This document shows positions 1 to 64,000 of a DNA stretch of 64,000 nt, piece by piece. The position numbers and the translations under genes are program-made. Source of the DNA: a virus. The stretch covers positions 1 through 64,000 of IMG/VR virus record IMGVR_UViG_3300022848_000777, one strand, 5' to 3'. Every line of letters begins with the position of its first letter. Positions within the stretch are counted from its first letter, which is position 1. The notes under the pieces were generated by a model that ran no database searches, had not been told where the DNA came from, and saw nothing but the letters and a program-made list of their open reading frames with translations.

Positions 1-1
1 A

Positions 2-1315
2 CTTATAACTGTGGCATCAATTAATAGTTCACTATCAACTATTAATACTTTCACAAGTTCTTATTTTATTGATTCAGCATCTTTCAGTTCATCAATTGAA
101 GAATTAGAATTATGGTCTGGTTCTTTAATAATCCCTGACATTTCAGCACTTAATACTTTCACAAGTTCTTATTTTATTGATTCAGCATCTTTCAGTTCAT
201 CAATTGAAGAATTAGAATTATGGTCTGGTTCTTTAATAATCCCTGACATTTCAGCACTTAATACTTTCACAAGTTCTTATTTTATTGATTCAGCATCTTT
301 CAGTTCATCAATTGAAGAATTAGAATTATGGTCTGGTTCTTTAATAATCCCTGACATTTCAGCACTTAATACTTTTAGTCAATCGGCACTTATAACTGTG
401 GCATCAATTAATAGTTCACTATCAACTATTAATACTTTCACAAGTTCTTATTTTATTGATTCAGCATCTTTCAGTTCATCAATTGAAGAATTAGAATTAT
501 GGTCTGGTTCTTTAGATTTCATCACATCGGATATTACTGGAAGTTCACTTACAACGGCATCTGTGAATCTAAACACCATAACATTCACAAAAGGTAACTC
601 AGATACATTTAATATAATCATCGATACAGGATCTAGAGAAACATATTCAATATATGATTTGAATGATGTCAATGGTGATGTTAAATATGATAACCCACTG
701 GTGTTTGTTGGTACTGGTACTGATTTTAAGGCAAGGAATTTACAAATAGCAGATATAGTAAATTTATCAGATTTTACATCTTCTATATTCCAAACAACCG
801 AAAGTGCCTTTCCAGCAAATCCAACTCAAGGGGATCGTGTAATTAGATCTGATATTGATTCATTGGAGTTTATGTATGAGAGTAGTAGTATCCGATTAGG
901 GTGGTATTCAACTGAAACATTTGAACATACTTTACTATCAACATCTAATGGTTTCTTCACAGGAAGTGCAATGATCGCAATTAATCAACGTAATGCTATA
1001 GGAATTCCAAGTAATTACGATTATAAATTGGTAGGTGTCATATGTAGTTGGTACTCTACCACACCTGGAGGTATAGACACTGAGGTAAATTTAGATATGA
1101 AAATTCTAAACGATGCGGCCGCTGGTGCGAATTCAATTAATATTATAAATTCGGGAAGTGCACATGGGTTTAACGTAAATGATCGGAACGATGTACTAAA
1201 TGGATTAATTCAAGTTTCATTTGATAGTATTAAAGATACAGCATCCCCTGACACTGATGTAGGTTTAGCCGATCCGCTTGTAAATTTACGTATTAAACGA
1301 TACTATGCATCATAA
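2..1315 (+). CDS. Repeat-rich tail fibre/receptor-binding-like protein, 5' end outside window
   Basis: The frame is open from base 2, so the gene begins upstream; the GTG at 11 is internal. The first ~170 residues consist of tandem copies of a 36-residue Ser/Thr-rich unit (contains SSSIEELELWSGSL), followed by a non-repetitive C-terminal part of about 250 residues rich in beta-prone stretches (for example around GFFTGSAMIAINQRNAIG) and ending RIKRYYAS. A repetitive shaft followed by a unique C-terminal domain is typical of phage fibres, but I recognise no specific family. The DNA repeats are nearly identical, so copy number probably varies by recombination. The next gene starts 60 nt downstream. 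Alternative: a capsid decoration or other surface protein. Fibre role is inference. Confidence 0.55.
   Translation, partial: LITVASINSSLSTINTFTSSYFIDSASFSSSIEELELWSGSLIIPDISALNTFTSSYFIDSASFSSSIEELELWSGSLIIPDISALNTFTSSYFIDSASFSSSIEELELWSGSLIIPDISALNTFSQSALITVASINSSLSTINTFTSSYFIDSASFSSSIEELELWSGSLDFITSDITGSSLTTASVNLNTITFTKGNSDTFNIIIDTGSRETYSIYDLNDVNGDVKYDNPLVFVGTGTDFKARNLQIADIVNLSDFTSSIFQTTESAFPANPTQGDRVIRSDIDSLEFMYESSSIRLGWYSTETFEHTLLSTSNGFFTGSAMIAINQRNAIGIPSNYDYKLVGVICSWYSTTPGGIDTEVNLDMKILNDAAAGANSINIINSGSAHGFNVNDRNDVLNGLIQVSFDSIKDTASPDTDVGLADPLVNLRIKRYYAS
47..514 (+). repeat. 108-bp in-frame tandem repeats
   Basis: Three head-to-tail copies of a 108-bp unit occupy 47-154, 155-262 and 263-370. 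A fourth partial copy starts at 434. The 46 bases at 1-46 recur at 388-433, so the array is a nested duplication. Copies are essentially identical at the DNA level, including third codon positions, which indicates recent expansion or gene conversion. Each unit encodes 36 residues, so the reading frame is kept. Confidence 0.9.
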
Positions 1316-1375
1316 TGTAAATTTAAAATATCTTATTTAAATTCGGAACGATATATATTAGTAAGGGGATTGTAA

Positions 1376-3661
1376 ATGGGAAATTTAATAAAAGAATGGT
1401 TTAAATCGGTAATTGTAGAATCTATTGATAAGAAAATAGTGGTATATTCTGGGAGATTCCAACCATTTCATTCAGGACACTATAAAACATACGAACATTT
1501 AATAAGTAAGTTCGGTAAAGAAAATGTCTTTATAGGCACATCAGACAAGACTGATAACTTAAAATCACCATTTAGTTTTAAAGAAAAAGAACAGATTATA
1601 AATAAGATGTTCAAAATACCAAAGTCTAAGATTGTCCAAGTCAAAAATCCATATGCACCCGCTGAAATTCTAAATAAATTCGATAAAGAAACAACTGCAT
1701 TTATAACTGTAGTTGGTGAAAAGGATAAGGGTAGACTTAAAGGTAAGTACTTTAAACCATACGAAGCTGGTGGTGAGATTGGATATGCAACTAACGGGTA
1801 TGTTTATGTAGCACCTAGATTATCTAATGTTAGTGGTACTGATGTTAGGAATATGTTATCAAAAGGTGATGATGCTACTAAGATTTCAAATTTCAGATCA
1901 ATATATAAGAATTTTGATAAAAAAATATATGATCTGATTACTTCAAAGTTATCAAATTTATATAATGAAATAATTGATGAATTTATATATAAAGTAAAAT
2001 TGGCAGATATCATCAAAGAGGCATCTACAATACCCGTAAGCGGAAAATCATTAGTAGATGATGGGCCAGGATTTGTTCATGGTAATTTTAAAACATACAC
2101 ATCAGAGGGTGATGCAGCAGCAGCTGCTCTTGGTTGGGAAGTTATAAATTACTTAATGGATGGTGATATGATGGAAGAGTTTAATACAGTTTATCCAAAC
2201 GGCCCTGGTCGATATCAAGTATCATATTTCCCATCGGGAAAGGCAGGCTTAAAAGCACAGTCAATTAGATATGGTGATAATTTCAAAGGAACTAAGGCTT
2301 ACAAAATGTGGGCAAAGCATATTACAAAAGTGGCAACTGTAGTTGGGTATAAGTTAGTTGATTTCTTAGATGCTGATGATTCAATCGAAAGTTCTAAAAA
2401 TCAACCAGTAAAAGAAAAAACACCAAAACAGAATATGAATGAGGGTATTATTAACGAAGGTGGTGCATACGGTCATATGAATCACCCATTTGATATCCAA
2501 ATGAATTTAACTTTTGATGATTTAAGACAAATAATAAATAAAGCATTAAATGGTAACTTAAAATTAGCTAGAGAAAAAACCGATGGTCAAGCTCTAGCAA
2601 TATCATGGAGAGATGATAAAGGGTTGATCGCAGCAAGAAACAAAGGTCATTTAAAAAATAGTGGTGAAAATGCATTAGATATAAGTGGTGTGGCATCTAA
2701 ATTTGAAGGTCGTGGTGAGTTATCGAAAGCATATAACTTTGCGATGAATGATTTGAATGATGCAATAAAGAGCCTATCTGCGAAACAACGAGATATGATA
2801 TTTATGCAAGGTAAATCTTTTATGAATTTAGAAGTGATATACCCCACATCAGTAAACGTTATACCTTATAATAATGCACTATTGGTATTCCATAACAGCA
2901 CTGAATACAATGATGATGGTGTGGCAATTGGTGCAAACCAACCAGCAGCAAGAGTATTATCGGATATGATTAAGGAAGTAAACAAAGATGTCCAATCTAA
3001 TTATAAGATTCAGGGACCGCCAGTAGTAGAATTACCAAAGAGTCAAGATTTATCTAAACTTCAATCTAAATTTGATTCACAACTTAATAAACTTCAAAAG
3101 GAATTTGAACTAAAAGGATCGCAGGGAGTTGCGGATTACCATCAAGCTTGGTGGGAAGCTTGGGTTGATAAGAATTCACCTAAATCTTTAGATAATCGCA
3201 CAAAAATGGGATTGGTAAAGAGATGGGCTTTTAATGATAAATCATTTAGATTAGATACTAAAAATCTAAAAGATAACACTGTGTTAGATTGGGCTAAAGT
3301 TACTGATAAGACTGATAAGGATAAGTTAGCAAAAATAAATATCAAGAAATTTGAAGATATATTCTTAGGTGTTGGTGCAGAGGTACTATCCTTTATGGGT
3401 TCTGTATTGGCTGTTAATCCAGATGCAGCAGTTCGTACTATGAAAGCGAGATTAGATCAAACAATAAAGGATGTTAGAAAATCAGGAGATTCCAAAAAAA
3501 TAGAAAAGCTGAAATTGGAATTGGAACGGTTGGCCGCAATTGGTGGTAAAGATAAAATAGTACCCAATGAGGGAATTGTTTTTGTGTATAAGGATAATAC
3601 TTATAAGTTAACAGGTGCATTCGCTTCACTTAACCAGATTGTCGGTTTAATGTATTATTAA
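1376..3661 (+). CDS. Nucleotidylyltransferase (NadM/NMNAT-like) fused to a ligase-like adenylyltransferase domain
   Basis: 761 residues. Residues ~20-190 form a cytidylyltransferase-like fold: VVYSGRFQPFHSGH carries the HxGH nucleotide-binding motif near residue 35, and SGTDVRNML matches the later ST/SxTxxR-type motif. The C-terminal half looks like a covalent nucleotidyltransferase (DNA/RNA ligase superfamily): REKTDGQALA gives motif I KxDG (~residue 400), AARNKGHLK a motif Ia-like Arg, FMNLEVIYP resembles motif III, ALLVFHN motif IIIa, NEGIVFVYKD motif IV (EGxV) and YKLTGAF motif V. A middle region (~215-340) is unrecognised. Seen: the motifs. Inferred: a two-enzyme protein acting in nucleotide/NAD or nucleic-acid end metabolism. 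Linker segments MNEGIINEGG resemble prohead-protease sites, so it may be packaged. Similar fused proteins occur in marine T4-like phages. Confidence 0.7.
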   Translation: MGNLIKEWFKSVIVESIDKKIVVYSGRFQPFHSGHYKTYEHLISKFGKENVFIGTSDKTDNLKSPFSFKEKEQIINKMFKIPKSKIVQVKNPYAPAEILNKFDKETTAFITVVGEKDKGRLKGKYFKPYEAGGEIGYATNGYVYVAPRLSNVSGTDVRNMLSKGDDATKISNFRSIYKNFDKKIYDLITSKLSNLYNEIIDEFIYKVKLADIIKEASTIPVSGKSLVDDGPGFVHGNFKTYTSEGDAAAAALGWEVINYLMDGDMMEEFNTVYPNGPGRYQVSYFPSGKAGLKAQSIRYGDNFKGTKAYKMWAKHITKVATVVGYKLVDFLDADDSIESSKNQPVKEKTPKQNMNEGIINEGGAYGHMNHPFDIQMNLTFDDLRQIINKALNGNLKLAREKTDGQALAISWRDDKGLIAARNKGHLKNSGENALDISGVASKFEGRGELSKAYNFAMNDLNDAIKSLSAKQRDMIFMQGKSFMNLEVIYPTSVNVIPYNNALLVFHNSTEYNDDGVAIGANQPAARVLSDMIKEVNKDVQSNYKIQGPPVVELPKSQDLSKLQSKFDSQLNKLQKEFELKGSQGVADYHQAWWEAWVDKNSPKSLDNRTKMGLVKRWAFNDKSFRLDTKNLKDNTVLDWAKVTDKTDKDKLAKINIKKFEDIFLGVGAEVLSFMGSVLAVNPDAAVRTMKARLDQTIKDVRKSGDSKKIEKLKLELERLAAIGGKDKIVPNEGIVFVYKDNTYKLTGAFASLNQIVGLMYY

Positions 3662-3669
3662 TTATCTAA

Positions 3670-3677
3670 TATTTATA
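3670..3677 (+). promoter_or_regulatory. Late-type promoter motif TATTTATA
   Basis: TATTTATA lies in the gap after the nucleotidyltransferase gene, about 75 nt before the next long gene. The same motif precedes many virion genes here (see the late-promoter finding). Confidence 0.5.
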
Positions 3678-3695
3678 GTAAATAAAAGGAATGTG

Positions 3696-3731
3696 ATGAA
3701 AATTATAAAATTAAAAGAAATATTAAAATAA
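3696..3731 (+). CDS. Tiny 11-residue ORF resembling the N-termini of neighbouring genes
   Basis: ATG at 3696 opens an 11-codon frame, MKIIKLKEILK, preceded by AAAAGGA about 7 nt upstream. The peptide closely resembles the start of nearby proteins (MKIKLIELL at 4712, MIKLKELMNE at 13180). It may be a leftover N-terminal sorting peptide whose downstream body was lost, a leader peptide, or chance in AT-rich DNA. No function is assigned. Confidence 0.25.
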   Translation: MKIIKLKEILK

Positions 3732-3752
3732 ATAATATTAAAAATAAAGTAT

Positions 3753-4355
3753 ATGACAAACAATAAATTAAAAAATATCCAAGCCATCAAAGAGATGTTA
3801 GATGGTCAACATCGAACGCAGACAAAAAATAATGTTGGTTTTAGAGATATCGAATTTCAAAAACGTGAAGTTGGTGACATTTGGGAAGATGTGAATGGGG
3901 ATCAATGGGAGCAAAAATCAGGCTTCAAAGTAAAAGTTGGTAAGTTGTCAGATAAGAGAAAAGAAATGCGAACTTTTTCAAAATGTAATAAGGAAGTATG
4001 TGATTGTACAGATCCAGGCAAAGCTGACCTAAAGATGAAATCTAGCCACGGTATGTGTTTAGAATGTGCAACTGATATGGAACATCTTCTTAAATTAAAT
4101 GGTGAGTATGATGAGTATGAACGTAATCGTGTATTGGAAAACGCAAAAGTGTGGCTACGAAATGCAGAGATAGAAAAAAATGTTCTAATAAGTACTCTTA
4201 AATCGCAGTTTATTAATGAAGATGGTAGTATTGAGGAATGGGATGGTTTGAATCCTGAGCAAATTGAACGACAAATTGAAAAAGGTTTTGATGATTTTAA
4301 AAATAACTTTATAAAGCAGTTAGAGGGACCTAAAAATGAAAAGGTTATTACGTAG
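3753..4355 (+). CDS. Hypothetical protein with a cysteine cluster
   Basis: 200 residues, predicted soluble. A Cys-rich stretch in the middle (SKCNKEVCDCTDPG, then HGMCLECATDME) supplies five to six cysteines spaced like a small zinc site. The C-terminal half is charged and probably helical. I do not recognise the family. It overlaps the next gene by 20 nt, so the two are translationally linked. It sits between candidate internal virion proteins and small membrane proteins; a morphogenesis or lysis-timing role would be speculation. Confidence 0.6.
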   Translation: MTNNKLKNIQAIKEMLDGQHRTQTKNNVGFRDIEFQKREVGDIWEDVNGDQWEQKSGFKVKVGKLSDKRKEMRTFSKCNKEVCDCTDPGKADLKMKSSHGMCLECATDMEHLLKLNGEYDEYERNRVLENAKVWLRNAEIEKNVLISTLKSQFINEDGSIEEWDGLNPEQIERQIEKGFDDFKNNFIKQLEGPKNEKVIT

Positions 4356-4701
4356 AATTGGTATTTTAGTAAAACACCTATTTAGTGACACTAATTCAAT
4401 AAATGAGAAATCAATTGTTGGGTTTTTGGCATTTGTTATGATGATATTTACATTAATTCTTGACATGGTAACTGGATTAATGGGGCGAGAGTTTCCAATA
4501 CATGAATTCGTTTATGACGGATTCTTATATATATGTATAGGTGCGTTAGGTATCGCATCGGTGGATAAGATATTCAGAAGGTCAGGCCCAACAAATGATA
4601 ACTTTGATATTGATGATGAATTTGATATGGAAGATGATCATACTAACGAATGTCATTGCGATATGCCACCAAAGAAATGCCATTGCCATAACCATAATTA
4701 A
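4336..4701 (+). CDS. Small two-TM membrane protein with Cys/His tail (holin candidate)
   Basis: 121 residues. Two hydrophobic segments (~residues 29-50, GFLAFVMMIFTLILDMV; ~65-82, GFLYICIGALGIASV) are separated by a short loop. They are followed by an acidic linker and a C-terminal tail rich in Cys and His (HTNECHCDMPPKKCHCHNHN), a likely metal-binding end. Size, two membrane spans and charged tail fit a class II-like holin; the Cys/His tail is unusual for one. It begins inside the previous gene. The possible spanin-like pair lies 1.5 kb downstream. Holin function is inferred from topology only. Confidence 0.5.
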   Translation: MKRLLRRIGILVKHLFSDTNSINEKSIVGFLAFVMMIFTLILDMVTGLMGREFPIHEFVYDGFLYICIGALGIASVDKIFRRSGPTNDNFDIDDEFDMEDDHTNECHCDMPPKKCHCHNHN

Positions 4702-4711
4702 GGAAATTAAA

Positions 4712-5386
4712 ATGAAAATAAAATTAATAGAATTATTAGGTAAGGAAAATACCAGACTTAATAAAAAAGTAAAAAAAGAATTAGATGCATACCTTAAAGG
4801 CATACCAGTTAACTCTGCAAATTATCAATACGCTGTTATGGTTATGATAGTGGCCGCTGCAAATGATTCAAACTTCCACTCACAGGCGAAGAAATTCCCA
4901 TCATTATTTCCTAAAGCAAAATCCCATAAATCTCAAGGTGCTGAATTTGATTCATTAATAAAGGATCGGGGAATTGAAATCGCTAAATGGGCCAAGTGGG
5001 ATTTAAATACAATCATAGATGCATTTGCATTTTTCACTAATATGAACATTGGTGGTGGTTTTGGAAACAAACTAAAAACTCTAAAGGTGGCTGTTGAAGA
5101 ATCGGTCAATGAAGATAATTCAGATACATATTTCAGATCATTCGCATCAGCAGTTGAATATGCTAGAACATCAACAGAAAAACGTGGGTTTGAAATCGAT
5201 GAAGATGATTGGCAAACACAGATAGCATTGGGTGGTAAGTATAATAGAGGTAGACCTTCAATTGGAAAAACACATACATTTGGTATTTCATTAAGTAAGA
5301 ATAAAAAACCCCAAAGAAAATCACTAAGTATATCAGTATTCGGTATGGCTAGTGGTAACTTTGAACTAACTCATTATATAAATTAA
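4712..5386 (+). CDS. Candidate internal virion protein with CTS-like N-terminus
   Basis: Start chosen at ATG 4712, preceded by AAGGAAATTAAA, rather than an upstream in-frame ATG inside the previous gene; 224 residues. The N-terminus MKIKLIELLGKEN matches a short amphipathic leader repeated on several genes here. A linker EESVNEDNSD (~residue 130) splits the protein. The C-terminal ~90 residues form a compact conserved-looking domain (YARTSTEKRGFEIDEDDW; KTHTFGISLSKNKKPQRKSL; ending ELTHYIN) of a kind I associate with T4-like marine phages, function unknown. Inference: packaged and cut by the gp21-like protease. Eight nucleotides separate it from the next gene, suggesting cotranscription. Confidence 0.6.
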   Translation: MKIKLIELLGKENTRLNKKVKKELDAYLKGIPVNSANYQYAVMVMIVAAANDSNFHSQAKKFPSLFPKAKSHKSQGAEFDSLIKDRGIEIAKWAKWDLNTIIDAFAFFTNMNIGGGFGNKLKTLKVAVEESVNEDNSDTYFRSFASAVEYARTSTEKRGFEIDEDDWQTQIALGGKYNRGRPSIGKTHTFGISLSKNKKPQRKSLSISVFGMASGNFELTHYIN

Positions 5387-5393
5387 GGAAAAT

Positions 5394-6131
5394 ATGAACC
5401 TGACTAAATTAATATCAGAAATTATGAATGAAAGTAATAAATTTGATTCAGATACTACACCTATAAAAGAATCATCCATCAAAACAATCAATATGTTATT
5501 CAAAAACAAAGGGATGAAGGATGCTATCAGAAAAGAAAAGGTTGATCAAATTCGAAAAGCAATCGAAAGTGAGGGTATTAGTACCAAAAACGTGAGTGAT
5601 GATGAAATTTTGACAATAGCAAAAGAACTTAATGAAGTTGCTAATAAAAGAAGATTAAAAGAATCTGTATATACGAATCAGACTGGATTAAAAACTGCAA
5701 TGCTGGGTGAGCCAAAACTTAATCGTTTATTAAAGGCTTCTACTGATTCGTGGGCTAGGCGTTCTGATGTCAAAGTGTTCAAAGAAAAAAGATTCTTCAT
5801 ATTTACAGATGGTAAGCGTGAAATGGTAATAACGCATAGTGATGGTGATTTCAAAGTAATGAAAAAGTTGGGTAGAATAAGCAAAGTTACCAAACGACTT
5901 TATAATGAATTAGCTAATGAATCCACTGACATCCAATCTGTGCTACTCAATCCCAAAGGGGATAAGTTTGTTGTATCTGAAAGAGATAATACCGTAGCAG
6001 GAAATCTAGGTGGATTTACGATGTATATACTAAGCAAATCGGGAAATAATAAAGTAGTGGGATCATTACCATCACTTAAAGAGGCAATTTCTCATGGTAA
6101 AATTAATGGATTTACTAAAAAAATAAAGTAA
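5394..6131 (+). CDS. Candidate internal virion protein, hypothetical
   Basis: 245 residues, soluble and Lys-rich. It starts MNLTKLISEIMNESN, again the short hydrophobic/Glu leader seen on neighbouring genes, and is preceded by AAGGAAAAT. A leader-like segment recurs internally (IAKELNEVANK, then RLKESV). The C-terminal ~150 residues contain a beta-rich part (KRFFIFTDGKREMVITHSDG) and end GFTKKIK. No family recognised. Position directly after another leader-bearing gene suggests a set of packaged proteins. The function is unknown; assignment to the virion is inference from the leader. Confidence 0.55.
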   Translation: MNLTKLISEIMNESNKFDSDTTPIKESSIKTINMLFKNKGMKDAIRKEKVDQIRKAIESEGISTKNVSDDEILTIAKELNEVANKRRLKESVYTNQTGLKTAMLGEPKLNRLLKASTDSWARRSDVKVFKEKRFFIFTDGKREMVITHSDGDFKVMKKLGRISKVTKRLYNELANESTDIQSVLLNPKGDKFVVSERDNTVAGNLGGFTMYILSKSGNNKVVGSLPSLKEAISHGKINGFTKKIK

Positions 6132-6134
6132 TTC

Positions 6135-6142
6135 TATTTATA
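6135..6142 (+). promoter_or_regulatory. Late-type promoter motif TATTTATA
   Basis: TATTTATA immediately follows the preceding stop codon and lies 33 nt before the start of the membrane protein at 6175. Confidence 0.5.
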
Positions 6143-6174
6143 TAATAGTGATTAACAGATAAATATGAAATTCT

Positions 6175-6579
6175 ATGGAGTTAGCATTGTGGGGAAATAC
6201 TAAAAAGTTTTTTAAATACTTAGCAAAAAACCCTATTATTATTTTCATTATAATCATAGGTTGTTTTTCATATTGGGTCAATCAATTACAAAGTGAAAAT
6301 TACGACCTAAAGTATAATAGTGATGGGTATAAAGAAACTATAATAAATTTAAAAACTGATTTAAAATCAATAGAATCTAAATCAGAAATGGTGGGTGAAG
6401 AGTGGGATGAATCAAAAAAGAAAGTGATACTTCTTACTAAAAAGTTAAATGAAGTGGATACTGATGATGAAGTTAAAGATAAAAATATTGTTTTTTGGGC
6501 TGATGATTCTACTAAGTGGAATCAACTTAAAAGCGCAATCGACTCAATTAGTTACAGGAATACAAGATTTCCAGAATGA
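6175..6579 (+). CDS. Single-TM coiled-coil protein (inner-membrane spanin-like)
   Basis: 134 residues. A single N-terminal transmembrane segment (NPIIIFIIIIGCFSYWV, ~residues 19-36) is followed by a Glu/Lys-rich probable coiled coil (residues ~40-110). This N-in membrane anchor plus periplasmic coiled coil is the layout of Rz-type i-spanins. The last 131 nt overlap a second gene in another frame that encodes a signal-peptide protein, an arrangement shared with Rz/Rz1 pairs. No sequence motif confirms the family. Alternative: an unrelated membrane-anchored structural or assembly protein. Confidence 0.45.
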   Translation: MELALWGNTKKFFKYLAKNPIIIFIIIIGCFSYWVNQLQSENYDLKYNSDGYKETIINLKTDLKSIESKSEMVGEEWDESKKKVILLTKKLNEVDTDDEVKDKNIVFWADDSTKWNQLKSAIDSISYRNTRFPE

Positions 6580-6931
6580 CACTGTATTAGTTATATACAA
6601 AGATCATGCAGTTGATATGGTTAATTATAAACGTAATGTCGATTTATTACTAAACCGATTTACAGCGCAGACTATGCGACATGAACGGTTAATCGATGTG
6701 TGGGTTGAAACTACAGTAAGAGCAGAAAAAGCAGAAGAGTTATTATCATTGGAATTGGAAACCTCAATTGCAAAGGATATGATTATAGATTTACAGTTAG
6801 AAAAGATCGATGGGTTTAAAGGTACAACACGAAAAGAAAAACGAAAGTCTTGGAAAAATGGAGCAATAGCAGGGTCAGTCGGTACTGTAGTTGTTATAGC
6901 AGTCCTTAGTGTGTTTGTGTTTAATAATTAA
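6449..6931 (+). CDS. Signal-peptide protein with C-terminal TM (spanin-partner candidate)
   Basis: 160 residues from ATG 6449; ATG 6467 gives a cleaner signal peptide (MKLKIKILFFGLMILLSG, then AQ as a plausible cleavage end). The middle is charged and helical (residues ~60-120). A C-terminal hydrophobic segment (SVGTVVVIAVLSVFVFNN) could anchor it. There is no lipobox Cys, so it is not a classical Rz1 lipoprotein. It starts inside the preceding coiled-coil membrane gene. Bacteroidota envelopes may require a different spanin form; a lysis role is inference from gene overlap and topology. Confidence 0.4.
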   Translation: MKWILMMKLKIKILFFGLMILLSGINLKAQSTQLVTGIQDFQNDTVLVIYKDHAVDMVNYKRNVDLLLNRFTAQTMRHERLIDVWVETTVRAEKAEELLSLELETSIAKDMIIDLQLEKIDGFKGTTRKEKRKSWKNGAIAGSVGTVVVIAVLSVFVFNN

Positions 6932-6937
6932 AATATT

Positions 6938-7774
6938 ATGAATAAACCTATAAAAAGTATAAATCAATTAATAAAAGATGAGTACACTAAATGTGCAGCT
7001 GATCCAGTATATTTCTTTAAGAAATATTGTTATATCCAACATCCAACACGTGGGAAGATTTTATTCGATACCTTCGATTTCCAAGATGAAACTTTAGAAG
7101 ATTTTAATAATTTCAGATTTAATGTGATATTAAAATCAAGACAGTTGGGTATATCAACACTAACAGCAGGTTACGCATTATGGTTAATGTTATTTAAAGA
7201 AGATCAAAATATATTGGTTATAGCAACAACTCAAGATGTGGCCAAAAACCTTATCACTAAGGTTAAGTATATGCATGATAACTGCCCTAGTTGGTTGAGG
7301 TTAGATACTGAGGAAGCAAACAAACTATCATTAAGATTTGTAAATGGTTCAACAATTAAAGCCGTATCAAGTACAGGAACAGCGGGTCGATCAGAGGCAC
7401 TATCATTATTGATCATTGATGAGGCTGCATTTATTCAAAAAGTAGATGATATTTGGGCTTCTGCACAATCTACACTTTCCACTGGGGGTAGTGCTATCGT
7501 ACTTTCCACACCAAATGGTGTTGATAACTTCTTTCATAGCACATGGTTAAAATCAGAAGAGGGTGCCGCATGGAATGGAATACGATTGCATTGGACTAGG
7601 CATCCAGAAAGAAATCAAAAATGGAGAGATGAGCAATCCGCATTGCTTGGTGATGCAATGGCAGCTCAGGAATGTGATTGTTTGTGGGGGGAATCTATGG
7701 TTACGGTACGTGATACTGAAACGGAAAATATCATAAACGTATCACTTTCAGATTTGTATAATAATTTATATTAA
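6938..7774 (+). CDS. 17: Terminase large subunit, N-extein plus 31-residue N-intein
   Basis: 278 residues. Residues 1-247 are the ATPase half of a T4 gp17-type terminase: a Walker A-like region at LKSRQLGIST, Walker B at LLIIDEAAF (~residue 163), and the coupling motif at VLSTPNG. The protein stops shortly after a Cys at residue 248 (nt 7679), which begins an intein block A: CLWGESMVTVRD. Only 31 intein residues are present before the stop. The rest of the intein and the nuclease half are in the gene at 8545. The product should join by protein trans-splicing to give about 528 residues. It drives DNA packaging at the portal. Fracture and inteins are seen directly; splicing is inference. Confidence 0.9.
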   Translation: MNKPIKSINQLIKDEYTKCAADPVYFFKKYCYIQHPTRGKILFDTFDFQDETLEDFNNFRFNVILKSRQLGISTLTAGYALWLMLFKEDQNILVIATTQDVAKNLITKVKYMHDNCPSWLRLDTEEANKLSLRFVNGSTIKAVSSTGTAGRSEALSLLIIDEAAFIQKVDDIWASAQSTLSTGGSAIVLSTPNGVDNFFHSTWLKSEEGAAWNGIRLHWTRHPERNQKWRDEQSALLGDAMAAQECDCLWGESMVTVRDTETENIINVSLSDLYNNLY

Positions 7775-7777
7775 TTA

Positions 7778-7785
7778 TACTTATA
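7778..7785 (+). promoter_or_regulatory. Late-type promoter variant TACTTATA before endonuclease gene
   Basis: TACTTATA followed by TA lies 24 nt before the start of the free-standing endonuclease. The same variant precedes the two other endonuclease genes in the window. Confidence 0.45.
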
Positions 7786-7808
7786 TACAAGAGTGTGAAT
7801 GTAAACGG

Positions 7809-8552
7809 ATGTTATATATGGGGTATGTAAAAGATGGGTGGGATAAAATTAAAGATGAATTATCAAATATTGATGAGTTTTATACCATTAAGCAAACTAT
7901 ACATTTATTAAATACGGATTATTATTATAAAAATTATTTTGGTAGGGCTAGGAATCGCACTATGATAAAACGTAATCCTAAATTATACAAGTCCATATAT
8001 GAACATACTGATATTTTAGAAACGACATTTAAAAAATATAATAAATACAAAGGTTGGTATAATTTCAAATACCGTATGGTATTTTTAGTTGATAATGGTG
8101 GTGATATTAACACTTTAAAGTGTGAGTGTGGTCGTACATATAATTGGACTAAATATTGTAGATTCTGCCCAAATCCTAAAAAAACATGGTTGGGTAAAAC
8201 ACATACAGATGTAACTAAAAAAATACAACGAATAAGTACTTTACAATACTTATCAAAAACCAATGGTCAATTAACACCTAGATATAATATCAATTCAATA
8301 CCAATCATAGAAGCAAAAGCTAAAGAATTAGGAATAACTGATTTACAGCATGCCGAAAATGGTGGAGAATTCCACATCAAAGATCTTGGTTATTGGGTGG
8401 ATGGTTATAGTAAAGAAAAAAACATAGTAATAGAATATGATGAACGTCATCATTTCAGAAATGATAAGATAAAAGTGAAAGATATTCAAAGACAAAACGA
8501 AATCGAAACCCATCTTAATTGTAAATTTATAAGGATACGTTGTAATGGATAA
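7809..8552 (+). CDS. Free-standing Vsr-like homing endonuclease between terminase halves
   Basis: 247 residues. A zinc-binding module near residue 100 (LKCECGRTYNWTKYCRFC) is followed by a nuclease domain: SIPIIEAKAKELG, QHAENGGEFHI, WVDGYSKEKNIVIEYDERHH and a C-terminal LNCKFIRIR. The D..E.D..HH pattern in this domain matches the Vsr-like EDxHD homing endonucleases described with fractured phage genes. It is nearly identical in pattern to the polymerase-associated enzyme at 54188 and to a fossil at 61626. Its final 8 bases overlap the start of the C-intein gene. Expected role: cutting unfractured terminase alleles so that the cassette spreads. Confidence 0.8.
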   Translation: MLYMGYVKDGWDKIKDELSNIDEFYTIKQTIHLLNTDYYYKNYFGRARNRTMIKRNPKLYKSIYEHTDILETTFKKYNKYKGWYNFKYRMVFLVDNGGDINTLKCECGRTYNWTKYCRFCPNPKKTWLGKTHTDVTKKIQRISTLQYLSKTNGQLTPRYNINSIPIIEAKAKELGITDLQHAENGGEFHIKDLGYWVDGYSKEKNIVIEYDERHHFRNDKIKVKDIQRQNEIETHLNCKFIRIRCNG

Positions 8553-9732
8553 TCATATATTAAGACATAATCATAAATATGAAATACTAACACCATCGGG
8601 ATATCAATCATTCGCTGGGATTCGTAAGATCTCTAAAGATGTAATATACACCATTATATTATCTAATAATAAAACAATAAAATGTTCAGATAATCACCCA
8701 TTTATTATTAACACTGATATTATCCATTCCAATAAATTAAAAGTTGGTGATATATTAGATGGTGTTGATGATACCATAATTACGATTGTTGATATTAAGA
8801 AAACGATGGGAACTTTGAATTTATTTGATGTCGTTGATGTTAATGGTGGTAATTTATTTAATGTTGATGGTATAATTTCACATAATTGTGATTTCATCAC
8901 ATCGGGTTATGGTGTTGTCGATGGTTCTATATTGGAGTGGTATAAAGAGAATCATGTTGTAGATCCATTAGAAGAACGTGGTTTCGATGGTAATTATTGG
9001 TTGTGGAAATATCCAGATTATGATAAAAATTACATCGTTGTGGCCGATGTCGCGCGAGGTGATGGTAAGGATTTTTCAACATTCCATGTTTTCGATGTAG
9101 AAACTGTAGAGCAGGTTGCTGAATACAAAGGTAAGATAGAAACAAAACCTTTTGGTGAGATGTTAGTGGCCGTCGCTATTGAGTGGAATAATGCAATGTT
9201 GGTAATAGAAAACGCCAATGTTGGTTGGGCTGCGATACAACCCGCAATCGATAGACATTATGAAAACCTATATTATTCATATAAAGATTTTGGATATGTT
9301 GATGATGAAGTTCATCTACAAAGTGCCTATGATATGGCAGATAAATCCAAAATGGTTCCTGGATTCTCAATGACAACTAGGACACGACCTTTGGTTATAT
9401 CAAAACTTGATACATATATGAGAGAAAAAGTGCCGATAATTCACTCAATTAGACTTATAAATGAATTATTTGTATTTGTTTGGATGGGTTCTAAGGCAAT
9501 TGCTCGTAATGGGCATAATGATGATTTAGTAATGGCATTTTCTACAGCTTTATGGGTGAGGGATACCGCACTTAGACTTAGACAAAAGGGTATTGATTTA
9601 AATAGAAGTGCAATACAACATACTACAAAATCAAATACATTCTATAGTAACACCCAACGAGCTCAATCCGACAAGTACTGGAATATGAATATAGGTGGAA
9701 AGCATAGTGAAAATATAAAATGGTTGCTGTAA
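8545..9732 (+). CDS. 17: Terminase large subunit, 114-residue C-intein plus C-extein nuclease
   Basis: 395 residues. Residues 1-114 are a C-intein: block B-like CSDNHPF, KVGDIL, and the terminal block NLFDVVDVNG...DGIISHN ending in His-Asn. The C-extein begins at Cys115 (nt 8887, CDFITSG). It is the RNase H-like nuclease half: YIVVADVARGDGKDFSTFHV (first Asp), VIENANVGW (Glu) and NGHNDDLVMAF (Asp pair). An N-intein of ~30 residues and a C-intein above 100 is the unusual split seen in AceL-TerL-type inteins. The ATG lies within the last 8 bases of the endonuclease gene. Confidence 0.9.
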   Translation: MDNHILRHNHKYEILTPSGYQSFAGIRKISKDVIYTIILSNNKTIKCSDNHPFIINTDIIHSNKLKVGDILDGVDDTIITIVDIKKTMGTLNLFDVVDVNGGNLFNVDGIISHNCDFITSGYGVVDGSILEWYKENHVVDPLEERGFDGNYWLWKYPDYDKNYIVVADVARGDGKDFSTFHVFDVETVEQVAEYKGKIETKPFGEMLVAVAIEWNNAMLVIENANVGWAAIQPAIDRHYENLYYSYKDFGYVDDEVHLQSAYDMADKSKMVPGFSMTTRTRPLVISKLDTYMREKVPIIHSIRLINELFVFVWMGSKAIARNGHNDDLVMAFSTALWVRDTALRLRQKGIDLNRSAIQHTTKSNTFYSNTQRAQSDKYWNMNIGGKHSENIKWLL

Positions 9733-9747
9733 TTATTAGAAATAAAG

Positions 9748-9755
9748 TATTTATA
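9748..9755 (+). promoter_or_regulatory. Late-type promoter motif TATTTATA before portal
   Basis: TATTTATA followed by TATAA lies 18 nt before the portal start codon. Confidence 0.5.
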
Positions 9756-9772
9756 TATAAATAAGATATTAT

Positions 9773-11617
9773 ATGGCAGATAAATCGGTATTCGGGCGAC
9801 TTAAAAAGTTATTTTCAACACAAGTTGTGGTACGACGGACAGGAAAGGATCAACTCAAAGTGGTGGATTCATCCAAAATGCAATCATCTGGTAATAAAAA
9901 TTCATCTGCTTACTATGATAGGTATGGTAGATTGCATGGTTCTAAAAAGAATTGGCAAACATACAATGAGAGATTCAACTACCATTCAAATAGAATAGAA
10001 TTATACAGTGATTATGAAGCTATGGATAAGGATTCAATCATAGCATCTGTTTTAGATATATATTCAGATGAAAGTACACTATATGATACTAATGGTGACA
10101 CATTAGCAATAACATCTCCTAATGAGAAAATTAAGAAATCATTACATAATTTATTCTATGATGTGCTAAACATTGAGTTTAATTTGTGGTCTTGGGTGAG
10201 ATCGATGAATAAGTATGGTGATGCATATCTTTATTTAGATATTAATGAGGAATATGGTGTAGTTAATGTAGAACCGTTATCAGTATATGAAACGTTACGT
10301 GAAGAGGGTTATGATCCAGATAATCCATATTCAGTTAGATTTAAAGTTGAAGGTGGTGAAGAACGATATTATGAGTCATTCCAAGTGGCACATTTTAGAT
10401 TACTAACTGATACAAATTTCCTACCATACGGTCGTGCATTAATAGAGCCAGCTAGAAATGTATGGAAGCAGTTAACACTTATGGAAGATGCTATGTTAAT
10501 TCATCGTATTATGAGAGCTCCAGAAAAACGTGTATTCAAAATTGATGTAGGTAACATACCTCATAATGAAATTGATTCACATATGGAGAATGTTATAAAC
10601 AAAATGAAGAAAACACCATATGTCGATCAAAGGACTGGGGAATATAATTTGAAATTTAACTTACAGAATATGTTAGAAGATTATTATTTAGCAGTTCGTG
10701 GTGGAACAAGTGGTACTGAAATAGATACATTAAGTGGAATGGAATTCGGTGGTATTGATGATATTGAGTACCTAAGAAATAGAATGTTAGCATCACTTAA
10801 AGTTCCAAAAGCATTTATTGGATATGAAGAGGGAGTTGATGGTAAGAGTACATTAGCTCAGCAAGATATTCGTTTCGCACGAACTATTGAAAGAATTCAA
10901 AAGATAATCGTATCTGAATTAACTAAAATCGCAGTAGTTCATTTATATGCACATGGGTATGAAGATGAAGATTTGGTTAATTTTACATTATCATTAAATA
11001 CACCATCTATTGTATATGAGCAAGAGAAAGTTGATTTATTAACACAAAAAGTATCACTAATCAGAGACTTGAAAGAATTACGATTAGTATCACATGAGTA
11101 TATGTACGAAAATATACTGAATATGTCACAAGATGAGTGGCAGCGGGAAGAATTAAAAGTTATCAATGACTTGAAGCTTGAATTCAGACAAGAGCAAATT
11201 GCAAGTGAGGGTAATGACCCAACTAAAACAGGTGAATCGTTTGGAACACCACATGATTTAGCAACCATAAATCAACCATCAGAACCCGCTGATGAAGGTG
11301 GTTCAGAAGAAGGTGGTCAGCCAGGCGCAGGAAGACCTCCCGAATCTGGTAAATTTGGAAAAGACAAAGCGGAACTTGGTAGGGATCCATTAGGTAAAAC
11401 AACCGATGTTAAGCCAGAAAGTGCATATAACAATCCTAGAAAATCACCACTAAGTACTGAGGCTGTTGATAAAATTATTCATAAAATGAAACCAGCATCT
11501 GGTCGTGTAAAAACAAGGAAAGTGATAACTGAATCTTTAAGAATTGTAGATTCCATCGACAAATTTAAAGAAAAGGGGTTACTTGATGAGGATAATATAA
11601 TGGAATTTGAGAAATAG
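9773..11617 (+). CDS. 20: Portal vertex protein (gp20-like)
   Basis: 614 residues, close to the T4 gp20 size. Characteristic stretches include HSNRIELYSDYEAMDKDSI near the N-terminus, SWVRSMNKYGDAYLYLDI, the long segment LIEPARNVWKQLTLMEDAML and RAPEKRVFKIDVGNIP, then MLASLKVPKAFIGYEEGVDG and TLAQQDIRFARTIERIQKI. The C-terminal ~130 residues are Gly/Glu/Pro-rich and probably disordered. It forms the dodecameric ring at the capsid vertex through which terminase pumps DNA. It follows terminase and precedes virion assembly genes. Family assignment is firm. Confidence 0.93.
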   Translation: MADKSVFGRLKKLFSTQVVVRRTGKDQLKVVDSSKMQSSGNKNSSAYYDRYGRLHGSKKNWQTYNERFNYHSNRIELYSDYEAMDKDSIIASVLDIYSDESTLYDTNGDTLAITSPNEKIKKSLHNLFYDVLNIEFNLWSWVRSMNKYGDAYLYLDINEEYGVVNVEPLSVYETLREEGYDPDNPYSVRFKVEGGEERYYESFQVAHFRLLTDTNFLPYGRALIEPARNVWKQLTLMEDAMLIHRIMRAPEKRVFKIDVGNIPHNEIDSHMENVINKMKKTPYVDQRTGEYNLKFNLQNMLEDYYLAVRGGTSGTEIDTLSGMEFGGIDDIEYLRNRMLASLKVPKAFIGYEEGVDGKSTLAQQDIRFARTIERIQKIIVSELTKIAVVHLYAHGYEDEDLVNFTLSLNTPSIVYEQEKVDLLTQKVSLIRDLKELRLVSHEYMYENILNMSQDEWQREELKVINDLKLEFRQEQIASEGNDPTKTGESFGTPHDLATINQPSEPADEGGSEEGGQPGAGRPPESGKFGKDKAELGRDPLGKTTDVKPESAYNNPRKSPLSTEAVDKIIHKMKPASGRVKTRKVITESLRIVDSIDKFKEKGLLDEDNIMEFEK

Positions 11618-11619
11618 TA

Positions 11620-11627
11620 TATTTATA
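11620..11627 (+). promoter_or_regulatory. Late-type promoter motif TATTTATA
   Basis: TATTTATA immediately after the portal stop codon and 52 nt before the next gene. Confidence 0.5.
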
Positions 11628-11679
11628 TACAGTATATACATAAAGTTATTGTCGATTATAAGTAAAACGGATATTAATA

Positions 11680-12531
11680 ATGAAGAAATTTAAACATAGC
11701 AAGTACAAAAATACGGGTATTCTTTTTCAATTACTTATAAGACAGGTCGTATCGGATACCTTAAATGATAAGCAATCAGCAAAGGCGCTTTCTATTATAA
11801 AGGAACATTTTGGTAAGAAAACTGAATTACTAAAGGAGTATCGATTGTATAAAACGCTAATGGATGAGTCATTTGATTCTGAATCAAAAGCTACTGAATT
11901 TTTATCAATTATTATTGATAAGAGGTCTAAGTTAAATGATAATTTATTATCCAGAGAGAAGTATAATTTGATAAAAGAAATTAAAAAGATTTATCCTATT
12001 AATGAATTTTTTAATTATAGAGTATCTAACTATAAAGAAAACGCATCGGTGTATAAATTATTTGAATATAGTAAATCGGAAAACCCAAAGGAATTTATTG
12101 AAAATAAAGGTACGTTATTAGAGCATATATTACAATCTAATAAAGTAGAAGCTCAATCATTAAATCAGTTGAATGATGATTACAATTCTCAACCAAAAGA
12201 TATTAGACTATTAGCTTGGAAACTTCTTGTTGATGGTTTTAATACTAAATATACTATCTTATCAAAACCACAGAAAACTATATTACGAGAATATATTAAC
12301 GCTGTGGATAATACTGAGTACTTAAAGGAGTATGTTAAAGCTGAATGTACGAAGATTCAGAAAGCTTTTAGTAAATTGGATATAACAGATACTATGGTGA
12401 AAATCAAAGTAACAGAGGTATTGAATTTGGTTGAAAACATTAAGACTTCGAAGAAAATCACCGAATCAGAAATACTTTCAATTCTAAGATATCACGACTT
12501 ATACAAAGAAGTAAAACGGAATTTCAAATGA
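11680..12531 (+). CDS. Hypothetical helical protein
   Basis: 283 residues, Lys/Glu/Leu-rich and predicted almost wholly helical. It begins MKKFKHSKYKNTGILFQLLI and ends HDLYKEVKRNFK. No catalytic motif or membrane segment is visible and I do not recognise a named family. It shares 4 nt (ATGA-type overlap) with the following gene and lies between portal and prohead protease, where T4-like phages keep small capsid-assembly genes. A head-assembly role is inferred from position only. Confidence 0.6.
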   Translation: MKKFKHSKYKNTGILFQLLIRQVVSDTLNDKQSAKALSIIKEHFGKKTELLKEYRLYKTLMDESFDSESKATEFLSIIIDKRSKLNDNLLSREKYNLIKEIKKIYPINEFFNYRVSNYKENASVYKLFEYSKSENPKEFIENKGTLLEHILQSNKVEAQSLNQLNDDYNSQPKDIRLLAWKLLVDGFNTKYTILSKPQKTILREYINAVDNTEYLKEYVKAECTKIQKAFSKLDITDTMVKIKVTEVLNLVENIKTSKKITESEILSILRYHDLYKEVKRNFK

Positions 12532-13037
12532 GAAAAACATTATTAGAACAATTAGAAGATAAGTTTGAAGAAGTTGAATCCATTGCAGAGGATGAAATTG
12601 AAGAAGCTAATGTAACTGGTAATATGGATGGTGGTGCAGGCCCCGCTAAAACGCCACACACGTTCGGTGATGGTAAGAGCGAACCGAGTGGTAATCACAT
12701 TGAGGTATTAGGTTATAAGAAAACAAAACCATCCAATATGCACACTAAACGACTTCAAGAGCTAGAACGTAATTTGGAAAATCAAATATTAGAAATTAGT
12801 TATAAGGATTATAAAAAAGATGATACTCGAAAAGATTATCAAAAGATAAATGATTCTATTATTAAAATTAATAGAATGGTTTTCGAAATGGAGAAGTTGG
12901 TTAATTTGAATATCAAACTTAAACAAGAATCATCAGTATCAAATGCAAAATATTGGGAATCTACTAAAAAGAACTTTGGGAAGATTTCAAAACGAATGTT
13001 AAGAATCAGCCGTAAAATCACGGAGCTTAATTTGTAA
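12528..13037 (+). CDS. Hypothetical coiled-coil protein
   Basis: 169 residues. The N-terminus MRKTLLEQLEDKFEEVESIAEDEIEEA is acidic and helical, and resembles the leader-plus-Glu pattern of other candidate packaged proteins here. A Gly/Pro-rich linker (~residues 30-60) follows. The C-terminal 100 residues are a probable basic coiled coil ending RISRKITELNL. No named family. Start overlaps the previous gene by 4 nt and the stop overlaps the next start (TAATG), so translation of the whole group is likely coupled. Confidence 0.6.
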   Translation: MRKTLLEQLEDKFEEVESIAEDEIEEANVTGNMDGGAGPAKTPHTFGDGKSEPSGNHIEVLGYKKTKPSNMHTKRLQELERNLENQILEISYKDYKKDDTRKDYQKINDSIIKINRMVFEMEKLVNLNIKLKQESSVSNAKYWESTKKNFGKISKRMLRISRKITELNL

Positions 13038-13168
13038 TGAGTGATAAGAAATTAATAAAAGAAGAATTTACTAATAAAGAGCTTGAGGCTATTAGAAACA
13101 TAATACGATCTGAAATGGCTGAGGTATTCTTTGATTTATACCGAAAACGAAGTGTATGGAAATCCTAA
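13037..13168 (+). CDS. Small hypothetical protein (43 aa)
   Basis: 43 codons beginning MSDKKLIKEEFTNKELEAI and ending RKRSVWKS. The start codon shares a base with the preceding stop (TAATG), and its own stop overlaps the next start in the same TAATG arrangement. This strongly supports a real gene in a tightly coupled operon despite the short length. Predicted helical and charged. No family recognised. Confidence 0.65.
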   Translation: MSDKKLIKEEFTNKELEAIRNIIRSEMAEVFFDLYRKRSVWKS

Positions 13169-13401
13169 TGAGAACTAAAATGATAAAATTAAAAGAATTA
13201 ATGAATGAGGGTATGTTGAATGAAACTCAATGGTGGATGATGGTAGACCATCACTTGAAAGTTTTAAAAGCAGGATTGGTAGCAGCTGACGGCAAAAAAA
13301 TAGAAGCTCTTAAAGAAAACCAAGCTATGAAAATAGTTGATAATATTGAAACCTTAATGGGTAGTTTGGAAAAACATAATATTGCTAAATTTAAATTTTA
13401 A
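13168..13401 (+). CDS. Small candidate internal virion protein with CTS-like leader
   Basis: Start at ATG 13168 is chosen because it forms a TAATG overlap with the previous stop; ATG 13156 and ATG 13180 are alternatives. 77 residues: MRTKMIKLKELMNEGMLNETQ then a helical body. The leader IKLKELMNEG strongly resembles the N-termini at 3696, 4712 and 14042. MNE and LNE sites fit L/I/M-x-E cleavage by a gp21-type protease, whose gene is next. Inference: a small packaged or core protein. No named family. Confidence 0.6.
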   Translation: MRTKMIKLKELMNEGMLNETQWWMMVDHHLKVLKAGLVAADGKKIEALKENQAMKIVDNIETLMGSLEKHNIAKFKF

Positions 13402-13415
13402 TAGGAATTGGAACG

Positions 13416-14045
13416 ATGAGTGAATTATTAATAGACACAATACCATTTAAATTATCTAAGCAGGATTTGAATGAAGCTAAATCCAATAACAATGGTAGGT
13501 TCATCGTACAGGGTGTTATCCAACGAGCCGAAGCTGAAAACCAAAATGGTAGAATATATCCTAAAACACTTCTTGCTAGAGAGGCTAAGAACTATGCCGC
13601 TAAAGAGATAAAAGAAGCTAGGGCATATGGTGAGTTAGACCATCCAGAAACATCGGTTGTCGAGCTTAAAAACACATCACACATCATTAGAGAAGTTTGG
13701 TGGGAAGGTAATGACCTTATGGGTAAAGTTGAGATATTAAAAACACCATCTGGTAATATTCTAATGGAATTATTAAAAGCACAATGTACCGTTGGTATAT
13801 CATCAAGAGGTATGGGTTCGGTGAAAGAATCAGCAAATGGTAAAACTGTAACGGTAGAGGATGATTTCAATTTAATATGTTGGGATTTCGTATCAAACCC
13901 ATCAACACATGGGGCATTCTTAAAACCAACCAATGAATCGGTAAATGAATCGGTTAAATCAACTAAAAAAATAAATAACTATTCAAACATAGATAATATT
14001 GTAAGAGATATTATATGTGAAGTAAATGGAGTGTGTGGAATATGA
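13416..14045 (+). CDS. 21: Prohead core protease (gp21-like, S21 family)
   Basis: 209 residues. Motifs of the herpes/T4-type prohead serine protease are clear: NGRIYPKTLL, the catalytic His in AYGELDHPET (~residue 73), the catalytic Ser in CTVGISSRGMGS (~residue 130), and the trailing DFVSNPSTHGAF. The C-terminal tail contains NESVNESVKSTKK, itself like the cleavage-type linkers in neighbouring proteins, so self-processing is plausible. It matures the capsid by cutting scaffold, capsid protein and internal proteins after x-x-Glu sites. Its TGA overlaps the next start (ATGA). Confidence 0.9.
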   Translation: MSELLIDTIPFKLSKQDLNEAKSNNNGRFIVQGVIQRAEAENQNGRIYPKTLLAREAKNYAAKEIKEARAYGELDHPETSVVELKNTSHIIREVWWEGNDLMGKVEILKTPSGNILMELLKAQCTVGISSRGMGSVKESANGKTVTVEDDFNLICWDFVSNPSTHGAFLKPTNESVNESVKSTKKINNYSNIDNIVRDIICEVNGVCGI

Positions 14046-16183
14046 AATTAATAGATATGCTAAATAGTAAAAAGAGTCAGAAGCTAACTCTATTAGAAGA
14101 ACAAGCTTTACATAATTTCGAAATGGGGCATGTATATTCAAACCCATATCATACTGCATTTGTAAAAGAAGCTGATACGCCACTTAAATTTAAAGTTGGT
14201 GATTACATTATACAAAAAACATCAACAGGTGGCTCAGGGGGTTATGTGATATCTAAACACCCATCACTGGGTTATAGGTTGGCAGATCAATGGGGTGGTA
14301 CTGATAAGAAGTACTTCAAAGAAAAAGGATTCAAAAAAGATGCCGCTAAATCCAAAAAAGTACAATCATTTCCAAAGGTTATGGCTTTAATTAAATCTAA
14401 AGAATTAACAACAACTAATAAATTGGGCGAATCGATTACTGAGGGTAAGTATGATTCAATACTAGATAAAATCGCTGGTATTGTAAAGAATAGTAAATCG
14501 TTTATGAGTATTGGTGCTGAATTAAAAAAGAATGGTATAAAGTATGATTTTATGACGGCAGATGCACCAATGCCTGCTGCTATGTACACACTCAAAAACC
14601 CAAAAATAGTAATTCTTAATAAGAAATACGTATCAGGTGCAGAACGAGAAGTTGGTGATATCGCAATCGGTCTAATGGAGTCTATTAATGAAGATGCAAG
14701 TCACGAAGCACAGGGAATATCGCATTATACAGGAATGAGAGCTACTGCTGTACAGAAATTCATTGATGATAATAAATTAAATGCTAGAAAGTTACTTTCA
14801 TATGTAACTCGTAATACTGATGGTGCTCGTACAAAAGTGATAACTGCGATATCAGGAAAACCAAATAATCCAATGGCTAAAAAAGTAATGAAAGTTTTTA
14901 AAGAATCTATTAATGAAGATGCAAAGAAAGTTTGGAAGGATGGTAATAATCTTTACGTAGATAGTGACTTCGTTAATATGAGTAAGGGTAATTTACCTAA
15001 TTCAGAATTAAAACATTTGGGAATGGGTGATTTCTTTTTAGATACACCAGACGGTAAGATTAATTTTAATAGAAGTGGTGATAAACTTCCAGGTATGAGT
15101 GGTAGAAGTCATAAGATGTCAGACTCTAATGGTGGTAAGCTGATAGCACAATTAATTAAAAAAATGGGTGCAAAAATAGTTAACGAATCGAAAGTATATA
15201 ATTGTGGTACACCTTCACTGATGGATTTACTTAGAGAGCAAACTGAATATGAAAAGTTCTTCCAATCAGCACTTAAAAAGTTTGATGTGAAATCTCCTGA
15301 TGAAATCGAAGGTGATAAAAAGAAAGAGTTCTTTGATTATGTAGATAAGAACTGGGATGCTGGTGAGAATGAAACTGATGTTGATGAGGCTAAGACCGCT
15401 AAAACTAAGAAAGATTCAAAATCATCTAAGAAATCTAAAAGTGATTATTCATTAGATGGGATGTTTGGTGATGTAAAGAAGCAACTAAAAGGAATCACAG
15501 CAATAAAGAAAGAATCGGTAAATGAAGGAGTGAAACGATTCTATCAACAAGATGGTATTGGTAAAGCAAAATATACTATATCGTATCACGACGGAAAATC
15601 AAAACATAATGATGGTGGTGACTTCTATGGTATCAGAATATTTAAGAATAAAAAAGAATTAGAAACGTTTAGAAGTGAACTTTTGAAAAAAGGATATAGA
15701 GCGGATAGTGGATTTAAAAAAGAATCGACGAATCAGAATATCAGATTTGAAAGTATGGATTTGTATGGGACTGGTCGATTGGTTGAATTCAATCTGAATC
15801 TTAGTGATTTGGATTTTGGACTTTCATTAATATCAGGAATCGTCGGAGTACCATTGGCTGCACTTTTAGCAATGCATGCAGAGGATGGTATGAAATCAAT
15901 ATCTGCGTTACTAAAGAAAAAGAGTAAAAATAAAGCATCAGTATCAGAATCATCGTATAATATACCATCATTAGTATCTCTACTTTCAGAAAAGAAATAT
16001 GATATCGGTATGGGTCATAAAGGAAATGGTGTTACTGTATGGAATAAATCAGAAGAGGTAAGTGGTGATTATAAGACAATAGCACACATTACTGATAGTG
16101 GTAAAATTACATACCATGATAAGGCATTACCATCTGATGTTAAGAAGACGATAGAAGCTGCAGCAACTAAAATGAAAAACTAA
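14042..16183 (+). CDS. Modular 713-residue protein, candidate protease-processed internal polyprotein
   Basis: Start ATG 14042 overlaps the protease stop (ATGA), preferred over a GTG 9 nt upstream. The N-terminus MKLIDMLNSKK is leader-like. The protein is a string of unlike small domains separated by short linkers: GESITEGKYD, MESINEDASH, KESINEDAKK, PSLMDLLREQTEYEKF, KESVNEGVKRF, KESTNQN and PSLVSLLSEKKYD. I/V-N/T-E fits the L/I-x-E rule for T4 gp21 cleavage, and two linkers repeat the leader pattern. One module (ALKKFDVKSP...KEFFDYVDKNW) is familiar from T4-like marine phages. One hydrophobic stretch occurs near residue 610. Inference: cut in the prohead into about seven peptides. Function of the pieces is unknown. 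Confidence 0.65.
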   Translation: MKLIDMLNSKKSQKLTLLEEQALHNFEMGHVYSNPYHTAFVKEADTPLKFKVGDYIIQKTSTGGSGGYVISKHPSLGYRLADQWGGTDKKYFKEKGFKKDAAKSKKVQSFPKVMALIKSKELTTTNKLGESITEGKYDSILDKIAGIVKNSKSFMSIGAELKKNGIKYDFMTADAPMPAAMYTLKNPKIVILNKKYVSGAEREVGDIAIGLMESINEDASHEAQGISHYTGMRATAVQKFIDDNKLNARKLLSYVTRNTDGARTKVITAISGKPNNPMAKKVMKVFKESINEDAKKVWKDGNNLYVDSDFVNMSKGNLPNSELKHLGMGDFFLDTPDGKINFNRSGDKLPGMSGRSHKMSDSNGGKLIAQLIKKMGAKIVNESKVYNCGTPSLMDLLREQTEYEKFFQSALKKFDVKSPDEIEGDKKKEFFDYVDKNWDAGENETDVDEAKTAKTKKDSKSSKKSKSDYSLDGMFGDVKKQLKGITAIKKESVNEGVKRFYQQDGIGKAKYTISYHDGKSKHNDGGDFYGIRIFKNKKELETFRSELLKKGYRADSGFKKESTNQNIRFESMDLYGTGRLVEFNLNLSDLDFGLSLISGIVGVPLAALLAMHAEDGMKSISALLKKKSKNKASVSESSYNIPSLVSLLSEKKYDIGMGHKGNGVTVWNKSEEVSGDYKTIAHITDSGKITYHDKALPSDVKKTIEAAATKMKN

Positions 16184-16189
16184 AACATT

Positions 16190-16354
16190 ATGACTAAATC
16201 AGACATATTACAAGATATATCAGTTTCCATTTCTAAAACTTTAAAGCGGAATTTGAGTGATATAAAAAAGCTCGATACATCCGACCGAAAGGAGATTGAA
16301 AAAGTTATACAGAGCATTAAAGATAATTTAGATATTATATCAAACATTGGTTAA
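16190..16354 (+). CDS. Small hypothetical helical protein (54 aa)
   Basis: 54 codons, MTKSDILQDISVSISKTL to SNIG, beginning 7 nt after the polyprotein stop. Lys/Asp-rich and predicted helical. The codon pattern (A/T-ending third bases) matches neighbours. No family recognised. It is followed by a non-coding leader with a late-type promoter for the bS21 gene. Confidence 0.5.
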   Translation: MTKSDILQDISVSISKTLKRNLSDIKKLDTSDRKEIEKVIQSIKDNLDIISNIG

Positions 16355-16388
16355 TGTCTAAATATTATATTAAATAATAAAAAAATGA

Positions 16389-16421
16389 TATTTATATACA
16401 CCTGCCAGAATTGGTGGGTGT
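16389..16421 (+). promoter_or_regulatory. Late-type promoter followed by a 9-bp hairpin in the bS21 leader
   Basis: TATTTATA at 16389-16396 is followed at once by ACACCTGCC-AGAATT-GGTGGGTGT (16398-16421), a 9-bp stem with two G-U pairs. It sits 25 nt before the bS21 start codon. Its position at the expected 5' end of the mRNA suggests a stability element or an autoregulatory site; that role is inference. Confidence 0.5.
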
Positions 16422-16445
16422 TGTAGTATTAAATAAAAACAAAAA

Positions 16446-16673
16446 ATGAGTTATAATAAAACAAATAGTATTTCAGATAAAATAACAGGAACTAAAGTAG
16501 TGGTTCATAAGAAGAACATCGGCCACGCTTTAAGCTTATTCAAAAAAAAAGTTATTGAAAGTGGAAAGTTGGAACGATATCGAGATATTCAAGAATATAC
16601 TAAACCATCGGAAAAACGTAGAGTACTTAAAGCAAATGCCATTCGTAGAAATAAAAAAGAGCAAAATTCATAA
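16446..16673 (+). CDS. rpsU: Ribosomal protein bS21 homologue
   Basis: 75 residues with the bS21 pattern: TKVVVHKKNIGHALSLFKKK corresponds to the conserved V.V...(N)I..AL..FK+K start, GKLERYRDIQEYTKPSEKRR to the R.+..YEKPS.KR+ core, and a basic tail follows. bS21 sits near the 3' end of 16S rRNA next to the anti-Shine-Dalgarno. Phage-encoded bS21 is known from metagenomic phages and is thought to replace the host copy. Here it is placed immediately before the scaffold and capsid genes, which have GGAG-type ribosome sites. No convincing Shine-Dalgarno precedes it. Confidence 0.85.
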   Translation: MSYNKTNSISDKITGTKVVVHKKNIGHALSLFKKKVIESGKLERYRDIQEYTKPSEKRRVLKANAIRRNKKEQNS

Positions 16674-16692
16674 CGTTTTTTATTTTTTATGA

Positions 16693-16791
16693 TATTTATA
16701 GGAAATGTGTTATATCTAACACTATTATACTGCTTCTCAATAAGCAGTCATATTTTTTCAAAAACAAAATTATTAAGATTTAAATAATCTT
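16693..16791 (+). promoter_or_regulatory. Late-type promoter and three-hairpin leader of the scaffold gene
   Basis: TATTTATA (16693-16700) is followed by three short stem-loops: GTGTTA/TAACAC (16707-16722), ACTGCTT/AAGCAGT (16729-16748, 7 bp, loop CTCAAT) and AAGATT/AATCTT (16775-16791). An AAGGAG ribosome site follows at about 16810. The intergenic stretch contains no gene. A structured 5' UTR on a highly expressed capsid transcript may stabilise the mRNA. Confidence 0.5.
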
Positions 16792-16821
16792 ATTTCCAAA
16801 ATAAAATTAAGGAGACTCAAA

Positions 16822-17745
16822 ATGAGTAAGAACAAAGATTTATTAAAAGAAGCTATAGCTGATGCGAAGCAGGTTAAAGAAACTGCTATTCAAAATGCTA
16901 AATTGGCTTTAGAAGAAGCATTTACACCATCAATTCAATCAATGATTTCAGAAAAGCTTGCAAAGGAAGCTGATGAAGAAATGGATGATGAAGATGATAT
17001 GGATGAAAATGTTAACGATGACGAAGATGATGAAGATGATGTTAACGAAGATGTTAATGAAAGTGATGTTGAAGATGATGAAGATGATGTTAACGAAGAT
17101 GTTAATGAAAGTGATGATGAAGATGAAGATGATGACGAAGATGAGCTTGACTTAGAATCTGTAATCGCTGAATTGGAAGCTAACGAAGCAAAATCAGTTA
17201 AGGAAGCAAAATCAGTTAAGGAAGATGAAGATGAAGATGAAGATGAAGATGAAGATGAAGATGCAGATGAAGATGAAGAAGAACTTGATCTTGATGAAGT
17301 AATCAAATCTATTCGTGAAATGGATGATGAAGAAGATGAGGAAGATGAGGAATCTATGGATGAGGTAAAATCTGAATTAGCAGAAGCATATGACACAATT
17401 TCTGAATTGAAATCTACGTTGACTGAAATTAACATTCTAAATGCAAAACTTCTATATACGAATAAATTATTTAGAACGTTTGATTTGACTGAAACCCAAA
17501 AAGTAAAAGTATTAGAGAACTTCGATAGAACATCTAATGTTAGAGAAGTAAAACTTGTATTTTCAACTTTAGCTGAAAGCCTAACCACATCATCTACTAA
17601 ACGTCGATTTGTGAAAGAGGGTAAAGCATCAAATGTTGTAAAGAGCACAAAACCATTAGTTGAGAATACAATTATCTCAGAGAATGTACAAAACAAATTA
17701 AGATTTCAGAAATTAGCTGGAATGAACAAAAAAAACAAAAAATAA
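16822..17745 (+). CDS. 22: Prohead core scaffold (gp22-like)
   Basis: 307 residues, very acidic. The N-terminus (MSKNKDLLKEAIADAKQVKE) is helical; residues ~50-185 are dominated by Asp/Glu tracts with repeats such as VNEDVNESD; the C-terminal ~110 residues are a helical domain (ETQKVKVLENFDRTSNVREV) ending LAGMNKKNKK. Position directly before the capsid gene, acidity and helical content fit the T4 gp22 scaffold, which is degraded by gp21 during maturation. Start is set by AAGGAG 7 nt upstream. The acidic tract creates long Ser-rich shadow frames on the other strand, which are not genes. Confidence 0.8.
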   Translation: MSKNKDLLKEAIADAKQVKETAIQNAKLALEEAFTPSIQSMISEKLAKEADEEMDDEDDMDENVNDDEDDEDDVNEDVNESDVEDDEDDVNEDVNESDDEDEDDDEDELDLESVIAELEANEAKSVKEAKSVKEDEDEDEDEDEDEDADEDEEELDLDEVIKSIREMDDEEDEEDEESMDEVKSELAEAYDTISELKSTLTEINILNAKLLYTNKLFRTFDLTETQKVKVLENFDRTSNVREVKLVFSTLAESLTTSSTKRRFVKEGKASNVVKSTKPLVENTIISENVQNKLRFQKLAGMNKKNKK

Positions 17746-17760
17746 ACGGAGAAACAATAA

Positions 17761-19374
17761 ATGGATATTTCAAAAATGTTAACAGAAGGTCGATCTCACC
17801 AAATGAGACTTACCGATGAGACAGCAGCTTTGGTTAAAAAATGGAAAGACACTGGACTTCTAGAAGAAATCGAAGATGATATAACAAGATCGGGTATGGC
17901 TACCCTGCTTGAAAATCAAGCGAAACAAATAGTAAAAGAAGCGTCCCAGACAGGTACTTCTACAAATTCAGAAGAATGGGCTGGTGTAGCACTTCCTTTA
18001 GTTCGTAGAATCTTTGATGAGATTGTAGCTAAGAACTTTGTATCAGTACAACCAATGAACCTACCATCAGGTCTAGTTTTTTATCTAGATTTTAAATATG
18101 GTACGAACCAACCTGGATTCGCAACAGGATCAGGAAAGGATTCACAAGAAGATTCAGTATTCGGTATTACCGATACTACTGGCGATCCATCTGGTGGTCT
18201 TTATGGGGCAGGTCGATTTGGTTACACAATCAATGATACTGACACAGTAATACAAGCATTAGGTGCTACACCTGCTACAAACGTATACGCTACTGGTTCA
18301 GTAGGTGAAGTTGATTATAACTACGATTCACAATTCTCAGCATCAAACACAGTAGGTTTGGGTGATGGTACAATTGCAACCGTAACAGTACCAACTGCAT
18401 CATTACCATCATTTGATTCAAAAGGTATTAGAGCATTTAGATTAACAGGTGTTACGGATCAATTCCCAGCATACACTAGATTGCAAGGCCCTAACGTTGT
18501 CTTTGTGGCAAAATCAGCAGCATTCGCATCTATTAAAGTTGTGTTCCACAAACAACCAACTGATACTTCTAGAGGCGATTTTGAAGCATCACCAACGTAT
18601 GATACTACACTTGACATTCCAGAATTGAATGTTGAAATGAAATCAGAACCAATTGTAGCTAAGACACGTAAGTTGAAAGCACAATGGACGCCTGAATTTG
18701 CACAAGATTTAAATGCTTATCATTCAATTGATGCAGAAGCTGAATTAACATCTATGTTATCAGAATACATTTCGCAAGAAATTGACTTTGAGATTTTAGA
18801 TATGTTGATTCAAGATGCTAAAACTACTGGTTACTGGTCAACGCAAGTTGGACGTGAGTGGACTGGAAACGGTTTTGGTGATTTCTCAACAACACAAGCA
18901 CAATCATCAGCATATACGCAACAAGCATGGTTCCAAACTTTGGGTACTGTAGTAGCGGGTGTTTCTAACAAGATTCACCAAAAAACATTAAGAGGTGGGG
19001 CTAACTTTATGGTCGTTTCTCCAGATGTTTCCACTATTATAGAATCTATCCCAGGTTACGCATCATCTGCGAACAATGGTGATTCTGAATACGCATTTGG
19101 TGTAACTCAAATTGGTTCACTTAATGGTCGATTCAAGGTTTACAAGAATCCTTATATGAAGGACAACGTTATTTTAATGGGTTATAGAGGAACGCAATTC
19201 CTTGAGACTGGTGCAGTTTACTCACCATACATTCCATTAATTATGACTCCACTTGTATACGATCCACAAAACTTCACCCCAAGAAAAGGTGTCATGACTC
19301 GTTACGCGAAGAAGATGTTGAGAGGTGAATTCTACGGAAAAGTTCTTGTTGACGGATTGCACAGAATTCAGTAA
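17761..19374 (+). CDS. 23: Major capsid protein (gp23-like)
   Basis: 537 residues, similar to T4 gp23 (521). Recognisable blocks: LLENQAKQIVKEASQ near residue 60, WAGVALPLVRRIFDEIVAKN, SVQPMNLPSGLVFYLDFKYG, RKLKAQWTPEFAQDLNAYHS and the C-terminal YAKKMLRGEFYGKVLVDGLH. By alignment to gp23, gp21 cleavage is expected after Glu60 (IVKE/ASQ), removing the N-terminal propeptide. A GGAG site (ACGGAG) precedes the start by 10 nt. It forms the HK97-fold capsid shell. An intrinsic terminator follows. Confidence 0.95.
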   Translation: MDISKMLTEGRSHQMRLTDETAALVKKWKDTGLLEEIEDDITRSGMATLLENQAKQIVKEASQTGTSTNSEEWAGVALPLVRRIFDEIVAKNFVSVQPMNLPSGLVFYLDFKYGTNQPGFATGSGKDSQEDSVFGITDTTGDPSGGLYGAGRFGYTINDTDTVIQALGATPATNVYATGSVGEVDYNYDSQFSASNTVGLGDGTIATVTVPTASLPSFDSKGIRAFRLTGVTDQFPAYTRLQGPNVVFVAKSAAFASIKVVFHKQPTDTSRGDFEASPTYDTTLDIPELNVEMKSEPIVAKTRKLKAQWTPEFAQDLNAYHSIDAEAELTSMLSEYISQEIDFEILDMLIQDAKTTGYWSTQVGREWTGNGFGDFSTTQAQSSAYTQQAWFQTLGTVVAGVSNKIHQKTLRGGANFMVVSPDVSTIIESIPGYASSANNGDSEYAFGVTQIGSLNGRFKVYKNPYMKDNVILMGYRGTQFLETGAVYSPYIPLIMTPLVYDPQNFTPRKGVMTRYAKKMLRGEFYGKVLVDGLHRIQ

Positions 19375-19403
19375 TAATTGAATTTAATATTAACGTAATA
19401 ATT

Positions 19404-19429
19404 AGGGGTGAGAAATCACCCCTTTTTTT
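19404..19429 (+). terminator. Intrinsic terminator after the capsid gene
   Basis: Perfect 8-bp stem AGGGGTGA-GAAA-TCACCCCT (19404-19423) followed by a run of seven T. The GNRA tetraloop and T-tract are classical. It ends late transcription before the convergent minus-strand cassette. Confidence 0.88.
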
Positions 19430-19450
19430 ATGTCATTCATATTTATTTTA

Positions 19451-19723
19451 TTAATCATTAAATATAAAGATTATTTTTTTCATAAACGGATGGACATCAA
19501 AGAAATCACCCACCCACTTTATTGTAAATTGAGAAAAACATCCGTCTGCTTCGGTTGGTTTTTCCGAATAGTAAGTCTTACCTTCCTCATTAAAGGTTCT
19601 CTCACTTATGACCATATCACATATCCAATTCCACTCATAATCTGAGTTACTGTCAACAAACCTTATGAAATCTGATTGATCTACATAGTGAATTGCTTCA
19701 TCTTCAAATAGCACTGCCTTCAT
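19451..19723 (-). CDS. Hypothetical protein, minus-strand cassette
   Basis: 90 residues read leftward, starting MKAVLFEDEAIHYVDQSDFI and rich in acidic and aromatic residues; a Cys pair occurs at WNWICDM and DGCFSQF. It is the last of three minus-strand genes and runs toward the capsid terminator. No family recognised. Its start has AAAAAAGATT upstream, like the first gene of the cassette. Coding is supported by compatible composition and by the tight packing with two neighbouring minus-strand genes. Confidence 0.5.
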   Translation of the reverse strand: MKAVLFEDEAIHYVDQSDFIRFVDSNSDYEWNWICDMVISERTFNEEGKTYYSEKPTEADGCFSQFTIKWVGDFFDVHPFMKKIIFIFND

Positions 19724-19765
19724 AATCTTTTTTAGTTTTAACTATTATTAATATATTATACTCAA

Positions 19766-19972
19766 TTACAAACCATCATTAAGTTCATCAGCATCTTGCC
19801 TACATTTAGCACAGATATAGCCTACTAAATGGTCTTTCTCCATACCTAACTCTTCTACTTTCCAAAAGCAATCGTGATAACCCTCTGTTATTTGTACTTT
19901 TAATCTCTCATTCCAGACGTTGTAAATTCTTATAAATTCATCACAACCGCAATCGCATTTATAATAAGTCAT
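19766..19972 (-). CDS. Small zinc-ribbon-like protein
   Basis: 68 residues read leftward: MTYYKCDCGCDEFIRIYNVW at the N-terminus supplies CxCxC, and GYICAKCRQDAD near the C-terminus supplies CxxC, together a probable zinc ribbon. Such small ribbons are frequent in phage genomes and may bind nucleic acid or protein partners. The start codon overlaps the end of the upstream minus-strand gene by 14 nt, supporting coexpression. Function unknown. Confidence 0.65.
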   Translation of the reverse strand: MTYYKCDCGCDEFIRIYNVWNERLKVQITEGYHDCFWKVEELGMEKDHLVGYICAKCRQDADELNDGL

Positions 19973-20192
19973 ATTTATTCATTCTATTGGGTTTGTAAGA
20001 AATTCCATCATTATTACCAAATGAAAGAACATTAGAATTCACATCACATACTATTTCAGCACTACGTCGATTTACCTTTTTAGATGTACCATCGGTATAA
20101 TTTAACCACGCCTTCCAATCGGAACCCTCACTACATTGTAATTTTGCACCAGATTTGATGTCTTTGAATATTTCTTCTTGATACTTTGTCAT
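19959..20192 (-). CDS. Small hypothetical protein, first gene of minus-strand cassette
   Basis: 77 residues from the ATG at 20192 (MTKYQEEIFKDIKSGAKLQC), chosen because AATAAAGATT precedes it as at the cassette's last gene. An in-frame ATG at 20222 would add 10 residues. Contains GSDWKAWLNYTDGTSKKVNR. No recognised family and no membrane segment. The 130 nt between this start and the rightward PhoH gene must hold promoters for both directions; I see no clear minus-strand promoter. Confidence 0.5.
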   Translation of the reverse strand: MTKYQEEIFKDIKSGAKLQCSEGSDWKAWLNYTDGTSKKVNRRSAEIVCDVNSNVLSFGNNDGISYKPNRMNKYDLL

Positions 20193-20321
20193 AATCTTTA
20201 TTGTTAGATGGATATCAACCATTACAAAAACAATAGTACGAATACTATATAGATAAAACTAATTTCTAGTGTTATGTTAATGTTAAATATCAAGTATTTA
20301 CTGTTAAACATATTAGTACCA

Positions 20322-20329
20322 TATTTATA
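20322..20329 (+). promoter_or_regulatory. Late-type promoter motif TATTTATA before phoH
   Basis: TATTTATA lies 16 nt before the phoH-like start codon, in the divergent gap between minus- and plus-strand genes. Confidence 0.45.
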
Positions 20330-20344
20330 ATAAAGAAACGAACT

Positions 20345-21007
20345 ATGGCAGAAAATACCACTAAAAGAGTTCCAAAAGGAAATATTAAATTTTCAATAAA
20401 CCTTTCGGATGAGCAGAAAGAAGCTAAGGCGGAAATATTAACACACCCATTCAATTTCATAATAGGTAAGGCTGGTAGTGGTAAGACATTATTGGCATGT
20501 CAAATAGCCCTTGATATGATATTCAAAAGAACTGTGGATAAAATCGTAATAACCAGACCAACGGTATCAAGTGAAGATAATGGGTTTTTACCTGGCTCTT
20601 TAAATGAGAAAATGGAACCTTGGATGATTCCAATTAAATCAAATATGAGAAAGGTTTATAATAAGCCTGATAAATTAATGCAATTAGAAGCTAGTGAAGA
20701 GATTGAGTTAGTATCATTAAGCCATTTTAGAGGAAGAACATTCGATAATGCAGTGTGTATAGTAGATGAGTTTCAAAACCTCACTAAACAGCAGTTGCAA
20801 ATGGTTCTGGGTAGACTTGGTAAAAACTCCACAATGATTCTTTGTGGTGATAAATATCAAATTGATTTGCCAAGACCTAATGATTCAGCTATAACTGAAA
20901 TACATAAACTAAAATCATCAAAATGGGTTTATGATACTATCTTAACGGATAATCATAGACATCAATCTCTTGATGATATCCTAAAATTATTAACAGAGGG
21001 ATATTAA
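20345..21007 (+). CDS. phoH: PhoH-like ATPase
   Basis: 220 residues. Walker A at NFIIGKAGSGKTLLACQIAL (~residue 40), a Thr/Arg-rich strand VITRPTVS, Walker B at AVCIVDEFQNL, the sensor-like region TMILCGDKYQID, and a final Arg-containing DNHRHQSL. This is the single-domain PhoH common in marine phages; it is a predicted RNA-binding ATPase/helicase-like protein, and its phage role is unsettled. Its placement among virion genes is unusual for a metabolic gene but frequent in phages. Confidence 0.85.
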   Translation: MAENTTKRVPKGNIKFSINLSDEQKEAKAEILTHPFNFIIGKAGSGKTLLACQIALDMIFKRTVDKIVITRPTVSSEDNGFLPGSLNEKMEPWMIPIKSNMRKVYNKPDKLMQLEASEEIELVSLSHFRGRTFDNAVCIVDEFQNLTKQQLQMVLGRLGKNSTMILCGDKYQIDLPRPNDSAITEIHKLKSSKWVYDTILTDNHRHQSLDDILKLLTEGY

Positions 21008-21026
21008 TATATAAACTAAAACATCT

Positions 21027-21653
21027 ATGAAAGCAAAAATTATAATATTCGGAGCAATTATAGTATCAACTATAATGTCATTACTTAGTTACACTGTATC
21101 TGATAATGAATCCCCAATAGGGATTTATGAAACTATTAAGATATCAGAATCAGATGAATTTGAATTTTTCAATGGGGGAACTAATTGCTTTGAGAAATCA
21201 GAGGAATTGGGATTATATTTCACAACAGCAAATGATGTTATCGTTGATTATTATAACATTTATAAGTATGAACCAACTCAAGATACAGAATGGCAGTGGG
21301 ATCAATCAATAGAATCATATGGTACTGTTAATAAAATTAATGAATATTTCTTTTATGATGATAACTACTCAGAAATACTTACTATGTATAGAGTAACTGC
21401 TATCTTCCCTGATGGATCTGAAATTATACTAAGACAGAATAGTGTTGATTGTACGGTGCCCCAATACGTATCAGATTGTATTTGGGATATTAAAAATGGA
21501 ACTATTACTTCACCCAATTTTAATAAAAATGACATATATGTTTATGATTACACTGGAAATAAAGTAGTAAATGATAATATGCAGCCTGGATATTATGTAT
21601 TGAGTTTGGGTATTGATGGTAAGTGTAGAACCAAAATTAACATTGGAAATTAA
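21027..21653 (+). CDS. Secreted-type protein with T9SS-like C-terminal segment
   Basis: 208 residues. The N-terminus MKAKIIIFGAIIVSTIMSLL is a signal peptide or membrane anchor. The central part is acidic and beta-rich with four or more Cys. The C-terminal ~41 residues read IYVYDYTGNKVV, MQPGYYVLSLG and TKINIGN, a pattern like the type A sorting domain of the Bacteroidota type IX secretion system (vYdl.G..V...l..G.Y.l.i..g....K+.i). That similarity is by eye; a generic beta-sandwich end is the alternative. No enzymatic motif seen. It begins 20 nt after phoH, so it may be cotranscribed. Confidence 0.5.
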   Translation: MKAKIIIFGAIIVSTIMSLLSYTVSDNESPIGIYETIKISESDEFEFFNGGTNCFEKSEELGLYFTTANDVIVDYYNIYKYEPTQDTEWQWDQSIESYGTVNKINEYFFYDDNYSEILTMYRVTAIFPDGSEIILRQNSVDCTVPQYVSDCIWDIKNGTITSPNFNKNDIYVYDYTGNKVVNDNMQPGYYVLSLGIDGKCRTKINIGN

Positions 21654-21662
21654 TAATTTACA

Positions 21663-21670
21663 TATTTATA
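21663..21670 (+). promoter_or_regulatory. Late-type promoter motif TATTTATA before neck gene
   Basis: TATTTATA followed by TAAAAAGAGG lies 18 nt before the start of the neck protein gene. Confidence 0.5.
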
Positions 21671-21687
21671 TAAAAAGAGGATAAGTA

Positions 21688-22851
21688 ATGGCAGTCGACA
21701 TACCAATTTGGCCGGGAAGTTCATCATTTGTAGCAGGAACTACACCATTTGGTTTCTATGATACTGATCTTGATTTTACAATAGATATTGATAGAGTTTC
21801 ATCGTGGTGTGCGACGAGACTTGGGTATCCAATTGTAGATATTGAATTACAAGATATAAATTTTTATGCTTGTTTTGAAGAATCTATAACAGAGTATTCA
21901 TCTCAGATAAATCAATATCAACTCAGAGATAATTTACTTAGCTTGCAGGGGTCACCCACATCATCAAATTACTCACAAGCGTATGTAAATAGTAATTTTG
22001 GTGGATTGGTATCAATTGCAAGGGATTATGGTTCTGAGGCTGGTAGTGGTGGTCGTGTTAATTATTATACAGGATCTTTCCAAATCGAAAGAGGTAAGCA
22101 ATTATATGATTTAACAGATACATCATCCGTTAAATTGGAAGTAGGTGTCGCTGGGTTAAACGTTATAGAGATAAAGGAATTACTACATTATGCACCACCA
22201 GCAGTGGCTAGGTTTTTTGATCCAATGGCGGGTTCAGGAATGGGTTCTCAGCAAATGTTACAGGGATTTGGATGGGGTAATTATTCACCAGGCGCATCTT
22301 TCTTAATGCAACCGATGTATGCTGATTTGTTGAGAATGCAAGCAATTGAGTTTAATGATCAAATACGAAAATCACAATATAGTTTTGATATAAAAAACGA
22401 TAGAGTGCGAATATTTCCAATACCAAATTATGATGGAGATGATCTAAAAATCCATTTCCATTATATACTAAAAAGTGAGAGAAGTAATCCTGTAATTTCG
22501 AAATCAGTAGTTAGTGATTCATCAAACGCAAGATATGATAACATACCATATTCTCAAATAAACGATGTAGGTAGACGTTGGATACAGAAATATACATTAG
22601 CAATCGTAAAAGAAATGTTGGGTGCGGTTAGAAGTAAATTTAGTTCAATACCAATACCTAATTCTGAAATCACTATGGATGGTGATGCGTTACGAAGTGA
22701 GGGTGCGGCAGAACGTGAGCAATTAATTGAAACGTTAAGAGTTGATTTAGATGCCACTTCTAGGAAAGCACTTTTGGAAAACAAAAAAGATGAGGCTGAA
22801 TTTTTAAATGATACATTGAGTCGAATTCCAAACTTTATATATATAGCATAA
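21688..22851 (+). CDS. 13: Neck protein (gp13-like)
   Basis: 387 residues. The N-terminal region (FGFYDTDLDFTIDIDRVSSW, then LGYPIVDIELQDINFYACFE) and the later QYSFDIKNDRVRIFPIPNY and YTLAIVKEMLG-type C-terminus fit neck/head-completion proteins of T4-like phages. Order supports this: it is followed directly by gp14-like and gp15-like genes. A central Gly/Met-rich loop (MAGSGMGSQQMLQGFGWG) is notable. It should sit between portal and tail. The exact gp13 assignment is moderately sure; the neck role is likely. Confidence 0.6.
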   Translation: MAVDIPIWPGSSSFVAGTTPFGFYDTDLDFTIDIDRVSSWCATRLGYPIVDIELQDINFYACFEESITEYSSQINQYQLRDNLLSLQGSPTSSNYSQAYVNSNFGGLVSIARDYGSEAGSGGRVNYYTGSFQIERGKQLYDLTDTSSVKLEVGVAGLNVIEIKELLHYAPPAVARFFDPMAGSGMGSQQMLQGFGWGNYSPGASFLMQPMYADLLRMQAIEFNDQIRKSQYSFDIKNDRVRIFPIPNYDGDDLKIHFHYILKSERSNPVISKSVVSDSSNARYDNIPYSQINDVGRRWIQKYTLAIVKEMLGAVRSKFSSIPIPNSEITMDGDALRSEGAAEREQLIETLRVDLDATSRKALLENKKDEAEFLNDTLSRIPNFIYIA

Positions 22852-22861
22852 GGGTATTATA

Positions 22862-23389
22862 ATGGCATTATTTTCAGGTCAAAGAGATATGTCTTTGTTT
22901 AGGAGATTAAACAAAGAATTAATAAATGATATTATAGATACTGAAATCTATTATTATAAAACAATATTGTCAGAAACCAAAGCTAACTTATACGGTGAGG
23001 CTAATTCTAAGGTATTTTACAACCCTGTTAAGATCGCTTGTTTAATTGATAGAGAAAATCGTGAAAATTTATTCGAAGATTTTGGTAACGATTATACTCG
23101 AAATATATCATTTTACTTTTTAAGGGATACCTTAGTAGATTTGGATATGTACCCAGAAATAGGTGATGTTATTGAGTGGAATGGTGAACAGCATATAGTT
23201 GATGGTACATTGAACAATCAGTATTTTGCAGGTAAAAACCCGACAAGTTGGGATGGTGGTGAATCACATGGGTATGATGTATCAATATTATGTATAGCCC
23301 ATGTTGCTAGAAAATCACAACTTAATCTAAAAGATGATATTAGAGTTGGTGTAGATAAGACCAATAATGATAATGAAATATATAAATAA
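22862..23389 (+). CDS. 14: Neck protein (gp14-like)
   Basis: 175 residues, shorter than T4 gp14 (256). It starts with MSLFRRLNKELINDIIDTEI and YYYKTILSETKANLYGEA, typical of this family, followed by a beta-rich part with SFYFLRDTLVDLDMYPEIGD that parallels the gp14 stretch in which a PxxGDxI turn follows a strand. The C-terminal extension of T4 gp14 is absent. It lies between gp13-like and gp15-like genes, as expected for the head-to-tail connector. Start lies 10 nt after the previous stop. Confidence 0.7.
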   Translation: MALFSGQRDMSLFRRLNKELINDIIDTEIYYYKTILSETKANLYGEANSKVFYNPVKIACLIDRENRENLFEDFGNDYTRNISFYFLRDTLVDLDMYPEIGDVIEWNGEQHIVDGTLNNQYFAGKNPTSWDGGESHGYDVSILCIAHVARKSQLNLKDDIRVGVDKTNNDNEIYK

Positions 23390-23394
23390 AAACT

Positions 23395-24189
23395 ATGGCT
23401 AATGCATATCGATATAATAAAGATGGTAAACCCAATCTCAAAAAAACAGTAAGTTCTTTTTCGGATGATATTGAATTGAATAAAGCTAATCAAATTAGAC
23501 GTAATGATGATGTAAACGTACCATCAGTAGGTCTTTATGATATTGATATGGCGTTTAAATACTTCTTAGAGAATGGTATAAAACCCACAGTGGATGATGG
23601 TGGTATTACTATACCAGTTCCAGTGATGTACGCAACTCCAGAGAATTGGTCAGCAGCACAACGAGATGGGTATCTTAAAGATTCTAATGGTAAGTTAATA
23701 ACACCTTTAATATCATTTAAGAAAACATCAATAACGTCCAATCAGCAGATTTCTAAACTGAAAGTATTAACAGATGGTTCTACATCTAGAACATTTATAA
23801 GGAAGTATACCCAAGAAAATAAATACGATTCATTTTCTCAAAATCTTGGCATAAAGCCTGTTCCTGAATATTATATAGTTGATACTCCAGATTATATAAA
23901 CATAGAGTATGATGTTATAATTTGGTGTGATTACATAAGTCAGTTAAATAAATTAGTTGAGCAGATTATTTATTATCAAGGTGGTGCATTTGGTGAAAGG
24001 TATAAATTTGAAATAAGTGGTGATTCATATAACTTCGATATATCAAATAACACTAGTGAAGAACGGATTGTAAGAAGTAATTTTACTTTGACAAGTAAAG
24101 CGTATATCCTACCTAAGAATTTAGGCAACACTGTAAATGCTTCAAAGGCTTTTGGGGCATCAAAAGTTGTGTGGAATCTTGATGATTGA
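23395..24189 (+). CDS. 15: Tail sheath terminator (gp15-like)
   Basis: 264 residues, near T4 gp15 (272). The stretch GGITIPVPVMYATPENWSAA matches the conserved hxVPhhYAsxExh strand of gp15, and the region from PEYYIVDTPDYINIEYDVII to KLVEQIIYYQGG matches the second conserved block with its VEQIL helix. It caps the sheath and tube and joins the tail to the neck. It follows the gp14-like gene by 5 nt. Family assignment is fairly secure. Confidence 0.8.
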   Translation: MANAYRYNKDGKPNLKKTVSSFSDDIELNKANQIRRNDDVNVPSVGLYDIDMAFKYFLENGIKPTVDDGGITIPVPVMYATPENWSAAQRDGYLKDSNGKLITPLISFKKTSITSNQQISKLKVLTDGSTSRTFIRKYTQENKYDSFSQNLGIKPVPEYYIVDTPDYINIEYDVIIWCDYISQLNKLVEQIIYYQGGAFGERYKFEISGDSYNFDISNNTSEERIVRSNFTLTSKAYILPKNLGNTVNASKAFGASKVVWNLDD

Positions 24190-24203
24190 TAAATAAATTT
24201 TAA

Positions 24204-24211
24204 TACTTATA
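24204..24211 (+). promoter_or_regulatory. Late-type promoter variant TACTTATA
   Basis: TACTTATATATA lies 27 nt before the small coiled-coil gene at 24239. Confidence 0.4.
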
Positions 24212-24238
24212 TATAAACAGTTTTAAAAACAAATAAAT

Positions 24239-24547
24239 ATGGCAACAGTAAGTGAATCTACAAATTCAAAACCAGAGCATAAAGCTCAACGATTGGATAA
24301 ATCAGAAATAGATAGTATACATGAATTTGCAAATACTTATTCCGATATTAATAATAAAATGGGTGAGTTTGCAATGAATATGATAATCCTTAATGAAGAA
24401 ATAGAGAATACCAAAACGAATCAAGATCAGTTAGCAGCAAAATATAAACAGGCGAGATCTAGTGAATTGAAGTTCGCAAATGAATTAAAACAAAAATATG
24501 GAGATGGTGAAATTAACATCCAAGATGGTACATTTAAACCAAACTAA
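24239..24547 (+). CDS. Small coiled-coil hypothetical protein
   Basis: 102 residues, charged and mostly helical (HEFANTYSDINNKMGEFAMN; NEEIENTKTNQDQLAAKYKQ), ending EINIQDGTFKPN. No membrane segment or motif. Between the sheath terminator and the sheath gene, with its own late-type promoter. A tail assembly or minor virion role is plausible from location only. Similar-sized helical proteins occur in many T4-like phages, but I cannot name a family. Confidence 0.6.
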   Translation: MATVSESTNSKPEHKAQRLDKSEIDSIHEFANTYSDINNKMGEFAMNMIILNEEIENTKTNQDQLAAKYKQARSSELKFANELKQKYGDGEINIQDGTFKPN

Positions 24548-24600
24548 CTACTTTATTTAATTAAAATCAGTATTATATCCTTTTTTGGGTAATTATTTAC

Positions 24601-24608
24601 TATTTATA
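24601..24608 (+). promoter_or_regulatory. Late-type promoter motif TATTTATA before sheath
   Basis: TATTTATAGG lies 36 nt before the sheath start, which has a GGAG site (TTAGGAGC). The ~95-nt gap otherwise holds nothing recognisable. Confidence 0.55.
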
Positions 24609-24643
24609 GGTAGCAAATCATATAAAATATTTAGGAGCATAAT

Positions 24644-27031
24644 ATGGCAGAGAGAATAGTTAGTCCTGGCACTTTTACCAATGAGCGAGATTTAACATTT
24701 TTACCACAAGGAATTGGAAACATCGGAGCTGCATTAATTGGTTCAACAATTAAAGGCCCAGCATTCGTACCCACAAAATTATCATCATTCAATGAGTTCA
24801 TCGAAACATTCGGTGGATTATCACCTAATTCATACTTACCCTACGCTGTAAAGAATTACTTTGAGGATGGCGGAACCGCCACAGTAGTTAGAGTATTAGG
24901 TAGTGATGGGTATTCATTAGGAAAACCACTTGGATTGAAAATATCATCTTCTATAGGTGAAAAAGTAGTTGGGTTATTACACCCAACTGTAGAATTATTA
25001 GGATTGACTGATATATTTGATGACTCTGAAATAGATGGAGTTCCATCTGCTAGTTTATTCACATTAAAACTTTCAGGTTCCAATACCGACAAAACATATA
25101 CTGGTTTATCATTAGATCCAACTTCGGATTCATATTATACTAAATTATTTGGTTCTTCTGCAAAAGGAAGTGAAGATGCATATGCTTACATAAATTGTAG
25201 AGCATTTCAATCAGCATCGATTGCAGCTGATGCTGATGCAGAAATATCACTGGTAACTGATCAAGATATCGATTTATCACAAGAATATAAAACAGCAAAT
25301 ACACCGTGGATCACATCACAGACAGTTGGTGATACTGTATTTGATTTATTCAAAGTACATACAGTATCACATGGTAATCCAACTAACTATGAATTTAAAA
25401 TAGCAATTGAGGATATCAAGCCAGCTGGTAGAGTTCCTGGTTCAATTTATGGATCATTTACACTAACAGTTCGACGTGTAGAGCAGGATAAAATACCAAC
25501 ATCACCATTCGTATCGGTAACTGATTCCGATGTTAGACCTAATATTGCAGAACAATTTCAAAATGTAAACTTAGATCCTGACTCACCTAGCTATATAGCA
25601 AGAGTTATCGGTGATACATTCACTACTGTAGATTCAGCAGGTAAGGTTATCCCTAATGGTGATTATAGTAATAATTCAAAATACATAAGAATTGAGGTTG
25701 CAAGTAGAGTATCAGAAAAATCTATTGATGTTTCATTACTTCCATTTGGATTTAAAGCACTACAGAATCCATTAGGTACATCAATGATTATACCAGATGC
25801 AGTCTTTGTACCATCACAAACAATTAATGATGGTTATAATTCAAAAATATTTTGGGGATTTAACTTCGATTTCGCATTAACTGATAATGCATCCTATCTT
25901 AATCCAATACCAGAGACAACAACTACTGGAAGTAATGTAAACTTCCAACTTGGTAACTTTAACCAAACTGCCGATGCAGCATATCCAACAGTAGCAGATG
26001 CTTATTCTGGTTCTATTACGTTAAATGATAATGAGACATCAATTGATACTCGTAAATTTATGGTTCCATTCCAAGGTGGATTTGATGGATTTAAACCCAA
26101 TCGGGTTGTAAGTTTAGCTGAGAACATCACAGCAGGTAACTCACAAGGTTGGGATATGAGTTCAACATCAGCAGCAGGAACTATAGCATTTAGAAAAGCG
26201 ATTAATGCAGTATCGAATGCAGAAGAATTTGATATAAATATGTTGGCTATTCCTGGAGCAATTCATAGATTACACTCATCAGTAACGACATACGCTAAAG
26301 ATATGTGTGAAGCTAGAGAAGATGCATTCTATGTTATGGATGTGGGTATTAAGGGTGATAGTATCTCAGTAGTATCAAATGCAGTACAAACATTTGATTC
26401 AAACTATACATCAGTTTATTATCCGTGGGTTAAAATATTAGATACTGATAGAAATAAACCAACATGGGTTCCACCATCTGTAGTATTACCTGGAGTTATG
26501 GCATTTAATGATTCGGTTTCAGCAGAATGGTTTGCACCCGCAGGTTTAAATCGTGGTGGTTTACCAAACGTAATCGATGTTGAATCTCGATTGACTCGAT
26601 CTGAAAGAGATCAATTGTATGATGGTAGAATCAATCCAATTGCATCATTTCCAGGCCAAGGTGTAACTGTATTTGGGCAAAAAACACTACAAGGAAAGCC
26701 ATCGGCTTTAGATAGAGTTAATGTTAGAAGATTGTTGATTGCAGTTAAGAAATTCATCGCATCATCTACAAGATATCTTGTTTTTGAACAAAACACGTCA
26801 GCGACTCGTAACCGATTCTTATCTATTGTAAACCCTTATTTAGATTCTATTCAACAAAGACAGGGGTTAACTTCATTTAGTGTTGTAATGGATGAGACAA
26901 ACAATACACCCGATGTTATTGATAGAAACATACTTGTGGGTGAAATTTACCTACAACCGACTAGAACAGCAGAGTTTATTGTTCTTGATTTCAACATTCA
27001 ACCAACTGGGGCATCTTTCCCAGGAGTATAA
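24644..27031 (+). CDS. 18: Tail sheath protein (gp18-like)
   Basis: 795 residues, larger than T4 gp18 (659). Typical N-terminus: SPGTFTNERDLTFLPQGIGN, GAALIGSTIKGPAFVPTKL and FGGLSPNSYLPYAVKNYF, then GTATVVRVLG. C-terminal sheath core features include AGLNRGGLPNVIDVESRLT, GQGVTVFGQKTLQGKPSALD, VNVRRLLIAVKKFIASSTRY and the closing FIVLDFNIQPTGASF strand that interlocks subunits. The middle (residues ~100-430) carries the variable insertion domains. It contracts during infection. Start is set by AGGAG 8 nt upstream. A terminator follows. Confidence 0.95.
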   Translation: MAERIVSPGTFTNERDLTFLPQGIGNIGAALIGSTIKGPAFVPTKLSSFNEFIETFGGLSPNSYLPYAVKNYFEDGGTATVVRVLGSDGYSLGKPLGLKISSSIGEKVVGLLHPTVELLGLTDIFDDSEIDGVPSASLFTLKLSGSNTDKTYTGLSLDPTSDSYYTKLFGSSAKGSEDAYAYINCRAFQSASIAADADAEISLVTDQDIDLSQEYKTANTPWITSQTVGDTVFDLFKVHTVSHGNPTNYEFKIAIEDIKPAGRVPGSIYGSFTLTVRRVEQDKIPTSPFVSVTDSDVRPNIAEQFQNVNLDPDSPSYIARVIGDTFTTVDSAGKVIPNGDYSNNSKYIRIEVASRVSEKSIDVSLLPFGFKALQNPLGTSMIIPDAVFVPSQTINDGYNSKIFWGFNFDFALTDNASYLNPIPETTTTGSNVNFQLGNFNQTADAAYPTVADAYSGSITLNDNETSIDTRKFMVPFQGGFDGFKPNRVVSLAENITAGNSQGWDMSSTSAAGTIAFRKAINAVSNAEEFDINMLAIPGAIHRLHSSVTTYAKDMCEAREDAFYVMDVGIKGDSISVVSNAVQTFDSNYTSVYYPWVKILDTDRNKPTWVPPSVVLPGVMAFNDSVSAEWFAPAGLNRGGLPNVIDVESRLTRSERDQLYDGRINPIASFPGQGVTVFGQKTLQGKPSALDRVNVRRLLIAVKKFIASSTRYLVFEQNTSATRNRFLSIVNPYLDSIQQRQGLTSFSVVMDETNNTPDVIDRNILVGEIYLQPTRTAEFIVLDFNIQPTGASFPGV

Positions 27032-27039
27032 ATAATTAA

Positions 27040-27079
27040 AACTCCTCGAATTTATTCGGGGAGTTTAACCTACTTTTTT
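27040..27079 (+). terminator. Intrinsic terminator after sheath
   Basis: An 11-bp stem, AACTCCTCGAA-TTTA-TTCGGGGAGTT with one T-G pair (27040-27065), followed within 8 nt by a run of six T. Confidence 0.8.
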
Positions 27080-27089
27080 CAAAATGGTA

Positions 27090-27097
27090 TATTTATA
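27090..27097 (+). promoter_or_regulatory. Late-type promoter motif TATTTATA before tube gene
   Basis: TATTTATAGAAAAGAGA lies 40 nt before the tube gene, directly after the sheath terminator, so sheath and tube are separate late transcription units. Confidence 0.55.
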
Positions 27098-27136
27098 GAA
27101 AAGAGATAAAGTTAGAATAAACGGAGAAAACTTAAA

Positions 27137-27625
27137 ATGGCAAACTTACTAGACCCAAATGAAATAATGTTCACCAGTTTCGAACCTAAAATGTCGAATC
27201 GGTTCATTATGTATATAGAGGGAATTCCATCATATTTGATTAAAGCAGCAAATAGACCAGAAATTACAAACAATGCCGTTACTATAGATCACATTAACGT
27301 TAAGAGAAAAGTTAAGGGTAGAAGTGAATGGAGTGATGTATCTATTACATTATACGATCCAATAGTTCCATCTGGAACGCAAGCTGTTATGGAGTGGGTT
27401 AGATTGCACCACGAATCCGTTACAGGTCGTAATGGTTATTCTGATTTCTATAAAAAAGATATTACATTTAACGCACTTGGCCCAGTTGGTGATAAAGTTG
27501 AAGAATGGACATTAAAAGGTGCATTTATCAATTCAGCAAAATTCTCTGATATGGATTGGACTGGTGAGGATTTATCGGAAGTTGAATTAACACTTTCATA
27601 TGATTACGCAATACTACAATACTAA
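27137..27625 (+). CDS. 19: Tail tube protein (gp19-like)
   Basis: 162 residues, matching T4 gp19 (163). Features: MFTSFEPKMSNRFIMYIEGI at the N-terminus, VKRKVKGRSEWSDVSITLYD, an acidic loop, GPVGDKVEEWTLKGAFINSA and the final ELTLSYDYAIL strand. It forms the inner hexameric tube through which DNA passes. It has the strong ACGGAG ribosome site 12 nt upstream and is flanked by two terminators, so it is a single-gene unit, consistent with its high copy number in the virion. Confidence 0.93.
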   Translation: MANLLDPNEIMFTSFEPKMSNRFIMYIEGIPSYLIKAANRPEITNNAVTIDHINVKRKVKGRSEWSDVSITLYDPIVPSGTQAVMEWVRLHHESVTGRNGYSDFYKKDITFNALGPVGDKVEEWTLKGAFINSAKFSDMDWTGEDLSEVELTLSYDYAILQY

Positions 27626-27652
27626 TTAAAGAATACATATTAAGAAATAACT

Positions 27653-27683
27653 ACCCCGTCAGAAATGGCGGGGTTTTGTGTTT
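27653..27683 (+). terminator. Intrinsic terminator after tail tube
   Basis: 8-bp stem ACCCCGTC-AGAAAT-GGCGGGGT (one T-G pair, 27653-27674) followed by TTTTGTGTTT. Confidence 0.85.
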
Positions 27684-27698
27684 AAATTATTATTTTCA

Positions 27699-27706
27699 TA
27701 TTTATA
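27699..27706 (+). promoter_or_regulatory. Late-type promoter motif TATTTATA before tail chaperone
   Basis: TATTTATAAGTATAAAGGAG: the promoter motif is followed closely by a Shine-Dalgarno and the start at 27729. Confidence 0.5.
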
Positions 27707-27728
27707 AGTATAAAGGAGAATTAAAGTT

Positions 27729-28607
27729 ATGAAAGATGAATTACAAGATGAATACGTTAATACTATGACCGATGCTGAAATGGTTGATATGGCTAAAAGT
27801 AAAAATCAAATCGGTCAAGTTTTAGATTATAAGTTTCCTACTGAGATAGTAGAACTACCATCAAATGGATTAATATATTCATTAGACAACCCATTATCAT
27901 CGGGTAAAGTTGAAATGAAGTATATGACTGCTAAAGAAGAAGATATACTTACTACACAATCTTATATAAGAGATGGTAGTGTATTGGATAGATTATTCCA
28001 ATCACTTATAGTTTCTAATGGTGAGGGTAAGTTGGTTAAATATGTTGATTTGGTAGTAGGTGATAAGAACGCAATTATGATCGCATCTAGAATATTAGGA
28101 TATGGGAAGGATTATGAAGTAGAAATTGATGATCCATTTTCAACAGATACAAAGCAAAAAGAAATTATTGATTTAACATCTTTTGATAATAAAGTATATG
28201 ATGGAAATCACCAAACTGAATTAAATAAAAATGAATTTGAGTTCAAACTACCAAAATCCAATCGTTTGATAACGTTTATGGCATTAACTGAGAGCAAAGA
28301 GCGAAAAATTAAACATGAATTGGAAGTTATTTTGAAAGCAAATAGAAAGTTAAACGATAAAACTTCTAGAGAACTCACAACAAGATTAAAAACAATTATA
28401 CTATCAGTGGATGGTGAGATTGATCAGAAATTTATAAATGAATTTGTGAATAACGAACTTTTCGCAGTAGATTCTAAGGCCCTTAGATCCTACATTAACG
28501 AAGTAACACCTGACATTGATTTGGCTTGGGAGTTTATTTCTGATGAAACGGGCCAAGGGAGGTCAATGACTCTTCCTATGGGGGTCGGGTTTTTTTGGCC
28601 TGAATAA
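27729..28607 (+). CDS. Tail assembly chaperone, zero-frame product (gp26/51-type region)
   Basis: 292 residues. The N-terminal region VLDYKFPTEIVELPSNGLIY and the block MKYMTAKEEDILTTQSYIRD, VLDRLFQSLIV are characteristic of a family found between the tail tube and tape measure in T4-like phages. The C-terminus runs into ...MGVGFFWPE and stops at 28607, right at a run of seven T after GGG. A second frame continues from there with a conserved-looking domain. Position and frameshift match the G/GT-type tail chaperones that load the tape measure. Chaperone function is inference from gene order and frameshift architecture. Confidence 0.7.
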   Translation: MKDELQDEYVNTMTDAEMVDMAKSKNQIGQVLDYKFPTEIVELPSNGLIYSLDNPLSSGKVEMKYMTAKEEDILTTQSYIRDGSVLDRLFQSLIVSNGEGKLVKYVDLVVGDKNAIMIASRILGYGKDYEVEIDDPFSTDTKQKEIIDLTSFDNKVYDGNHQTELNKNEFEFKLPKSNRLITFMALTESKERKIKHELEVILKANRKLNDKTSRELTTRLKTIILSVDGEIDQKFINEFVNNELFAVDSKALRSYINEVTPDIDLAWEFISDETGQGRSMTLPMGVGFFWPE

Positions 28608-28794
28608 ATCACATCGCCAATTAATTCATTCGCAATTATTTGATTTGATATATCACGGTAATGGTGGATTTACATTTCAAGATGTTTATAATTTACCTAT
28701 TTGGGCTCGACAATTCTACATAAAAAAGATAGTTGAGTTTAAAGAAGCTCAGAACAAAAAAGAACAATCTGAACTTAAACGTGCAAGAAAATAA
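28591..28794 (+). CDS. Frameshift extension (GT-like) of the tail chaperone
   Basis: From GGC at 28597 a frame shifted +1 (equivalently -2) from the upstream gene reads 65 codons: GLNKSHRQLIHSQLFDLI, YHGNGGFTFQDVYNLPIWAR, QFYIKKIVEF, ending KRARK at TAA 28792. There is no ATG in this frame; one TTG is the only possible start. The slip site GGGTTTTTTTGG lies at the junction. The domain (HGNGG..., PIWxRxF) looks strongly conserved, so it is likely expressed as a C-terminal extension of the 292-residue protein by programmed frameshifting, as for other tail chaperones. Confidence 0.72.
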   Translation, partial: FFGLNKSHRQLIHSQLFDLIYHGNGGFTFQDVYNLPIWARQFYIKKIVEFKEAQNKKEQSELKRARK

Positions 28795-28803
28795 AACATA
28801 AAA

Positions 28804-28836
28804 TAGAGATACCTAACATATTGTTAGGTATCTCTA
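28804..28836 (+). terminator. Long perfect hairpin after the chaperone gene
   Basis: Perfect 15-bp inverted repeat TAGAGATACCTAACA-TAT-TGTTAGGTATCTCTA. No T-tract follows; instead a late-type promoter begins at the next base. It may act as a terminator, an RNA processing site or mRNA stabiliser. Confidence 0.6.
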
Positions 28837-28844
28837 TATTTATA
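28837..28844 (+). promoter_or_regulatory. Late-type promoter motif TATTTATA abutting the hairpin
   Basis: TATTTATATAAAATGG: the motif starts one base after the 15-bp hairpin and only 4 nt before the next ATG at 28849. If it is the promoter for that gene, the mRNA would have almost no 5' leader, or translation would begin further in. Confidence 0.45.
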
Positions 28845-28848
28845 TAAA

Positions 28849-29088
28849 ATGGATGGTGTAATGAGGACTATTATAAAAAAAGATTTGATTGGTAAGTTAA
28901 GAGAAAGTAATATCTCAGAAAACTTTATTGATAAACTAATTCAGAAACTCATAAATTCTAAAAAGAAATTTGAAATAGAAAAGTTACAAAAGAAGTTAGC
29001 TGATCTAACTACTGATTCAGAGTATCAAGGTATACTAAAAAAGTATAATATTAAAGCAATGGATTGGTCAAAAAACTATGATAGGTAA
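28849..29088 (+). CDS. Small helical hypothetical protein
   Basis: 79 residues starting MDGVMRTIIKKDLIGKLRES; ATG 28861 (MRTIIKKD) is an alternative start and would leave room for a leader after the adjacent promoter. Predicted helical and basic, containing KKFEIEKLQKKLADLTTD and ending SKNYDR. No family recognised. It lies between the tail chaperone and the tape measure and is followed within 4 nt by the tape-measure start, suggesting coupled expression. Confidence 0.55.
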   Translation: MDGVMRTIIKKDLIGKLRESNISENFIDKLIQKLINSKKKFEIEKLQKKLADLTTDSEYQGILKKYNIKAMDWSKNYDR

Positions 29089-29091
29089 TAA

Positions 29092-31458
29092 ATGGCAATT
29101 GATTTAAATAAAGATTCTCAAAATCGTCTTAATGATATAAGGCAAGAGGAAGCACTACAGCAATCTCTTTCAAGTATACTATTAACTAAGATTGATGGGA
29201 TGAAACGATTATCAACCATACAGGTTCAAACCCTAAATTTAATGAAAGGTGAATCTGATTTAGCTTCTAAATTGAATATCATTCATCAACAAAAAGATGC
29301 GTTAATTTCAAAAAGCAATGGTAGCTTAACTGACAGGCAATTACTGATACTAAAGGAATTGGAGACTGCTGAAACGTTTCTTACTCAAGAACAAAAACGT
29401 AAGGATGTTATAATAAAGCAAGAAGAAGCTCAAAATAACTATTTAGAAAGTAGACGGGGTATATTCTTAAATATTCTTGGGGTTACTAGTGATATAGAAG
29501 AAGCGGTATTAAACGGATCTGTTAAGGCATTACTATTAAATAAATCATTCGAAAACATATCACATCAAGCTAGTCATATGATTACTAGTTTGCAAGATAG
29601 TGTAAAAGAGTTAGGGTTCTCCGTTGGAAGTGCAATAGAACTACAAGGTAACATAGAATCGGCTGGATTTAGTATGACTGGCTTATTATATGGATCAGAA
29701 GCAGTGGCGGCATCAGGAAAAGAAATTGCAGATAGGTACGGTAATGCATCTGCCGCAACTAGTGATTTAATTAAAGGTGTTACCCAACTTACTGCTTTAA
29801 CAGGCGATGCCGCATCCGCAGTAGAGTTAGCAGAAACCTTTAAATTCGCAGGTGTTGCTGCAACCGATGTTAGAAGTATTATTGAAGATATTGCATCTAA
29901 GGAAGGTATCTCAGCCAAACGAGCTATGGAAGGAATGGCAGACTCGATGAGTTTATTAGTTGGTAAATCAGAAGAACAATTAAAAACTATTATTAAATCC
30001 AATGCGGCATTAGTTAAACAGGGTACTAATTTAAAACAAATTGAAGATATCTCAAATAGTATGTTGGATATTGAAGGTAGTTTACGATCGGAAGCAAAAG
30101 CTAGAGTTTTTTTAGGTAGGGATATAAATGCTACAGCAGTTCGAACTGCATCTCTTGCACTTCAAACTGCGAGATCTGATGATGAGCGAGCAATAGCACG
30201 TGAGGGTATTACTGATGCTATTATGAAGGGTGTTGGTGGGATGGAGCAATTCGCCAATGCTACTATGAAAGAGAAGGATTTATTAGCAGCTAGTTATGGT
30301 ATGAGTCGTGATGATTTAACTGTTATGATGCAGAAGAAACAAGTTCAAGATGAATTAACTGAGAAGTATGGGGATCAAGCTGACTTATTCTCAAAATTAA
30401 AAAGTGGGTTAAAGTTAGTAGCTTTAGAAGCCAAGCATTTCGGATTAGAAATGGCTAAGAGTGTAGGACAAATTGCATTATTCAATGCTATGCAAGGAAA
30501 GAGTTCATTTTCAGGAATGAACCTCAGAGATAAGATTGGTAAAAAGGGTGGTAAATTCAATCCATTCAAAAGTCGGGGTGGTGGTAATGCACCAACTCCA
30601 GATATGCCTGATACATCTAAGACTTCTAAAAGTACAGGTGGTTTAACTAAATCAATATCAAAAATAAATACAAAAGCATTATTAAAAGGTGCAGCAGCAA
30701 TGGTAGTGGCATCAGCGGGAATATATATTTTCGCTAAGGCAGTTCAAGAACTTGAAAAAGTTGAGGATTGGATGGCTGTAGCCATTGGGTTAGGTGCTTT
30801 CGCCATCTCAATGGGTATCATCGGGTTGGTAGGTAAGTTTGCCAGCACTGGATTAATAGCATTATCCACAGGGCTTACGACCTTCGGATTAGCAATGATG
30901 GGCCCAGGTGGCCTTGCTTTAGCAGCACTTACATTGGCAGCGATTGGATTGGGATTCGCACTTGGACTGGCCGCACCAGGAATTGAAGCATTTGGTACTG
31001 TGATTGGCTCTGTTTTTTCTGGAATATCTTCGGTAATAACATCAGTGGCCGATGGTATATTTAAAATAATGGATGTAATTACTTTAGACAAAGCAGTTGC
31101 AATGTATGCATTGGGTGGTGGACTTTTAGCTATAGCAGGTGGGTTAACGGCAATGGGAATTGCTGGTCTTATATCAATGCCAGGAATATTAGCAATCACT
31201 ACATTATCAGCAGCATCATCGAGTTTAGGAAAATTGGCCGATTCATTCGGTTTCGGTGATGAAGATGATGATTCTTCAAATACTACTGAAAAAGAAACTA
31301 TAATTAAGACAGAAAACGTAGAACTATTACAAGAAATTAAAGGGTTACGAAATGATATAAAAACTCAGCCGATTGTACTTAATATTGATGGCAAGATGGT
31401 ATCTAAAATATCAAAAGTACAAAGTAGACAAGGTGTAAATGAACGATCATTTAAATAA
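29092..31458 (+). CDS. Tape measure protein-like
   Basis: 788 residues. The N-terminal ~140 residues are charged helix/coiled coil. The centre holds the segments AGFSMTGLLYGSEAVAASG and ALTGDAASAVELAETFKFAG. The C-terminal third contains long Ala/Gly-rich hydrophobic stretches (AAAMVVASAGIYIFAKAVQE; GLALAALTLAAIGLGFALGL; GGGLLAIAGGLTAMGIAGLI) typical of tape measures that insert into the host membrane. The final region is acidic then helical. Position after tube and frameshifted chaperone is diagnostic. It sets tail length and is ejected ahead of DNA. Alternative: a baseplate hub component. Confidence 0.78.
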   Translation: MAIDLNKDSQNRLNDIRQEEALQQSLSSILLTKIDGMKRLSTIQVQTLNLMKGESDLASKLNIIHQQKDALISKSNGSLTDRQLLILKELETAETFLTQEQKRKDVIIKQEEAQNNYLESRRGIFLNILGVTSDIEEAVLNGSVKALLLNKSFENISHQASHMITSLQDSVKELGFSVGSAIELQGNIESAGFSMTGLLYGSEAVAASGKEIADRYGNASAATSDLIKGVTQLTALTGDAASAVELAETFKFAGVAATDVRSIIEDIASKEGISAKRAMEGMADSMSLLVGKSEEQLKTIIKSNAALVKQGTNLKQIEDISNSMLDIEGSLRSEAKARVFLGRDINATAVRTASLALQTARSDDERAIAREGITDAIMKGVGGMEQFANATMKEKDLLAASYGMSRDDLTVMMQKKQVQDELTEKYGDQADLFSKLKSGLKLVALEAKHFGLEMAKSVGQIALFNAMQGKSSFSGMNLRDKIGKKGGKFNPFKSRGGGNAPTPDMPDTSKTSKSTGGLTKSISKINTKALLKGAAAMVVASAGIYIFAKAVQELEKVEDWMAVAIGLGAFAISMGIIGLVGKFASTGLIALSTGLTTFGLAMMGPGGLALAALTLAAIGLGFALGLAAPGIEAFGTVIGSVFSGISSVITSVADGIFKIMDVITLDKAVAMYALGGGLLAIAGGLTAMGIAGLISMPGILAITTLSAASSSLGKLADSFGFGDEDDDSSNTTEKETIIKTENVELLQEIKGLRNDIKTQPIVLNIDGKMVSKISKVQSRQGVNERSFK

Positions 31459-31469
31459 CAGGAATAGCA

Positions 31470-34241
31470 ATGGGATTGAAAGACCTTAAATCAGATTTAT
31501 CAAAATTTAGAATACCAAAAAAAAGTAATTTGGTTGATAATGCTGTAGGTAATGTAAATAGTGTGTCTGATAAAACACCATTATCAAAGATGAGTGTTCC
31601 TAATATACCAAGATTTAATAATACATCAGATAAACAAGGTAAGGAAATATCTAAACTCAACAATGATGAAGTATTCAAAGGTGAGACATCGCCATCTAAA
31701 TTTGATAACGGCTCTAAATTCTTAGGTGAGACTACCCCTGATGTATTGGATAATAAACCTCAGTTTTTAGGTGAAACTAATACAAATCCATTAGGTAATG
31801 ATTCTAAATTCTTAGGTGAGGTAGATAAATCTCCGATTTCCAAAGATCCCAAATTTTTAGGTGAAACCGAAAAATCACCATTAGAAAACTCATCTCAATT
31901 CTTAGGTGAAACTGATGTCAATGGATTGGAAACTAATTCTCAATTCTTAGGAGAAACTGACACGAAGCAATTAGGTAATGATTCTCAATTCTTAGGTGAA
32001 ACTGAAAAATCACCACTAGAAAACTCATCTCAATTCTTAGGAGAAACTAATGTCAATGGATTAGAAAACTCATCTCAATTCTTAGGAGAAACTAATGTCA
32101 ATGGATTAGAAAATAATTCCCAATTCTTAGGTGAAACTGAAAAATCACCACTAGAAAATAATTCCCAATTCTTAGGTGAAACTGAAAAATCACCACTAGA
32201 AAATAATTCCCAATTCTTAGGTGAAACTGAAAAATCACCACTAGAAAATAATTCCCAATTTTTAGGAGAAACTGAAAAATCACCATTAGAAAACTCATCT
32301 CAATTCTTAGGGGAAACTGACACGAAGCAATTAGGTAATGATTCTCAATTCTTAGGAGAAACTAATGTCAATGGATTAGAAAATAATTCTCAATTCTTAG
32401 GAGAAACTGACACGAAGCAATTAGGTAATGATTCTCAATTCTTAGGTGAAACTGAACCAACTACTGTAAACTTCATAAGTGATATGCATGCAGAGGGGTT
32501 TACCCAAAATATAAAAGGAACTAAATATACAGGAATCAATAAAGTTGGTACAATATTTGACAGTACTAATTCATTATATTCTAATATAGACTCCAATTCT
32601 TTTACAGTAGGTAGTACTTATGAGACTAATTTCCGAAAGCTTGGTGGGCTAAATTCAGGTGAAACTGGTTTTGGATTAGGTAAATCCCATGCAAAGAGAA
32701 ATTCACCATCATACTTAGATGAGTTATATAATAGATATAATTTAAAAGATGATGCATATAATACACAATTTACATTATTTAAACATCCATTAATACTAAG
32801 AGGGATTCAACGTCGAGGTGTTAATAAAAAAGAACCGCAATTTTGGGGTACTAAATTACAAAAGGGTTCTGTTAATTTAATTAGAGGTGGGGCATTAGCA
32901 TCTACTGAAAGAGCGTTAGTTGATGTAGTAAGGATTTCAGGATGGTTGGCATCACCGCAGGGAGTATTATGGTCGACAATGCAGGTTGGATTACAACGAA
33001 CTAACAGATATGGAAAGCAGTGGACACCGTTAGGATTATTAGCAGCAGTTGGTGTTCAACATTTGGGATTAAAACCAGATAGAGCTGGAATATTACCATT
33101 CGCACCTAAACTATACAAATATGGTCAATTTGCTAATAGTGTAAATATATTAGGAACGGCTGGTCTCGGCCCTTTAGGTGTGGTGGTAAAGAAAACTCTT
33201 AGATATGAAGATATTATATCAATGTACCGAAAATTGGAATCTCAACCTGATAATCGTTATATGGCTTGGAAAAATGACAGAAGAGGTGGATTTGATTCTC
33301 TGTATGGTATTGGTCAGACTACAACAAATAGATTCACAAGCACATTTGGGAATGAAAAGAATACTGGAGTTGACAGTAGTATTGGATTAGATCCTCTAAA
33401 ATCCTATGAAACATTACCTCTTGATAAATTAGTAAAAAGTAACTCTAATAGATATAATGATTTCAGATTGAGCTTATCATTGGGGAATCAACACAGACAG
33501 TTGGCGCAGGATGCGGGCTATGATTTTCAGAAGATAAGAATCGGTTACGAGTCGCTACCGATTCTTAATTTAGATATCAATACAAGTAAAGGAATTTTAT
33601 TAGGAAATCCAGGTAAAGTTGATAAGGATTTGGTTAGTATATCTAAAACCACATCTGCAAAGTTATCCATTGATCGGGAACTGCATGATAGTTTAAACGC
33701 ATCAGATGTTTCAGCTAAAGAGCATAATGATTTAGTTAAATTTTGGATAAAAGCTGATGGTGGTGAGAGTGTTCAATTTAGAGGAACTATTAATGGTCTC
33801 AATGACACATTTTCTCCAGGATGGGATTCTTTTAAATATAACGGTCGTGCAGATCAATCATATAAATACAGTACATTCGAACGATCTGTAACTTTCAATT
33901 TTCAAGTATATGCAACATCCAGGGTTGAAATGAAACCGATTTGGAATAAAATAAATTACTTAGCAACGATGACTATGCCTAAATATGGTGGTTCTCCTGG
34001 ATATGAAGGTACGTTAGTTAATTTCACATTAGGTGATTTGTATAAAAAGAAATTAGCATTTGTGGAATCTCTGAATTACACTATGCCTGATGAATTACCT
34101 TGGGATATTAACCATGATGATAATTTAGCAGTAATACCAACGGGAATTGATGTAAACATATCCTTTAGAATATTAGATAATCTAAGACCTGAAATCGGCC
34201 AAAAAGTTTATGATGCTAATTTTATAACAACTTATTTATAA
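31470..34241 (+). CDS. Baseplate/tail-tube-associated protein with N-terminal 15-residue repeats
   Basis: 923 residues. Residues ~84-330 are 16 tandem 15-residue repeats built on SQFLGETxxxxLxN. The C-terminal 590 residues are a distinct structural protein: a hydrophobic middle (GLLAAVGVQHLGLKPDRAGI), then a beta-rich domain with FSPGWDSFKYNGRADQSYKY, VTFNFQVYATSRVEMKPIW and MPDELPWDINHDDN. The latter pattern (a field-like SPGWDSFxYxGR motif) is common in contractile-tail baseplate/tube-initiation proteins, so I place it at the baseplate near the tube. No exact T4 counterpart assigned. It lies 11 nt after the tape measure. Confidence 0.6.
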   Translation: MGLKDLKSDLSKFRIPKKSNLVDNAVGNVNSVSDKTPLSKMSVPNIPRFNNTSDKQGKEISKLNNDEVFKGETSPSKFDNGSKFLGETTPDVLDNKPQFLGETNTNPLGNDSKFLGEVDKSPISKDPKFLGETEKSPLENSSQFLGETDVNGLETNSQFLGETDTKQLGNDSQFLGETEKSPLENSSQFLGETNVNGLENSSQFLGETNVNGLENNSQFLGETEKSPLENNSQFLGETEKSPLENNSQFLGETEKSPLENNSQFLGETEKSPLENSSQFLGETDTKQLGNDSQFLGETNVNGLENNSQFLGETDTKQLGNDSQFLGETEPTTVNFISDMHAEGFTQNIKGTKYTGINKVGTIFDSTNSLYSNIDSNSFTVGSTYETNFRKLGGLNSGETGFGLGKSHAKRNSPSYLDELYNRYNLKDDAYNTQFTLFKHPLILRGIQRRGVNKKEPQFWGTKLQKGSVNLIRGGALASTERALVDVVRISGWLASPQGVLWSTMQVGLQRTNRYGKQWTPLGLLAAVGVQHLGLKPDRAGILPFAPKLYKYGQFANSVNILGTAGLGPLGVVVKKTLRYEDIISMYRKLESQPDNRYMAWKNDRRGGFDSLYGIGQTTTNRFTSTFGNEKNTGVDSSIGLDPLKSYETLPLDKLVKSNSNRYNDFRLSLSLGNQHRQLAQDAGYDFQKIRIGYESLPILNLDINTSKGILLGNPGKVDKDLVSISKTTSAKLSIDRELHDSLNASDVSAKEHNDLVKFWIKADGGESVQFRGTINGLNDTFSPGWDSFKYNGRADQSYKYSTFERSVTFNFQVYATSRVEMKPIWNKINYLATMTMPKYGGSPGYEGTLVNFTLGDLYKKKLAFVESLNYTMPDELPWDINHDDNLAVIPTGIDVNISFRILDNLRPEIGQKVYDANFITTYL
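31719..32457 (+). repeat. 45-bp tandem repeat array (15-residue FLGET units)
   Basis: Seventeen FLGE cores at 45-nt spacing. Four cassette types recur: EKSPLEN, DTKQLGN, DVNGLE and NVNGLEN; several copies are nearly identical at DNA level, especially four consecutive EKSPLEN units near 32130-32290. The frame is preserved throughout. Expected to be unstable in copy number. Confidence 0.9.
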
Positions 34242-34245
34242 TCCA

Positions 34246-34542
34246 ATGAATAGATATGATAAAATACAAATTCGAAATACAGATAGAGGTAGACGATATA
34301 GATCTACCGTAAAGTACCCTATCATAAGAAATAAACCTACTGATATATACATCATCGGTAGAATTGGTGATAGGTTAGATAACCTATCATATATGTATTA
34401 TGGTGATACTCGATTCTGGTGGATTATAGCCAGAGCAAATAATATTGGTAAGGGTGACTTAAATGTGCCTAATGGAATCCAATTGAGAATACCACAAGAA
34501 CATCTTAGTGTAATCGATGAATATAATAAAATAAATTCATAA
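34246..34542 (+). CDS. 53: LysM-like baseplate wedge/tail protein (gp53-like)
   Basis: 98 residues. The pattern DIYIIGRIGDRLDNLSYMYY, GDTRFWWIIARANNIGKGDL and NGIQLRIP is a LysM-like module: D..L..IA..yYGd...W..IA.aN.I......G..L.IP. T4 gp53 and related tail proteins carry this fold and sit in the baseplate. It lies between two baseplate genes with 1-4 nt spacing. Specific gp53 identity is inferred from fold and context. Confidence 0.72.
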   Translation: MNRYDKIQIRNTDRGRRYRSTVKYPIIRNKPTDIYIIGRIGDRLDNLSYMYYGDTRFWWIIARANNIGKGDLNVPNGIQLRIPQEHLSVIDEYNKINS

Positions 34543-34543
34543 T

Positions 34544-36604
34544 ATGAGCTTAAATTTTAATCCAGATTTTCCAAAAGATATAAGTTCTACTCTAAACAGT
34601 AGAGCTAGTAACGTGTCTAATCGGGAAAAGAATTGGAATTACAAAAAGTATGCTTGGGTTAATATATCCACTACAGGCAAAACAAAATCTATTATATGTA
34701 CTCAAAAAATGAGTATTGGTGATGGTAATATTAGATCGGGTGGAGCTGCATCATTATACACATCTGAGGGATCTGTAAGAAAATACAAACCAACTTTAAA
34801 TTCAGTTAATATATCCAATAATGCTGCTGGTGGTGATTATGTAGATGCATATTTATATGAAGTAGATGCATCATTTAAAGTATTTACATTGGTAGATTTA
34901 GAATTGGTAGAGCAATCCTTTTTCAGAATCGGTGCAGAAATGAAAGTGGAATTTGGGTGGAGAAATCGAACTAGTGATGGTGATAGTGGTGTAGTATACG
35001 CTAATATTTATAACTTTTCATACTCAATAGACAGTGATGGTGGTTATAATTGTGAAGTTAAGGCTATAAGCCCATCTGCTTTATGGCAATCTGATGAATT
35101 GGGTAGTACTGTTCCACCTATAGTTAATTATTTTGAAGATTTGGAAAACGAACTTAAAATTGCTTTTGGTGTTGAAGATTCAGATGACACCTTATCAGCT
35201 GCATCATCAGATGATGGCGCAGTATCAGATATAGGTGAAATGTCAGATGTATTACAATTAGAAAGAACTTACAAACCGAAATTCTTATATATTGTAATGG
35301 ATACTGCGCCATTTTATTCCTTATTTGGTGATGATACGTTTATAAAATATACAACATTAGGTACGTTAATTAGATATATTAATGATAAGCAATTAAAATT
35401 AACCATTGGTGGTGAGAATCCTGATTTTAAATATGAGACAACCAATGCTGGAGAGCCAGGTTCGGATTTCCCACAATTAGAAGAAATAGGTTCTGCCGAT
35501 CCTACTAAATTCATATTGCCAGGTATACAATCATCATATGGTAAACGATTTAAAGATGATGATCGGCAGACAAATATGGCATCTTGGCCTGAGAAACTAA
35601 CAGATGATGTTGATGTTTCGAGAATAGCATCAATAGCAGTTTCCATTGGGTATTGTAATAGGGTGTGGAATGATGCAGCAGAATCTGCTGAAACTAAAGG
35701 TGGCCTAAAGCAAAATCCCAAAATAAGTGAATTTTTTACTAAAATATTTGAAGAATTGGAATATTTAACGGGTGGTTTGTTAAGTTTGGGGTTTGTTCCT
35801 ACTGATAGTGATGGAAACCTACACACACAACTCAGTGATAGCACTGATACTATTATAATGAAGTTAATAAATAGAAAAAATGTTACAAATAAATCATTAT
35901 TTAATAAAAGCACTGTTTATGAATTTAAAACATTAGGTGATGATTCTATTTTAAAATCAGTTTCATTGGAAAGTAATTTTGATTCAGATTACATTATGAT
36001 GGCGAGTCGGAAATCACTGAGTGCTAATTCATCTAATTATAAAGCAGCACTTGGCATTTTTACATGCCCAGAACCAATCGAAACACTTACCACACCAAAT
36101 ACTGAATCTGAAAATGATAACACCACGGGTCAACGAAATATTAATAATTTTAATAATGGGCCAGGCTTAGTGAAAGATGTGAAGCTATCATTTGAAAAAC
36201 AAATAGGTGATTACAGTGCGGGTGATATACCAGCACCCCCAGTTGAGGTAAAAACATCAGCTACTAATTTGAGAGATATACGGCATAAATACGGACAATT
36301 GGGAATGGATGATTTCAATATAACATCATATGCAAATGCTTGCAAGAATCATATATTGCAAAACGCAAGAACTGATCGACAATTAAAAGAAAATAGATAT
36401 TCTGAAATCTTATTCACTCTTGATTTAGGAGTCACTATTGATGGTATTTGGGGAATTCCCTTACTATCACCGATAATTATAGATCGAATACCAACATCAT
36501 TTAAAAAGAAGGGTGTTAAGTTCTCAGTGATCGCGGCAGATCATGCATTCGATGGGCAGGGAAATTGGGATACTTCACTTAAAACTGTTATGAGGATAAT
36601 ATAA
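34544..36604 (+). CDS. Putative baseplate hub protein (gp27-like fold)
   Basis: 686 residues. The region MKVEFGWRNRTSDGDSGVVY, NIYNFSYSIDSDGGYNCEVK and AISPSALW resembles the tube-like beta-barrel domains of contractile-tail hub proteins (gp27/gpD type). The C-terminus YSEILFTLDLGVTIDGIWGI, PTSFKKKGVKFSVIAADHAF also fits a hub-type barrel near the puncturing device. The large acidic insert around residues 210-240 is unusual. It overlaps the next gene by one base. Hub assignment is inference from motif style and location after the LysM protein. Confidence 0.55.
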   Translation: MSLNFNPDFPKDISSTLNSRASNVSNREKNWNYKKYAWVNISTTGKTKSIICTQKMSIGDGNIRSGGAASLYTSEGSVRKYKPTLNSVNISNNAAGGDYVDAYLYEVDASFKVFTLVDLELVEQSFFRIGAEMKVEFGWRNRTSDGDSGVVYANIYNFSYSIDSDGGYNCEVKAISPSALWQSDELGSTVPPIVNYFEDLENELKIAFGVEDSDDTLSAASSDDGAVSDIGEMSDVLQLERTYKPKFLYIVMDTAPFYSLFGDDTFIKYTTLGTLIRYINDKQLKLTIGGENPDFKYETTNAGEPGSDFPQLEEIGSADPTKFILPGIQSSYGKRFKDDDRQTNMASWPEKLTDDVDVSRIASIAVSIGYCNRVWNDAAESAETKGGLKQNPKISEFFTKIFEELEYLTGGLLSLGFVPTDSDGNLHTQLSDSTDTIIMKLINRKNVTNKSLFNKSTVYEFKTLGDDSILKSVSLESNFDSDYIMMASRKSLSANSSNYKAALGIFTCPEPIETLTTPNTESENDNTTGQRNINNFNNGPGLVKDVKLSFEKQIGDYSAGDIPAPPVEVKTSATNLRDIRHKYGQLGMDDFNITSYANACKNHILQNARTDRQLKENRYSEILFTLDLGVTIDGIWGIPLLSPIIIDRIPTSFKKKGVKFSVIAADHAFDGQGNWDTSLKTVMRII

Positions 36605-37239
36605 TGGCTGATAATCGAAGAAGAGTATATTATACAAAAGATCAAATCACCGATGGGTTATTAACCGATGGTGAAGAATTTATGTCGACTAGTGGTATTG
36701 AGTACAAAGGTCAATATCATAAATATAGCACTGGAGAGGTATTCACAGAAGCAACCTATATAGATGGTAAATCATCAAAGTTGATTCCATATGTAGATTT
36801 GAATAATGATGTTACATCAATAAATGGAATTTCTATAGATTTAGGAAAATCATTTGAATATGATGGTATAAAAGAAATTGAGATACCATCATCTTCGATG
36901 CCTAATTCTTCAAAAAATAAACCAATAGATAGTGATTATTACAAAGGGTATGTTATTAGATATTTCGGTACAAAAGTAAATGAAGATCGTGTTATAGAAT
37001 TATCTGAAAAAGATTTTAAAAAAGTTGGTAAGTCAAATGGATTACCAAAACTACTTTGGAATTCATTCTTATTAAGATGGAAGGTATCGGGTCAAATTGA
37101 TGATATACTCAATCCAAATGGAACTATTAATCAACCTGGAGTTATATCCACAAATAAACGTACAATTGATTTACTATCAGAGGATTATCCGACATTAAGG
37201 GGTATTTTAACAAATCTAACTGAATTTTATCAACCGTAA
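36604..37239 (+). CDS. Hypothetical tail/baseplate protein
   Basis: 211 residues. N-terminal region has YYTKDQITDGLLTDGEEFMS and TSGIEYKGQYHKYSTGEVFT, then GYVIRYFGTKVNEDRVIELS and NGLPKLLWNSFLLRWKVSGQ. These short motifs recall small virion proteins found near the baseplate cluster in marine T4-like phages, but I cannot name the family. The start overlaps the preceding stop (TAATG), making it the last gene of the baseplate operon. A new promoter follows. Confidence 0.55.
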   Translation: MADNRRRVYYTKDQITDGLLTDGEEFMSTSGIEYKGQYHKYSTGEVFTEATYIDGKSSKLIPYVDLNNDVTSINGISIDLGKSFEYDGIKEIEIPSSSMPNSSKNKPIDSDYYKGYVIRYFGTKVNEDRVIELSEKDFKKVGKSNGLPKLLWNSFLLRWKVSGQIDDILNPNGTINQPGVISTNKRTIDLLSEDYPTLRGILTNLTEFYQP

Positions 37240-37241
37240 AT

Positions 37242-37271
37242 TTGGAATTTCATAAAGTAATTCGTATATTG
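37242..37271 (+). promoter_or_regulatory. Bacteroidota-type promoter TTG-N20-TATATTG
   Basis: TTG at 37242-37244, exactly 20 nt, then TATATTG at 37265-37271. It starts the block of replication/accessory genes 17 nt before ATG 37288. Confidence 0.7.
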
Positions 37272-37287
37272 TACCAAATCAAAAAGT

Positions 37288-37542
37288 ATGGATACTCCAA
37301 TTACAGAAAAAGATCAGCAAGAATTATACGAAAAATACGCCCCAGTTCCATTTCAACGTAGTTATTCCCGAAATTCATTACTTTTATTATTATCATTACC
37401 ATTAGTGTGGAATCCATTCCATCACTGCGAATGGCTTTATTGGAAATATGGTAAGGCTGATCGGTTACATAGAATATGTTGGACGTGTCGTAAGAAAGAA
37501 AAAAAACATCAAGGTGAGTGGGTAAAAGATCCAGTACTATGA
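37288..37542 (+). CDS. Small hypothetical protein with Cys/His and Trp
   Basis: 84 residues. Begins MDTPITEKDQQELYEKYAPV; the middle has SLLLLLSLPLVWNPFHHCEW, which could be a short membrane segment or a buried helix, and the C-terminus contains RICWTCRKKEKKHQGEW with a CxxC. H/C residues (HHCEW, CWTC) might form one zinc site. First gene after a TATATTG promoter. Its stop overlaps the next start (ATGA). Function unknown. Confidence 0.55.
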   Translation: MDTPITEKDQQELYEKYAPVPFQRSYSRNSLLLLLSLPLVWNPFHHCEWLYWKYGKADRLHRICWTCRKKEKKHQGEWVKDPVL

Positions 37543-38783
37543 TTAACTATATAATGAGTGGTTCAATATCCACTACAAATGCATTTGTGTATCCATTGTG
37601 GATGAGTGATACTATACACTCAGCAGTAGTTGGGTTATCAATTATATACATATATGATTTGGATTCTGAAAAGGAATATATTATAAATATAAATCATATG
37701 GATTCTGATAAAACTACGTTAAATGATGTTCAGTTGGATATCGACACGGCTTTTATATACAATATGAAATCAGCATTAAACTCAGAACTTAGGTTTAATA
37801 ATATGTATGATGCTGATATGTTGAAGTACTTACAGAAAAACGAAAAGTTGATCGATGAATTTACAACAGCTCATACGTTTTTCCATAGGAAATTTAGAAA
37901 CCTACAATTGATAAATAATTATATACCGATTGTAAAGCATTTAGAATCAATACGTGAATCTTTAGATGATTTTTTGAAATTCTACGAAAATCGAGATGGT
38001 GAATTGTTAGAGAAATTTTCAAAGTATTACTGCAAATCACTGTACGGTGTGGAGTCTAATGGTATTATGACAACAACAGGGTTAGAATATACCCACTACA
38101 ACCCATATACTTTGACATCCAGACCATCAAATACATTTAATGGTACAAACTATGCGGCACTTAAAAAAGATGATGATACCCGTAGTAGATTCATTTCCAG
38201 ATTTGTAGATGGTAAACTGATTCAATTCGATTATGATGCATATCACGTTCGTATTATAGCTGAAATGATAGGGTTTGAATTACCAATCGATCAATCGGCT
38301 CATAAGATTTTGAAAGAATACTATGGTGATGTATCATATGGTGATGCAAAGGGTATCACATTTAGACAATTATACGGTGGCGTTGAAGATAAGTACGCAC
38401 ATATTCCATTCTATCAAAGAATTGAGAATTTCAAAGATATTCTTTGGGATGATTTTCAAAAAAATGGTTATATAGAAACTGAATTAGGTAGAAAAATGAA
38501 AAAAGAATACTATACTGATTTCAATAAGAATAAACTATTCAATTACTTATTACAATCGACTGAGACTGAAAAGAACCTACAGAAAGTTTTAGAAATAAAT
38601 AAACAATTAGAGGATTATAAATCTAAGTTAGTTTTATATACCTACGATTCATACTTATTTGATGTATCACCCGATGAAGCTGGTGTATTATCTAAATTGA
38701 AAATACTTATAGATGAGGGTAATTTCCCCAGTAAGATTGAAATAGGTGAAAATTATTCCAAAATGGAAAGTTTTAATAAATGA
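37539..38783 (+). CDS. Small family-A DNA polymerase-like protein
   Basis: Start ATG 37539 overlaps the previous stop (ATGA); 414 residues. Polymerase A palm motifs are visible: a TGRL-like region around TTTGLEYTHYNPYTLTSRPS, motif A at GKLIQFDYDAYHVRIIAEMI (catalytic Asp, then R in place of E-L-R context), motif B/O-helix at DAKGITFRQLYGG (K, F and YG kept; the usual upstream Arg is absent), and motif C at YTYDSYLFDVSPDE (Asp kept, His-Asp-Glu changed to Tyr-Asp-Ser). N-terminal part may be a degraded exonuclease. The phage also encodes a PolB, so this is probably a specialised or repair polymerase. Activity is uncertain. Confidence 0.6.
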   Translation: MINYIMSGSISTTNAFVYPLWMSDTIHSAVVGLSIIYIYDLDSEKEYIININHMDSDKTTLNDVQLDIDTAFIYNMKSALNSELRFNNMYDADMLKYLQKNEKLIDEFTTAHTFFHRKFRNLQLINNYIPIVKHLESIRESLDDFLKFYENRDGELLEKFSKYYCKSLYGVESNGIMTTTGLEYTHYNPYTLTSRPSNTFNGTNYAALKKDDDTRSRFISRFVDGKLIQFDYDAYHVRIIAEMIGFELPIDQSAHKILKEYYGDVSYGDAKGITFRQLYGGVEDKYAHIPFYQRIENFKDILWDDFQKNGYIETELGRKMKKEYYTDFNKNKLFNYLLQSTETEKNLQKVLEINKQLEDYKSKLVLYTYDSYLFDVSPDEAGVLSKLKILIDEGNFPSKIEIGENYSKMESFNK

Positions 38784-38790
38784 GATTGAT

Positions 38791-41103
38791 ATGTTAGATG
38801 GATTTATAGATGAATTAGTGGGTGATTGGTGGGTTGAATGTAGATTTAAGGAAATTTATTTAGACCCGAATAATAGCAGATGCCTATCCATATTGGAAAC
38901 TATGCTACGTGATAAATATGATTTCTCAGAACATGCAATAAATTATGTAACTGAGTTGATGAAAACACCATCTCGACCGACACCAACACATCTTGATCGC
39001 AAAGGCCCTACTGATTCTGGTATAGATGTAGAGGATGATGAAACATCAGTATCAGCTCACATTGATGGTTTTGATGAAGATGAAGAGGAAACTGATGATG
39101 AAGAAAATGAAGATGATGAATTAAATGAAGAAGTTTGGGTTAAGAATATTAAATCAGGTAACGTATATAAAGCAAAAGAACTTAATCCCAAAACACAAAC
39201 AAAACCATCTGATCAGGAAATAAGTCAGAAAGAAAAAGAAGGTGATTCGCAAAGTAGTAAAGATGATACCACATCTGATGATAATGATTCGAATGATGAT
39301 AATCAAGCCGATCAGCCAGATGAGGATACTGATGCGAGAGATAAAGCGGAAGCTGATATAAAAGTAAATTCATTAACAGCATTAGAAAAAGCTCAAAAAA
39401 ATGAAAAGGAAGAATCTAATACTGATAAATCATACGAATCGGCAAAGCAAAAAGTAAAAGAACTATATGGTGATGGTGGTAAGTTACTTCAAAACTCAAA
39501 AACTTCCGATCAATCATTAAATAAGGGGTTCCAAGAAGGAAAAGATTGGGTAGCGAGAGGAAATGCTGGTTCAAACTTTAATGAGAATATGTCTAATGAG
39601 GCATCTCTAATCATTGAAAAATATTCTGATATTAGTGAATCTGAATTATCATCTATTATCTTTGAAAAAAGTAAAAATACTAAATTAGGTAAGCAACAAA
39701 AAAAAACAATAATTCAAAGTCCAAGTCAAAATGATAGGGGTGAAATACCATCTTCTATATCAGCAAATGAGAGGGATTTATATAGAGCATGTATTATAGC
39801 AGCTCGATCAGGTGTAACAAAATCAAAAAGAGCAAATGAAGGTGCTAAATTAGCACAAGAAAAAGTTGGGTTTGGTAAAGAAACTAAAATATCATCATTT
39901 GGTGGTACTACTAAGGATAAAGAAAATCTAAAAAAAAAAATAGATTCAGCTGAAAAGATATATGTTACAGATGATGGGGGGGTAATCGAAGTACCTAAAG
40001 ATGCAATGCAAGAATGGGTAGATGGTTCAGGTGGTGGTGAAAACGCATCCGATACGGTAGTTATTACGGAAGATGAAAATGGTAATTTAATTTACGATGG
40101 TTGGAGTGATAAAAAAGGATTTAGTGATATTCAAGGGAATTCTACTCTAAATGATGATTATACAAAACAAACTAAAAATATCGATTCATTAGAAAAAAGT
40201 GGTAGAGTTAGTAAAGAAGATGCATCCAAAGCAAAATCTATTGTAGAGGATTCTAAAAAACAAAGTTCTGAAATTGAAAAGAACTATAATAATGCGGCTT
40301 TACAAGAAGCTAAGTTTTTAGGAACTTATACGGGTGAGGATAGGGGTAGATTAGTTAAGAATCTTAAAAAGTTAGAAGCTGGTTTTAAATCATCTGGTAT
40401 AAAAAATGATGTAGCTGATGCTATGAAAAAATATAAAGTTAAATCTCACGATGAACTATTAGATAAACTATCTGATGAAGCAGGTAGGGGTAAATCATCA
40501 TCAAATAGATTGAGACTTATTTCTAGATTAGCAGGAGAAGAAAGGAAGTTCCAAAAAGTTAATGGTAATGAAGTTCCTAATGAGTTAGATACTAATAAGC
40601 TAATATCTTCATCTAGAGAAAAGGCATTATCACTTCAAAGGGAAACTCATAACAAACTAAATGAGATAACAGGAAAAACATCAAGTGGTAAAGAAAAACC
40701 ATTAGGTGCTATTATAGGTTTCCAAGAAACAATAGATTTCTTACACTTAGATAAAATTAAAGAAGCTGATGCGGGTGATTTTAAACAAGTGTTAAAAAGA
40801 AATACTCAGTTAGTAATGGCAGGTAAGGATGTTACACCAAAAGCACTAAAAAAATGTTTAGGTGTAGATAATCTAAAAGATGCAGAGGATAACTTTGTGG
40901 TTGTTAGTGATGAAAAATTAATAAAAAATAAAGAAAAAACACTTACTACTGGTAAAGTTGTTTATATATACGCAGTTGACCAGAAAGATAGTAGTAGAAA
41001 GTTTATTGGTGAAAAACGATATCGTTCAAGATCAGGCGCAACAGGTAAAACTACAAATACAATTCAATGGTCACCTGATATGCAAAAATGTTTTGATAAG
41101 TAA
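38791..41103 (+). CDS. Large acidic hypothetical protein
   Basis: Start taken at ATG 38791 (MLDGFIDELVGDWWVECRFK), just after the previous stop; an in-frame ATG at 38746 lies inside that gene. 770 residues. Residues 1-60 form a compact helical domain (LSILETMLRDKYDFSEHAIN). Residues ~60-215 are low-complexity Asp/Glu/Ser, with a NEEVWVKNIKSGNVYKAKEL segment. The remainder is Lys/Glu-rich helix, ending in a small domain (GKVVYIYAVDQKDSSRKFIG). No catalytic motif recognised. Expressed with replication genes by position, but the long helical architecture would also suit a structural protein. Confidence 0.55.
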   Translation: MLDGFIDELVGDWWVECRFKEIYLDPNNSRCLSILETMLRDKYDFSEHAINYVTELMKTPSRPTPTHLDRKGPTDSGIDVEDDETSVSAHIDGFDEDEEETDDEENEDDELNEEVWVKNIKSGNVYKAKELNPKTQTKPSDQEISQKEKEGDSQSSKDDTTSDDNDSNDDNQADQPDEDTDARDKAEADIKVNSLTALEKAQKNEKEESNTDKSYESAKQKVKELYGDGGKLLQNSKTSDQSLNKGFQEGKDWVARGNAGSNFNENMSNEASLIIEKYSDISESELSSIIFEKSKNTKLGKQQKKTIIQSPSQNDRGEIPSSISANERDLYRACIIAARSGVTKSKRANEGAKLAQEKVGFGKETKISSFGGTTKDKENLKKKIDSAEKIYVTDDGGVIEVPKDAMQEWVDGSGGGENASDTVVITEDENGNLIYDGWSDKKGFSDIQGNSTLNDDYTKQTKNIDSLEKSGRVSKEDASKAKSIVEDSKKQSSEIEKNYNNAALQEAKFLGTYTGEDRGRLVKNLKKLEAGFKSSGIKNDVADAMKKYKVKSHDELLDKLSDEAGRGKSSSNRLRLISRLAGEERKFQKVNGNEVPNELDTNKLISSSREKALSLQRETHNKLNEITGKTSSGKEKPLGAIIGFQETIDFLHLDKIKEADAGDFKQVLKRNTQLVMAGKDVTPKALKKCLGVDNLKDAEDNFVVVSDEKLIKNKEKTLTTGKVVYIYAVDQKDSSRKFIGEKRYRSRSGATGKTTNTIQWSPDMQKCFDK

Positions 41104-41117
41104 AACGGAGAGAATGG

Positions 41118-41507
41118 GTGAGAACGCAACTACTATGTACTTTCACAAACGAAAGTCAAATCGATGAAACGATAGAAAAAATACAAAAAGAATATCAACT
41201 ATTTACAGATATGATATTTATACTTAAATTAGATGATGATGATAAGTATATAATAACTTATAATGTAATGGCTGGTGGAAACTTCCAATTTTTAAAAGAT
41301 ACTATTTTAGTACATAGAAAAAAGGAAACAAACACATTATATACTATAAACTCACTAAATAATTTAATTCGTGATTTAAATTATGGTGAATTAGATAACT
41401 CATTCATAGTTGATTGGGGTAATTATCAAAATTCAGTAATACTTAGTGATGGTGGTGGTTATAGGGTAATTGGTACACAATTGCACAACATTTTTAGATT
41501 GAATTAA
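41118..41507 (+). CDS. Hypothetical protein (GTG start)
   Basis: 129 residues beginning at GTG 41118, preceded by ACGGAGAG. MRTQLLCTFTNESQIDETIE and FTDMIFILKLDDDDKYIITY suggest an alpha/beta fold; the C-terminus reads SFIVDWGNYQNSVILSD and RVIGTQLHNIFRLN. No family recognised with certainty. An ATG at 41113 in another frame gives only 17 codons. It sits upstream of gp32, where T4-like phages often keep a conserved small protein of unknown role. Confidence 0.6.
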   Translation: MRTQLLCTFTNESQIDETIEKIQKEYQLFTDMIFILKLDDDDKYIITYNVMAGGNFQFLKDTILVHRKKETNTLYTINSLNNLIRDLNYGELDNSFIVDWGNYQNSVILSDGGGYRVIGTQLHNIFRLN

Positions 41508-41517
41508 AATTATTTGA

Positions 41518-41525
41518 TACTTATA
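41518..41525 (+). promoter_or_regulatory. Late-type promoter variant TACTTATA
   Basis: TACTTATA followed by CATAC lies 19 nt before the interrupted gene at 41545. Confidence 0.35.
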
Positions 41526-41544
41526 CATACACAAGGAAACTACT

Positions 41545-41976
41545 ATGGCTAATATACAAAAGAATAGAAAATTAATGGTTGAGCAAATGGGTTCTATTAG
41601 AAAACTCTTAACTGAATATGGAACAATGCCACCATCCAAAAATGGAGTTGATATAGATAAATACGTACTTGATTTTCAAATCAAAGTAGGTACTAGCTCG
41701 AAGGTGGGTTCGTTTACACCTAATATGGATTCGCATTCAGGAACCGTAACCTGAGAAAGTCCGAAGCATGATGCAACTATACTAGCAACCCCATTCTGGG
41801 ATCATAATCCACATCTACCCATTAGGATTGAGTCATATGATGGTACGGTGATACTCGATAAGGTACTCAAATTCAAACCTACATATGACATGGATACGGA
41901 TATGAAAACATATCAAAAAATGTTAAAACCATTTTTGAAAGTGGCAAAATCATTGAAGGCTCGGGGCTGGAAATAA
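41545..41976 (+). pseudogene. Gene interrupted by an in-frame TGA (nonsense or readthrough)
   Basis: ATG 41545 reads 69 codons (MANIQKNRKLMVEQMGSIRK ... SHSGTVT) to TGA at 41752-41754. The same frame then continues uninterrupted for 73 codons (ESPKHDATILATPFWDHNPH ... KSLKARGWK) to TAA at 41974. Both halves are well-formed and of similar composition, so this is one 143-residue gene with TGA where TGG (Trp) would fit. TGA is a normal stop elsewhere here. Either a recent nonsense mutation, a sequence error, or programmed readthrough. Family not recognised. Confidence 0.65.
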
Positions 41977-42026
41977 AGTAATTATAAAAGAAAATTAAAA
42001 ATTAAAAAATAAATATTAAAAAAAGC

Positions 42027-42056
42027 TTGGTTATCACAAAGATAATCACTATATTG
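42027..42056 (+). promoter_or_regulatory. Bacteroidota-type promoter TTG-N20-TATATTG before gp32
   Basis: TTG 42027-42029, 20 nt, TATATTG 42050-42056, then 29 nt to the gp32 start. An imperfect hairpin (GTTATC/GATAAT) lies between the two elements. Confidence 0.7.
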
Positions 42057-42085
42057 TACAAAATAAATAATAAAAACTAAAAATT

Positions 42086-42892
42086 ATGGCAATTGATTTA
42101 AACGCAATTCGAAATCGTCTAGACAGTCTACAGACAAAAACTACAAAGAATGATAACCTGTGGAAACCGAAACCAGGAACACAGCAAGTAAGAATAGTAC
42201 CTTACATTCATAATGAATCCAATCCTTTTATTGAATTACTCTTCCACTATGGATTCGGTGGTAAAAATATGCTATCACCACAAACCCACGGTGAGCCTGA
42301 CCCATTATTGGAATTTGCAGAGCAATTGAAGTCGACTGGTGATAAAAATGATTGGAACTTATCTAAAAAACTGACACCAAAATTGAGAACATATGTTCCT
42401 GTTGTAGTACGTGGTGAGGAAAGTGAGGGGGTTAAGTTTTGGGGATTTGGTAAAACAGTGTACCAAGAACTATTATCATTTTTCTCCGATCCAGATTATG
42501 GTGATTTAACCGATCCTATAAATGGTAGGGATATTACAGTGGAGTTCAAAACAGCAAAAGAGTTGGGTAAAACCTATCCAGAGACTTACATTAGAGTCAA
42601 GCCTAAACAAACACCAATTACTTCTGACCAAAACGTTATCCAAATGTTGAAAGATCAGGTTGAATTACCAAAGATGTTTAAGCAGTACACTTATGATGAG
42701 ATGAAATCTAATCTTGAGCAGTGGCTAGAGACTGGTGATGTATCTGATGAAGAAACTGAGGAATCTCCAGTTAGCACATCTACAAATGGAAATTCATCAA
42801 CCGATGTCCCATTTGAAGCCGACACTAAAACGGTTGTAAAATCAACAGCGGGTGTGAATGATGCATTTGATCAACTATTCAATAAGAAATAA
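42086..42892 (+). CDS. 32: Single-stranded DNA-binding protein (gp32-like)
   Basis: 268 residues, near T4 gp32 (301). DNAIRNRLDSLQT-like N-terminus for cooperativity (MAIDLNAIRNRLDSLQTKT), OB-fold core with NLWKPKPGTQQVRIVPYIHN, FIELLFHYGFGGKNMLSPQT and GVKFWGFGKTVYQELLSFF, then an acidic Ser-rich C-terminal tail ending NDAFDQLFNKK that would bind replication partners. The zinc-binding cysteines of T4 gp32 are not present in this protein. Coats ssDNA in replication and recombination. First gene after a TATATTG promoter, followed by uvsX. Confidence 0.85.
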   Translation: MAIDLNAIRNRLDSLQTKTTKNDNLWKPKPGTQQVRIVPYIHNESNPFIELLFHYGFGGKNMLSPQTHGEPDPLLEFAEQLKSTGDKNDWNLSKKLTPKLRTYVPVVVRGEESEGVKFWGFGKTVYQELLSFFSDPDYGDLTDPINGRDITVEFKTAKELGKTYPETYIRVKPKQTPITSDQNVIQMLKDQVELPKMFKQYTYDEMKSNLEQWLETGDVSDEETEESPVSTSTNGNSSTDVPFEADTKTVVKSTAGVNDAFDQLFNKK

Positions 42893-42899
42893 ATAAAAT

Positions 42900-44012
42900 A
42901 TGTCAAAAAATAATCGTGATGAATTAGCATCGCTATTAGCTGACAATCTCAATACTAAATTCAAAAAAACAGGGCAGCATGCCTACTTTTTAGACGGTTC
43001 CGAAGAGACACCCACTGATTTAACAGAGTGGGTGTCCACGGGAGATGATATGTTGGATTTAGCGATATCAAATAGACCACATGGTGGTTTTCCCGTTGGT
43101 AGAATTATTGAGATTACAGGCTTAGAAGCGAGTGGAAAATCCCTATTAGCAGCACATACGTTAGCCAACACACAAAAGAAAGGTGGATTGGCAGTGTATA
43201 TTGACACAGAAACTGCTATTAGTGAGGACTTTTTATCAGCAATTGGTGTTGATACAAAAGAAATGTTATACTTGCCGTTAGAAACGGTTGAGGATATATT
43301 CGAAAGTATGGATTCTATAATTGATACTATTAGAAAATCTGATAAAGATAGATTAGTTACAATAGTTGTGGATTCAGTAGCAGCCGCATCTACTAAGGTA
43401 GAGATAGCCGCAGATTACGATCAAGCAGGTTGGGCTACTCAAAAAGCAATTATCATATCTAAAGCTTTACGTAAGATTACCAATGTAATTGGTAGAGAAC
43501 GTATCTTATTAGTGTTTACAAATCAACTTAGAGTTCGGATGGGTGTAACTTTTGGTGACCCGTACACCACATCAGGTGGTAAAGCTCTTGGGTTCCATGC
43601 AAGTTGTAGACTTAGAATGAAGCAAATGGGTAAGATAAATGCCAAAATCGGTGGTAAAGATCAACCAATTGGTATCAAAACTAGAGTACAGGTTTCTAAA
43701 AATCGAATGGGGCCACCTCATAGAACTACAGAATTTGACATATACTTCGACAGAGGTATTGATAAGTATGGTTCTTGGTTGAGTACGATGAAGGCTTATG
43801 AGTTGGTAAATCAGGGTGGTGCTTGGTATACTTGGGTGAGTAAATCCACTGGCGAAGTACATAAATTTCTAAGTAGGGATTTTGAAAAACTAATAGATAG
43901 TGATTCTGAGATTAAAAAAGAAATATACGATGAAATTTGTGAAGCTTATATACTAAGTTATAAACAGCCAGATGTATCAACTATTAAGATAGAAACAACC
44001 GATGAAGAGTAA
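42900..44012 (+). CDS. uvsX: UvsX/RecA-like recombinase
   Basis: 370 residues. Walker A at IIEITGLEASGKSLLAAHTL (~residue 80), a GGLAVYIDTETA strand, Walker B at RLVTIVVDSVAAAS, LLVFTNQLRVRMG and the DNA-binding loop TTSGGKALGFHASCRLRM. Length and motifs fit phage UvsX. It catalyses strand exchange for recombination-dependent replication, working with gp32, whose gene is immediately upstream. Its end overlaps the next gene by 11 nt. Confidence 0.9.
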   Translation: MSKNNRDELASLLADNLNTKFKKTGQHAYFLDGSEETPTDLTEWVSTGDDMLDLAISNRPHGGFPVGRIIEITGLEASGKSLLAAHTLANTQKKGGLAVYIDTETAISEDFLSAIGVDTKEMLYLPLETVEDIFESMDSIIDTIRKSDKDRLVTIVVDSVAAASTKVEIAADYDQAGWATQKAIIISKALRKITNVIGRERILLVFTNQLRVRMGVTFGDPYTTSGGKALGFHASCRLRMKQMGKINAKIGGKDQPIGIKTRVQVSKNRMGPPHRTTEFDIYFDRGIDKYGSWLSTMKAYELVNQGGAWYTWVSKSTGEVHKFLSRDFEKLIDSDSEIKKEIYDEICEAYILSYKQPDVSTIKIETTDEE

Positions 44013-45042
44013 TTATAAGGAAATGCTAAATAACCTATCAGAGACATCGGATGATAAAAATGTTAATGATAGAGTGATGATAGTGGATGGTTTGAATGCA
44101 TTTATCAGAGTGTTCGGTGCAGTACCGACATTAAATGATGATGGACAACACATCGGGGGAATAACAGGTTTTCTGTTATCCCTCGGTGCTCGTATTAGGG
44201 ATTACAACCCAACGAGGGTCGTACTGGTCTTTGATGGTAAGGGTGGTTCGGCAAAACGTAAAAAGATATTTCCGAATTATAAAGCAGGTCGATCTGGTTT
44301 AACTAAACTAAATCGTTTGGCTGGTTATGAGGATTTAGAAGATCAATCTAGATCAATGAAAGTGCAATTTTCAACATTAATTGAATATTTACAGATGTTG
44401 CCAGTTGATGTTTTATACATAGATCACGTTGAGGCTGATGATGTTATTGCATATGCAGCGAATCACATCTTCAAAAAACAAGTTAATATTGTATCATCTG
44501 ATAGGGATTTCTTACAGTTAATCAATAAAAGAATTTCAATTTGGGCACCTACAAAGAAGCGAATGTATACTGAGCAATCACTATTAGATGAATATGGTAT
44601 TAGTTCAACTAATTTCCTACTATATCGTGTAATAGAGGGGGATTCGGGAGATAAGATTCCAGGAGTAAGTGGAATTGGTAAAAAGACCTTACTAAAATAC
44701 TTCCCCGATTTCGCCACTGATAAAGTACTCACTATTGACACTTTAGTTAATGAATTAGATGGACTTGAAAAGCCTAATAAAGCTATACTAAAGATAAGGG
44801 AATCTGTAGAGCAGATGGAGTTGAATGATAGGTTAATGCAATTGAGAGATCCAGACATCGGTGCATCTATAAAATCCAATATTCGGGGGATATTAGAATC
44901 TCCTGTGAATAGATTAAACACATTTCTATTCAAAAAGCAGTTTATGATTGATAAATTATATACTGCATTTAAAAATATTGAATATTGGATCGGTAATACT
45001 TGGACTGATTTAGATAAATATGCTAAAACTACTCATAAGTAA
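44002..45042 (+). CDS. rnh: 5'-3' exonuclease (T4 RNase H / FEN-like)
   Basis: 346 residues. FEN/PIN-type motifs: VMIVDGLNAFIRVFG (first metal Asp), RVVLVFDGKGGSAKRKKIFP, the helical arch region, DHVEADDVIAYAANH and VNIVSSDRDFLQLI (acidic cluster), and the helix-hairpin-helix DKIPGVSGIGKKTLLKYFPD. It removes RNA primers and flaps during lagging-strand synthesis. It overlaps uvsX by 11 nt and is followed by a promoter for the helicase gene. Confidence 0.85.
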   Translation: MKSNYKEMLNNLSETSDDKNVNDRVMIVDGLNAFIRVFGAVPTLNDDGQHIGGITGFLLSLGARIRDYNPTRVVLVFDGKGGSAKRKKIFPNYKAGRSGLTKLNRLAGYEDLEDQSRSMKVQFSTLIEYLQMLPVDVLYIDHVEADDVIAYAANHIFKKQVNIVSSDRDFLQLINKRISIWAPTKKRMYTEQSLLDEYGISSTNFLLYRVIEGDSGDKIPGVSGIGKKTLLKYFPDFATDKVLTIDTLVNELDGLEKPNKAILKIRESVEQMELNDRLMQLRDPDIGASIKSNIRGILESPVNRLNTFLFKKQFMIDKLYTAFKNIEYWIGNTWTDLDKYAKTTHK

Positions 45043-45043
45043 T

Positions 45044-45073
45044 TTGGATTACTGAATAGTTTTTTGTATATTG
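45044..45073 (+). promoter_or_regulatory. Bacteroidota-type promoter TTG-N20-TATATTG before helicase
   Basis: TTG 45044-45046, 20 nt, TATATTG 45067-45073, 37 nt before the helicase start. Confidence 0.7.
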
Positions 45074-45109
45074 CTTCTAATATACCTACACTAAATCACA
45101 TGAAAATAT

Positions 45110-46420
45110 ATGGATACATTCGGAAAGAGATTTGGTTCAAGTTTCCAAATAAAAATTCTATCAGCATTATTATCAGATAGGATATTTTTACAGACTATTT
45201 ATGATATTATAAAAGATGATTATTTCGATTCTGATGCAAATCAATGGATTTTAAGTAAAATATTAACCCACTTTGATAAATACAAACAAATACCAACCTT
45301 AGATGTATTTAAAACGGAATCAGATGCACTTAGTTCTGATATTCTAAGACAATCTGTATCAGATAACCTTAGAAATGTATGGGGTGGATTAGAATCCACT
45401 GAGTTAGAATACATAAAAGAGCAATCACTAGAGTTTTGTAAGAATCAGGAAGTTAAAAATGCTATCCTTGAATCGGTAGGTTTGCTTGAGAGTGGTAACT
45501 ACGAAGAAATTCAATCTAAAATAACCGCAGCTATGAAGGCTGGGCAGGATACTGATATCGGGCATGAGTATAATATTAGTATTGATGAACGTTATGCCGA
45601 TAGTGTTAGGAATGTAATTACAACAGGATGGCCTGCAATTGATGAATTAGTAGATGGTGGTTTCGGAAAAGGTGAATTAATTATCTTCGCAGCACCGCCA
45701 GGAATTGGTAAATCATGGGCTCTTATTAATGTGGGTATGGCTGCTGTCAGAGCTGGAAAAACGGTGGTACATTATACTTTAGAGTTAAACGAGGGATATG
45801 TTGGTCAGAGATATGATGCTGTGTTAACTAATATGGCAGTTACTAATTTGAAATATAACATAGATGATGTTAAATCTAGTATTAAAGAATTATCAGGTGA
45901 GCTTATAATAAAATATTGGCCCACAAAATCAGCATCCGTTAATTCCGTAAGGGCATCGGTTGATAAGCTCATATTACAAGGAAAGAAGCCTGATATCATT
46001 ATAGTTGATTATGCAGATTTACTTAAAGGCAATTCGAAGCGAGAGAAGCATGAAGAAATTGAAGAAGTAGTTGAGGAACTTAGAGGTTTGGCAGGGGAGT
46101 ATGAAGTACCATTATATACAGCATCTCAAATAAATCGTTGTCATAATGTAAATGATAACGTGGAAACTCCAACTGGTGATAAAAGGATTGGTGATGTGGA
46201 GATTGGAGACCAAATATTAACACATAAGGGATTTAAGAAAATAACAAATGTATTCCCAATTGAACGACAACCAACCTATCGTATTAAGCTTAAAGATGGT
46301 AGAGAGATAAATGTTTCAGCAGAACATATGATACCAACCCAATACAACAAAATAAAATCCATAGCAGATGGACTTTCAGTAGGTGAGAAATTATTTGTAA
46401 AAAAGAGTGGAAAAAAGTAA
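45110..46420 (+). CDS. 41: Replicative helicase gp41, N-extein plus 93-residue N-intein
   Basis: 436 residues. Residues 1-343 are the DnaB-type helicase: N-terminal helical domain, Walker A at ELIIFAAPPGIGKSWALI (~residue 195), VVHYTLELNE, Walker B at DIIIVDYADLLKGN and LYTASQINR. The Cys at residue 344 (nt 46139) starts an N-intein: CHNVNDNVETPTGDKRIGDV, GDQILTHKG, and INVSAEHMIPTQ (block B). It resembles the gp41-type split inteins found in metagenomes. The stop comes at the usual split point; the partner is at 47548. Trans-splicing would yield a 452-residue hexameric helicase. Confidence 0.9.
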   Translation: MDTFGKRFGSSFQIKILSALLSDRIFLQTIYDIIKDDYFDSDANQWILSKILTHFDKYKQIPTLDVFKTESDALSSDILRQSVSDNLRNVWGGLESTELEYIKEQSLEFCKNQEVKNAILESVGLLESGNYEEIQSKITAAMKAGQDTDIGHEYNISIDERYADSVRNVITTGWPAIDELVDGGFGKGELIIFAAPPGIGKSWALINVGMAAVRAGKTVVHYTLELNEGYVGQRYDAVLTNMAVTNLKYNIDDVKSSIKELSGELIIKYWPTKSASVNSVRASVDKLILQGKKPDIIIVDYADLLKGNSKREKHEEIEEVVEELRGLAGEYEVPLYTASQINRCHNVNDNVETPTGDKRIGDVEIGDQILTHKGFKKITNVFPIERQPTYRIKLKDGREINVSAEHMIPTQYNKIKSIADGLSVGEKLFVKKSGKK

Positions 46421-46440
46421 GGTTTTGCCATGCAGTTATA

Positions 46441-46448
46441 TACTTATA
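46441..46448 (+). promoter_or_regulatory. Late-type promoter variant TACTTATA before helicase endonuclease
   Basis: TACTTATATAAAAAGGATA, combining promoter motif and ribosome site 15-23 nt before ATG 46464. Confidence 0.45.
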
Positions 46449-46463
46449 TAAAAAGGATATAAT

Positions 46464-47555
46464 ATGGCATCAGTAAAGCAAGCTTGGATAACTAGATACG
46501 GAGAAGGGGAAGGTCTTCGTATGTGGGAAATACAAAAAAAGAAATATGGTAAAACACATGATGAATTGAGAACGAAACACGGTAATGATTACGTTGAATC
46601 GTTAGCAAAGAAGAAAAATACATTTTCATTAAAAGGGTGTATTGCCAAATATGGAAAAGTTGATGGTGCTGTTAAGTGGAATGATAGATTAAAAACCAAG
46701 TTAAAAACACAATCTGTTAATTTTAAAAACAAAAAATGGAATAATGGTAGAACCTTAGAATCATATCAACTTAGATACGGGGTAGCGGATGGTTACAGTA
46801 GGTGGGATAAACGGAATAAGCATCAATCCTATATGGCATCAACTCAACGTTATTTGGATGAATTTGGTGAAGATGGGTATGATATAATAAGAAAGATAAA
46901 AGATAACACATCTTTAGAGGCGTATCAAATTCAATACGGTGATGTAGATGGTTTAGTTCATTATAATAAGCACGTTGAACTGATGAAGAACGCATCAAAG
47001 AGGTGTATTGATTATTGGTTAACGTACCATAATGGTGATATTGAGTTAGCAACGCAATCGTTATCAGAGTATCAGAATAATACATCGTTATCATCATTTA
47101 CAAAACGATATGGTAAAGAAGTTGGGTTAGTTAAATATTTAAAATGGGTTGAGGCGGTAACAAAGTATGGATATAAAAGTTATAGTAAGATATCACAGAC
47201 ATTCTGTTGGAATTTGTATGATTCGCTAAATTTATCAATAAATGATACACAATTTTATGAATTAAATAATGAACAATCATTCTACTTTGGTAATAAGTTG
47301 ATTAAGGTTGATTTTAAGTATAAACAAAAGATTATAGAATTCAATGGTGATTATTGGCATGCAAATCCTAATCTGTATAGTGAATCTGATATGATAAAGG
47401 AATATACCGCTAGTGAAATATGGCATCGTGATTCCAATAGAATTGATTTATTAGAAAAAGCTGGTTATGATGTCTTAGTTGTATGGGAATCGGAGTATAA
47501 TGCGAATGGGAGTGATATCATAAACAAATGTAAAAAGTTTTTAGAAAATGAATAA
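46464..47555 (+). CDS. Free-standing Vsr-like homing endonuclease between helicase halves
   Basis: 363 residues. The N-terminal two thirds contain five copies of a ~22-residue motif YGxxxGxxxW/Y (TRYGEGEGLRMW, AKYGKVDGAVKW, LRYGVADGYSRW, IQYGDVDGLVHY, KRYGKEVGLVKY), likely DNA-contact modules. The C-terminal nuclease domain reads LIKVDFKYKQKIIEFNGDYW, HANPNLYSESD, EIWHRDSNRIDLLEKAGYDV and LVVWESEY, a Vsr-like (EDxHD) fold. It is more distant from the enzymes at 7809 and 54188. The last 8 bases overlap the C-intein gene, as at terminase. Expected to cut intein-free helicase alleles. Confidence 0.8.
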   Translation: MASVKQAWITRYGEGEGLRMWEIQKKKYGKTHDELRTKHGNDYVESLAKKKNTFSLKGCIAKYGKVDGAVKWNDRLKTKLKTQSVNFKNKKWNNGRTLESYQLRYGVADGYSRWDKRNKHQSYMASTQRYLDEFGEDGYDIIRKIKDNTSLEAYQIQYGDVDGLVHYNKHVELMKNASKRCIDYWLTYHNGDIELATQSLSEYQNNTSLSSFTKRYGKEVGLVKYLKWVEAVTKYGYKSYSKISQTFCWNLYDSLNLSINDTQFYELNNEQSFYFGNKLIKVDFKYKQKIIEFNGDYWHANPNLYSESDMIKEYTASEIWHRDSNRIDLLEKAGYDVLVVWESEYNANGSDIINKCKKFLENE

Positions 47556-48018
47556 ACATAATTTAAATCCAGATGATTTTGATTTGGTCGAAATTGAGAG
47601 TATTGAGCTAATCGGCGATTCAGATACTATTGATATTACCGTAGAGGATACACATATGTTCTTCGCTAATGGGGTATATAGTCATAATTCAGGCGCAGAT
47701 GATGATATTATTACAGGTACCAAAATAGCAGGTTCATTCTCAAAACTTATGACTGCTGATTTTGTAGTTTCACTGAGTAGAAAAATTGAAGATAAGTTAG
47801 CAGGTACGGGTCGATGGCATGTTATAAAGAACCGTTTCGGGCCCGATGGTACTACATTACCATCCAAAGCTAATATGTCCAGCGGTAAAATAGAGATATT
47901 TTCAGATAATTCAGTTGATGGTCAAAATACAAAAAAAGATATGAAAGAGGGGGAGACTTTTGTTAGACAGAATTTATTTCAAAAGTATAAAGAAATTAAC
48001 AACAAAGTTAACTTTTAA
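47548..48018 (+). CDS. 41: Replicative helicase gp41, 47-residue C-intein plus C-extein
   Basis: 156 residues. Residues 1-47 are the C-intein (IESIELIGDSDTIDITVEDT then HMFFANGVYSHN), ending in the His-Asn needed for Asn cyclisation. The C-extein starts at Ser48 (nt 47689): SGADDDIITGTKIAGSFSKL, then DFVVSLSRK and RWHVIKNRFGPDG, the C-terminal third of a DnaB-family ATPase including the arginine-finger region. N-extein ...SQINR plus SGADDD... reconstructs the usual helicase sequence. Start lies within the endonuclease stop (ATGAATAA). Confidence 0.9.
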   Translation: MNKHNLNPDDFDLVEIESIELIGDSDTIDITVEDTHMFFANGVYSHNSGADDDIITGTKIAGSFSKLMTADFVVSLSRKIEDKLAGTGRWHVIKNRFGPDGTTLPSKANMSSGKIEIFSDNSVDGQNTKKDMKEGETFVRQNLFQKYKEINNKVNF

Positions 48019-48062
48019 TACTTTGAGATGATATTTATTAACACACAATTAAAAGGAAATTT

Positions 48063-50702
48063 ATGAATAACGATAAGATAGATATAGAATCTACACAACC
48101 ACCATTAGAGTATTTTAAGGGTGATGATTTAGCCGCAAATGTATGGTTAGATAAATATGCAGCTGATGGTGAAATAAATCCAGATGCGATGCATAAGAGA
48201 ATGGCCGCTGAGTTCTTTAGGGTTGATGAAATCCATGAGAAATTAGAACGACATCTGGATGTCAGAAGATCTAAGGACTTATCATTATACGGTAGATCAC
48301 GAAATGAATTAACTTTTAATAGTATATATGGTCTTTTTAAAGATTTTAAATACATAGTACCGCAGGGTTCAATTATGGCTACGTTAGGCACCCCTATAAT
48401 TGCTAGTCTTTCTAATTGTTGGGTAACTGAAAGTCCGTATGATTCATATGGTGGTATTTTAAAAACAGATTCAGACCTTGCTTATTACTATAAACGAAGG
48501 GGTGGTGTCGGTGTTGATATTTCAAACCTAAGACCTGAGGGAACACTAACAAAAAATACGGCAAAAGCAACTACAGGTGCAGTTTCATTTATGCATAGAT
48601 TTTCATCAACAACTAGAGAAGTTGCAATGGAAGGTAGGCGTGGTGCATTAATGTTATCAATCTCTATTAACCATCCTGATGTGATGGAGTTTATCAAAAT
48701 TAAGAGAGATGGAACATCCGTAACAGGGGCTAACATTTCAATTAGACTTAATGATAAGTTTATGAAATCGGTTGAGAATGATGAAGATTATATCTTACAA
48801 TTCCCGTGTGATGGTCAGCTAGATTTAGCTACACCAATCGAAACATTAGAGTATGGTAAATTAACTACAATTGATTATGGTGAAGTTGAAGGTGAGGATG
48901 GTGATAATTATTCCTTTAAAGGGTATGTTAAAAGAATAAAAGCAAAAGAATATTGGAATGAGATTATAAATTCAGCAAAGAATCATGCTGAGCCAGGCCT
49001 TATGTATTGGGATACTGTTATCAATAACGATCCAGCAGCGGTATACCCACAATTTACACCAAAGAGCTCAAATCCATGCGGGGAGCAATTCTTAAATCCA
49101 TATGATTCATGTAGGTTGATGGCACTAAATTTACTCAGTTTTGTAAATAAACCATACACCGATGGGGCTGAAATTGATTTTGACAAACTATATGAAGTAT
49201 GTTATGAACATACACGACTTGGTGATGGTCTTGTTGATTTGGAATTAGAATATATACTACGAATTATAGAAAAAATAAAATCTGATCCTGAGCCCGATTA
49301 TATTAAACGTGATGAAATGGAACTTTGGGAAAAATCATACAATAATACTAAAGCAGGTAGGCGAGTTGGATTGGGAATTACCGCATTAGCAGATATGATC
49401 GCAAGTCTAAATTTAGCATATGATTCAGATGATGGTATTGCTATTATCGATAAAGTAATGGCGGCTAAAATGAGAGCAGAACTCGATTGTTCAATTGACC
49501 TTTCAATATTAAGAGAGCCATTTGAAGGGTGGGATAATGAAATGGAATTTCCAACAATAGATGGTGTTATAGTTCCAGGAAATAAGTTTTATAATACTTT
49601 ACTTAATGAATTCCCAGAGCAGGTAGCTAGAATGCAGTTATTTGGACGTAGAAATGTGTCTTGGTCTACAATAGCACCGACAGGAACGGTTAGTTTAATG
49701 ACACAGACCAGTTCGGGATGTGAACCTCTATTTCAACCATATTACATGAGACGTAAGAAGATTAACCCAAGCCAAAAGGGTGTTAGGGTTGATTTTGTAG
49801 ATGATATAGGTGATAGTTGGCAAGAATTTGCGGTGATACATGAACAATTTAGAAAGTGGATTAGAACCTCACATTTCTTCTATGATGATGATGATTTCAA
49901 TAATACTATTAATAAAAAAGGGGTATTAGAGGATTATTTCAAAGCATCCCCTTGGTTTAAATCTACAGCTAATGATATTGATTGGAATAAACGAAATCAA
50001 ATCCAATCAGTTTTACAGAAATACACTACAAACGCAATTTCATCTACTATCAATTTACCCTCAACTGTAACTGAGAGTGAAGTATCTGATATATATTTAT
50101 CTGGCTGGAAATACGGATTGAAAGGACAAACTGTTTATGTGGATGGATCTAGATCTGGCGTTCTCGTATCTAATGATGAGAAGAACCCAAATGGAGTTTT
50201 TAAACAAATGGATGCAATAAAACGGCCTACATCGTTAATGTGTGATGTTCATACAACGACATCTGCTGGAAAGAAATATAATGTGTTTATTGGATTATTA
50301 GATGGTAAGCCATATGAAACATTTATAACATCATTCATCACAACTGAAAATCAACTTGAGTTGAAAAAAATCAAACGAGGTCGTTATGATTTATTAAAAG
50401 ATGATGTTCTAATCTATGAAAGTATTACAATGGATATGACTGATGAGCAAGAAGCAATCACACGATTGGTCAGTACAAATCTAAGACATGGTGTTGATAT
50501 TAAATTTATAGTAGAACAGTTAAATAAAACATCTTCGGAAAATATGTTTACATTTATCAAATCACTATCTCGTGTTTTGAAGAAATATATTCCTGATGGT
50601 TCTAAATCAACTGTAACTTGCAATGATTGTGGATCTGATAATGTTATATTTGAGGAAGGTTGTAATAAGTGCCTTGACTGCGGTTCAAGTAAATGCGGTT
50701 AA
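48063..50702 (+). CDS. nrdJ: Ribonucleotide reductase, class II (adenosylcobalamin-dependent, NrdJ-like)
   Basis: 879 residues, single polypeptide. Catalytic features: SLSNCWVTESPYDS (first redox Cys), SSNPCGEQFLNPYDSCRLMA (NPCGEQ with radical-site Cys and Glu), and IAPTGTVSLMTQTSSGCEP (second redox Cys region). The C-terminal tail has VTCNDCGSDNV and CNKCLDCGSSKCG, a zinc-ribbon/thiol-transfer tail typical of B12-dependent enzymes. No class I small subunit is present in the window. It converts ribonucleotides to deoxyribonucleotides and implies access to cobalamin in the host. It is followed closely by dUTPase, forming a nucleotide supply block. No intein found in it. Confidence 0.85.
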   Translation: MNNDKIDIESTQPPLEYFKGDDLAANVWLDKYAADGEINPDAMHKRMAAEFFRVDEIHEKLERHLDVRRSKDLSLYGRSRNELTFNSIYGLFKDFKYIVPQGSIMATLGTPIIASLSNCWVTESPYDSYGGILKTDSDLAYYYKRRGGVGVDISNLRPEGTLTKNTAKATTGAVSFMHRFSSTTREVAMEGRRGALMLSISINHPDVMEFIKIKRDGTSVTGANISIRLNDKFMKSVENDEDYILQFPCDGQLDLATPIETLEYGKLTTIDYGEVEGEDGDNYSFKGYVKRIKAKEYWNEIINSAKNHAEPGLMYWDTVINNDPAAVYPQFTPKSSNPCGEQFLNPYDSCRLMALNLLSFVNKPYTDGAEIDFDKLYEVCYEHTRLGDGLVDLELEYILRIIEKIKSDPEPDYIKRDEMELWEKSYNNTKAGRRVGLGITALADMIASLNLAYDSDDGIAIIDKVMAAKMRAELDCSIDLSILREPFEGWDNEMEFPTIDGVIVPGNKFYNTLLNEFPEQVARMQLFGRRNVSWSTIAPTGTVSLMTQTSSGCEPLFQPYYMRRKKINPSQKGVRVDFVDDIGDSWQEFAVIHEQFRKWIRTSHFFYDDDDFNNTINKKGVLEDYFKASPWFKSTANDIDWNKRNQIQSVLQKYTTNAISSTINLPSTVTESEVSDIYLSGWKYGLKGQTVYVDGSRSGVLVSNDEKNPNGVFKQMDAIKRPTSLMCDVHTTTSAGKKYNVFIGLLDGKPYETFITSFITTENQLELKKIKRGRYDLLKDDVLIYESITMDMTDEQEAITRLVSTNLRHGVDIKFIVEQLNKTSSENMFTFIKSLSRVLKKYIPDGSKSTVTCNDCGSDNVIFEEGCNKCLDCGSSKCG

Positions 50703-50720
50703 TTTTAAATAAAAAAAGTT

Positions 50721-51149
50721 ATGAATGTAAATATAAAGTTATTAAATTCAGATGCAGTATTACCGACTTATGCAAAATTCGGTGATGCTGGTATGGATAT
50801 GTACGCAACCCATATTATAAAATGGGATAATAATCAAATAACATACGGTACTGGTGTGGCAATGGAAATCCCATCTGGATTCGTTGGTTTGATTTTTCCG
50901 AGATCATCAATACGTAAGATGGATTTACAATTGAGTAATTCAGTTGGTGTTATTGATAGTGGGTATCGTGGTGAAATTCAAGCCACTTTTAACAGAACTT
51001 CGACTGCGTTAGGCACTAATATATATGATATTGGTGATAGGGTAATGCAAATAATTATAGTACCCTATCCGCAAATTGAATTTAACTTAGTAGATGATTT
51101 ATCAAAAACCGAACGTGGATCTGATGGATTTGGTTCAACAGGGGATTAA
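50721..51149 (+). CDS. dut: dUTPase
   Basis: 142 residues with the five trimeric dUTPase motifs: FGDAGMDMYA (1), FPRSSIRK (2), GVIDSGYRGEI (3, catalytic Asp), IGDRVMQIII (4) and ERGSDGFGSTGD (5, P-loop-like). It hydrolyses dUTP to dUMP and pyrophosphate, keeping uracil out of DNA and feeding dTMP synthesis. Starts 18 nt after the reductase. Confidence 0.93.
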   Translation: MNVNIKLLNSDAVLPTYAKFGDAGMDMYATHIIKWDNNQITYGTGVAMEIPSGFVGLIFPRSSIRKMDLQLSNSVGVIDSGYRGEIQATFNRTSTALGTNIYDIGDRVMQIIIVPYPQIEFNLVDDLSKTERGSDGFGSTGD

Positions 51150-51151
51150 GA

Positions 51152-51355
51152 ATGGCACTTCGTGGAGAGCAGCATCCTCAACATAAACTAACGGCAAAGC
51201 AAGTAATATCCATTAGAAAGTTGTGGAGAATTGGACATAGGAATCTCAAAGTAATTGCTAGAAACAACGGAGTTACTACTTCTAATATCCGTAGGATTGT
51301 TAGAAACGAGACATGGGTTCATTTGACATTTGGGAAATTTGATGATTATCAATAA
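51152..51355 (+). CDS. Small helix-turn-helix protein
   Basis: 67 residues: KLTAKQVISIRKLWRIGHRN followed by LKVIARNNGVTTSNIRRIVR and ETWVHL. This is the HTH module often found as a DNA-recognition add-on in phage homing endonucleases (L...V..IR.L...G.s...IA..fgVs..tI..Iv....W), here free-standing with no nuclease domain. It may be a regulator or a remnant of a larger mobile nuclease. Start lies 2 nt after dut and its stop overlaps the next gene by one base. Confidence 0.65.
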   Translation: MALRGEQHPQHKLTAKQVISIRKLWRIGHRNLKVIARNNGVTTSNIRRIVRNETWVHLTFGKFDDYQ

Positions 51356-52152
51356 TGAAAGAAAATAAATTATATGTTGATATTAGCAGGGTGCATATTG
51401 CACCTATTGCTAAATCAATAGCTAAGAGTATTATCATAAAAAAACATTACAGCCACTCATGGACTGCTTGTAGGTATTCATTGGGAATTTATTATAAAAC
51501 AGAAGATGACTCACAATTCGGTGATAGTAAGTTAATTGGGTGTCTTATATATGGATTTCCAGTGGGTTCCAGGGCAGCCACATCTATTTGTGATGGATTG
51601 ACAAAGGATAACGCATTGGAGTTGACCAGATTGTATATAGATGATGGTTACGGTTCTAATATAGAATCATATGCAATGGGTCAGAGTTTTAAATGGTTAA
51701 AAGAACATGATAAGAATATCAAACTACTTTTATCATATGCAGATACGGAGCAAAATCACTTAGGTTCAATCTATCAAGCTACTAATTGGGTATATCAAGG
51801 TACTAATGATATGATAGCACTCATGCCAACTTATGGAATATCATTATCAAACGATCCTTATAATTGGATTCATAGTAGAACTGTATATTCACTTTGGGGT
51901 TCTAGTAACGTAGAACATTTGAAAAAAGAAATTGGTAAACAAGGTCATACCGTATTCTGGAGAAAAATGGAATCACCAAAACATCGGTACATCCAACTGA
52001 TATCACAGAATAAAAAAGAAAAGCGTGAATTGATGAAAAAGTTGAAACATAAAATTTATCCATATCCGAAAAACGCAAGTGATTTTAATAAAGAAATAAC
52101 AACACATACGACATACGAACCTGATTCGGATTTAGAAACTAAATTTTGGTAA
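51355..52152 (+). CDS. Mom-like DNA modification protein (GNAT fold)
   Basis: 265 residues. The stretch KSIIIKKHYSHSWTACRYSL, GCLIYGFPVGSRAATSICDG, LELTRLYIDDGYGSN, LLLSYADTEQNHLGSIYQAT and NWVYQGT matches the phage Mu Mom pattern (Y-A-D-x6-G-x-I-Y-x-A-T-N-W). Mom modifies adenine in phage DNA and protects it from many restriction enzymes; its catalytic mechanism involves a GNAT-like fold. Here it probably shields phage DNA. It overlaps the small HTH gene by one base, so the two are likely coexpressed. Motif match is by eye. Confidence 0.75.
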   Translation: MKENKLYVDISRVHIAPIAKSIAKSIIIKKHYSHSWTACRYSLGIYYKTEDDSQFGDSKLIGCLIYGFPVGSRAATSICDGLTKDNALELTRLYIDDGYGSNIESYAMGQSFKWLKEHDKNIKLLLSYADTEQNHLGSIYQATNWVYQGTNDMIALMPTYGISLSNDPYNWIHSRTVYSLWGSSNVEHLKKEIGKQGHTVFWRKMESPKHRYIQLISQNKKEKRELMKKLKHKIYPYPKNASDFNKEITTHTTYEPDSDLETKFW

Positions 52153-52175
52153 TCTCATAAATAATTCGTATATTG
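52146..52175 (+). promoter_or_regulatory. Bacteroidota-type promoter TTG-N20-TATATTG before DNA polymerase
   Basis: TTG 52146-52148, 20 nt, TATATTG 52169-52175, 22 nt before the polymerase start. The TTG lies in the end of the mom-like gene. Confidence 0.7.
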
Positions 52176-52196
52176 TATAAAATAAGCAAATTGTAA

Positions 52197-54149
52197 ATGG
52201 CATATCAGAACGTATTTTATGATAGTGATACTAGAATAATTCATTCATGGGATGATGTTCTTGGTTACGAAACGAGTAAGTATTCACCATATGCATACGT
52301 AAGAGATGGTAATGGTGCGCATACTTCAATATATGGTGATAGGGTTAAGAAAGTAACCTATTGGAAAGATTACAATCCTAATGATCTATTTGAATCTGAT
52401 GTAAATGAAATTACTAGATTTCTAATAGATAAGTATGGGGAATCTGATGAAGTATCTAAAAATCATTGTACACTTACATTTGATATTGAGGTAGAAATGA
52501 ATTCAGGTTTACCCGATACCACTAAAGCTGAAAATGAAGTAACTGCAATAGCATTTCACGATTCTATAACAAATGACAAAGGTGTTTATGTAGTTCATAC
52601 GGGTAAAGAAATTGATAGGAAAATAAAAGGTGCTAATGTAAAATCCTTTAACACTGAGGCTGATATGCTATCTGCATTTTTAAATAAATGGGTAGATATA
52701 TCGCCAACAATAGTGACGGGTTGGAATATTGATTACTTTGATGTTACATATCTTTACAACCGATTGTGTAATGTATTCTCAACGACTGAGGCTAACAGAT
52801 TGTCACCAATTGGTAAAATAAAGTATAATAAATATAGAAAACGTTACCTTATAGCAGGTGTATCTTGTTTAGATTATATGGCATTGTTTAAAAACTTCAC
52901 ATACACAGAACACCCGAATTATAGACTTGATACTATAGCAACTTTAGAGTTAGGTCGTGGTAAGATTGAATATGATGGTAACTTAGATCAATTATTCAGA
53001 GATGATATTGAAAAGTTTATTGAATATAACCTAGTCGATGTTGAGTTGGTTGTTGATTTAGATAAGAAGTTACAGTTTATTGATTTGGCAAGGGCAATAT
53101 GCCACACAGGCCATGTTGCTTATGAGGATTTTCTTTTCTCTTCAAAGTGGTTAGAGGGGGCTATGCTCACATTTCTACGTAGAAGTGGTAGGGTTGCACC
53201 GAATAAACCCAATAGAGTTTCACTAAAGATAAACTCAGGTAAAAAAGGTGAAAATCGAATCTATTTAGAGAATTTACCGAATCTAACACCCCGATCAGGG
53301 AAACTAAAGATTTGGAAATCGAAATCATCTAAGATATCAGTAGAGTATGATGATATTGATTTCTCTACCAATTCATTTATATTGAAGCACCCATTAAAGG
53401 AAACCTTAAAAAAAGAATGGATACTTAAACTTGATTTTGAGGGGGCTTATGTAAAAGAACCAAAACCAGGACTATATAAATGGGTATATGATTTAGATTT
53501 AACATCAATATATCCCTGTATCATTATGACTATTAACATATCACCCGAAACTCAAGTGGGTAATATAACAAATTATTCCACAGAGGCTTATATGCGGCAT
53601 GATATTTCTAAGTTTGAAATAACAGATATTCATGGTAATATATCAGATCCGATGGATAGGGTTGAGTATGATGCATTCATTACAAAGATGAATCTAAGTG
53701 TAGCTGCTAATGGTACATTATACGACCAAAGTAAAGTTGGTATAATTCCTGAAATTTTGAATGTTTGGTTCGACAAGAGAGTTGAATATAAAGATTTGAT
53801 GAAGAAGTTCGGAAAAGCAGGTGATGATGATAAGTATAAATTTTACAATCAACGGCAATCCGTGCAGAAGATTATGCTCAATTCCCTTTATGGTGTACTT
53901 GGTTTGGAGTCATTTAGATTCTATAATGTGAAAAACGCGGAAGCGGTAACACTTACAGGGCAGACTGTAATTAAAACCACTGAGTTAATAGCTAATAATT
54001 ATTATAATAGTGTAACGGGCGATGCTTATGTAATTCAATTAGAAAATGGTGAAACTGTTAGTATGGGTGGTAATCTACCTGTTACGTTAACTAATGGAAT
54101 GATAAAGAAAGTTTCAGAATTAACAGAAGAAGATGATGTTTTATTATAA
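52197..54149 (+). CDS. 43: Family-B DNA polymerase, N-terminal part plus 46-residue N-intein-like tail
   Basis: 650 residues. Exonuclease motifs: LTFDIEVEMNSGLPD (Exo I), IVTGWNIDYFDVTYLYNR (Exo II) and YNLVDVELVVDLD (Exo III). Polymerase motif A is WVYDLDLTSIYPCIIMTINI and motif B is RQSVQKIMLNSLYGVLGLES. The chain then runs to IANNYYN, and from Ser605 (nt 54009) switches to SVTGDAYVIQLENGETVSMG, an intein block A like archaeal polymerase inteins (SVTGDTE...), stopping at 54149. The catalytic motif C (DTDS) is absent here and lies in the gene at 54996. Alone this piece cannot polymerise DNA. Confidence 0.88.
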   Translation: MAYQNVFYDSDTRIIHSWDDVLGYETSKYSPYAYVRDGNGAHTSIYGDRVKKVTYWKDYNPNDLFESDVNEITRFLIDKYGESDEVSKNHCTLTFDIEVEMNSGLPDTTKAENEVTAIAFHDSITNDKGVYVVHTGKEIDRKIKGANVKSFNTEADMLSAFLNKWVDISPTIVTGWNIDYFDVTYLYNRLCNVFSTTEANRLSPIGKIKYNKYRKRYLIAGVSCLDYMALFKNFTYTEHPNYRLDTIATLELGRGKIEYDGNLDQLFRDDIEKFIEYNLVDVELVVDLDKKLQFIDLARAICHTGHVAYEDFLFSSKWLEGAMLTFLRRSGRVAPNKPNRVSLKINSGKKGENRIYLENLPNLTPRSGKLKIWKSKSSKISVEYDDIDFSTNSFILKHPLKETLKKEWILKLDFEGAYVKEPKPGLYKWVYDLDLTSIYPCIIMTINISPETQVGNITNYSTEAYMRHDISKFEITDIHGNISDPMDRVEYDAFITKMNLSVAANGTLYDQSKVGIIPEILNVWFDKRVEYKDLMKKFGKAGDDDKYKFYNQRQSVQKIMLNSLYGVLGLESFRFYNVKNAEAVTLTGQTVIKTTELIANNYYNSVTGDAYVIQLENGETVSMGGNLPVTLTNGMIKKVSELTEEDDVLL

Positions 54150-54156
54150 TTAATAC

Positions 54157-54164
54157 TACTTATA
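54157..54164 (+). promoter_or_regulatory. Late-type promoter variant TACTTATA before polymerase endonuclease
   Basis: TACTTATATATAG lies 24 nt before ATG 54188. Confidence 0.45.
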
Positions 54165-54187
54165 TATAGAAACGGGGGTATCAACGT

Positions 54188-55015
54188 ATGATTGAATGTA
54201 AAATATGTAATAAGAAGTATAACACCATCACAGCAACTCATTTAAAGACACATGGTATTAGTATGGCAGATTATCGAACTAAATTTCCCAATGTACCAAT
54301 CCAATCAGATGGGATGATTCAGAGGGGAGTTCACTCATTAGAAAATATGATACGAAGGCATGGTGATGTTCAAGGTAATATTAGATGGGAAGATTATAAA
54401 CAAAAACAGGCGTATACGAATACATTTGAATACAAACGTGATATTTGTGGTTGGGATGAGGATCAGTTCAATGCGTATAATAAAAAGAGAGGTAGTTTTG
54501 GTGAGTTGAATGGTAATCATGGGTCATCGTATTATCAGATTTGGATTGAAAAGTATGGTAGAGATGTGGCAGATGATATGAATTTTCAGTTATCTAAACG
54601 TAAAGCTAGACATGGTGAAGATAATGGTAACTATAAGAGATCAAAAAGACCTGATGAACTGAAACGAATGAGTGTATCTGCAATAGAGCGTGTAAAACGT
54701 AATGGGATGCCACATTCATATAATCCAAATTCAATTCCAATTATAGAACGGTATGGGTTGGATAATGGATATACATTTCAGCATGCTGAAAATGGTGGTG
54801 AGTATCAAATACCAGATAATACGTTTTTTGTAGATGGGTATGATAGATCAAATAATGTAGTGATTGAATATGATGAACAACGACATTTTAGAAACGGAGA
54901 ATTGCATCCAAAAGATATATGGAGAATGAACTTGATTATATCGAAATTAAAGTGTGTGTTTGTAAGAATCGATTATAAGGGCAATATAACAAAATATGAA
55001 AATAAAAACAATTAA
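54188..55015 (+). CDS. Free-standing Vsr-like homing endonuclease between polymerase halves
   Basis: 275 residues. A C2H2-like finger opens the protein (IECKICNKKYNTITATHLKT), a YGxxxGxxxW-type module follows (RRHGDVQGNIRWEDYK), and the nuclease domain SIPIIERYGLDNGYTFQHAE, NGGEYQI, FVDGYDRSNNVVIEYDEQRH and KCVFVRIDY is the same as in the terminase-associated enzyme at 7809. Active-site candidates are the D..E.D..H residues of this block. Its 3' end overlaps the small start codon of the polymerase C-part by 20 nt. Likely acts on intact polymerase alleles. Confidence 0.8.
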   Translation: MIECKICNKKYNTITATHLKTHGISMADYRTKFPNVPIQSDGMIQRGVHSLENMIRRHGDVQGNIRWEDYKQKQAYTNTFEYKRDICGWDEDQFNAYNKKRGSFGELNGNHGSSYYQIWIEKYGRDVADDMNFQLSKRKARHGEDNGNYKRSKRPDELKRMSVSAIERVKRNGMPHSYNPNSIPIIERYGLDNGYTFQHAENGGEYQIPDNTFFVDGYDRSNNVVIEYDEQRHFRNGELHPKDIWRMNLIISKLKCVFVRIDYKGNITKYENKNN

Positions 55016-55909
55016 AAAAACAAACGTCGGCGTAGATTACAACATCTACGTCGACACGTAACTGATTCAGTATTTTATGAAGCAGCTCCATTGGTTAAGG
55101 CTAGAAATCCTAAAATCGATGTTAATTCTGATGAAGAAATGATACCTGCCATTCTTAGTGTTGCAAAAGAAGTGCAAGATCACATCAATAAAACATATGA
55201 TGTGATGGCTAAATCCATGTTTAATACCAGTAACCATAGATTTGACATAAAGCAAGAAACAATCGCAAAGGGTGGATTTTGGGTATCTAAAAAACGATAC
55301 GCTCAGTGGATTATAAATGATAACTCTGTTAATTGTGATAAGTTGGATGTAAAGGGGTTAGATGTAAAACGAAGTTCATTTCCTGTATACTTTAAGGAAG
55401 TGATGTCTGAAATATTATGGTCTATTCTAAAAGATGATGCGAAATTGAACATCGATAAAAAGATATTAGATTATAAAGATGGTATGGAAAATTACTACTA
55501 TGTTGATATTGCAAAGAATTCAGCAATTACGGATATGAGTAAGCATTTATTTAAAAACCAAGCTCTTGGTGAGTTTCAAAAGGGAACACCCGCTCACGTT
55601 AAAGCAGCAATAACTTATAATCAATTATTAAAAAAGTTCAATACTGCTTTTAAATACGAACCAATTAAAGATGGTGATAAGGTTAAATGGGTGTATTTAA
55701 AGAATAATCCATTGGGATTGAATGGGGTTGCATTGAATGGGTATAATGATCCTGATGAAATAATTGAGTTCATTAAAACCTACATAGATTTCGAATTAAT
55801 TTGGGAAAAAGAACTTCAAAATAAATTAGATGATTTCTATGATGCAATGAAATGGGATTTACCAAACCCAAACTTAGATAAAGCAGCAGAGTTTTTCGAC
55901 TTTAATTAG
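54996..55909 (+). CDS. 43: Family-B DNA polymerase C-terminal part, frame broken inside motif C
   Basis: ATG 54996 reads MKIKTIKKTN then VGVDYNIYVDT to TAA at 55059-55061. The polymerase continues in another frame from ACT 55061: TDSVFYEAAPLVKARNPK, KKRYAQWIINDN, YLKNNPLGLNG, to stop 55909. Removing 5 nt restores YVDTDSVF, the catalytic motif C. No C-intein precedes it, unlike the other fractured genes. Options: ribosome hop from ACG (Thr) over TA to ACT (Thr); another recoding event; independent initiation downstream (TTG 55091), which would lose motif C; or an assembly error. The palm/thumb remainder looks intact and under selection. Confidence 0.65.
55026..55055 (+). promoter_or_regulatory. 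GC-rich 12-bp hairpin immediately before the polymerase stop/hop site
   Basis: GTCGGCGTAGAT (55026-55037), loop TACAAC, ATCTACGTCGAC (55044-55055): 12 pairs with one G-U. It lies inside the coding sequence for VGVDYNIYVD and abuts the ACG codon and TAA. Its C-ending codons are unlike the rest of the genome. Possible recoding signal. Confidence 0.6.
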
Positions 55910-55936
55910 GATAATCGAAAATAAATTCGTATATTG
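55907..55936 (+). promoter_or_regulatory. TATATTG promoter (weak upstream element) before clamp
   Basis: TATATTG at 55930-55936 in the same ATTCGTATATTGTATAAAATA context as the polymerase promoter; the element 20 nt upstream is TAG rather than TTG. 22 nt before the clamp start. Confidence 0.6.
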
Positions 55937-55957
55937 TATAAAATAAACAAATTATAA

Positions 55958-56668
55958 ATGGATAAAAAGACAATTGAAAACTTTATAAACCGATATAGTA
56001 TTGGTGGTGAGGTAGAATCAGTTACAATAAAAGTTGATTCAGACAAAATGAGTGTAAATTTCATATCAGATGATAAAACATTATTAGGAACTGTTACCTC
56101 TGATGTAGTGGGCTTTCCCGATGGTGAGTTCAGTATATACACAACATCGCAACTTAAAGCTATGTTAAATATTCTTGAATCTAGCATAACCGTTGGTAGT
56201 AAAGTTAATGAGGCGAGTAAAGAGGCATTCATTAAGTTCTCAGATAAATCTACATCTGTTACTTATATGTTATGTGAGCCATCTGTAATTCCAGTAGTAC
56301 CACCTTTGAAGGCAATTCCTGATTTTGAGGTAAAAATTGACATAGATGATGATTTCATTTCTAAGTACACCAAAGCTAAATCGGGTATCAGTTCTGATAA
56401 GTTTACTTTCATTCGAAATGAAAAAGATGCTGAAATCGTTTTAGGTTACTCATCACGGAATACAAACCGTGTATCAATTCAGATTGATTGTAAATGTGCC
56501 ACTGATGTAGATCCAATTTCATTTTCTTCAAATTATCTTAAAGAAATATTGACATCAAATCGAGGTTCTAAATCAGCAACAATGGAAATATCCACTAAGG
56601 GGCTGTGTAGGCTTGTATTTAAAACAGATGAAATTGAGAGTACCTATCTATTAGTTCAAATGAAATAG
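55958..56668 (+). CDS. 45: Sliding clamp (gp45-like)
   Basis: 236 residues, near T4 gp45 (228). Two-domain beta-rich architecture: IENFINRYSIGGEVESVTIK at the N-terminus, FSIYTTSQLKAMLNILESSI ending the first domain, then FEVKIDIDDDFISKYTKAKS and SSNYLKEILTSNRGSKSATM with the terminal LCRLVFKTDEIESTYLLVQM strand. The trimeric ring tethers polymerase to DNA and in T4 also activates late transcription. It lies between polymerase and clamp-loader genes, as in T4-like replication clusters. Confidence 0.83.
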   Translation: MDKKTIENFINRYSIGGEVESVTIKVDSDKMSVNFISDDKTLLGTVTSDVVGFPDGEFSIYTTSQLKAMLNILESSITVGSKVNEASKEAFIKFSDKSTSVTYMLCEPSVIPVVPPLKAIPDFEVKIDIDDDFISKYTKAKSGISSDKFTFIRNEKDAEIVLGYSSRNTNRVSIQIDCKCATDVDPISFSSNYLKEILTSNRGSKSATMEISTKGLCRLVFKTDEIESTYLLVQMK

Positions 56669-56675
56669 AAGATAT

Positions 56676-57887
56676 ATGGAGTTTTGGGATAGTACGCCAG
56701 ACAAACCTGAGTTTGTTTTTGAAGATCAAAAGAGGTTGTTAATTGAGAATATGGATTACTTATCCACTATGACGGTAGAGGAACAAACTCTATACAAAAA
56801 GTGGGTAGAGTTGCAAGAGGAAGTAATGATGGTTAATAAATCTCATATTACTGAATTATACGATTCACAATGGAATCCTACTGACATCAATGACGTTGAA
56901 CAAACGGTAAAAGAAATTGAAAATATTGATCCGTATGTTCAAATCGTAGATGATCCGAATGATTCAACTCAATGGTCTTATCTTAGAAAAATGATTCATT
57001 CTATGAGTTTTGTAGCAAATCCAGGCCGCAACGTTAAAGTTAATGTAAAGGATAGGGTTAGTGGTAAACTGTTAGGTCAGATATCATTAGCATCTGATGT
57101 TACTTCAATGGCGGCACGGGATAATTACATAGGGTGGACACGTGATGATCGGTTTAAGAAAGGTAAGTTAAACCACACATCTATAGCATCAACTATAGTA
57201 TGTACTCAACCGTTGGGTTATAACTTTTTGGGTGGTAAACTTATCGCAGCTATGGCTACTGTTTCAGAGATTCGTGATTATTGGAAATCTAATTACGGTC
57301 AAACTTTGATAGCAGTGGGTACTACATCTCTATATGGAATACATTCGCAGTATAATGGTATACCACATTTCAAAACAGTTGGGGAATCTGCAGGTAAGAT
57401 ATCAATTAAACCTGATGATAAGTTCTACGATCCGTGGCATCAGTGGTTAAAAGAAAACCATAGTGAGTGGTATGAGACAAATATAACCGAAGAAAGAGCA
57501 CGTAATGGTGAAAGTATGGGTTATGATCGAAATGGGCCTGTGAGTGGTATTAAACAAAAGATACTATCAAAAATACTTAAAGAGTGTGGTATCAAACAAT
57601 CTGAATATCATCATGGATTTCATAGGGGGGTGTATTTGGCAATGATGTATGATAATGGGAATGAATTTCTTTGTGATACAATCAATGAAGATGATTTGGT
57701 AATGAAGAAGAAGTTTATCGAAGGTATTGATTATATTACTAAATGGTGGAAGCCAAAAGCAATACGCAGATATAAGAAATTACATTCAGAGGGTAGATTG
57801 AAACCAGATCATCTATTTTATGGTGATGGTATTGGAAAGGATTGGGAGACATTTAAAAAAGAACGGTTAAAAGAAATAGGTAGATGA
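56676..57887 (+). CDS. DruA-like (DUF4338-type) protein
   Basis: 403 residues. The central region LLGQISLASDVTSMAARDNY, IGWTRDDRFKKGKLNHTSIA, VCTQPLGYNFLGGKLIAAMA and YWKSNYGQTLIAVGTTSLYG follows the pattern of the DUF4338 family (an L.f.sAa......RD.wIGW block, then NS.FLILP...NLaS, then W...YG). DUF4338 includes DruA of the Druantia antiphage system. In a phage it might act in DNA modification, counter-defence or superinfection exclusion. Assignment is by eye and needs profile confirmation. Inserted between clamp and clamp loader, a spot often used for accessory genes. Confidence 0.5.
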   Translation: MEFWDSTPDKPEFVFEDQKRLLIENMDYLSTMTVEEQTLYKKWVELQEEVMMVNKSHITELYDSQWNPTDINDVEQTVKEIENIDPYVQIVDDPNDSTQWSYLRKMIHSMSFVANPGRNVKVNVKDRVSGKLLGQISLASDVTSMAARDNYIGWTRDDRFKKGKLNHTSIASTIVCTQPLGYNFLGGKLIAAMATVSEIRDYWKSNYGQTLIAVGTTSLYGIHSQYNGIPHFKTVGESAGKISIKPDDKFYDPWHQWLKENHSEWYETNITEERARNGESMGYDRNGPVSGIKQKILSKILKECGIKQSEYHHGFHRGVYLAMMYDNGNEFLCDTINEDDLVMKKKFIEGIDYITKWWKPKAIRRYKKLHSEGRLKPDHLFYGDGIGKDWETFKKERLKEIGR

Positions 57888-57952
57888 TGGATTATAGAGA
57901 AATACATGGTGATTTGATTAAATTAGCAGAAGAAGGAAATTATGACAAATAA
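57884..57952 (+). pseudogene. 22-codon stub resembling the start of a macrodomain protein
   Basis: ATGATG at 57884 overlaps the preceding stop and encodes MMDYREIHGDLIKLAEEGNY before stopping at 57952. The sequence resembles the first strand-helix of phage macrodomain/ADP-ribose phosphatase proteins (...GDLIKLAk.G.FDvi.HGcN). The rest is missing; the clamp-loader ATG at 57942 begins within it. It may be a decayed gene now serving only as a leader that couples translation of the clamp loader. Confidence 0.35.
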
Positions 57953-58874
57953 TAATGAACATTCACTTTTTGTGGAAAAGTATCGTCCTGATACATTAGA
58001 TGGTTACGTTGGTAATGAAACCATACTACAAAAAGTCAGAGGGTATATTAAGAATGAAGATGTACCACATCTACTTCTATATGGTGGTGCAGGTACGGGT
58101 AAAACCACATTAGCAAAAATCATTACAAACTCAATTGATTGTGATGTGATGTATATTAACGCATCTGATGAAAACAACGTAGATACTGTTAGAGATAAGA
58201 TCCGTGGCTTCGCATCATCAATGGGATTTAGAACATGGAAAGTTATCATATTAGATGAATCTGATTATCTAACACCAAATGCACAAGCTGCATTACGGAA
58301 TCTAATGGAAACCTTTTCAAGAACAACGAGATTTATTTTGACTTGTAATTATGTTGAAAAGATAATTGATCCAATTCAGAGTAGATGTCAGACATTTGGA
58401 ATCATACCACCATCAAAGGCAGAGGTAGCTAAACGATTGAAAGACATTCTTGATACTGAGAAAGTATCATATCAGATGGAAGATTTGGCAACCTTAGTTA
58501 ATAGTGGGTATCCTGATATTAGAAGAGTATTAAACTCAGCACAACGACAAATTGTAGATGGTGAAATTCAGATAGATAAGCAATCAACTATACAGGCTAA
58601 CTATATGGGTGAGGTGATATCTGAATTAAAATCCAGTAGTGATACTAAGGTATGTTTTATGAACATACGTAAGATAATTGCAGATTCGAAGGTAAGAGAT
58701 TTTACACCATTCTATAGTTTCTTATATCAGAACGTAGATGAATATGCAAACGGTAAGGTGGGTAATACTATCCTAAAAATAGCAGATGGTCAATATAAAG
58801 AATCTGCCGTTGTCGACAAAGAGATAGCTATCATGGCTATGTTACTCGAAATTATAATAGATATAAAATCATAA
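57942..58874 (+). CDS. 44: Clamp loader large subunit (gp44-like, AAA+)
   Basis: 310 residues, near T4 gp44 (319). VEKYRPDTLDGYVGNETILQ (RFC box II-like), Walker A at LLLYGGAGTGKTTLAKIITN, Walker B at VIILDESDYLTPNAQAALRN, sensor 1 TRFILTCNY and the arginine-finger SRC motif DPIQSRCQTFGI. Forms the ATPase ring that opens gp45. Start at ATG 57942 after AGAAGGA. It precedes the gp62-like partner by three small genes. Confidence 0.9.
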   Translation: MTNNNEHSLFVEKYRPDTLDGYVGNETILQKVRGYIKNEDVPHLLLYGGAGTGKTTLAKIITNSIDCDVMYINASDENNVDTVRDKIRGFASSMGFRTWKVIILDESDYLTPNAQAALRNLMETFSRTTRFILTCNYVEKIIDPIQSRCQTFGIIPPSKAEVAKRLKDILDTEKVSYQMEDLATLVNSGYPDIRRVLNSAQRQIVDGEIQIDKQSTIQANYMGEVISELKSSSDTKVCFMNIRKIIADSKVRDFTPFYSFLYQNVDEYANGKVGNTILKIADGQYKESAVVDKEIAIMAMLLEIIIDIKS

Positions 58875-58891
58875 ACAAAAAAAGTAAAATT

Positions 58892-59071
58892 ATGGAACCA
58901 CAAACACAATCGGAAATAACATTCCAAGAAATGAAAGCTCTATTCGAAGCATTTGAAAAAGAGCATTACGGTACAACAAAAGCATCGAAAGGTAGGGCTA
59001 GAAAACACATTGGTGAATTGAAGAAGTTAGTAACTGATTATAGAAAAGAATCTGTAAATGAATCAAAATAA
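58892..59071 (+). CDS. Small histone H1/Hc1-like basic protein
   Basis: 59 residues: FQEMKALFEAFEKEHYGTTK, ASKGRARKHIGELKKLVTDY and RKESVNESK. The T-x-A-x-x-RARKxIxELKKL stretch matches the Hc1-type histone H1-like proteins common in Bacteroidota and their phages (...GTRARK.L.eiK.L......R). It ends with the ESVNE tag seen in candidate packaged proteins. Possible DNA-binding or condensation role. Too short for most gene callers, but its stop overlaps the next start (TAATG), supporting it. Confidence 0.6.
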   Translation: MEPQTQSEITFQEMKALFEAFEKEHYGTTKASKGRARKHIGELKKLVTDYRKESVNESK

Positions 59072-59322
59072 TGGGTAAACTTATAGATATGAATGGTGGT
59101 AACGGGTCGGAGTTACCACCAACTAAGTTAGATCCGACGAAATTGGAGACATTGAAATGTTCTAATTGTGATGGTATATTTTTTGAGGAAGTTACATTGT
59201 TCAAAAGAGTACCCGCTATGCAATCACCAAATGGGCAGAAATCAATGTTACCAATTCCAATGATTATTTGCAAGCAGTGTGGGCAACCGCATGAAGATTT
59301 ATCACCAATTAATCTAATCTAA
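59071..59322 (+). CDS. Small zinc-ribbon protein
   Basis: 83 residues. A CxxC pair in LKCSNCDGIFFEEV and another in MIICKQCGQPHEDL form a probable zinc ribbon, with a flexible N-terminus (MGKLIDMNGGNGSELPPTKL). Small ribbon proteins at this site in clamp-loader clusters are common in T4-like phages; the function is not established. Start and stop each overlap a neighbour by one base (TAATG), so translation is coupled with the loader subunits. Confidence 0.7.
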   Translation: MGKLIDMNGGNGSELPPTKLDPTKLETLKCSNCDGIFFEEVTLFKRVPAMQSPNGQKSMLPIPMIICKQCGQPHEDLSPINLI

Positions 59323-59771
59323 TGGGTGCTAAATCCACAGTGAAGAAACCCCGTAGTATATTTCAGCACCTCTCAGGAATAAAAGAGCAGAAAGTAAAGT
59401 GGGATACCCTAACCGAAATGGATAGGAAATCATTCTCACCATTCATTATTAATAGATCGATTTCCATGAATATGGATTATCTGCCAATTATAAATGAGTT
59501 GCAGAAATATACTATAGGGTTATTAAAGCCACGTGAGGTTTATAAGTTGTATTTGGATTTCCTACCTAAGAAGAAAACATTTGATAAGTACATCAAAGGT
59601 GATAAATCTGAGAAATACAATAAAGATTTATTGATGTACTTATCCAAATGGTATGGTGTATCTCAACGTGAAACTATTGATTATTTGGGTATCTTATCTA
59701 AAGATGCGGTGATTGAAATTGTAATGAAATATGGATTGAGTAATAAAGAAGCTAAAAAGTTATTAAAATGA
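59322..59771 (+). CDS. 62: Clamp loader small subunit (gp62-like)
   Basis: 149 residues, similar in size to T4 gp62 (187). Features: VKWDTLTEMDRKSFSPFIIN, NRSISMNMDYLPIINELQKY, LKPREVYKLYLDFLPKKKTF and KWYGVSQRETIDYLGIL match the short conserved blocks of phage clamp-loader small subunits (W..L...D.K.fs.f..NR..SM). It completes the gp44/62 complex that loads gp45. It overlaps the next gene by 4 nt. Confidence 0.72.
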   Translation: MGAKSTVKKPRSIFQHLSGIKEQKVKWDTLTEMDRKSFSPFIINRSISMNMDYLPIINELQKYTIGLLKPREVYKLYLDFLPKKKTFDKYIKGDKSEKYNKDLLMYLSKWYGVSQRETIDYLGILSKDAVIEIVMKYGLSNKEAKKLLK

Positions 59772-59989
59772 AAGATAAAGAAATTGAAAAAACAATTGAA
59801 TACGCTAGAAGTAGAATTAGAAGTTTTACAAATGAAATTCAAAGTAATTTAAACAATACTAATCCTACAGATTCGACGTATGTCACCACAGGATATTTAC
59901 TTGATGAACTTGCTAGATATGATGCACACATACAGATGATGAATAAATATATCATCAACGGAAATACAAAACAACTATTAAATGGATAA
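59768..59989 (+). CDS. Small hypothetical protein
   Basis: 73 residues: IEKTIEYARSRIRSFTNEIQ, then VTTGYLLDELARYDAHIQMM and YIINGNTKQLLNG. Probably an all-helical domain. No recognised family. It overlaps both neighbours (ATGA-type at its start; 8 bases with the next gene at its end), so it belongs to the clamp-loader operon. Confidence 0.6.
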   Translation: MKDKEIEKTIEYARSRIRSFTNEIQSNLNNTNPTDSTYVTTGYLLDELARYDAHIQMMNKYIINGNTKQLLNG

Positions 59990-60383
59990 TATGATAAATG
60001 AACGTAATAATGGTATAATCATTGCTGACACAGAGGATGGTTTTTCAGTTTCACCAATGGTGGAGTGTGCAACTAGATACCCGTTAATGACAGAAGAATT
60101 CCGCAAAATTCAACAAGAACAATATGAATTATTTTGTAGAAAATCCTTAAATTATGGCACAGGAAACATATCTTTAGGAAGTACACTTGAAACATCTGAT
60201 GATGTTAAATTATCATTGACTGGTATTTGGTTTAGGATGCAAGATAAAATAAACCGATTAAAGCAATTGGTAGTGTTATCAAAAGATGATTTAGTAGGTG
60301 AATCGTTAGAAGACACCTATAGTGATTTATCAAACTATAGTATTATTTCTCAGATAGTAGGAAGGGGTAAGTGGGGTAAGTAA
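59982..60383 (+). CDS. Nucleotide-modification-associated domain protein (DUF1599-like)
   Basis: 133 residues. The stretch QYELFCRKSLNYGTGNISLG, then FRMQDKINRLKQLVVLSKDD, ESLEDTYSDLSNYSIIS follows the DUF1599 / nucleotide modification associated domain 1 pattern (Q.e.f..Kn.dYG..., R..DK..Rl..L, e...Dt..DL.nYaii), a MazG-related helical fold with acidic residues. These proteins accompany phage base-modification or dNTP-handling pathways. Start ATG 59982; ATG 59991 is an alternative. An intrinsic terminator follows. Confidence 0.65.
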   Translation: MDNMINERNNGIIIADTEDGFSVSPMVECATRYPLMTEEFRKIQQEQYELFCRKSLNYGTGNISLGSTLETSDDVKLSLTGIWFRMQDKINRLKQLVVLSKDDLVGESLEDTYSDLSNYSIISQIVGRGKWGK

Positions 60384-60405
60384 TTAATAAATTTTTAACA
60401 TTAAA

Positions 60406-60430
60406 AGCTTGGTATATCCAGGCTTTTTTT
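60406..60430 (+). terminator. Intrinsic terminator overlapping a promoter
   Basis: 7-bp stem AGCTTGG-TATAT-CCAGGCT (one T-G pair) with a seven-T tract (60424-60430). The 5' arm contains the TTG element of the following promoter, so the two signals overlap. Confidence 0.75.
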
Positions 60431-60438
60431 GTATATTG
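60409..60438 (+). promoter_or_regulatory. Bacteroidota-type promoter TTG-N20-TATATTG
   Basis: TTG 60409-60411, 20 nt, TATATTG 60432-60438, 15 nt before ATG 60454. It is embedded in the terminator of the upstream operon. Confidence 0.7.
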
Positions 60439-60453
60439 TATGCACATATAATT

Positions 60454-60645
60454 ATGAAGAAGGTTGAAATAATAGGAAAGGAATTTGCATTAGATTTGAG
60501 CAATTCATCGCCAGTTTTAGTAAAAGTTAAGGATATTACCGATACTATTGTTATCGTTGAATATTTAAATTCAACATACGGAAGAACTGAGACGTTCTTA
60601 ATATCTGATTTTGAATATTTAGCAATGATTAAAATTCAATTATGA
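60454..60645 (+). CDS. Small hypothetical protein
   Basis: 63 residues from ATG 60454, the first ATG downstream of the promoter: MKKVEIIGKEFALDLSNSSP, then VKVKDITDTIVIVEYLNSTY and the end EYLAMIKIQL. Predicted small beta-barrel-like fold. A longer in-frame reading would begin inside the promoter and is rejected. It overlaps the next start by 4 nt. No family recognised. Confidence 0.6.
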   Translation: MKKVEIIGKEFALDLSNSSPVLVKVKDITDTIVIVEYLNSTYGRTETFLISDFEYLAMIKIQL

Positions 60646-61625
60646 AAGAAAGTAAGATAAATAATATACTATCATTTAATATAGTTGAACCAAAAGATGG
60701 TGAGAAATCTGTATCGTATTCACAATATACGATGTACGCTAAATGCCCACATCAATGGAAGTTAGCATATAAGGATAAGATTCGGAAGTTTGATCCAAGT
60801 GTGCATTTGGTATTTGGTACGGCAATGCATGAGGTATTGCAAGATTGGTTACATACATTATATACTAAATCAATAAATGAAGCATCTGAAATGAATTTAT
60901 GTCAGATGTTACATGATAAGTTGATATTTCAGTATGTGAAAATGCAGGAAGAGTGTGGTGGTGATCATTTCTCTACACCATCTGAGCTAGAAGAGTTCTT
61001 TCAAGATGGATGTGATATCATAGAATTTGTTACAAACCGAAGGTCAGATTATTTTAGCACAAAGCAATTGGAGTTGGTGGCTATAGAGTTACCAATATAC
61101 AGTCAGGCAGTAGATGGTTATTCAGTTTACATTAAAGGGTATCTAGATTTAGTTTTTCAGAATAAATACACAGGTAAGATTGAGATATGGGATATAAAAA
61201 CCTCAACTAAGGGTTGGAATAAATATCAAAAGGCCGATAAGACTAAGATAGCGCAGTTAATTCTTTATAAGATATACCTTTCTAAGCAGTTTGGATATCC
61301 AGTGGATGGTATTGATGTTAAATATTTTATAGTTAAAAGAAAGCTATATGAGGGGATGATGTTTGCACAGAAACGTGTGCAAATGTTTTCACCTGCAAAC
61401 GGAAGTGTAACAGTGAATGAACTTACTAAAAAGTTTGAATCATTTGTGAAAAACGCATATAATCCTGATGGTAGTTTTACAGAAAGTGGTAAGTTCCCAG
61501 CAAAGGTGGGTAAGAATTCAAAAAATTGTAAATATTGTGTTTTTAAAGATGATTTCGAACGGTGTCCAAAAGAGAACAGAACAAAACCACCTACACCACC
61601 TAAAGCACCTAAAGCACCTAAATAA
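60642..61625 (+). CDS. RecB/Cas4-like PD-(D/E)XK nuclease
   Basis: 327 residues. SYSQYTMYAKCPHQWKLAYK (first Cys and the entry helix), HLVFGTAMHEVLQDWLHTL (catalytic His), YIKGYLDLVFQNKYTGKIEI, WDIKTSTKGW (the D...ExK-type core: D in GYLDLV, D and K in DIKTS), and a C-terminal NCKYCVFKDDFERCP that with the first Cys could bind an iron-sulfur cluster as in Cas4/AddB nucleases. Likely a DNA end-processing nuclease in replication or recombination. The tail is Pro/Lys repeats (PPTPPKAPKAPK). An in-frame endonuclease fossil follows its stop. Confidence 0.8.
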   Translation: MKESKINNILSFNIVEPKDGEKSVSYSQYTMYAKCPHQWKLAYKDKIRKFDPSVHLVFGTAMHEVLQDWLHTLYTKSINEASEMNLCQMLHDKLIFQYVKMQEECGGDHFSTPSELEEFFQDGCDIIEFVTNRRSDYFSTKQLELVAIELPIYSQAVDGYSVYIKGYLDLVFQNKYTGKIEIWDIKTSTKGWNKYQKADKTKIAQLILYKIYLSKQFGYPVDGIDVKYFIVKRKLYEGMMFAQKRVQMFSPANGSVTVNELTKKFESFVKNAYNPDGSFTESGKFPAKVGKNSKNCKYCVFKDDFERCPKENRTKPPTPPKAPKAPK

Positions 61626-61727
61626 TCCAAAGGTATAACAATACCTAGTCAGATTGAAAAAGATTCAAAAAGACAAACTGAAATCGAAGCACATCTTATG
61701 TGTGAATTCATTCGGATAAGTGAATAA
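61626..61727 (+). pseudogene. Fossil C-terminus of a Vsr-like homing endonuclease
   Basis: In the same frame as, and directly after, the RecB-like gene's TAA, 33 codons read SKGITIPSQIEKDSKRQTEI, EAHLMCEFIRISE to a stop at 61727. The end matches the terminase-associated endonuclease C-terminus (KDIQRQNEIETHLNCKFIRIR). There is no start codon. This is a relic of a third member of that subfamily, deleted except for its tail. Confidence 0.7.
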
Positions 61728-61741
61728 TAATACGTATATTG
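61712..61741 (+). promoter_or_regulatory. TATATTG promoter (weak upstream element) before lytic enzyme
   Basis: TATATTG 61735-61741 in an ACGTATATTGTA context; 20 nt upstream the element is TCG within ATTCG. 23 nt before ATG 61765. Confidence 0.55.
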
Positions 61742-61764
61742 TAGTAATAATTTAAATTCATAAT

Positions 61765-62262
61765 ATGAAATATTTGATATTAATAACATCGTTATTTTTA
61801 ACATCCTATACGTTGGTAAGTACAACGCCAGAGGTTTATATAGATTCAATACCCATTAAAACCATTGAGTTGGTAGAGGAATCTCCTGAATTGAAAATTG
61901 AGGTTGTTGATTATACTAATTTAGAATCATTAATTAATGCTATTATTATGGTGGAAAGTAGTGGTAATGATTCTGCGTATTGTAAAAAAGAAAAAGCAGT
62001 CGGATGTTTACAAATAAGACCTATCATGTTAGCTGAGTGTAATCGAATTCTAAAGATTCAAAACTCACCACACCGATATCTACCATCAGATAGATGGGAT
62101 CGTGATAAATCAATAACTATATTTAAAATAGTATCTAATTACCATAACAAATACTCTACTTATGAATCTATTGCTCGGTTTTGGAATGGTGGGCCTAAAT
62201 GGTCTAAGAAAAAACAGACTAAACTGTATTGGAATAAAGTAAAAAGAAACCTTAAAGTATGA
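61765..62262 (+). CDS. Secreted lytic transglycosylase-like protein (endolysin candidate)
   Basis: 165 residues. N-terminal hydrophobic signal MKYLILITSLFLTSYTLVST suggests Sec export. The domain carries SLT-type motifs: LINAIIMVESSGNDSAYC (catalytic Glu in VESSGN), VGCLQIRPIMLAEC (G-x-x-Q-I-x-P) and YESIARFWNGGPKW (the A.f.NgGp motif). It would cleave peptidoglycan glycan strands. As it carries its own export signal it could act as a secreted endolysin or in entry. It overlaps the following gene by 4 nt. Confidence 0.75.
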   Translation: MKYLILITSLFLTSYTLVSTTPEVYIDSIPIKTIELVEESPELKIEVVDYTNLESLINAIIMVESSGNDSAYCKKEKAVGCLQIRPIMLAECNRILKIQNSPHRYLPSDRWDRDKSITIFKIVSNYHNKYSTYESIARFWNGGPKWSKKKQTKLYWNKVKRNLKV

Positions 62263-62654
62263 AGATTGCAATAATAGGTGGTGAACGATATGATGATATT
62301 AGGAAAATAAGAGAGTTTATCTTTAATATAAAGAAAAAGATAGGAACTGATATTAAAATTGTGACACGAGGGAAACGTGTGGGTTGTGAGTTTTGGGTGA
62401 AAAAATATACACTTGAATTTGGATTAGATTATGCAGAGTATAATCCAGCCCATACACAAAGAACACTATATAGTGGTATGCCTGATGATTACTATGGGAA
62501 AGTATATCACCCAACGCAACGATTACATCAATACGATTGTATTGTTAAGAATTGTAATAAAATAGTCTACTTCGGTGGAATTAAAAAAACTGAAAAAACC
62601 CACTTTGAAAGGTTACTGAAACGATCGGGTAAGACAGTTGTTTACGTTAATTGA
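62259..62654 (+). CDS. SLOG-like (YspA/DprA-related) small protein
   Basis: 131 residues. MKIAIIGGERYDDIRKIREF begins with the GGxRxxD nucleotide-binding turn, IKIVTRGKRVGCEFWVKKYT supplies the second G-rich strand-helix, and CIVKNCNKIVYFGGIKKTEK ends with the third loop. This is the layout of cpYpsA-type SLOG proteins (DUF2493-like) that bind nucleotides or ADP-ribose-like ligands. Role in the phage unknown. It overlaps the lytic enzyme by 4 nt. Confidence 0.6.
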   Translation: MKIAIIGGERYDDIRKIREFIFNIKKKIGTDIKIVTRGKRVGCEFWVKKYTLEFGLDYAEYNPAHTQRTLYSGMPDDYYGKVYHPTQRLHQYDCIVKNCNKIVYFGGIKKTEKTHFERLLKRSGKTVVYVN

Positions 62655-62665
62655 ATAGAAAATAA

Positions 62666-62673
62666 TACTTATA
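62666..62673 (+). promoter_or_regulatory. Late-type promoter variant TACTTATA
   Basis: TACTTATATATAAAG lies 17 nt before ATG 62690. Confidence 0.4.
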
Positions 62674-62689
62674 TATAAAGTTACAATGT

Positions 62690-63292
62690 ATGAATAATAA
62701 TAAAAGAAAAAAGCCATTAATACTACTTCTTTCAGATGATTTGAGATTACATAGTGGTATAGCCACTATGTCCCGTGAAATAGTATTTAATACTGTTAAG
62801 AAATTTGATTGGATTCAAGTCGCAGCTGCCATCAACCACCCCGATAAGGGTAAATTCTTTGATATTTCAGATTCAGTTAAAAAAGAAACCAACATCCACG
62901 ATGCGAACGTTAGATTAATACCCCATGATGGGTATGGGAATCAGGATTTAATAAGACAAATTCTCGCATCCGAACGTCCAGATGCAATATTGCATTTTAC
63001 AGATCCTAGATTTTGGGATTGGTTGTATGCTATGGAAGATGAAGTAAGAAGAGTCTGCCCGATAATGTATTATTCAATCTGGGATGATGGCCCTGATCCT
63101 GATTATAATCACCCATTCTATGGAAGTTGTGATGCTATATTTGGTATTTCAAAGCAATCATATGGTATTCACCACAGGGTACTTAAAAACAATAACGGAT
63201 CGGTTATACCATTAGATAGTGATGGGTCGGTAATTGGGAATTTTGATGAATTAGTAGATTGGAATGAAATTGAAGGTAAAAACTTATGGTAA
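62690..63292 (+). CDS. Glycosyltransferase (GT-B), N-terminal domain gene
   Basis: 200 residues. PLILLLSDDLRLHSGIATMS matches the acceptor-binding Rossmann start of GT-B glycosyltransferases (LLLsdd...sGia...), with RPDAILHFTDPRFWDWLYAM and CDAIFGISKQSYGIHHRVL in the standard positions. The protein ends at ...GNFDELVDWNEIEGKNLW, where family members would continue into the second domain; that domain is the next gene in another frame, joined by TAATG. Product is likely half of a split enzyme. Substrate unknown; phage enzymes of this kind may glycosylate hydroxymethylated DNA or cell-surface groups. Confidence 0.7.
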   Translation: MNNNKRKKPLILLLSDDLRLHSGIATMSREIVFNTVKKFDWIQVAAAINHPDKGKFFDISDSVKKETNIHDANVRLIPHDGYGNQDLIRQILASERPDAILHFTDPRFWDWLYAMEDEVRRVCPIMYYSIWDDGPDPDYNHPFYGSCDAIFGISKQSYGIHHRVLKNNNGSVIPLDSDGSVIGNFDELVDWNEIEGKNLW

Positions 63293-64000
63293 TGAAAGAA
63301 AAGTATAGTAAACATTTAGAGGGTAATACAACATATACCGCATACATACCGCATGGTGTCTCAGCACAATTCAAACCAATACCTCACCTATGTGATGAGT
63401 ATTTAGAAGTGATGAAACTAAAAGAAAAGTTAGGTATAATTCTTAAAGACTTTGTAATTTTATTTAACAATAGAAATATTAGAAGAAAGCAGCCAGGAGA
63501 TTTAATACTAGCGTATAAGGAATTTTGTGATACCTTACCAAAAGAACAATCAGATAAATGTGTTTTACTAATGCATACTGAGCCTGTTGATATGAATGGT
63601 ACTGATATATTATCAATAGTAGATATGCTCTGCCCTGATTATGATGTTGTATTTACAATGACAAAATATGATACTCAGAATCTTAATCGTTTATATAATT
63701 TAGCAGATGTCACTTTAAACATTTCTTCAAATGAGGGTTTTGGATTGGCAACTGCTGAATCATTAGCATCAGGCACACCTATAATTGTTAACGTAACTGG
63801 TGGATTGCAAGATCAGTGTGGGTTTACTGTCAATGGTGAGTATTTGAATAAAATTGATTATGTGAATAAACCATCCCTGCATGATATAAAAAACCTACCT
63901 CATAATTTGAGTTGGGGTCGTTGGGTGAATCCAGTATGGCCGACAAACCGATCACTACAGGGATCACCCACTACACCTTATATTTTTGATGATAGGTGTT
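63292..64000 (+). CDS. Glycosyltransferase (GT-B), C-terminal domain gene, 3' end outside window
   Basis: ATG 63292 overlaps the previous stop (TAATG); at least 236 codons, running off the window. MKEKYSKHLEGNTTYTAYIP, then IPHGV, FVILFNNRNIRRKQPGDLIL and the donor-binding motif LADVTLNISSNEGFGLATAE, SLASGTPIIVNVTGGLQDQ, typical of GT4-type enzymes (E-x7-E motif EGFGLATAE). It completes the domain missing from the gene at 62690. Separate expression with a stop and restart is unusual; the two products may associate non-covalently. Confidence 0.75.
   Translation, partial: MKEKYSKHLEGNTTYTAYIPHGVSAQFKPIPHLCDEYLEVMKLKEKLGIILKDFVILFNNRNIRRKQPGDLILAYKEFCDTLPKEQSDKCVLLMHTEPVDMNGTDILSIVDMLCPDYDVVFTMTKYDTQNLNRLYNLADVTLNISSNEGFGLATAESLASGTPIIVNVTGGLQDQCGFTVNGEYLNKIDYVNKPSLHDIKNLPHNLSWGRWVNPVWPTNRSLQGSPTTPYIFDDRC

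Follow-up and report, generated by a model that had tools for sequence, protein, structure and literature searches.

A predicted head-cargo polyprotein of a T4-like phage, with exchangeable enzyme modules parted by prohead-protease-type sites

The gene described here most probably specifies a cargo polyprotein that a T4-like phage targets to its head and cuts with its prohead protease, a reading to which we give a probability of roughly 78%. The window, that is, the whole stretch of 64,000 nucleotides that was analysed, is part of a virus record of 174,750 bases and carries a T4-like head-gene cluster. At positions 1376-3661 it holds one open frame, which runs from an ATG at 1376 to a stop at 3661 and encodes 761 amino acids. 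The reading is built on the domains of this protein, their conserved motifs, the modularity of its relatives, recurrent sites, the leader, and the genomic context, and from these we infer the following course of packaging, cleavage, injection, enzymatic activity, and anti-defence action. The leader would carry the polyprotein chain into the prohead core, where, during head maturation, the S77 protease would cut after [LI]xE, taking off the leader and separating the NMNAT, DDGP, and RNA-ligase-fold modules. The freed modules would stay inside the head and, as T4 Alt and the internal proteins do, reach the host together with the DNA. Once there, the NMNAT might restore NAD+ and the ligase-fold module might act on RNA ends, with RNA repair as its most likely role, and defences that deplete NAD or cut tRNA would be countered before phage gene expression. 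Relatives place other enzymes in the same frame. The parts of the window protein are as follows, with a slash marking a predicted cut.

1376-1420, plus strand: predicted capsid-targeting leader MGNLIKEWFKSVIVE, predicted cut after E15 (IVE/S); leader form kept in relatives
1421-2020, plus strand, amino acids 16-215: module 1, NMNAT-like HIGH-superfamily adenylyltransferase; Pfam, PHROG, and PDB matches and motifs
2003-2020, plus strand: predicted prohead-protease site ADIIKE/AS at the border of modules 1 and 2; DDGP anchor statistics
2021-2458, plus strand, amino acids 216-361: module 2, the "DDGP" module, without assigned function; in about 90 relatives, in several module orders
2444-2458, plus strand: predicted prohead-protease site GIINE/GG at the border of modules 2 and 3; P3/P1 conservation in 94 contexts
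2459-3658, plus strand, amino acids 362-761: module 3 (C-domain), RNA-ligase-fold covalent nucleotidyltransferase-like domain; AlphaFold2 model, VIA-align, invariant motifs
2573-2587, plus strand, amino acids 400-404: motif I EKTDG with the predicted nucleophile Lys401; E-K-x-D-G invariant, intein point

The N-terminal domain had been called NMNAT-like, with an HxGH, in a preliminary description of this DNA, and the database comparisons agree. It matches CTP_transf_like of Pfam (1.3e-6) and a cytidyltransferase of PHROG (4.2e-17), and its top PDB sequence match is the NMNAT 2qjt (2.4e-6). Both motifs of NMNATs of the NadM/NadR type, HxGH and SGTxxR, are found: the former in GRFQPFHSGH (amino acids 26-35, nucleotides 1451-1480, with HSGH at 32-35) and the latter in VSGTDVR (amino acids 152-158, nucleotides 1829-1849, with SGTDVR at 153-158). 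Among relatives, the NMNAT module has SGTxxR in 92/92 cases, HxGH in 53/92, and a GxHH variant in the other 39/92. Carriers of this variant, of which GRFQPFGPHH is an example, include L149, L160, and L163; in these forms the substrate or activity of the module may be different.

In the C-terminal half, the preliminary description had recognised motifs I, III, IIIa, IV, and V of covalent nucleotidyltransferases, and all are present where it placed them: beyond EKTDG there follow NLEVI (within 483-490), LLVFHN (502-507), NEGIVF (731-736), and YKLTG (743-747). A motif Ia-like site that was absent from that list, AARNK, lies at amino acids 419-423. A set of 26 aligned homologues with 46-78% identity to the window shows no variation in E-K-x-D-G, R-N, the motif III Glu, F-H, E-G-x-V-F, or K-x-T-G. 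The motif-I lysine, the conservation of which had been set beforehand as the test of the assignment, is among these residues. A set of 23 sequences reaching down to 35% identity keeps the same motifs invariant, with the exception of F-H, conserved in at least 90%.

The ligase-type fold proposed earlier also holds up in structure prediction. The AlphaFold2 model of the C-domain has a mean pLDDT of 84.6 and a pTM of 0.77, with a long, mostly helical insert between motifs IIIa and IV. Foldseek found nothing below 0.001 for this model in the PDB; its best-ranked rows are almost without exception polynucleotide ligases, RNA ligases being in the majority. VIA-align, too, ranks RNA ligases first (Z of 8.2 for Naegleria, 8.0 for T4 Rnl1, 7.7 for Trypanosoma REL1, and 7.4 for both T4 Rnl2 and Trl1), with DNA ligases and capping enzymes below, and since a Z of about 8 is moderate, we put more weight on the fact that the fold, the order of the motifs, and their positions on predicted strands all agree. 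Scanned by itself against Pfam and PHROG, the C-domain fell into no credible family. Judged by the model, the domain combines the nucleotidyltransferase fold with K-x-D-G and motifs III, IIIa, and IV, as in the Rnl superfamily. Motif V of classical ligases reads K-x-K. Here, the first lysine is kept in YKLTG and the second is T in every homologue; because K-x-K is absent, we class the domain as an RNA-ligase-like fold and not as an RNA ligase, and the missing second lysine means that the module may not ligate.

Possibly, then, the ligase fold of the C-domain has lost its catalytic activity or been put to another use (as a binder, a core adaptor, or a protein- or RNA-adenylylating enzyme) and serves mainly as the conserved terminal module, which would be compatible with the polyprotein mechanism. 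The altered motif V and the helical insert that sets motifs IIIa and IV apart would fit this, as would the fact that the C-domain is the sole module common to all relatives, although this is so partly by construction, the domain having been the search query. Against it, K-x-D-G, R-N, the Glu of motif III, E-G of motif IV, and the first K of motif V are invariant across the diverse set, and in one relative (L040, about 3820-5000) an intein splits the ligase-like domain exactly between the motif-I K and TDG. Because invariant motifs and an intein site of this kind typify active catalytic centres, we favour an active centre and regard a dead or repurposed domain as rather unlikely.

The middle module gave a poor AlphaFold2 model (pLDDT, 60) and no usable fold match. 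Counted in the window ORF alone, [LI]xE[AGSD] occurs three times versus 1.5 expected, which is not significant (p about 0.2), and the case for a polyprotein therefore depends on the family. Two scans of viral contigs with the C-domain as the query yielded about 160 relatives, with open chains of up to 2003 amino acids in which the C-domain is C-terminal. The modules upstream of it vary and comprise NMNAT, DDGP, a tRNA nucleotidyltransferase (PHROG, 4.8e-62), a P-loop kinase with a weak polynucleotide-kinase match, HD, an HExxH peptidase-like module, and many unassigned segments. Crude cutting and clustering of the relatives gave 42 module clusters and 65 architectures, numbers that are only indicative because the largest cluster merges modules and many chains end at contig ends. 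The jumbo phage LR756500 encodes the C-domain separately, as a gene with a leader of its own (MKFLKSYEEFLNENLILE/GGSYGHLNHPFED, the start reading MKFLKSYEEFLNENLILE/GGSYGH). In a cultured phage, L168 3132-5855 is gp088 of Flavobacterium phage immuto, a protein of 907 amino acids annotated as NMNAT, with a nucleotidyltransferase-like start, an NMNAT-like centre, and a HEMIHH peptidase-like part, which contains the sequences EVVKE/GSS and VMAE/GRYD.

The sites recur at the borders of these modules. Complete relatives keep a short leader ending in LxE whatever their first module may be, with few exceptions (MGNLIKEWFKSVIVE and MNKLTKWLVESILTE are examples). Immediately ahead of the C-domain, 94/94 distinct 12-mers have L or I at P3 and 91/94 have E at P1, though the modules upstream are unrelated, and the DDGP module of relatives likewise follows an [LI]xE and a small residue. 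Counts from fixed anchors, as opposed to cut-defined modules, place a site no more than 20 amino acids upstream of the DDGP anchor in 52/56 unique windows, where about 4.5-7 would be expected. In a short window upstream of the anchor, a site was found for the C-domain in 53/54 unique windows, for HExxH in 8/8, for PRKKGQHRG in 10/13, for NMNAT in 32/52, for VGDT in 12/22, and for the kinase in 7/14, all of them above background. The cargo regions of 38 dereplicated relatives hold 105 [LI]xE[AGS] versus 43.5 in shuffles (2.4-fold; z of 9.7, z-scores overstating the evidence because related sequences are counted separately and are not phylogenetically independent). Kinship of the relatives affects the contrast with control letters less: when D, K, or Q replaces E in the motif, the counts in the same regions are at or slightly under chance. 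Inside the domains, [LI]xE is rarer than expected, with 33 versus 67 in the C-domain and 29 versus 50 in the NMNAT core. LR756508 shows no clear site at the last border before the C-domain. In a subclade (L116, L122, L124, L146, L150, L155, and L157), LLLM/GG replaces LLxE/GG at this position, where the chain may be uncut or cut elsewhere.

A candidate protease is encoded nearby. Downstream of the polyprotein gene lie genes for a T4-type terminase, a T4-type portal (1.1e-68), an S77 protease, an acidic scaffold-like protein, and gp23, two of which matter for the argument:

13416-14045, plus strand: S77 prohead core protease (gp21 family), the predicted processing enzyme; Pfam Peptidase_S77, 1.2e-31
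17761-19374, plus strand: major capsid protein gp23 with a predicted maturation site IVKE/AS after amino acid 60; Pfam Gp23, 3.4e-75

The S77 gene is present in 11/14 related records; the contigs of the other three end about 2.5 kb or less downstream of the polyprotein gene, short of the expected position of the protease. The gp23 site is kept as [VLI][KSD]E/[AS] at about residue 60 in 11/11 aligned relatives, with mostly V at P3 rather than L or I. This predicted site lies near the position of the maturation cut of T4 gp23, which removes 65 residues (PMC9958956). By portal, the nearest cultured relatives are Microcystis phage Mel-JY01 (52%) and Flavobacterium phage immuto (53%), and the gene order of Mel-JY01 matches, with an NMNAT/ligase gene, terminase, a portal-like gene, and protease. 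The terminase large-subunit gene of the window (6938-9732) is interrupted: its N-part (6938-7774) is followed by a homing-endonuclease-like ORF (7809-8552) and then by an ORF at 8545-9732, the start of which matches intein splicing domains (5.1e-5) ahead of the terminase C-part. On the other side of the polyprotein gene, a tail-fibre-like ORF (11-1315) has near-identical tandem repeats (NTFTSSYFIDSASFSSSIEELELWSGSLIIPDISAL).

An alternative would be a polyvalent-type virion protein, a multidomain effector that is injected uncut and in which [LI]xE is a mere linker or helix-end feature. Phage polyvalent proteins are multidomain and predicted to be injected (PMC5512222), and cleavage at the [LI]xE borders is in our case a prediction from sequence. 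However, the sites take the specific gp21 form, with L/I at P3 and E at P1 nearly fixed, show no enrichment with D, K, or Q at P1, and are depleted inside domains. The S77 protease, encoded in each related record that continues beyond the polyprotein gene, and the similar site at the capsid maturation position also speak against an uncut chain, which we consider improbable.

The preliminary description had suggested that NMNAT and ligase fold form one self-contained repair or modification enzyme. While the domain assignments stand, a single joint enzyme is probably wrong for this phage group, because head-protease-type sites part the modules, the middle is exchanged, and a jumbo phage has the C-domain on its own. 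A genuine two-domain enzyme, unpackaged and acting with both domains on one substrate in the infected cell, would gain some plausibility from cyanophage S-PM2, in which similar domains are fused in reverse order beside replication genes, hinting at functional coupling; given this opposite-order fusion, NMNAT and the ligase-like domain may after all be functionally linked. Yet variable, unrelated modules with sites at their borders lie between NMNAT and the C-domain, the C-domain is also found in a chain that lacks NMNAT, and the gene sits in a head-gene cluster, so that we judge such an enzyme very improbable. We prefer the head-cargo polyprotein because the gene lies upstream of the terminase, portal, S77 protease, and capsid genes, in the same order as in Mel-JY01, and because [LI]xE sites at the borders are joined by a conserved leader, a stand-alone C-domain gene with a leader, and a similar capsid site.

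Other ORFs of the window may encode head cargo as well:

4712-5386, plus strand: ORF from an ATG at 4712 (MKIKLIELLGKEN...), with an internal ESVNE/D site before its C-terminal module
5394-6131, plus strand: neighbouring ORF with the leader MNLTKLISEIMNE/S, candidate head cargo; site count
14042-16183, plus strand: second predicted cargo polyprotein, 713 amino acids from an ATG at 14042, adjoining the protease; sites and recurring segments

In L005 and L007, the C-terminal module of the first is encoded separately and carries a leader itself (MIKLKELL..., MIKLKDLLKE...). The second has three [LI]xE[AGSD] sites versus 0.7 expected (p about 0.03, uncorrected). The third has five versus 1.8 expected and four E[SG][IVL]xE sites; it looks like a second cargo polyprotein because its ESxxE-type sites are repeated and its segments recur elsewhere in related phages, in other contexts.

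As for what the cargo does, a role of the modules in RNA repair and NAD metabolism is, taken by itself, a tentative proposal that we put somewhat below even odds. The ligase-like fold, together with the tRNA nucleotidyltransferase and kinase of relatives, points to a mending of tRNA or other RNA that has been cleaved, and the presence of the latter two as co-cargo weakly favours RNA repair among the possible activities. The NMNAT module might restore NAD+, which several defences deplete; both phage RNA repair and NAD salvage have been discussed as counter-defence (PMC7824862, PMC9503650). For NAD capping, which the preliminary description had also raised, nothing specific in support was found. 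In this virus record, which is possibly incomplete, we found neither a nicotinamide phosphoribosyltransferase/NAPRTase partner nor an AAA_33 kinase partner. The record also encodes, outside the window, a separate Pfam RNA_ligase protein (G000 90797-91372; 4.2e-13). A cellular origin was considered and rejected: among 84,980 species genomes scanned, there were only seven matches, all on MAG-bin contigs of about 20 kb or smaller from unrelated taxa, and these look like stray phage contigs.

More generally, T4-like phages (nearest cultured host, Flavobacterium) might use prohead-protease-processed polyproteins as an exchangeable magazine, in which one leader brings in many enzymes that are cut apart in the head and supply the host at time zero with an NAD and tRNA/RNA repair kit; we hold this wider view at a little under even odds. 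If true, it would provide a DNA-virus counterpart of the polyproteins of RNA viruses, maturing inside the particle, and one targeting signal would bring several enzymes destined for injection into the head at a fixed ratio, with the maturation protease parting them. The cargo of uncultured phages would then be readable from sequence, since the sites would mark module borders, and early effectors that are injected could be listed in large number, most of them without assigned function and possibly directed against host defences. The cultured relatives immuto and Mel-JY01 offer a concrete test.

The individual modules have known counterparts. NadM-type NMNATs, which phages encode alone or with Nudix, share GRFQPFHxGH, SGTxxR, and the best PDB match 2qjt with module 1; no Nudix domain was recognised here, however, and many relatives carry GxHH. 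The C-domain resembles T4 RNA ligases 1 and 2, Naegleria RNA ligase, and Trl1 (Rnl) in fold and in motifs I, Ia, III, IIIa, and IV and the first K of motif V, but differs from this superfamily by KLT instead of KxK, by its large helical insert, and by the lack of a Pfam RNA-ligase match. The S-PM2 protein S-PM2d138, a DUF6267 (PF19782) domain (1.6e-111) fused to a C-terminal CTP_transf_like, likewise joins two similar domain types and has a K-x-D-G motif, and predicted structures suggest a remote match to the C-domain (BFVD, E of 2.4e-4). In contrast to the window protein, it has the reverse domain order and lies beside replication genes, and no leader or [LI]xE border was seen in it. The C-domain is not itself assigned to DUF6267, as no match was seen up to an E of 10 and hhalign with S-PM2d138 gave a probability of 0.3, which is no sequence-level link.

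For the polyprotein as a whole, the literature covered, mainly open access and without preprints, contained no description of prohead-protease-cut cargo polyproteins. The polyvalent proteins (Iyer et al. 2017, PMC5512222) also carry many disparate enzymatic domains per chain and are predicted to be injected; here, these are NMNAT and the ligase fold, with tRNA nucleotidyltransferase, kinase, and HD in relatives. No ART or MuF match was found among the proteins scanned with Pfam. Embedded zincin-like peptidases were proposed as the processors of polyvalent proteins, whereas the prohead protease is predicted to act in trans here; a Pfam scan of the window protein recognised no peptidase domain, and HEITH/HELVH motifs occur in some long relatives. 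In the Dar system of phage P1 (DarB), an N-terminal signal targets anti-restriction proteins to the head (PMC9024508), but these are separate proteins, and module-by-module cutting is not described in that paper. A close parallel is T4, in which gp21 takes short leaders off IPI-III and Alt (PMC5694885, PMC9958956, PMC7411985), its sites in Alt being ITE-6 and, near the C terminus, LTE-619 (PMC5694885). The window protein similarly has a short N-terminal leader with a gp21-type [LI]xE end, alongside an S77 protease and a matching capsid site, and head residence and ejection are predicted for it. T4, in contrast, has one effector per leader, whereas here a single leader serves several enzymes, which are parted by sites and exchanged as modules from phage to phage. 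In its predicted manner of working the polyprotein is like the T4 ejection proteins and in content like polyvalent proteins, with several exchangeable enzymes per leader on the capsid-cargo plan of T4.

Follow-up and report, generated by a model that had tools for sequence, protein, structure and literature searches.

Layout of the split polymerase gene

How can a phage translate the catalytic motif of its DNA polymerase when a stop codon and a change of frame lie within that motif? The question is raised by a window of 64,000 nt that forms part of a virus record of 174,750 nt (IMGVR_UViG_3300022848_000777), where one family-B DNA polymerase (PolB) is encoded and its gene is split in two. The N-part (650 aa, positions 52197–54149, plus strand) holds the exonuclease and motifs A and B, matches Pfam DNA_pol_B_exo1 and DNA_pol_B as well as phrog_262, and has a C-terminal tail of ∼43 aa that follows motif B (KIMLNSLYG). 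The head ORF of the C-part (MKIKTIKKTNVGVDYNIYVDT-stop, 54996–55061, plus strand) starts at ATG 54996 and reads VGVDYNIYVDT into a TAA, whereas the frame that encodes TDSVFYEAAP is a different one, open from ACT 55061. YVDTDSVF results exactly when 5 nt are skipped. From motif C (TDSVF) onward, the C-part frame (55061–55909, plus strand) matches Pfam DNA_pol_B (model 247–413) and phrog_262 (model 579–850), and its pN lies far below pS, which indicates purifying selection. The two cistrons jointly encode one PolB, a split of the gp43A/gp43B kind. All coordinates that the initial annotation gave for the N-part, the C-part, the stop and the resumed frame hold, as does its statement that removal of 5 nt gives YVDTDSVF.

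That the gene is simply broken, by decay or assembly error, while another polymerase replicates the phage is extremely improbable. A family-A-like ORF of 421 aa (37518–38783) could be taken for such a substitute, but it is without parts of the usual motifs and is also present in Mel-JY01, whose PolB is intact; no second family-B polymerase was found in the 174,750-nt record. The presence of another polymerase, named at the outset as a point that would weaken the case, thus comes down to a short ORF shared with PolB-intact relatives. A broken gene is also hard to reconcile with the strong purifying selection that acts to the left and right of the gap, or with the identical arrangement in many assemblies and eight lineages.

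Recurrence in other phages

An identical stretch of 12,846 nt was assembled from another sample (contig L001), which excludes a private sequencing or assembly error. Close relatives, as first fetched, nearly all carry an unbroken ...YYxKxIGxxxDYN[IV]Y[TV]DTDSVF; one of them, L054, has the same interruption, but with a GIY-YIG endonuclease between the halves. The pattern DYN[IV]Y[TV]D-ACN-stop was also found in L084, L085, L087, L088 and L090. A looser pattern (Y-x-D-ACN-TRA, +5, TDS), searched in viral contigs and in bacterial and archaeal genomes, added L107–L116 and gave 17 viral matches, every one a PolB with the same split; in the control of 257 Gb of bacterial and archaeal genomes there were six matches, none of them a polymerase and all due to chance. 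The same 17 loci were returned when the codon before the stop was left unspecified, and that codon was ACN in all 17. A search with the tail alone recovered the known loci and only L094 in addition, the contig of which ends before the C-part. Gap, tail and hairpin are absent from >150 intact relatives. The comparison with related phages that had been proposed at the outset thus places the insertion in 17 viral contigs of about eight lineages, and confirms that the arrangement of split and gap is real and far from chance.

Putative take-off and landing codons

The putative take-off codon is ACG (Thr, 55056–55058, plus strand), and ACN occupies this position in all lineages. It is followed immediately by the stop codon (TAA, 55059–55061, plus strand), which would lie in the A site at take-off, an arrangement of the gene 60 type; every lineage with the gap has a stop here, UAA or UGA, and the next base is always C. 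The candidate landing codon ACT (Thr, 55061–55063, plus strand) shares its first base with the last base of the stop, and decoding would resume at GAT 55064. In the other lineages the landing codon is ACT, ACA or ACC and overlaps the stop in the same manner. The pair is always ACN to ACN, with the first two bases matching in every lineage, and identity in all three bases (ACT/ACT) is seen in 3 of 8 lineages only. The initial description of codons that match in amino acid and not in every base therefore fits the window (ACG/ACT) but fails for those three lineages. The record has one phage-borne tRNA-Thr gene (UGU), and this tRNA could pair with most of the take-off and landing codons.

The bases around the stop bear on an alternative in which translation terminates and re-initiates just upstream of TDSVF, with stop and start sharing bases (NTGA), so that the C-part would lack the YVD strand. 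Three lineages have a TGA stop and, immediately ahead of TDS, a codon that could start translation: GTG in L054, CTG in L107 and TTG in L108. The remaining five have TAA and, at this position, GTA, CTA or TTA, and their frame offers no start codon upstream. Re-initiation would also leave unexplained the invariant Thr codon, the head, the hairpin and the contiguous head-YVDTDSVF of L204 (see below), and we regard it as very unlikely.

A hairpin 5′ of the take-off codon

A stem-loop of 12 bp with a 6-nt loop (55026–55055, plus strand) was identified by folding and by covariation over seven sequences. Its arms (55026–55037 and 55044–55055) contain one G-U pair, and the stem directly abuts ACG, ending at 55055, as originally noted. 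Such stems number eight in the whole 174,750-nt record (five distinct sites), whereas five Markov simulations gave 0, 1, 0, 1 and 10, so that the stem alone would be weak evidence. More than chance is indicated, however, by the 70 nt upstream of the take-off codon, which fold at z = −7.5, and by the recurrence of the arrangement in independent lineages. Across the seven aligned sequences, the 12 pairs are formed in 97.6% of cells, compensatory two-sided changes occur in 5 of the 12 pairs, and the covariation score is higher than in 500 of 500 shuffles and in every slid register. A covarying stem-loop 5′ of take-off is again a trait of gene 60-type bypassing. The stem extends to the base that precedes ACN in every lineage except L108, where it falls one base short and the hairpin is weak (−11.6 kcal/mol, z −1.9); the hairpins of L107 and L113 are longer and branched, and still end at that base. 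Folding energies across the lineages with the gap range from −11.6 to −24.9 kcal/mol, and the same region in 76 intact relatives has a mean of −7.6 and a minimum of −12.4 kcal/mol.

The left arm sits in residues that are absent from intact polymerases, and the amino acids it encodes are those dictated by complementarity to the right arm: V-G or V-H stands opposite Y-T or Y-V. It is therefore pairing, rather than protein sequence, that is kept. Third positions of the hairpin codons in the window are 80% G or C, compared with 25% in the rest of the polymerase. Searches across the lineages with the gap found no conserved RNA structure downstream (a 3′ or take-off stem-loop) and no KKYK nascent-peptide signal in the heads; the nascent chain at take-off would be short (about 19–28 residues).

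Natural controls without gap or hairpin

The polymerase of L204 is split at this same position. It has a related tail (GYEVIVKMEDNSTRTYYSNNFISIMRNGILTKVKASELLETDDIV) and a related head (MKIKKIIKNENVEIDHVQYVDTDSVF), and the latter runs straight into YVDTDSVF, with no gap and no hairpin (−4.5 kcal/mol). To judge from its sequence, L204 is the predicted hop product written as a plain gene, and the hairpin goes with the gap rather than with the split. The polymerase of the jumbo phage LR756508 is likewise split, and the head of its C-part (MKTKKIKNIPESKLNQDGEKEYCVYTD; MKTKKIKN...YCVYTD) is followed by an intein that ends VVHN|TDSVF exactly at the gap site, again with no hairpin. Protein splicing presumably acts here exactly where other lineages would hop.

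These controls weigh on whether the ribosome simply shifts frame by −1 (or +2) at the stop, which would add residues within motif C (YVDTVTDSVF or YVDTTDSVF). The frame difference is indeed −1, and slippage is more likely when a stop occupies the A site; however, slippery codons are lacking, and in the window the Thr-tRNA would need to re-pair with CAC. The >150 intact relatives, L204 and the splice product of LR756508 all read exactly YxDTDS, and the two residues inserted by a −1 shift would fall in the catalytic turn, where an insertion should kill the enzyme. There is accordingly little room for frameshifting among the explanations, and we hold it to be highly improbable.

Tail, head and endonuclease-like ORF

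The tail (GDAYVIQLENGETVSMGGNLPVTLTNGMIKKVSELTEEDDVLL, 54018–54146, plus strand) is absent from intact polymerases and could be aligned in seven lineages. It is under purifying selection (pN<pS) and is predicted to form four strands (pLDDT about 70–81); the AlphaFold model of the N-part, made with seven sequences, has a pLDDT of 64 and is useful only for this prediction of strands. No other copies of the tail were found within the 174,750-nt record, and tblastn against named phages returned no relative. A similar lysine-rich head is found in all lineages with the gap and in the gapless L204, of the MKI type in seven of eight lineages and MIVKSIK in L113. From these sequence features, the tail is probably a docking domain that, together with the head, assembles the two halves.

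The tail had been described as N-intein-like and 46 residues long; a tail of ∼43 aa is present, whereas the intein likeness is weak, with no Cys1 or block-B His. Its similarity to Intein_splicing is below the cut-off, and Pfam and NCBIfam searches with tail plus head gave a weak intein signal at best, in 2 of 7 lineages. Joining of the halves by trans-splicing of a split intein, as in fractured genes of the gp41-1/NrdJ-1 kind, would suit this signal, the order of N-part, endonuclease and C-part, and the plausible split intein in the helicase gene of the same phage (45110–48018). It is nevertheless hardly credible: block A with Cys/Ser1, block B with TxxH and, ahead of the C-extein, block G with HN are all missing, the head itself holds the extein residues DYNIYVDT, and the frame break would remain after splicing. 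It is possible, on weak support, that tail and head derive from a decayed intein.

Between the halves lies an endonuclease-like ORF of 275 aa (54188–55015, plus strand) that overlaps the start of the C-part. It has a weak ROS_MUCR zinc-finger match and a match to phrog_22677, and its residues VIEYDEQRHF look Vsr-like to us. In L054 a GIY-YIG homing endonuclease gene stands in its place, in agreement with the link to homing endonucleases drawn in the initial annotation. A mobile insert, homing-type endonucleases and a strong hairpin at the boundary might also suggest that the gap is removed at the RNA level, by an intron or editing, or that the whole insert is an intron. We attach very little weight to this explanation: no Rfam match, and hence no group I or group II covariance-model hit, was obtained over 53000–56000, and tail and head are conserved as proteins. 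In L107 and L109 there is no nuclease gene between the polymerase halves, and the recoding signal therefore persists without one. For an intron of 5 nt we know of no precedent.

Proposed mechanism

We propose that programmed +5 ribosome bypassing, by means of the 5′ hairpin and the A-site stop, makes the C-part; that PolB is the replicative polymerase of the phage, made as two polypeptides; and that the bypass is a short device of the gene 60 kind, situated within a mobile cassette that often carries an endonuclease. Taken together, on comparative sequence evidence, we consider these statements likely to be correct. A short gene-60-like hop, or other recoding, was the original suggestion, and it gains support from the conserved Thr take-off codon, the invariant stop, the covarying hairpin, the intact relatives and the gapless split without a hairpin. 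The observations beneath the proposal are that the arrangement is conserved, that its hairpin covaries, that its distribution is polyphyletic, and that natural controls exist which have neither gap nor hairpin.

The second polypeptide would begin at ATG 54996, and the ribosome would read to ACG with the stop in its A site. The peptidyl-tRNA-Thr would then let go, the mRNA would slide by 5 nt, and the tRNA-Thr would re-pair with the ACU that overlaps the stop, yielding ...YNIYVDTDSVFYEAAP..., exactly YxDTDS, with TNVGVDYNIYVDTDSVFYEAAPLVK as the predicted tryptic peptide spanning the hop. The slide is most likely powered by the hairpin, which would form again behind the ribosome, as has been proposed for the 5′ stem-loop of gene 60. 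The tail of the N-part and the head of the C-part would then probably dock the halves.

Comparison with known systems

To our knowledge, T4 gene 60 is the one well-studied bacterial or phage bypass. Its A-site stop and 5′ stem-loop motor are established, and the present locus resembles it in the stop right after take-off, the synonymous take-off and landing codons and the 5′ stem-loop (PMC5009743, PMC11194080), as well as in an insert in a replication gene that adjoins a homing endonuclease (mobA in T4; PMC2988022). The gap of gene 60 is 50 nt, whereas here it is 5 nt, with a landing codon overlapping the stop and a hairpin abutting the take-off codon, and neither the take-off and 3′ stem-loops nor the KKYK signal of gene 60 were found here. 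Unlike in gene 60, the hop would start the second half of a split gene, and it is seen in many lineages rather than one.

Bypassing counterparts over shorter distances have long been presumed (PMC5009743), and the open-access literature yielded no earlier description of ribosome bypassing in the polymerase of a phage. According to the account in that review, synthetic constructs in E. coli made forward +5 and +6 hops (Weiss et al. 1987, via PMC5009743), in which the peptidyl-tRNA passes over a stop and lands on a synonymous codon 5 or 6 nt further along, as is proposed here; the present case differs from the constructs so described in being natural and conserved, in an essential gene and with a dedicated 5′ hairpin. 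The mobile, short bypassed inserts (byp elements) of Magnusiomyces capitatus, whose codons are not always identical, offer a further likeness, but they are mitochondrial and, per the review, context-independent (PMC5009743), whereas the hairpin is fixed here. A PolB made as two cistrons is known from Aeromonas phages 25 and 44RR, where the gp43A/gp43B halves purify together and have activity, and where phage 25 also has a seg-type endonuclease (Petrov et al. 2010, via PMC2988022); the likeness is one of two-cistron layout, not of split position, and in that account no bypass is described. In Aeh1, an endonuclease insertion splits another essential gene, for ribonucleotide reductase, into NrdA-a/NrdA-b, the parts of which assemble with no recoding described (PMC2988022).

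Evolution and probable mobility of the cassette

A tree of C-parts can accommodate the trait only with six changes, and the AU test rejects one origin followed by descent (p about 1e-45). The C-part of L054 is 94% identical to that of the intact L079; compared with this empty site, about 1.07 kb replaces 9 bases in L054, where codons of the right hairpin arm are recoded as well and five bases are added. This fits a picture, drawn from sequence comparison, of a single mobile cassette at motif C that comprises the tail, the nuclease ORF, the head, the hairpin and the 5-nt gap. The gap, together with the recoded arms, may make the site resistant to the endonuclease.

A bolder reading, to which we give an even chance as a whole, is that the 12-bp hairpin, ACN and a TRA overlapping ACW would form a compact, portable bypass module needing little else, that unrelated phage polymerases would have acquired it repeatedly, with or without a homing nuclease, that it would be efficient enough to make a replicative polymerase, and that its gap would hide the gene's most conserved codons from such nucleases. 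An essential catalytic motif so arranged would escape gene callers. The 5-nt bypass, together with its gapless controls, would provide a small, testable system for the roles of hairpin, stop and codon match, and the findings suggest that cassettes combining a bypass with an endonuclease recur as a class of mobile element.

Split polymerase and helicase genes

Among the split PolB genes, that of the jumbo phage LR756508.1 (259366-267284; loci L082 and L203) carries two inteins, one at motif C and the other near motif B, and is divided into two genes separated by more than 3 kb with several other genes in between. At L204, where the gene is split without a gap, a glycosyltransferase-like ORF and no nuclease lies between the polymerase halves (4028-4687, reverse strand). 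The polymerase match in Synechococcus phage ACG-2014f (KJ019151.1 and KJ019146.1; H37 and H38) falls into three pieces, which extend over two genes annotated as polymerase together with two hypothetical proteins, and possibly represents a further split PolB.

The replicative helicase is a second fractured gene in the window (45110-48018), and intein landmarks were found there. Its 5′ ORF terminates in a plausible N-intein and is followed by an endonuclease-like ORF (46464-47555), 3′ of which lie a C-intein (ending in DTHMFFANGVYSHN, followed by S) and the C-terminal part of the helicase.

Other features of the phage

A 421-aa ORF (window 37518-38783) resembles the family-A polymerase domain (phrog_17), but its motifs are altered and it lacks an exonuclease; Mel-JY01, LR756508 and Flavobacterium phage immuto carry it as well. 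In the phage record (G000:C1), 27 tRNA genes are clustered with a tmRNA gene at about 130937-139810, and these tRNAs possibly constitute a nearly full decoding set.
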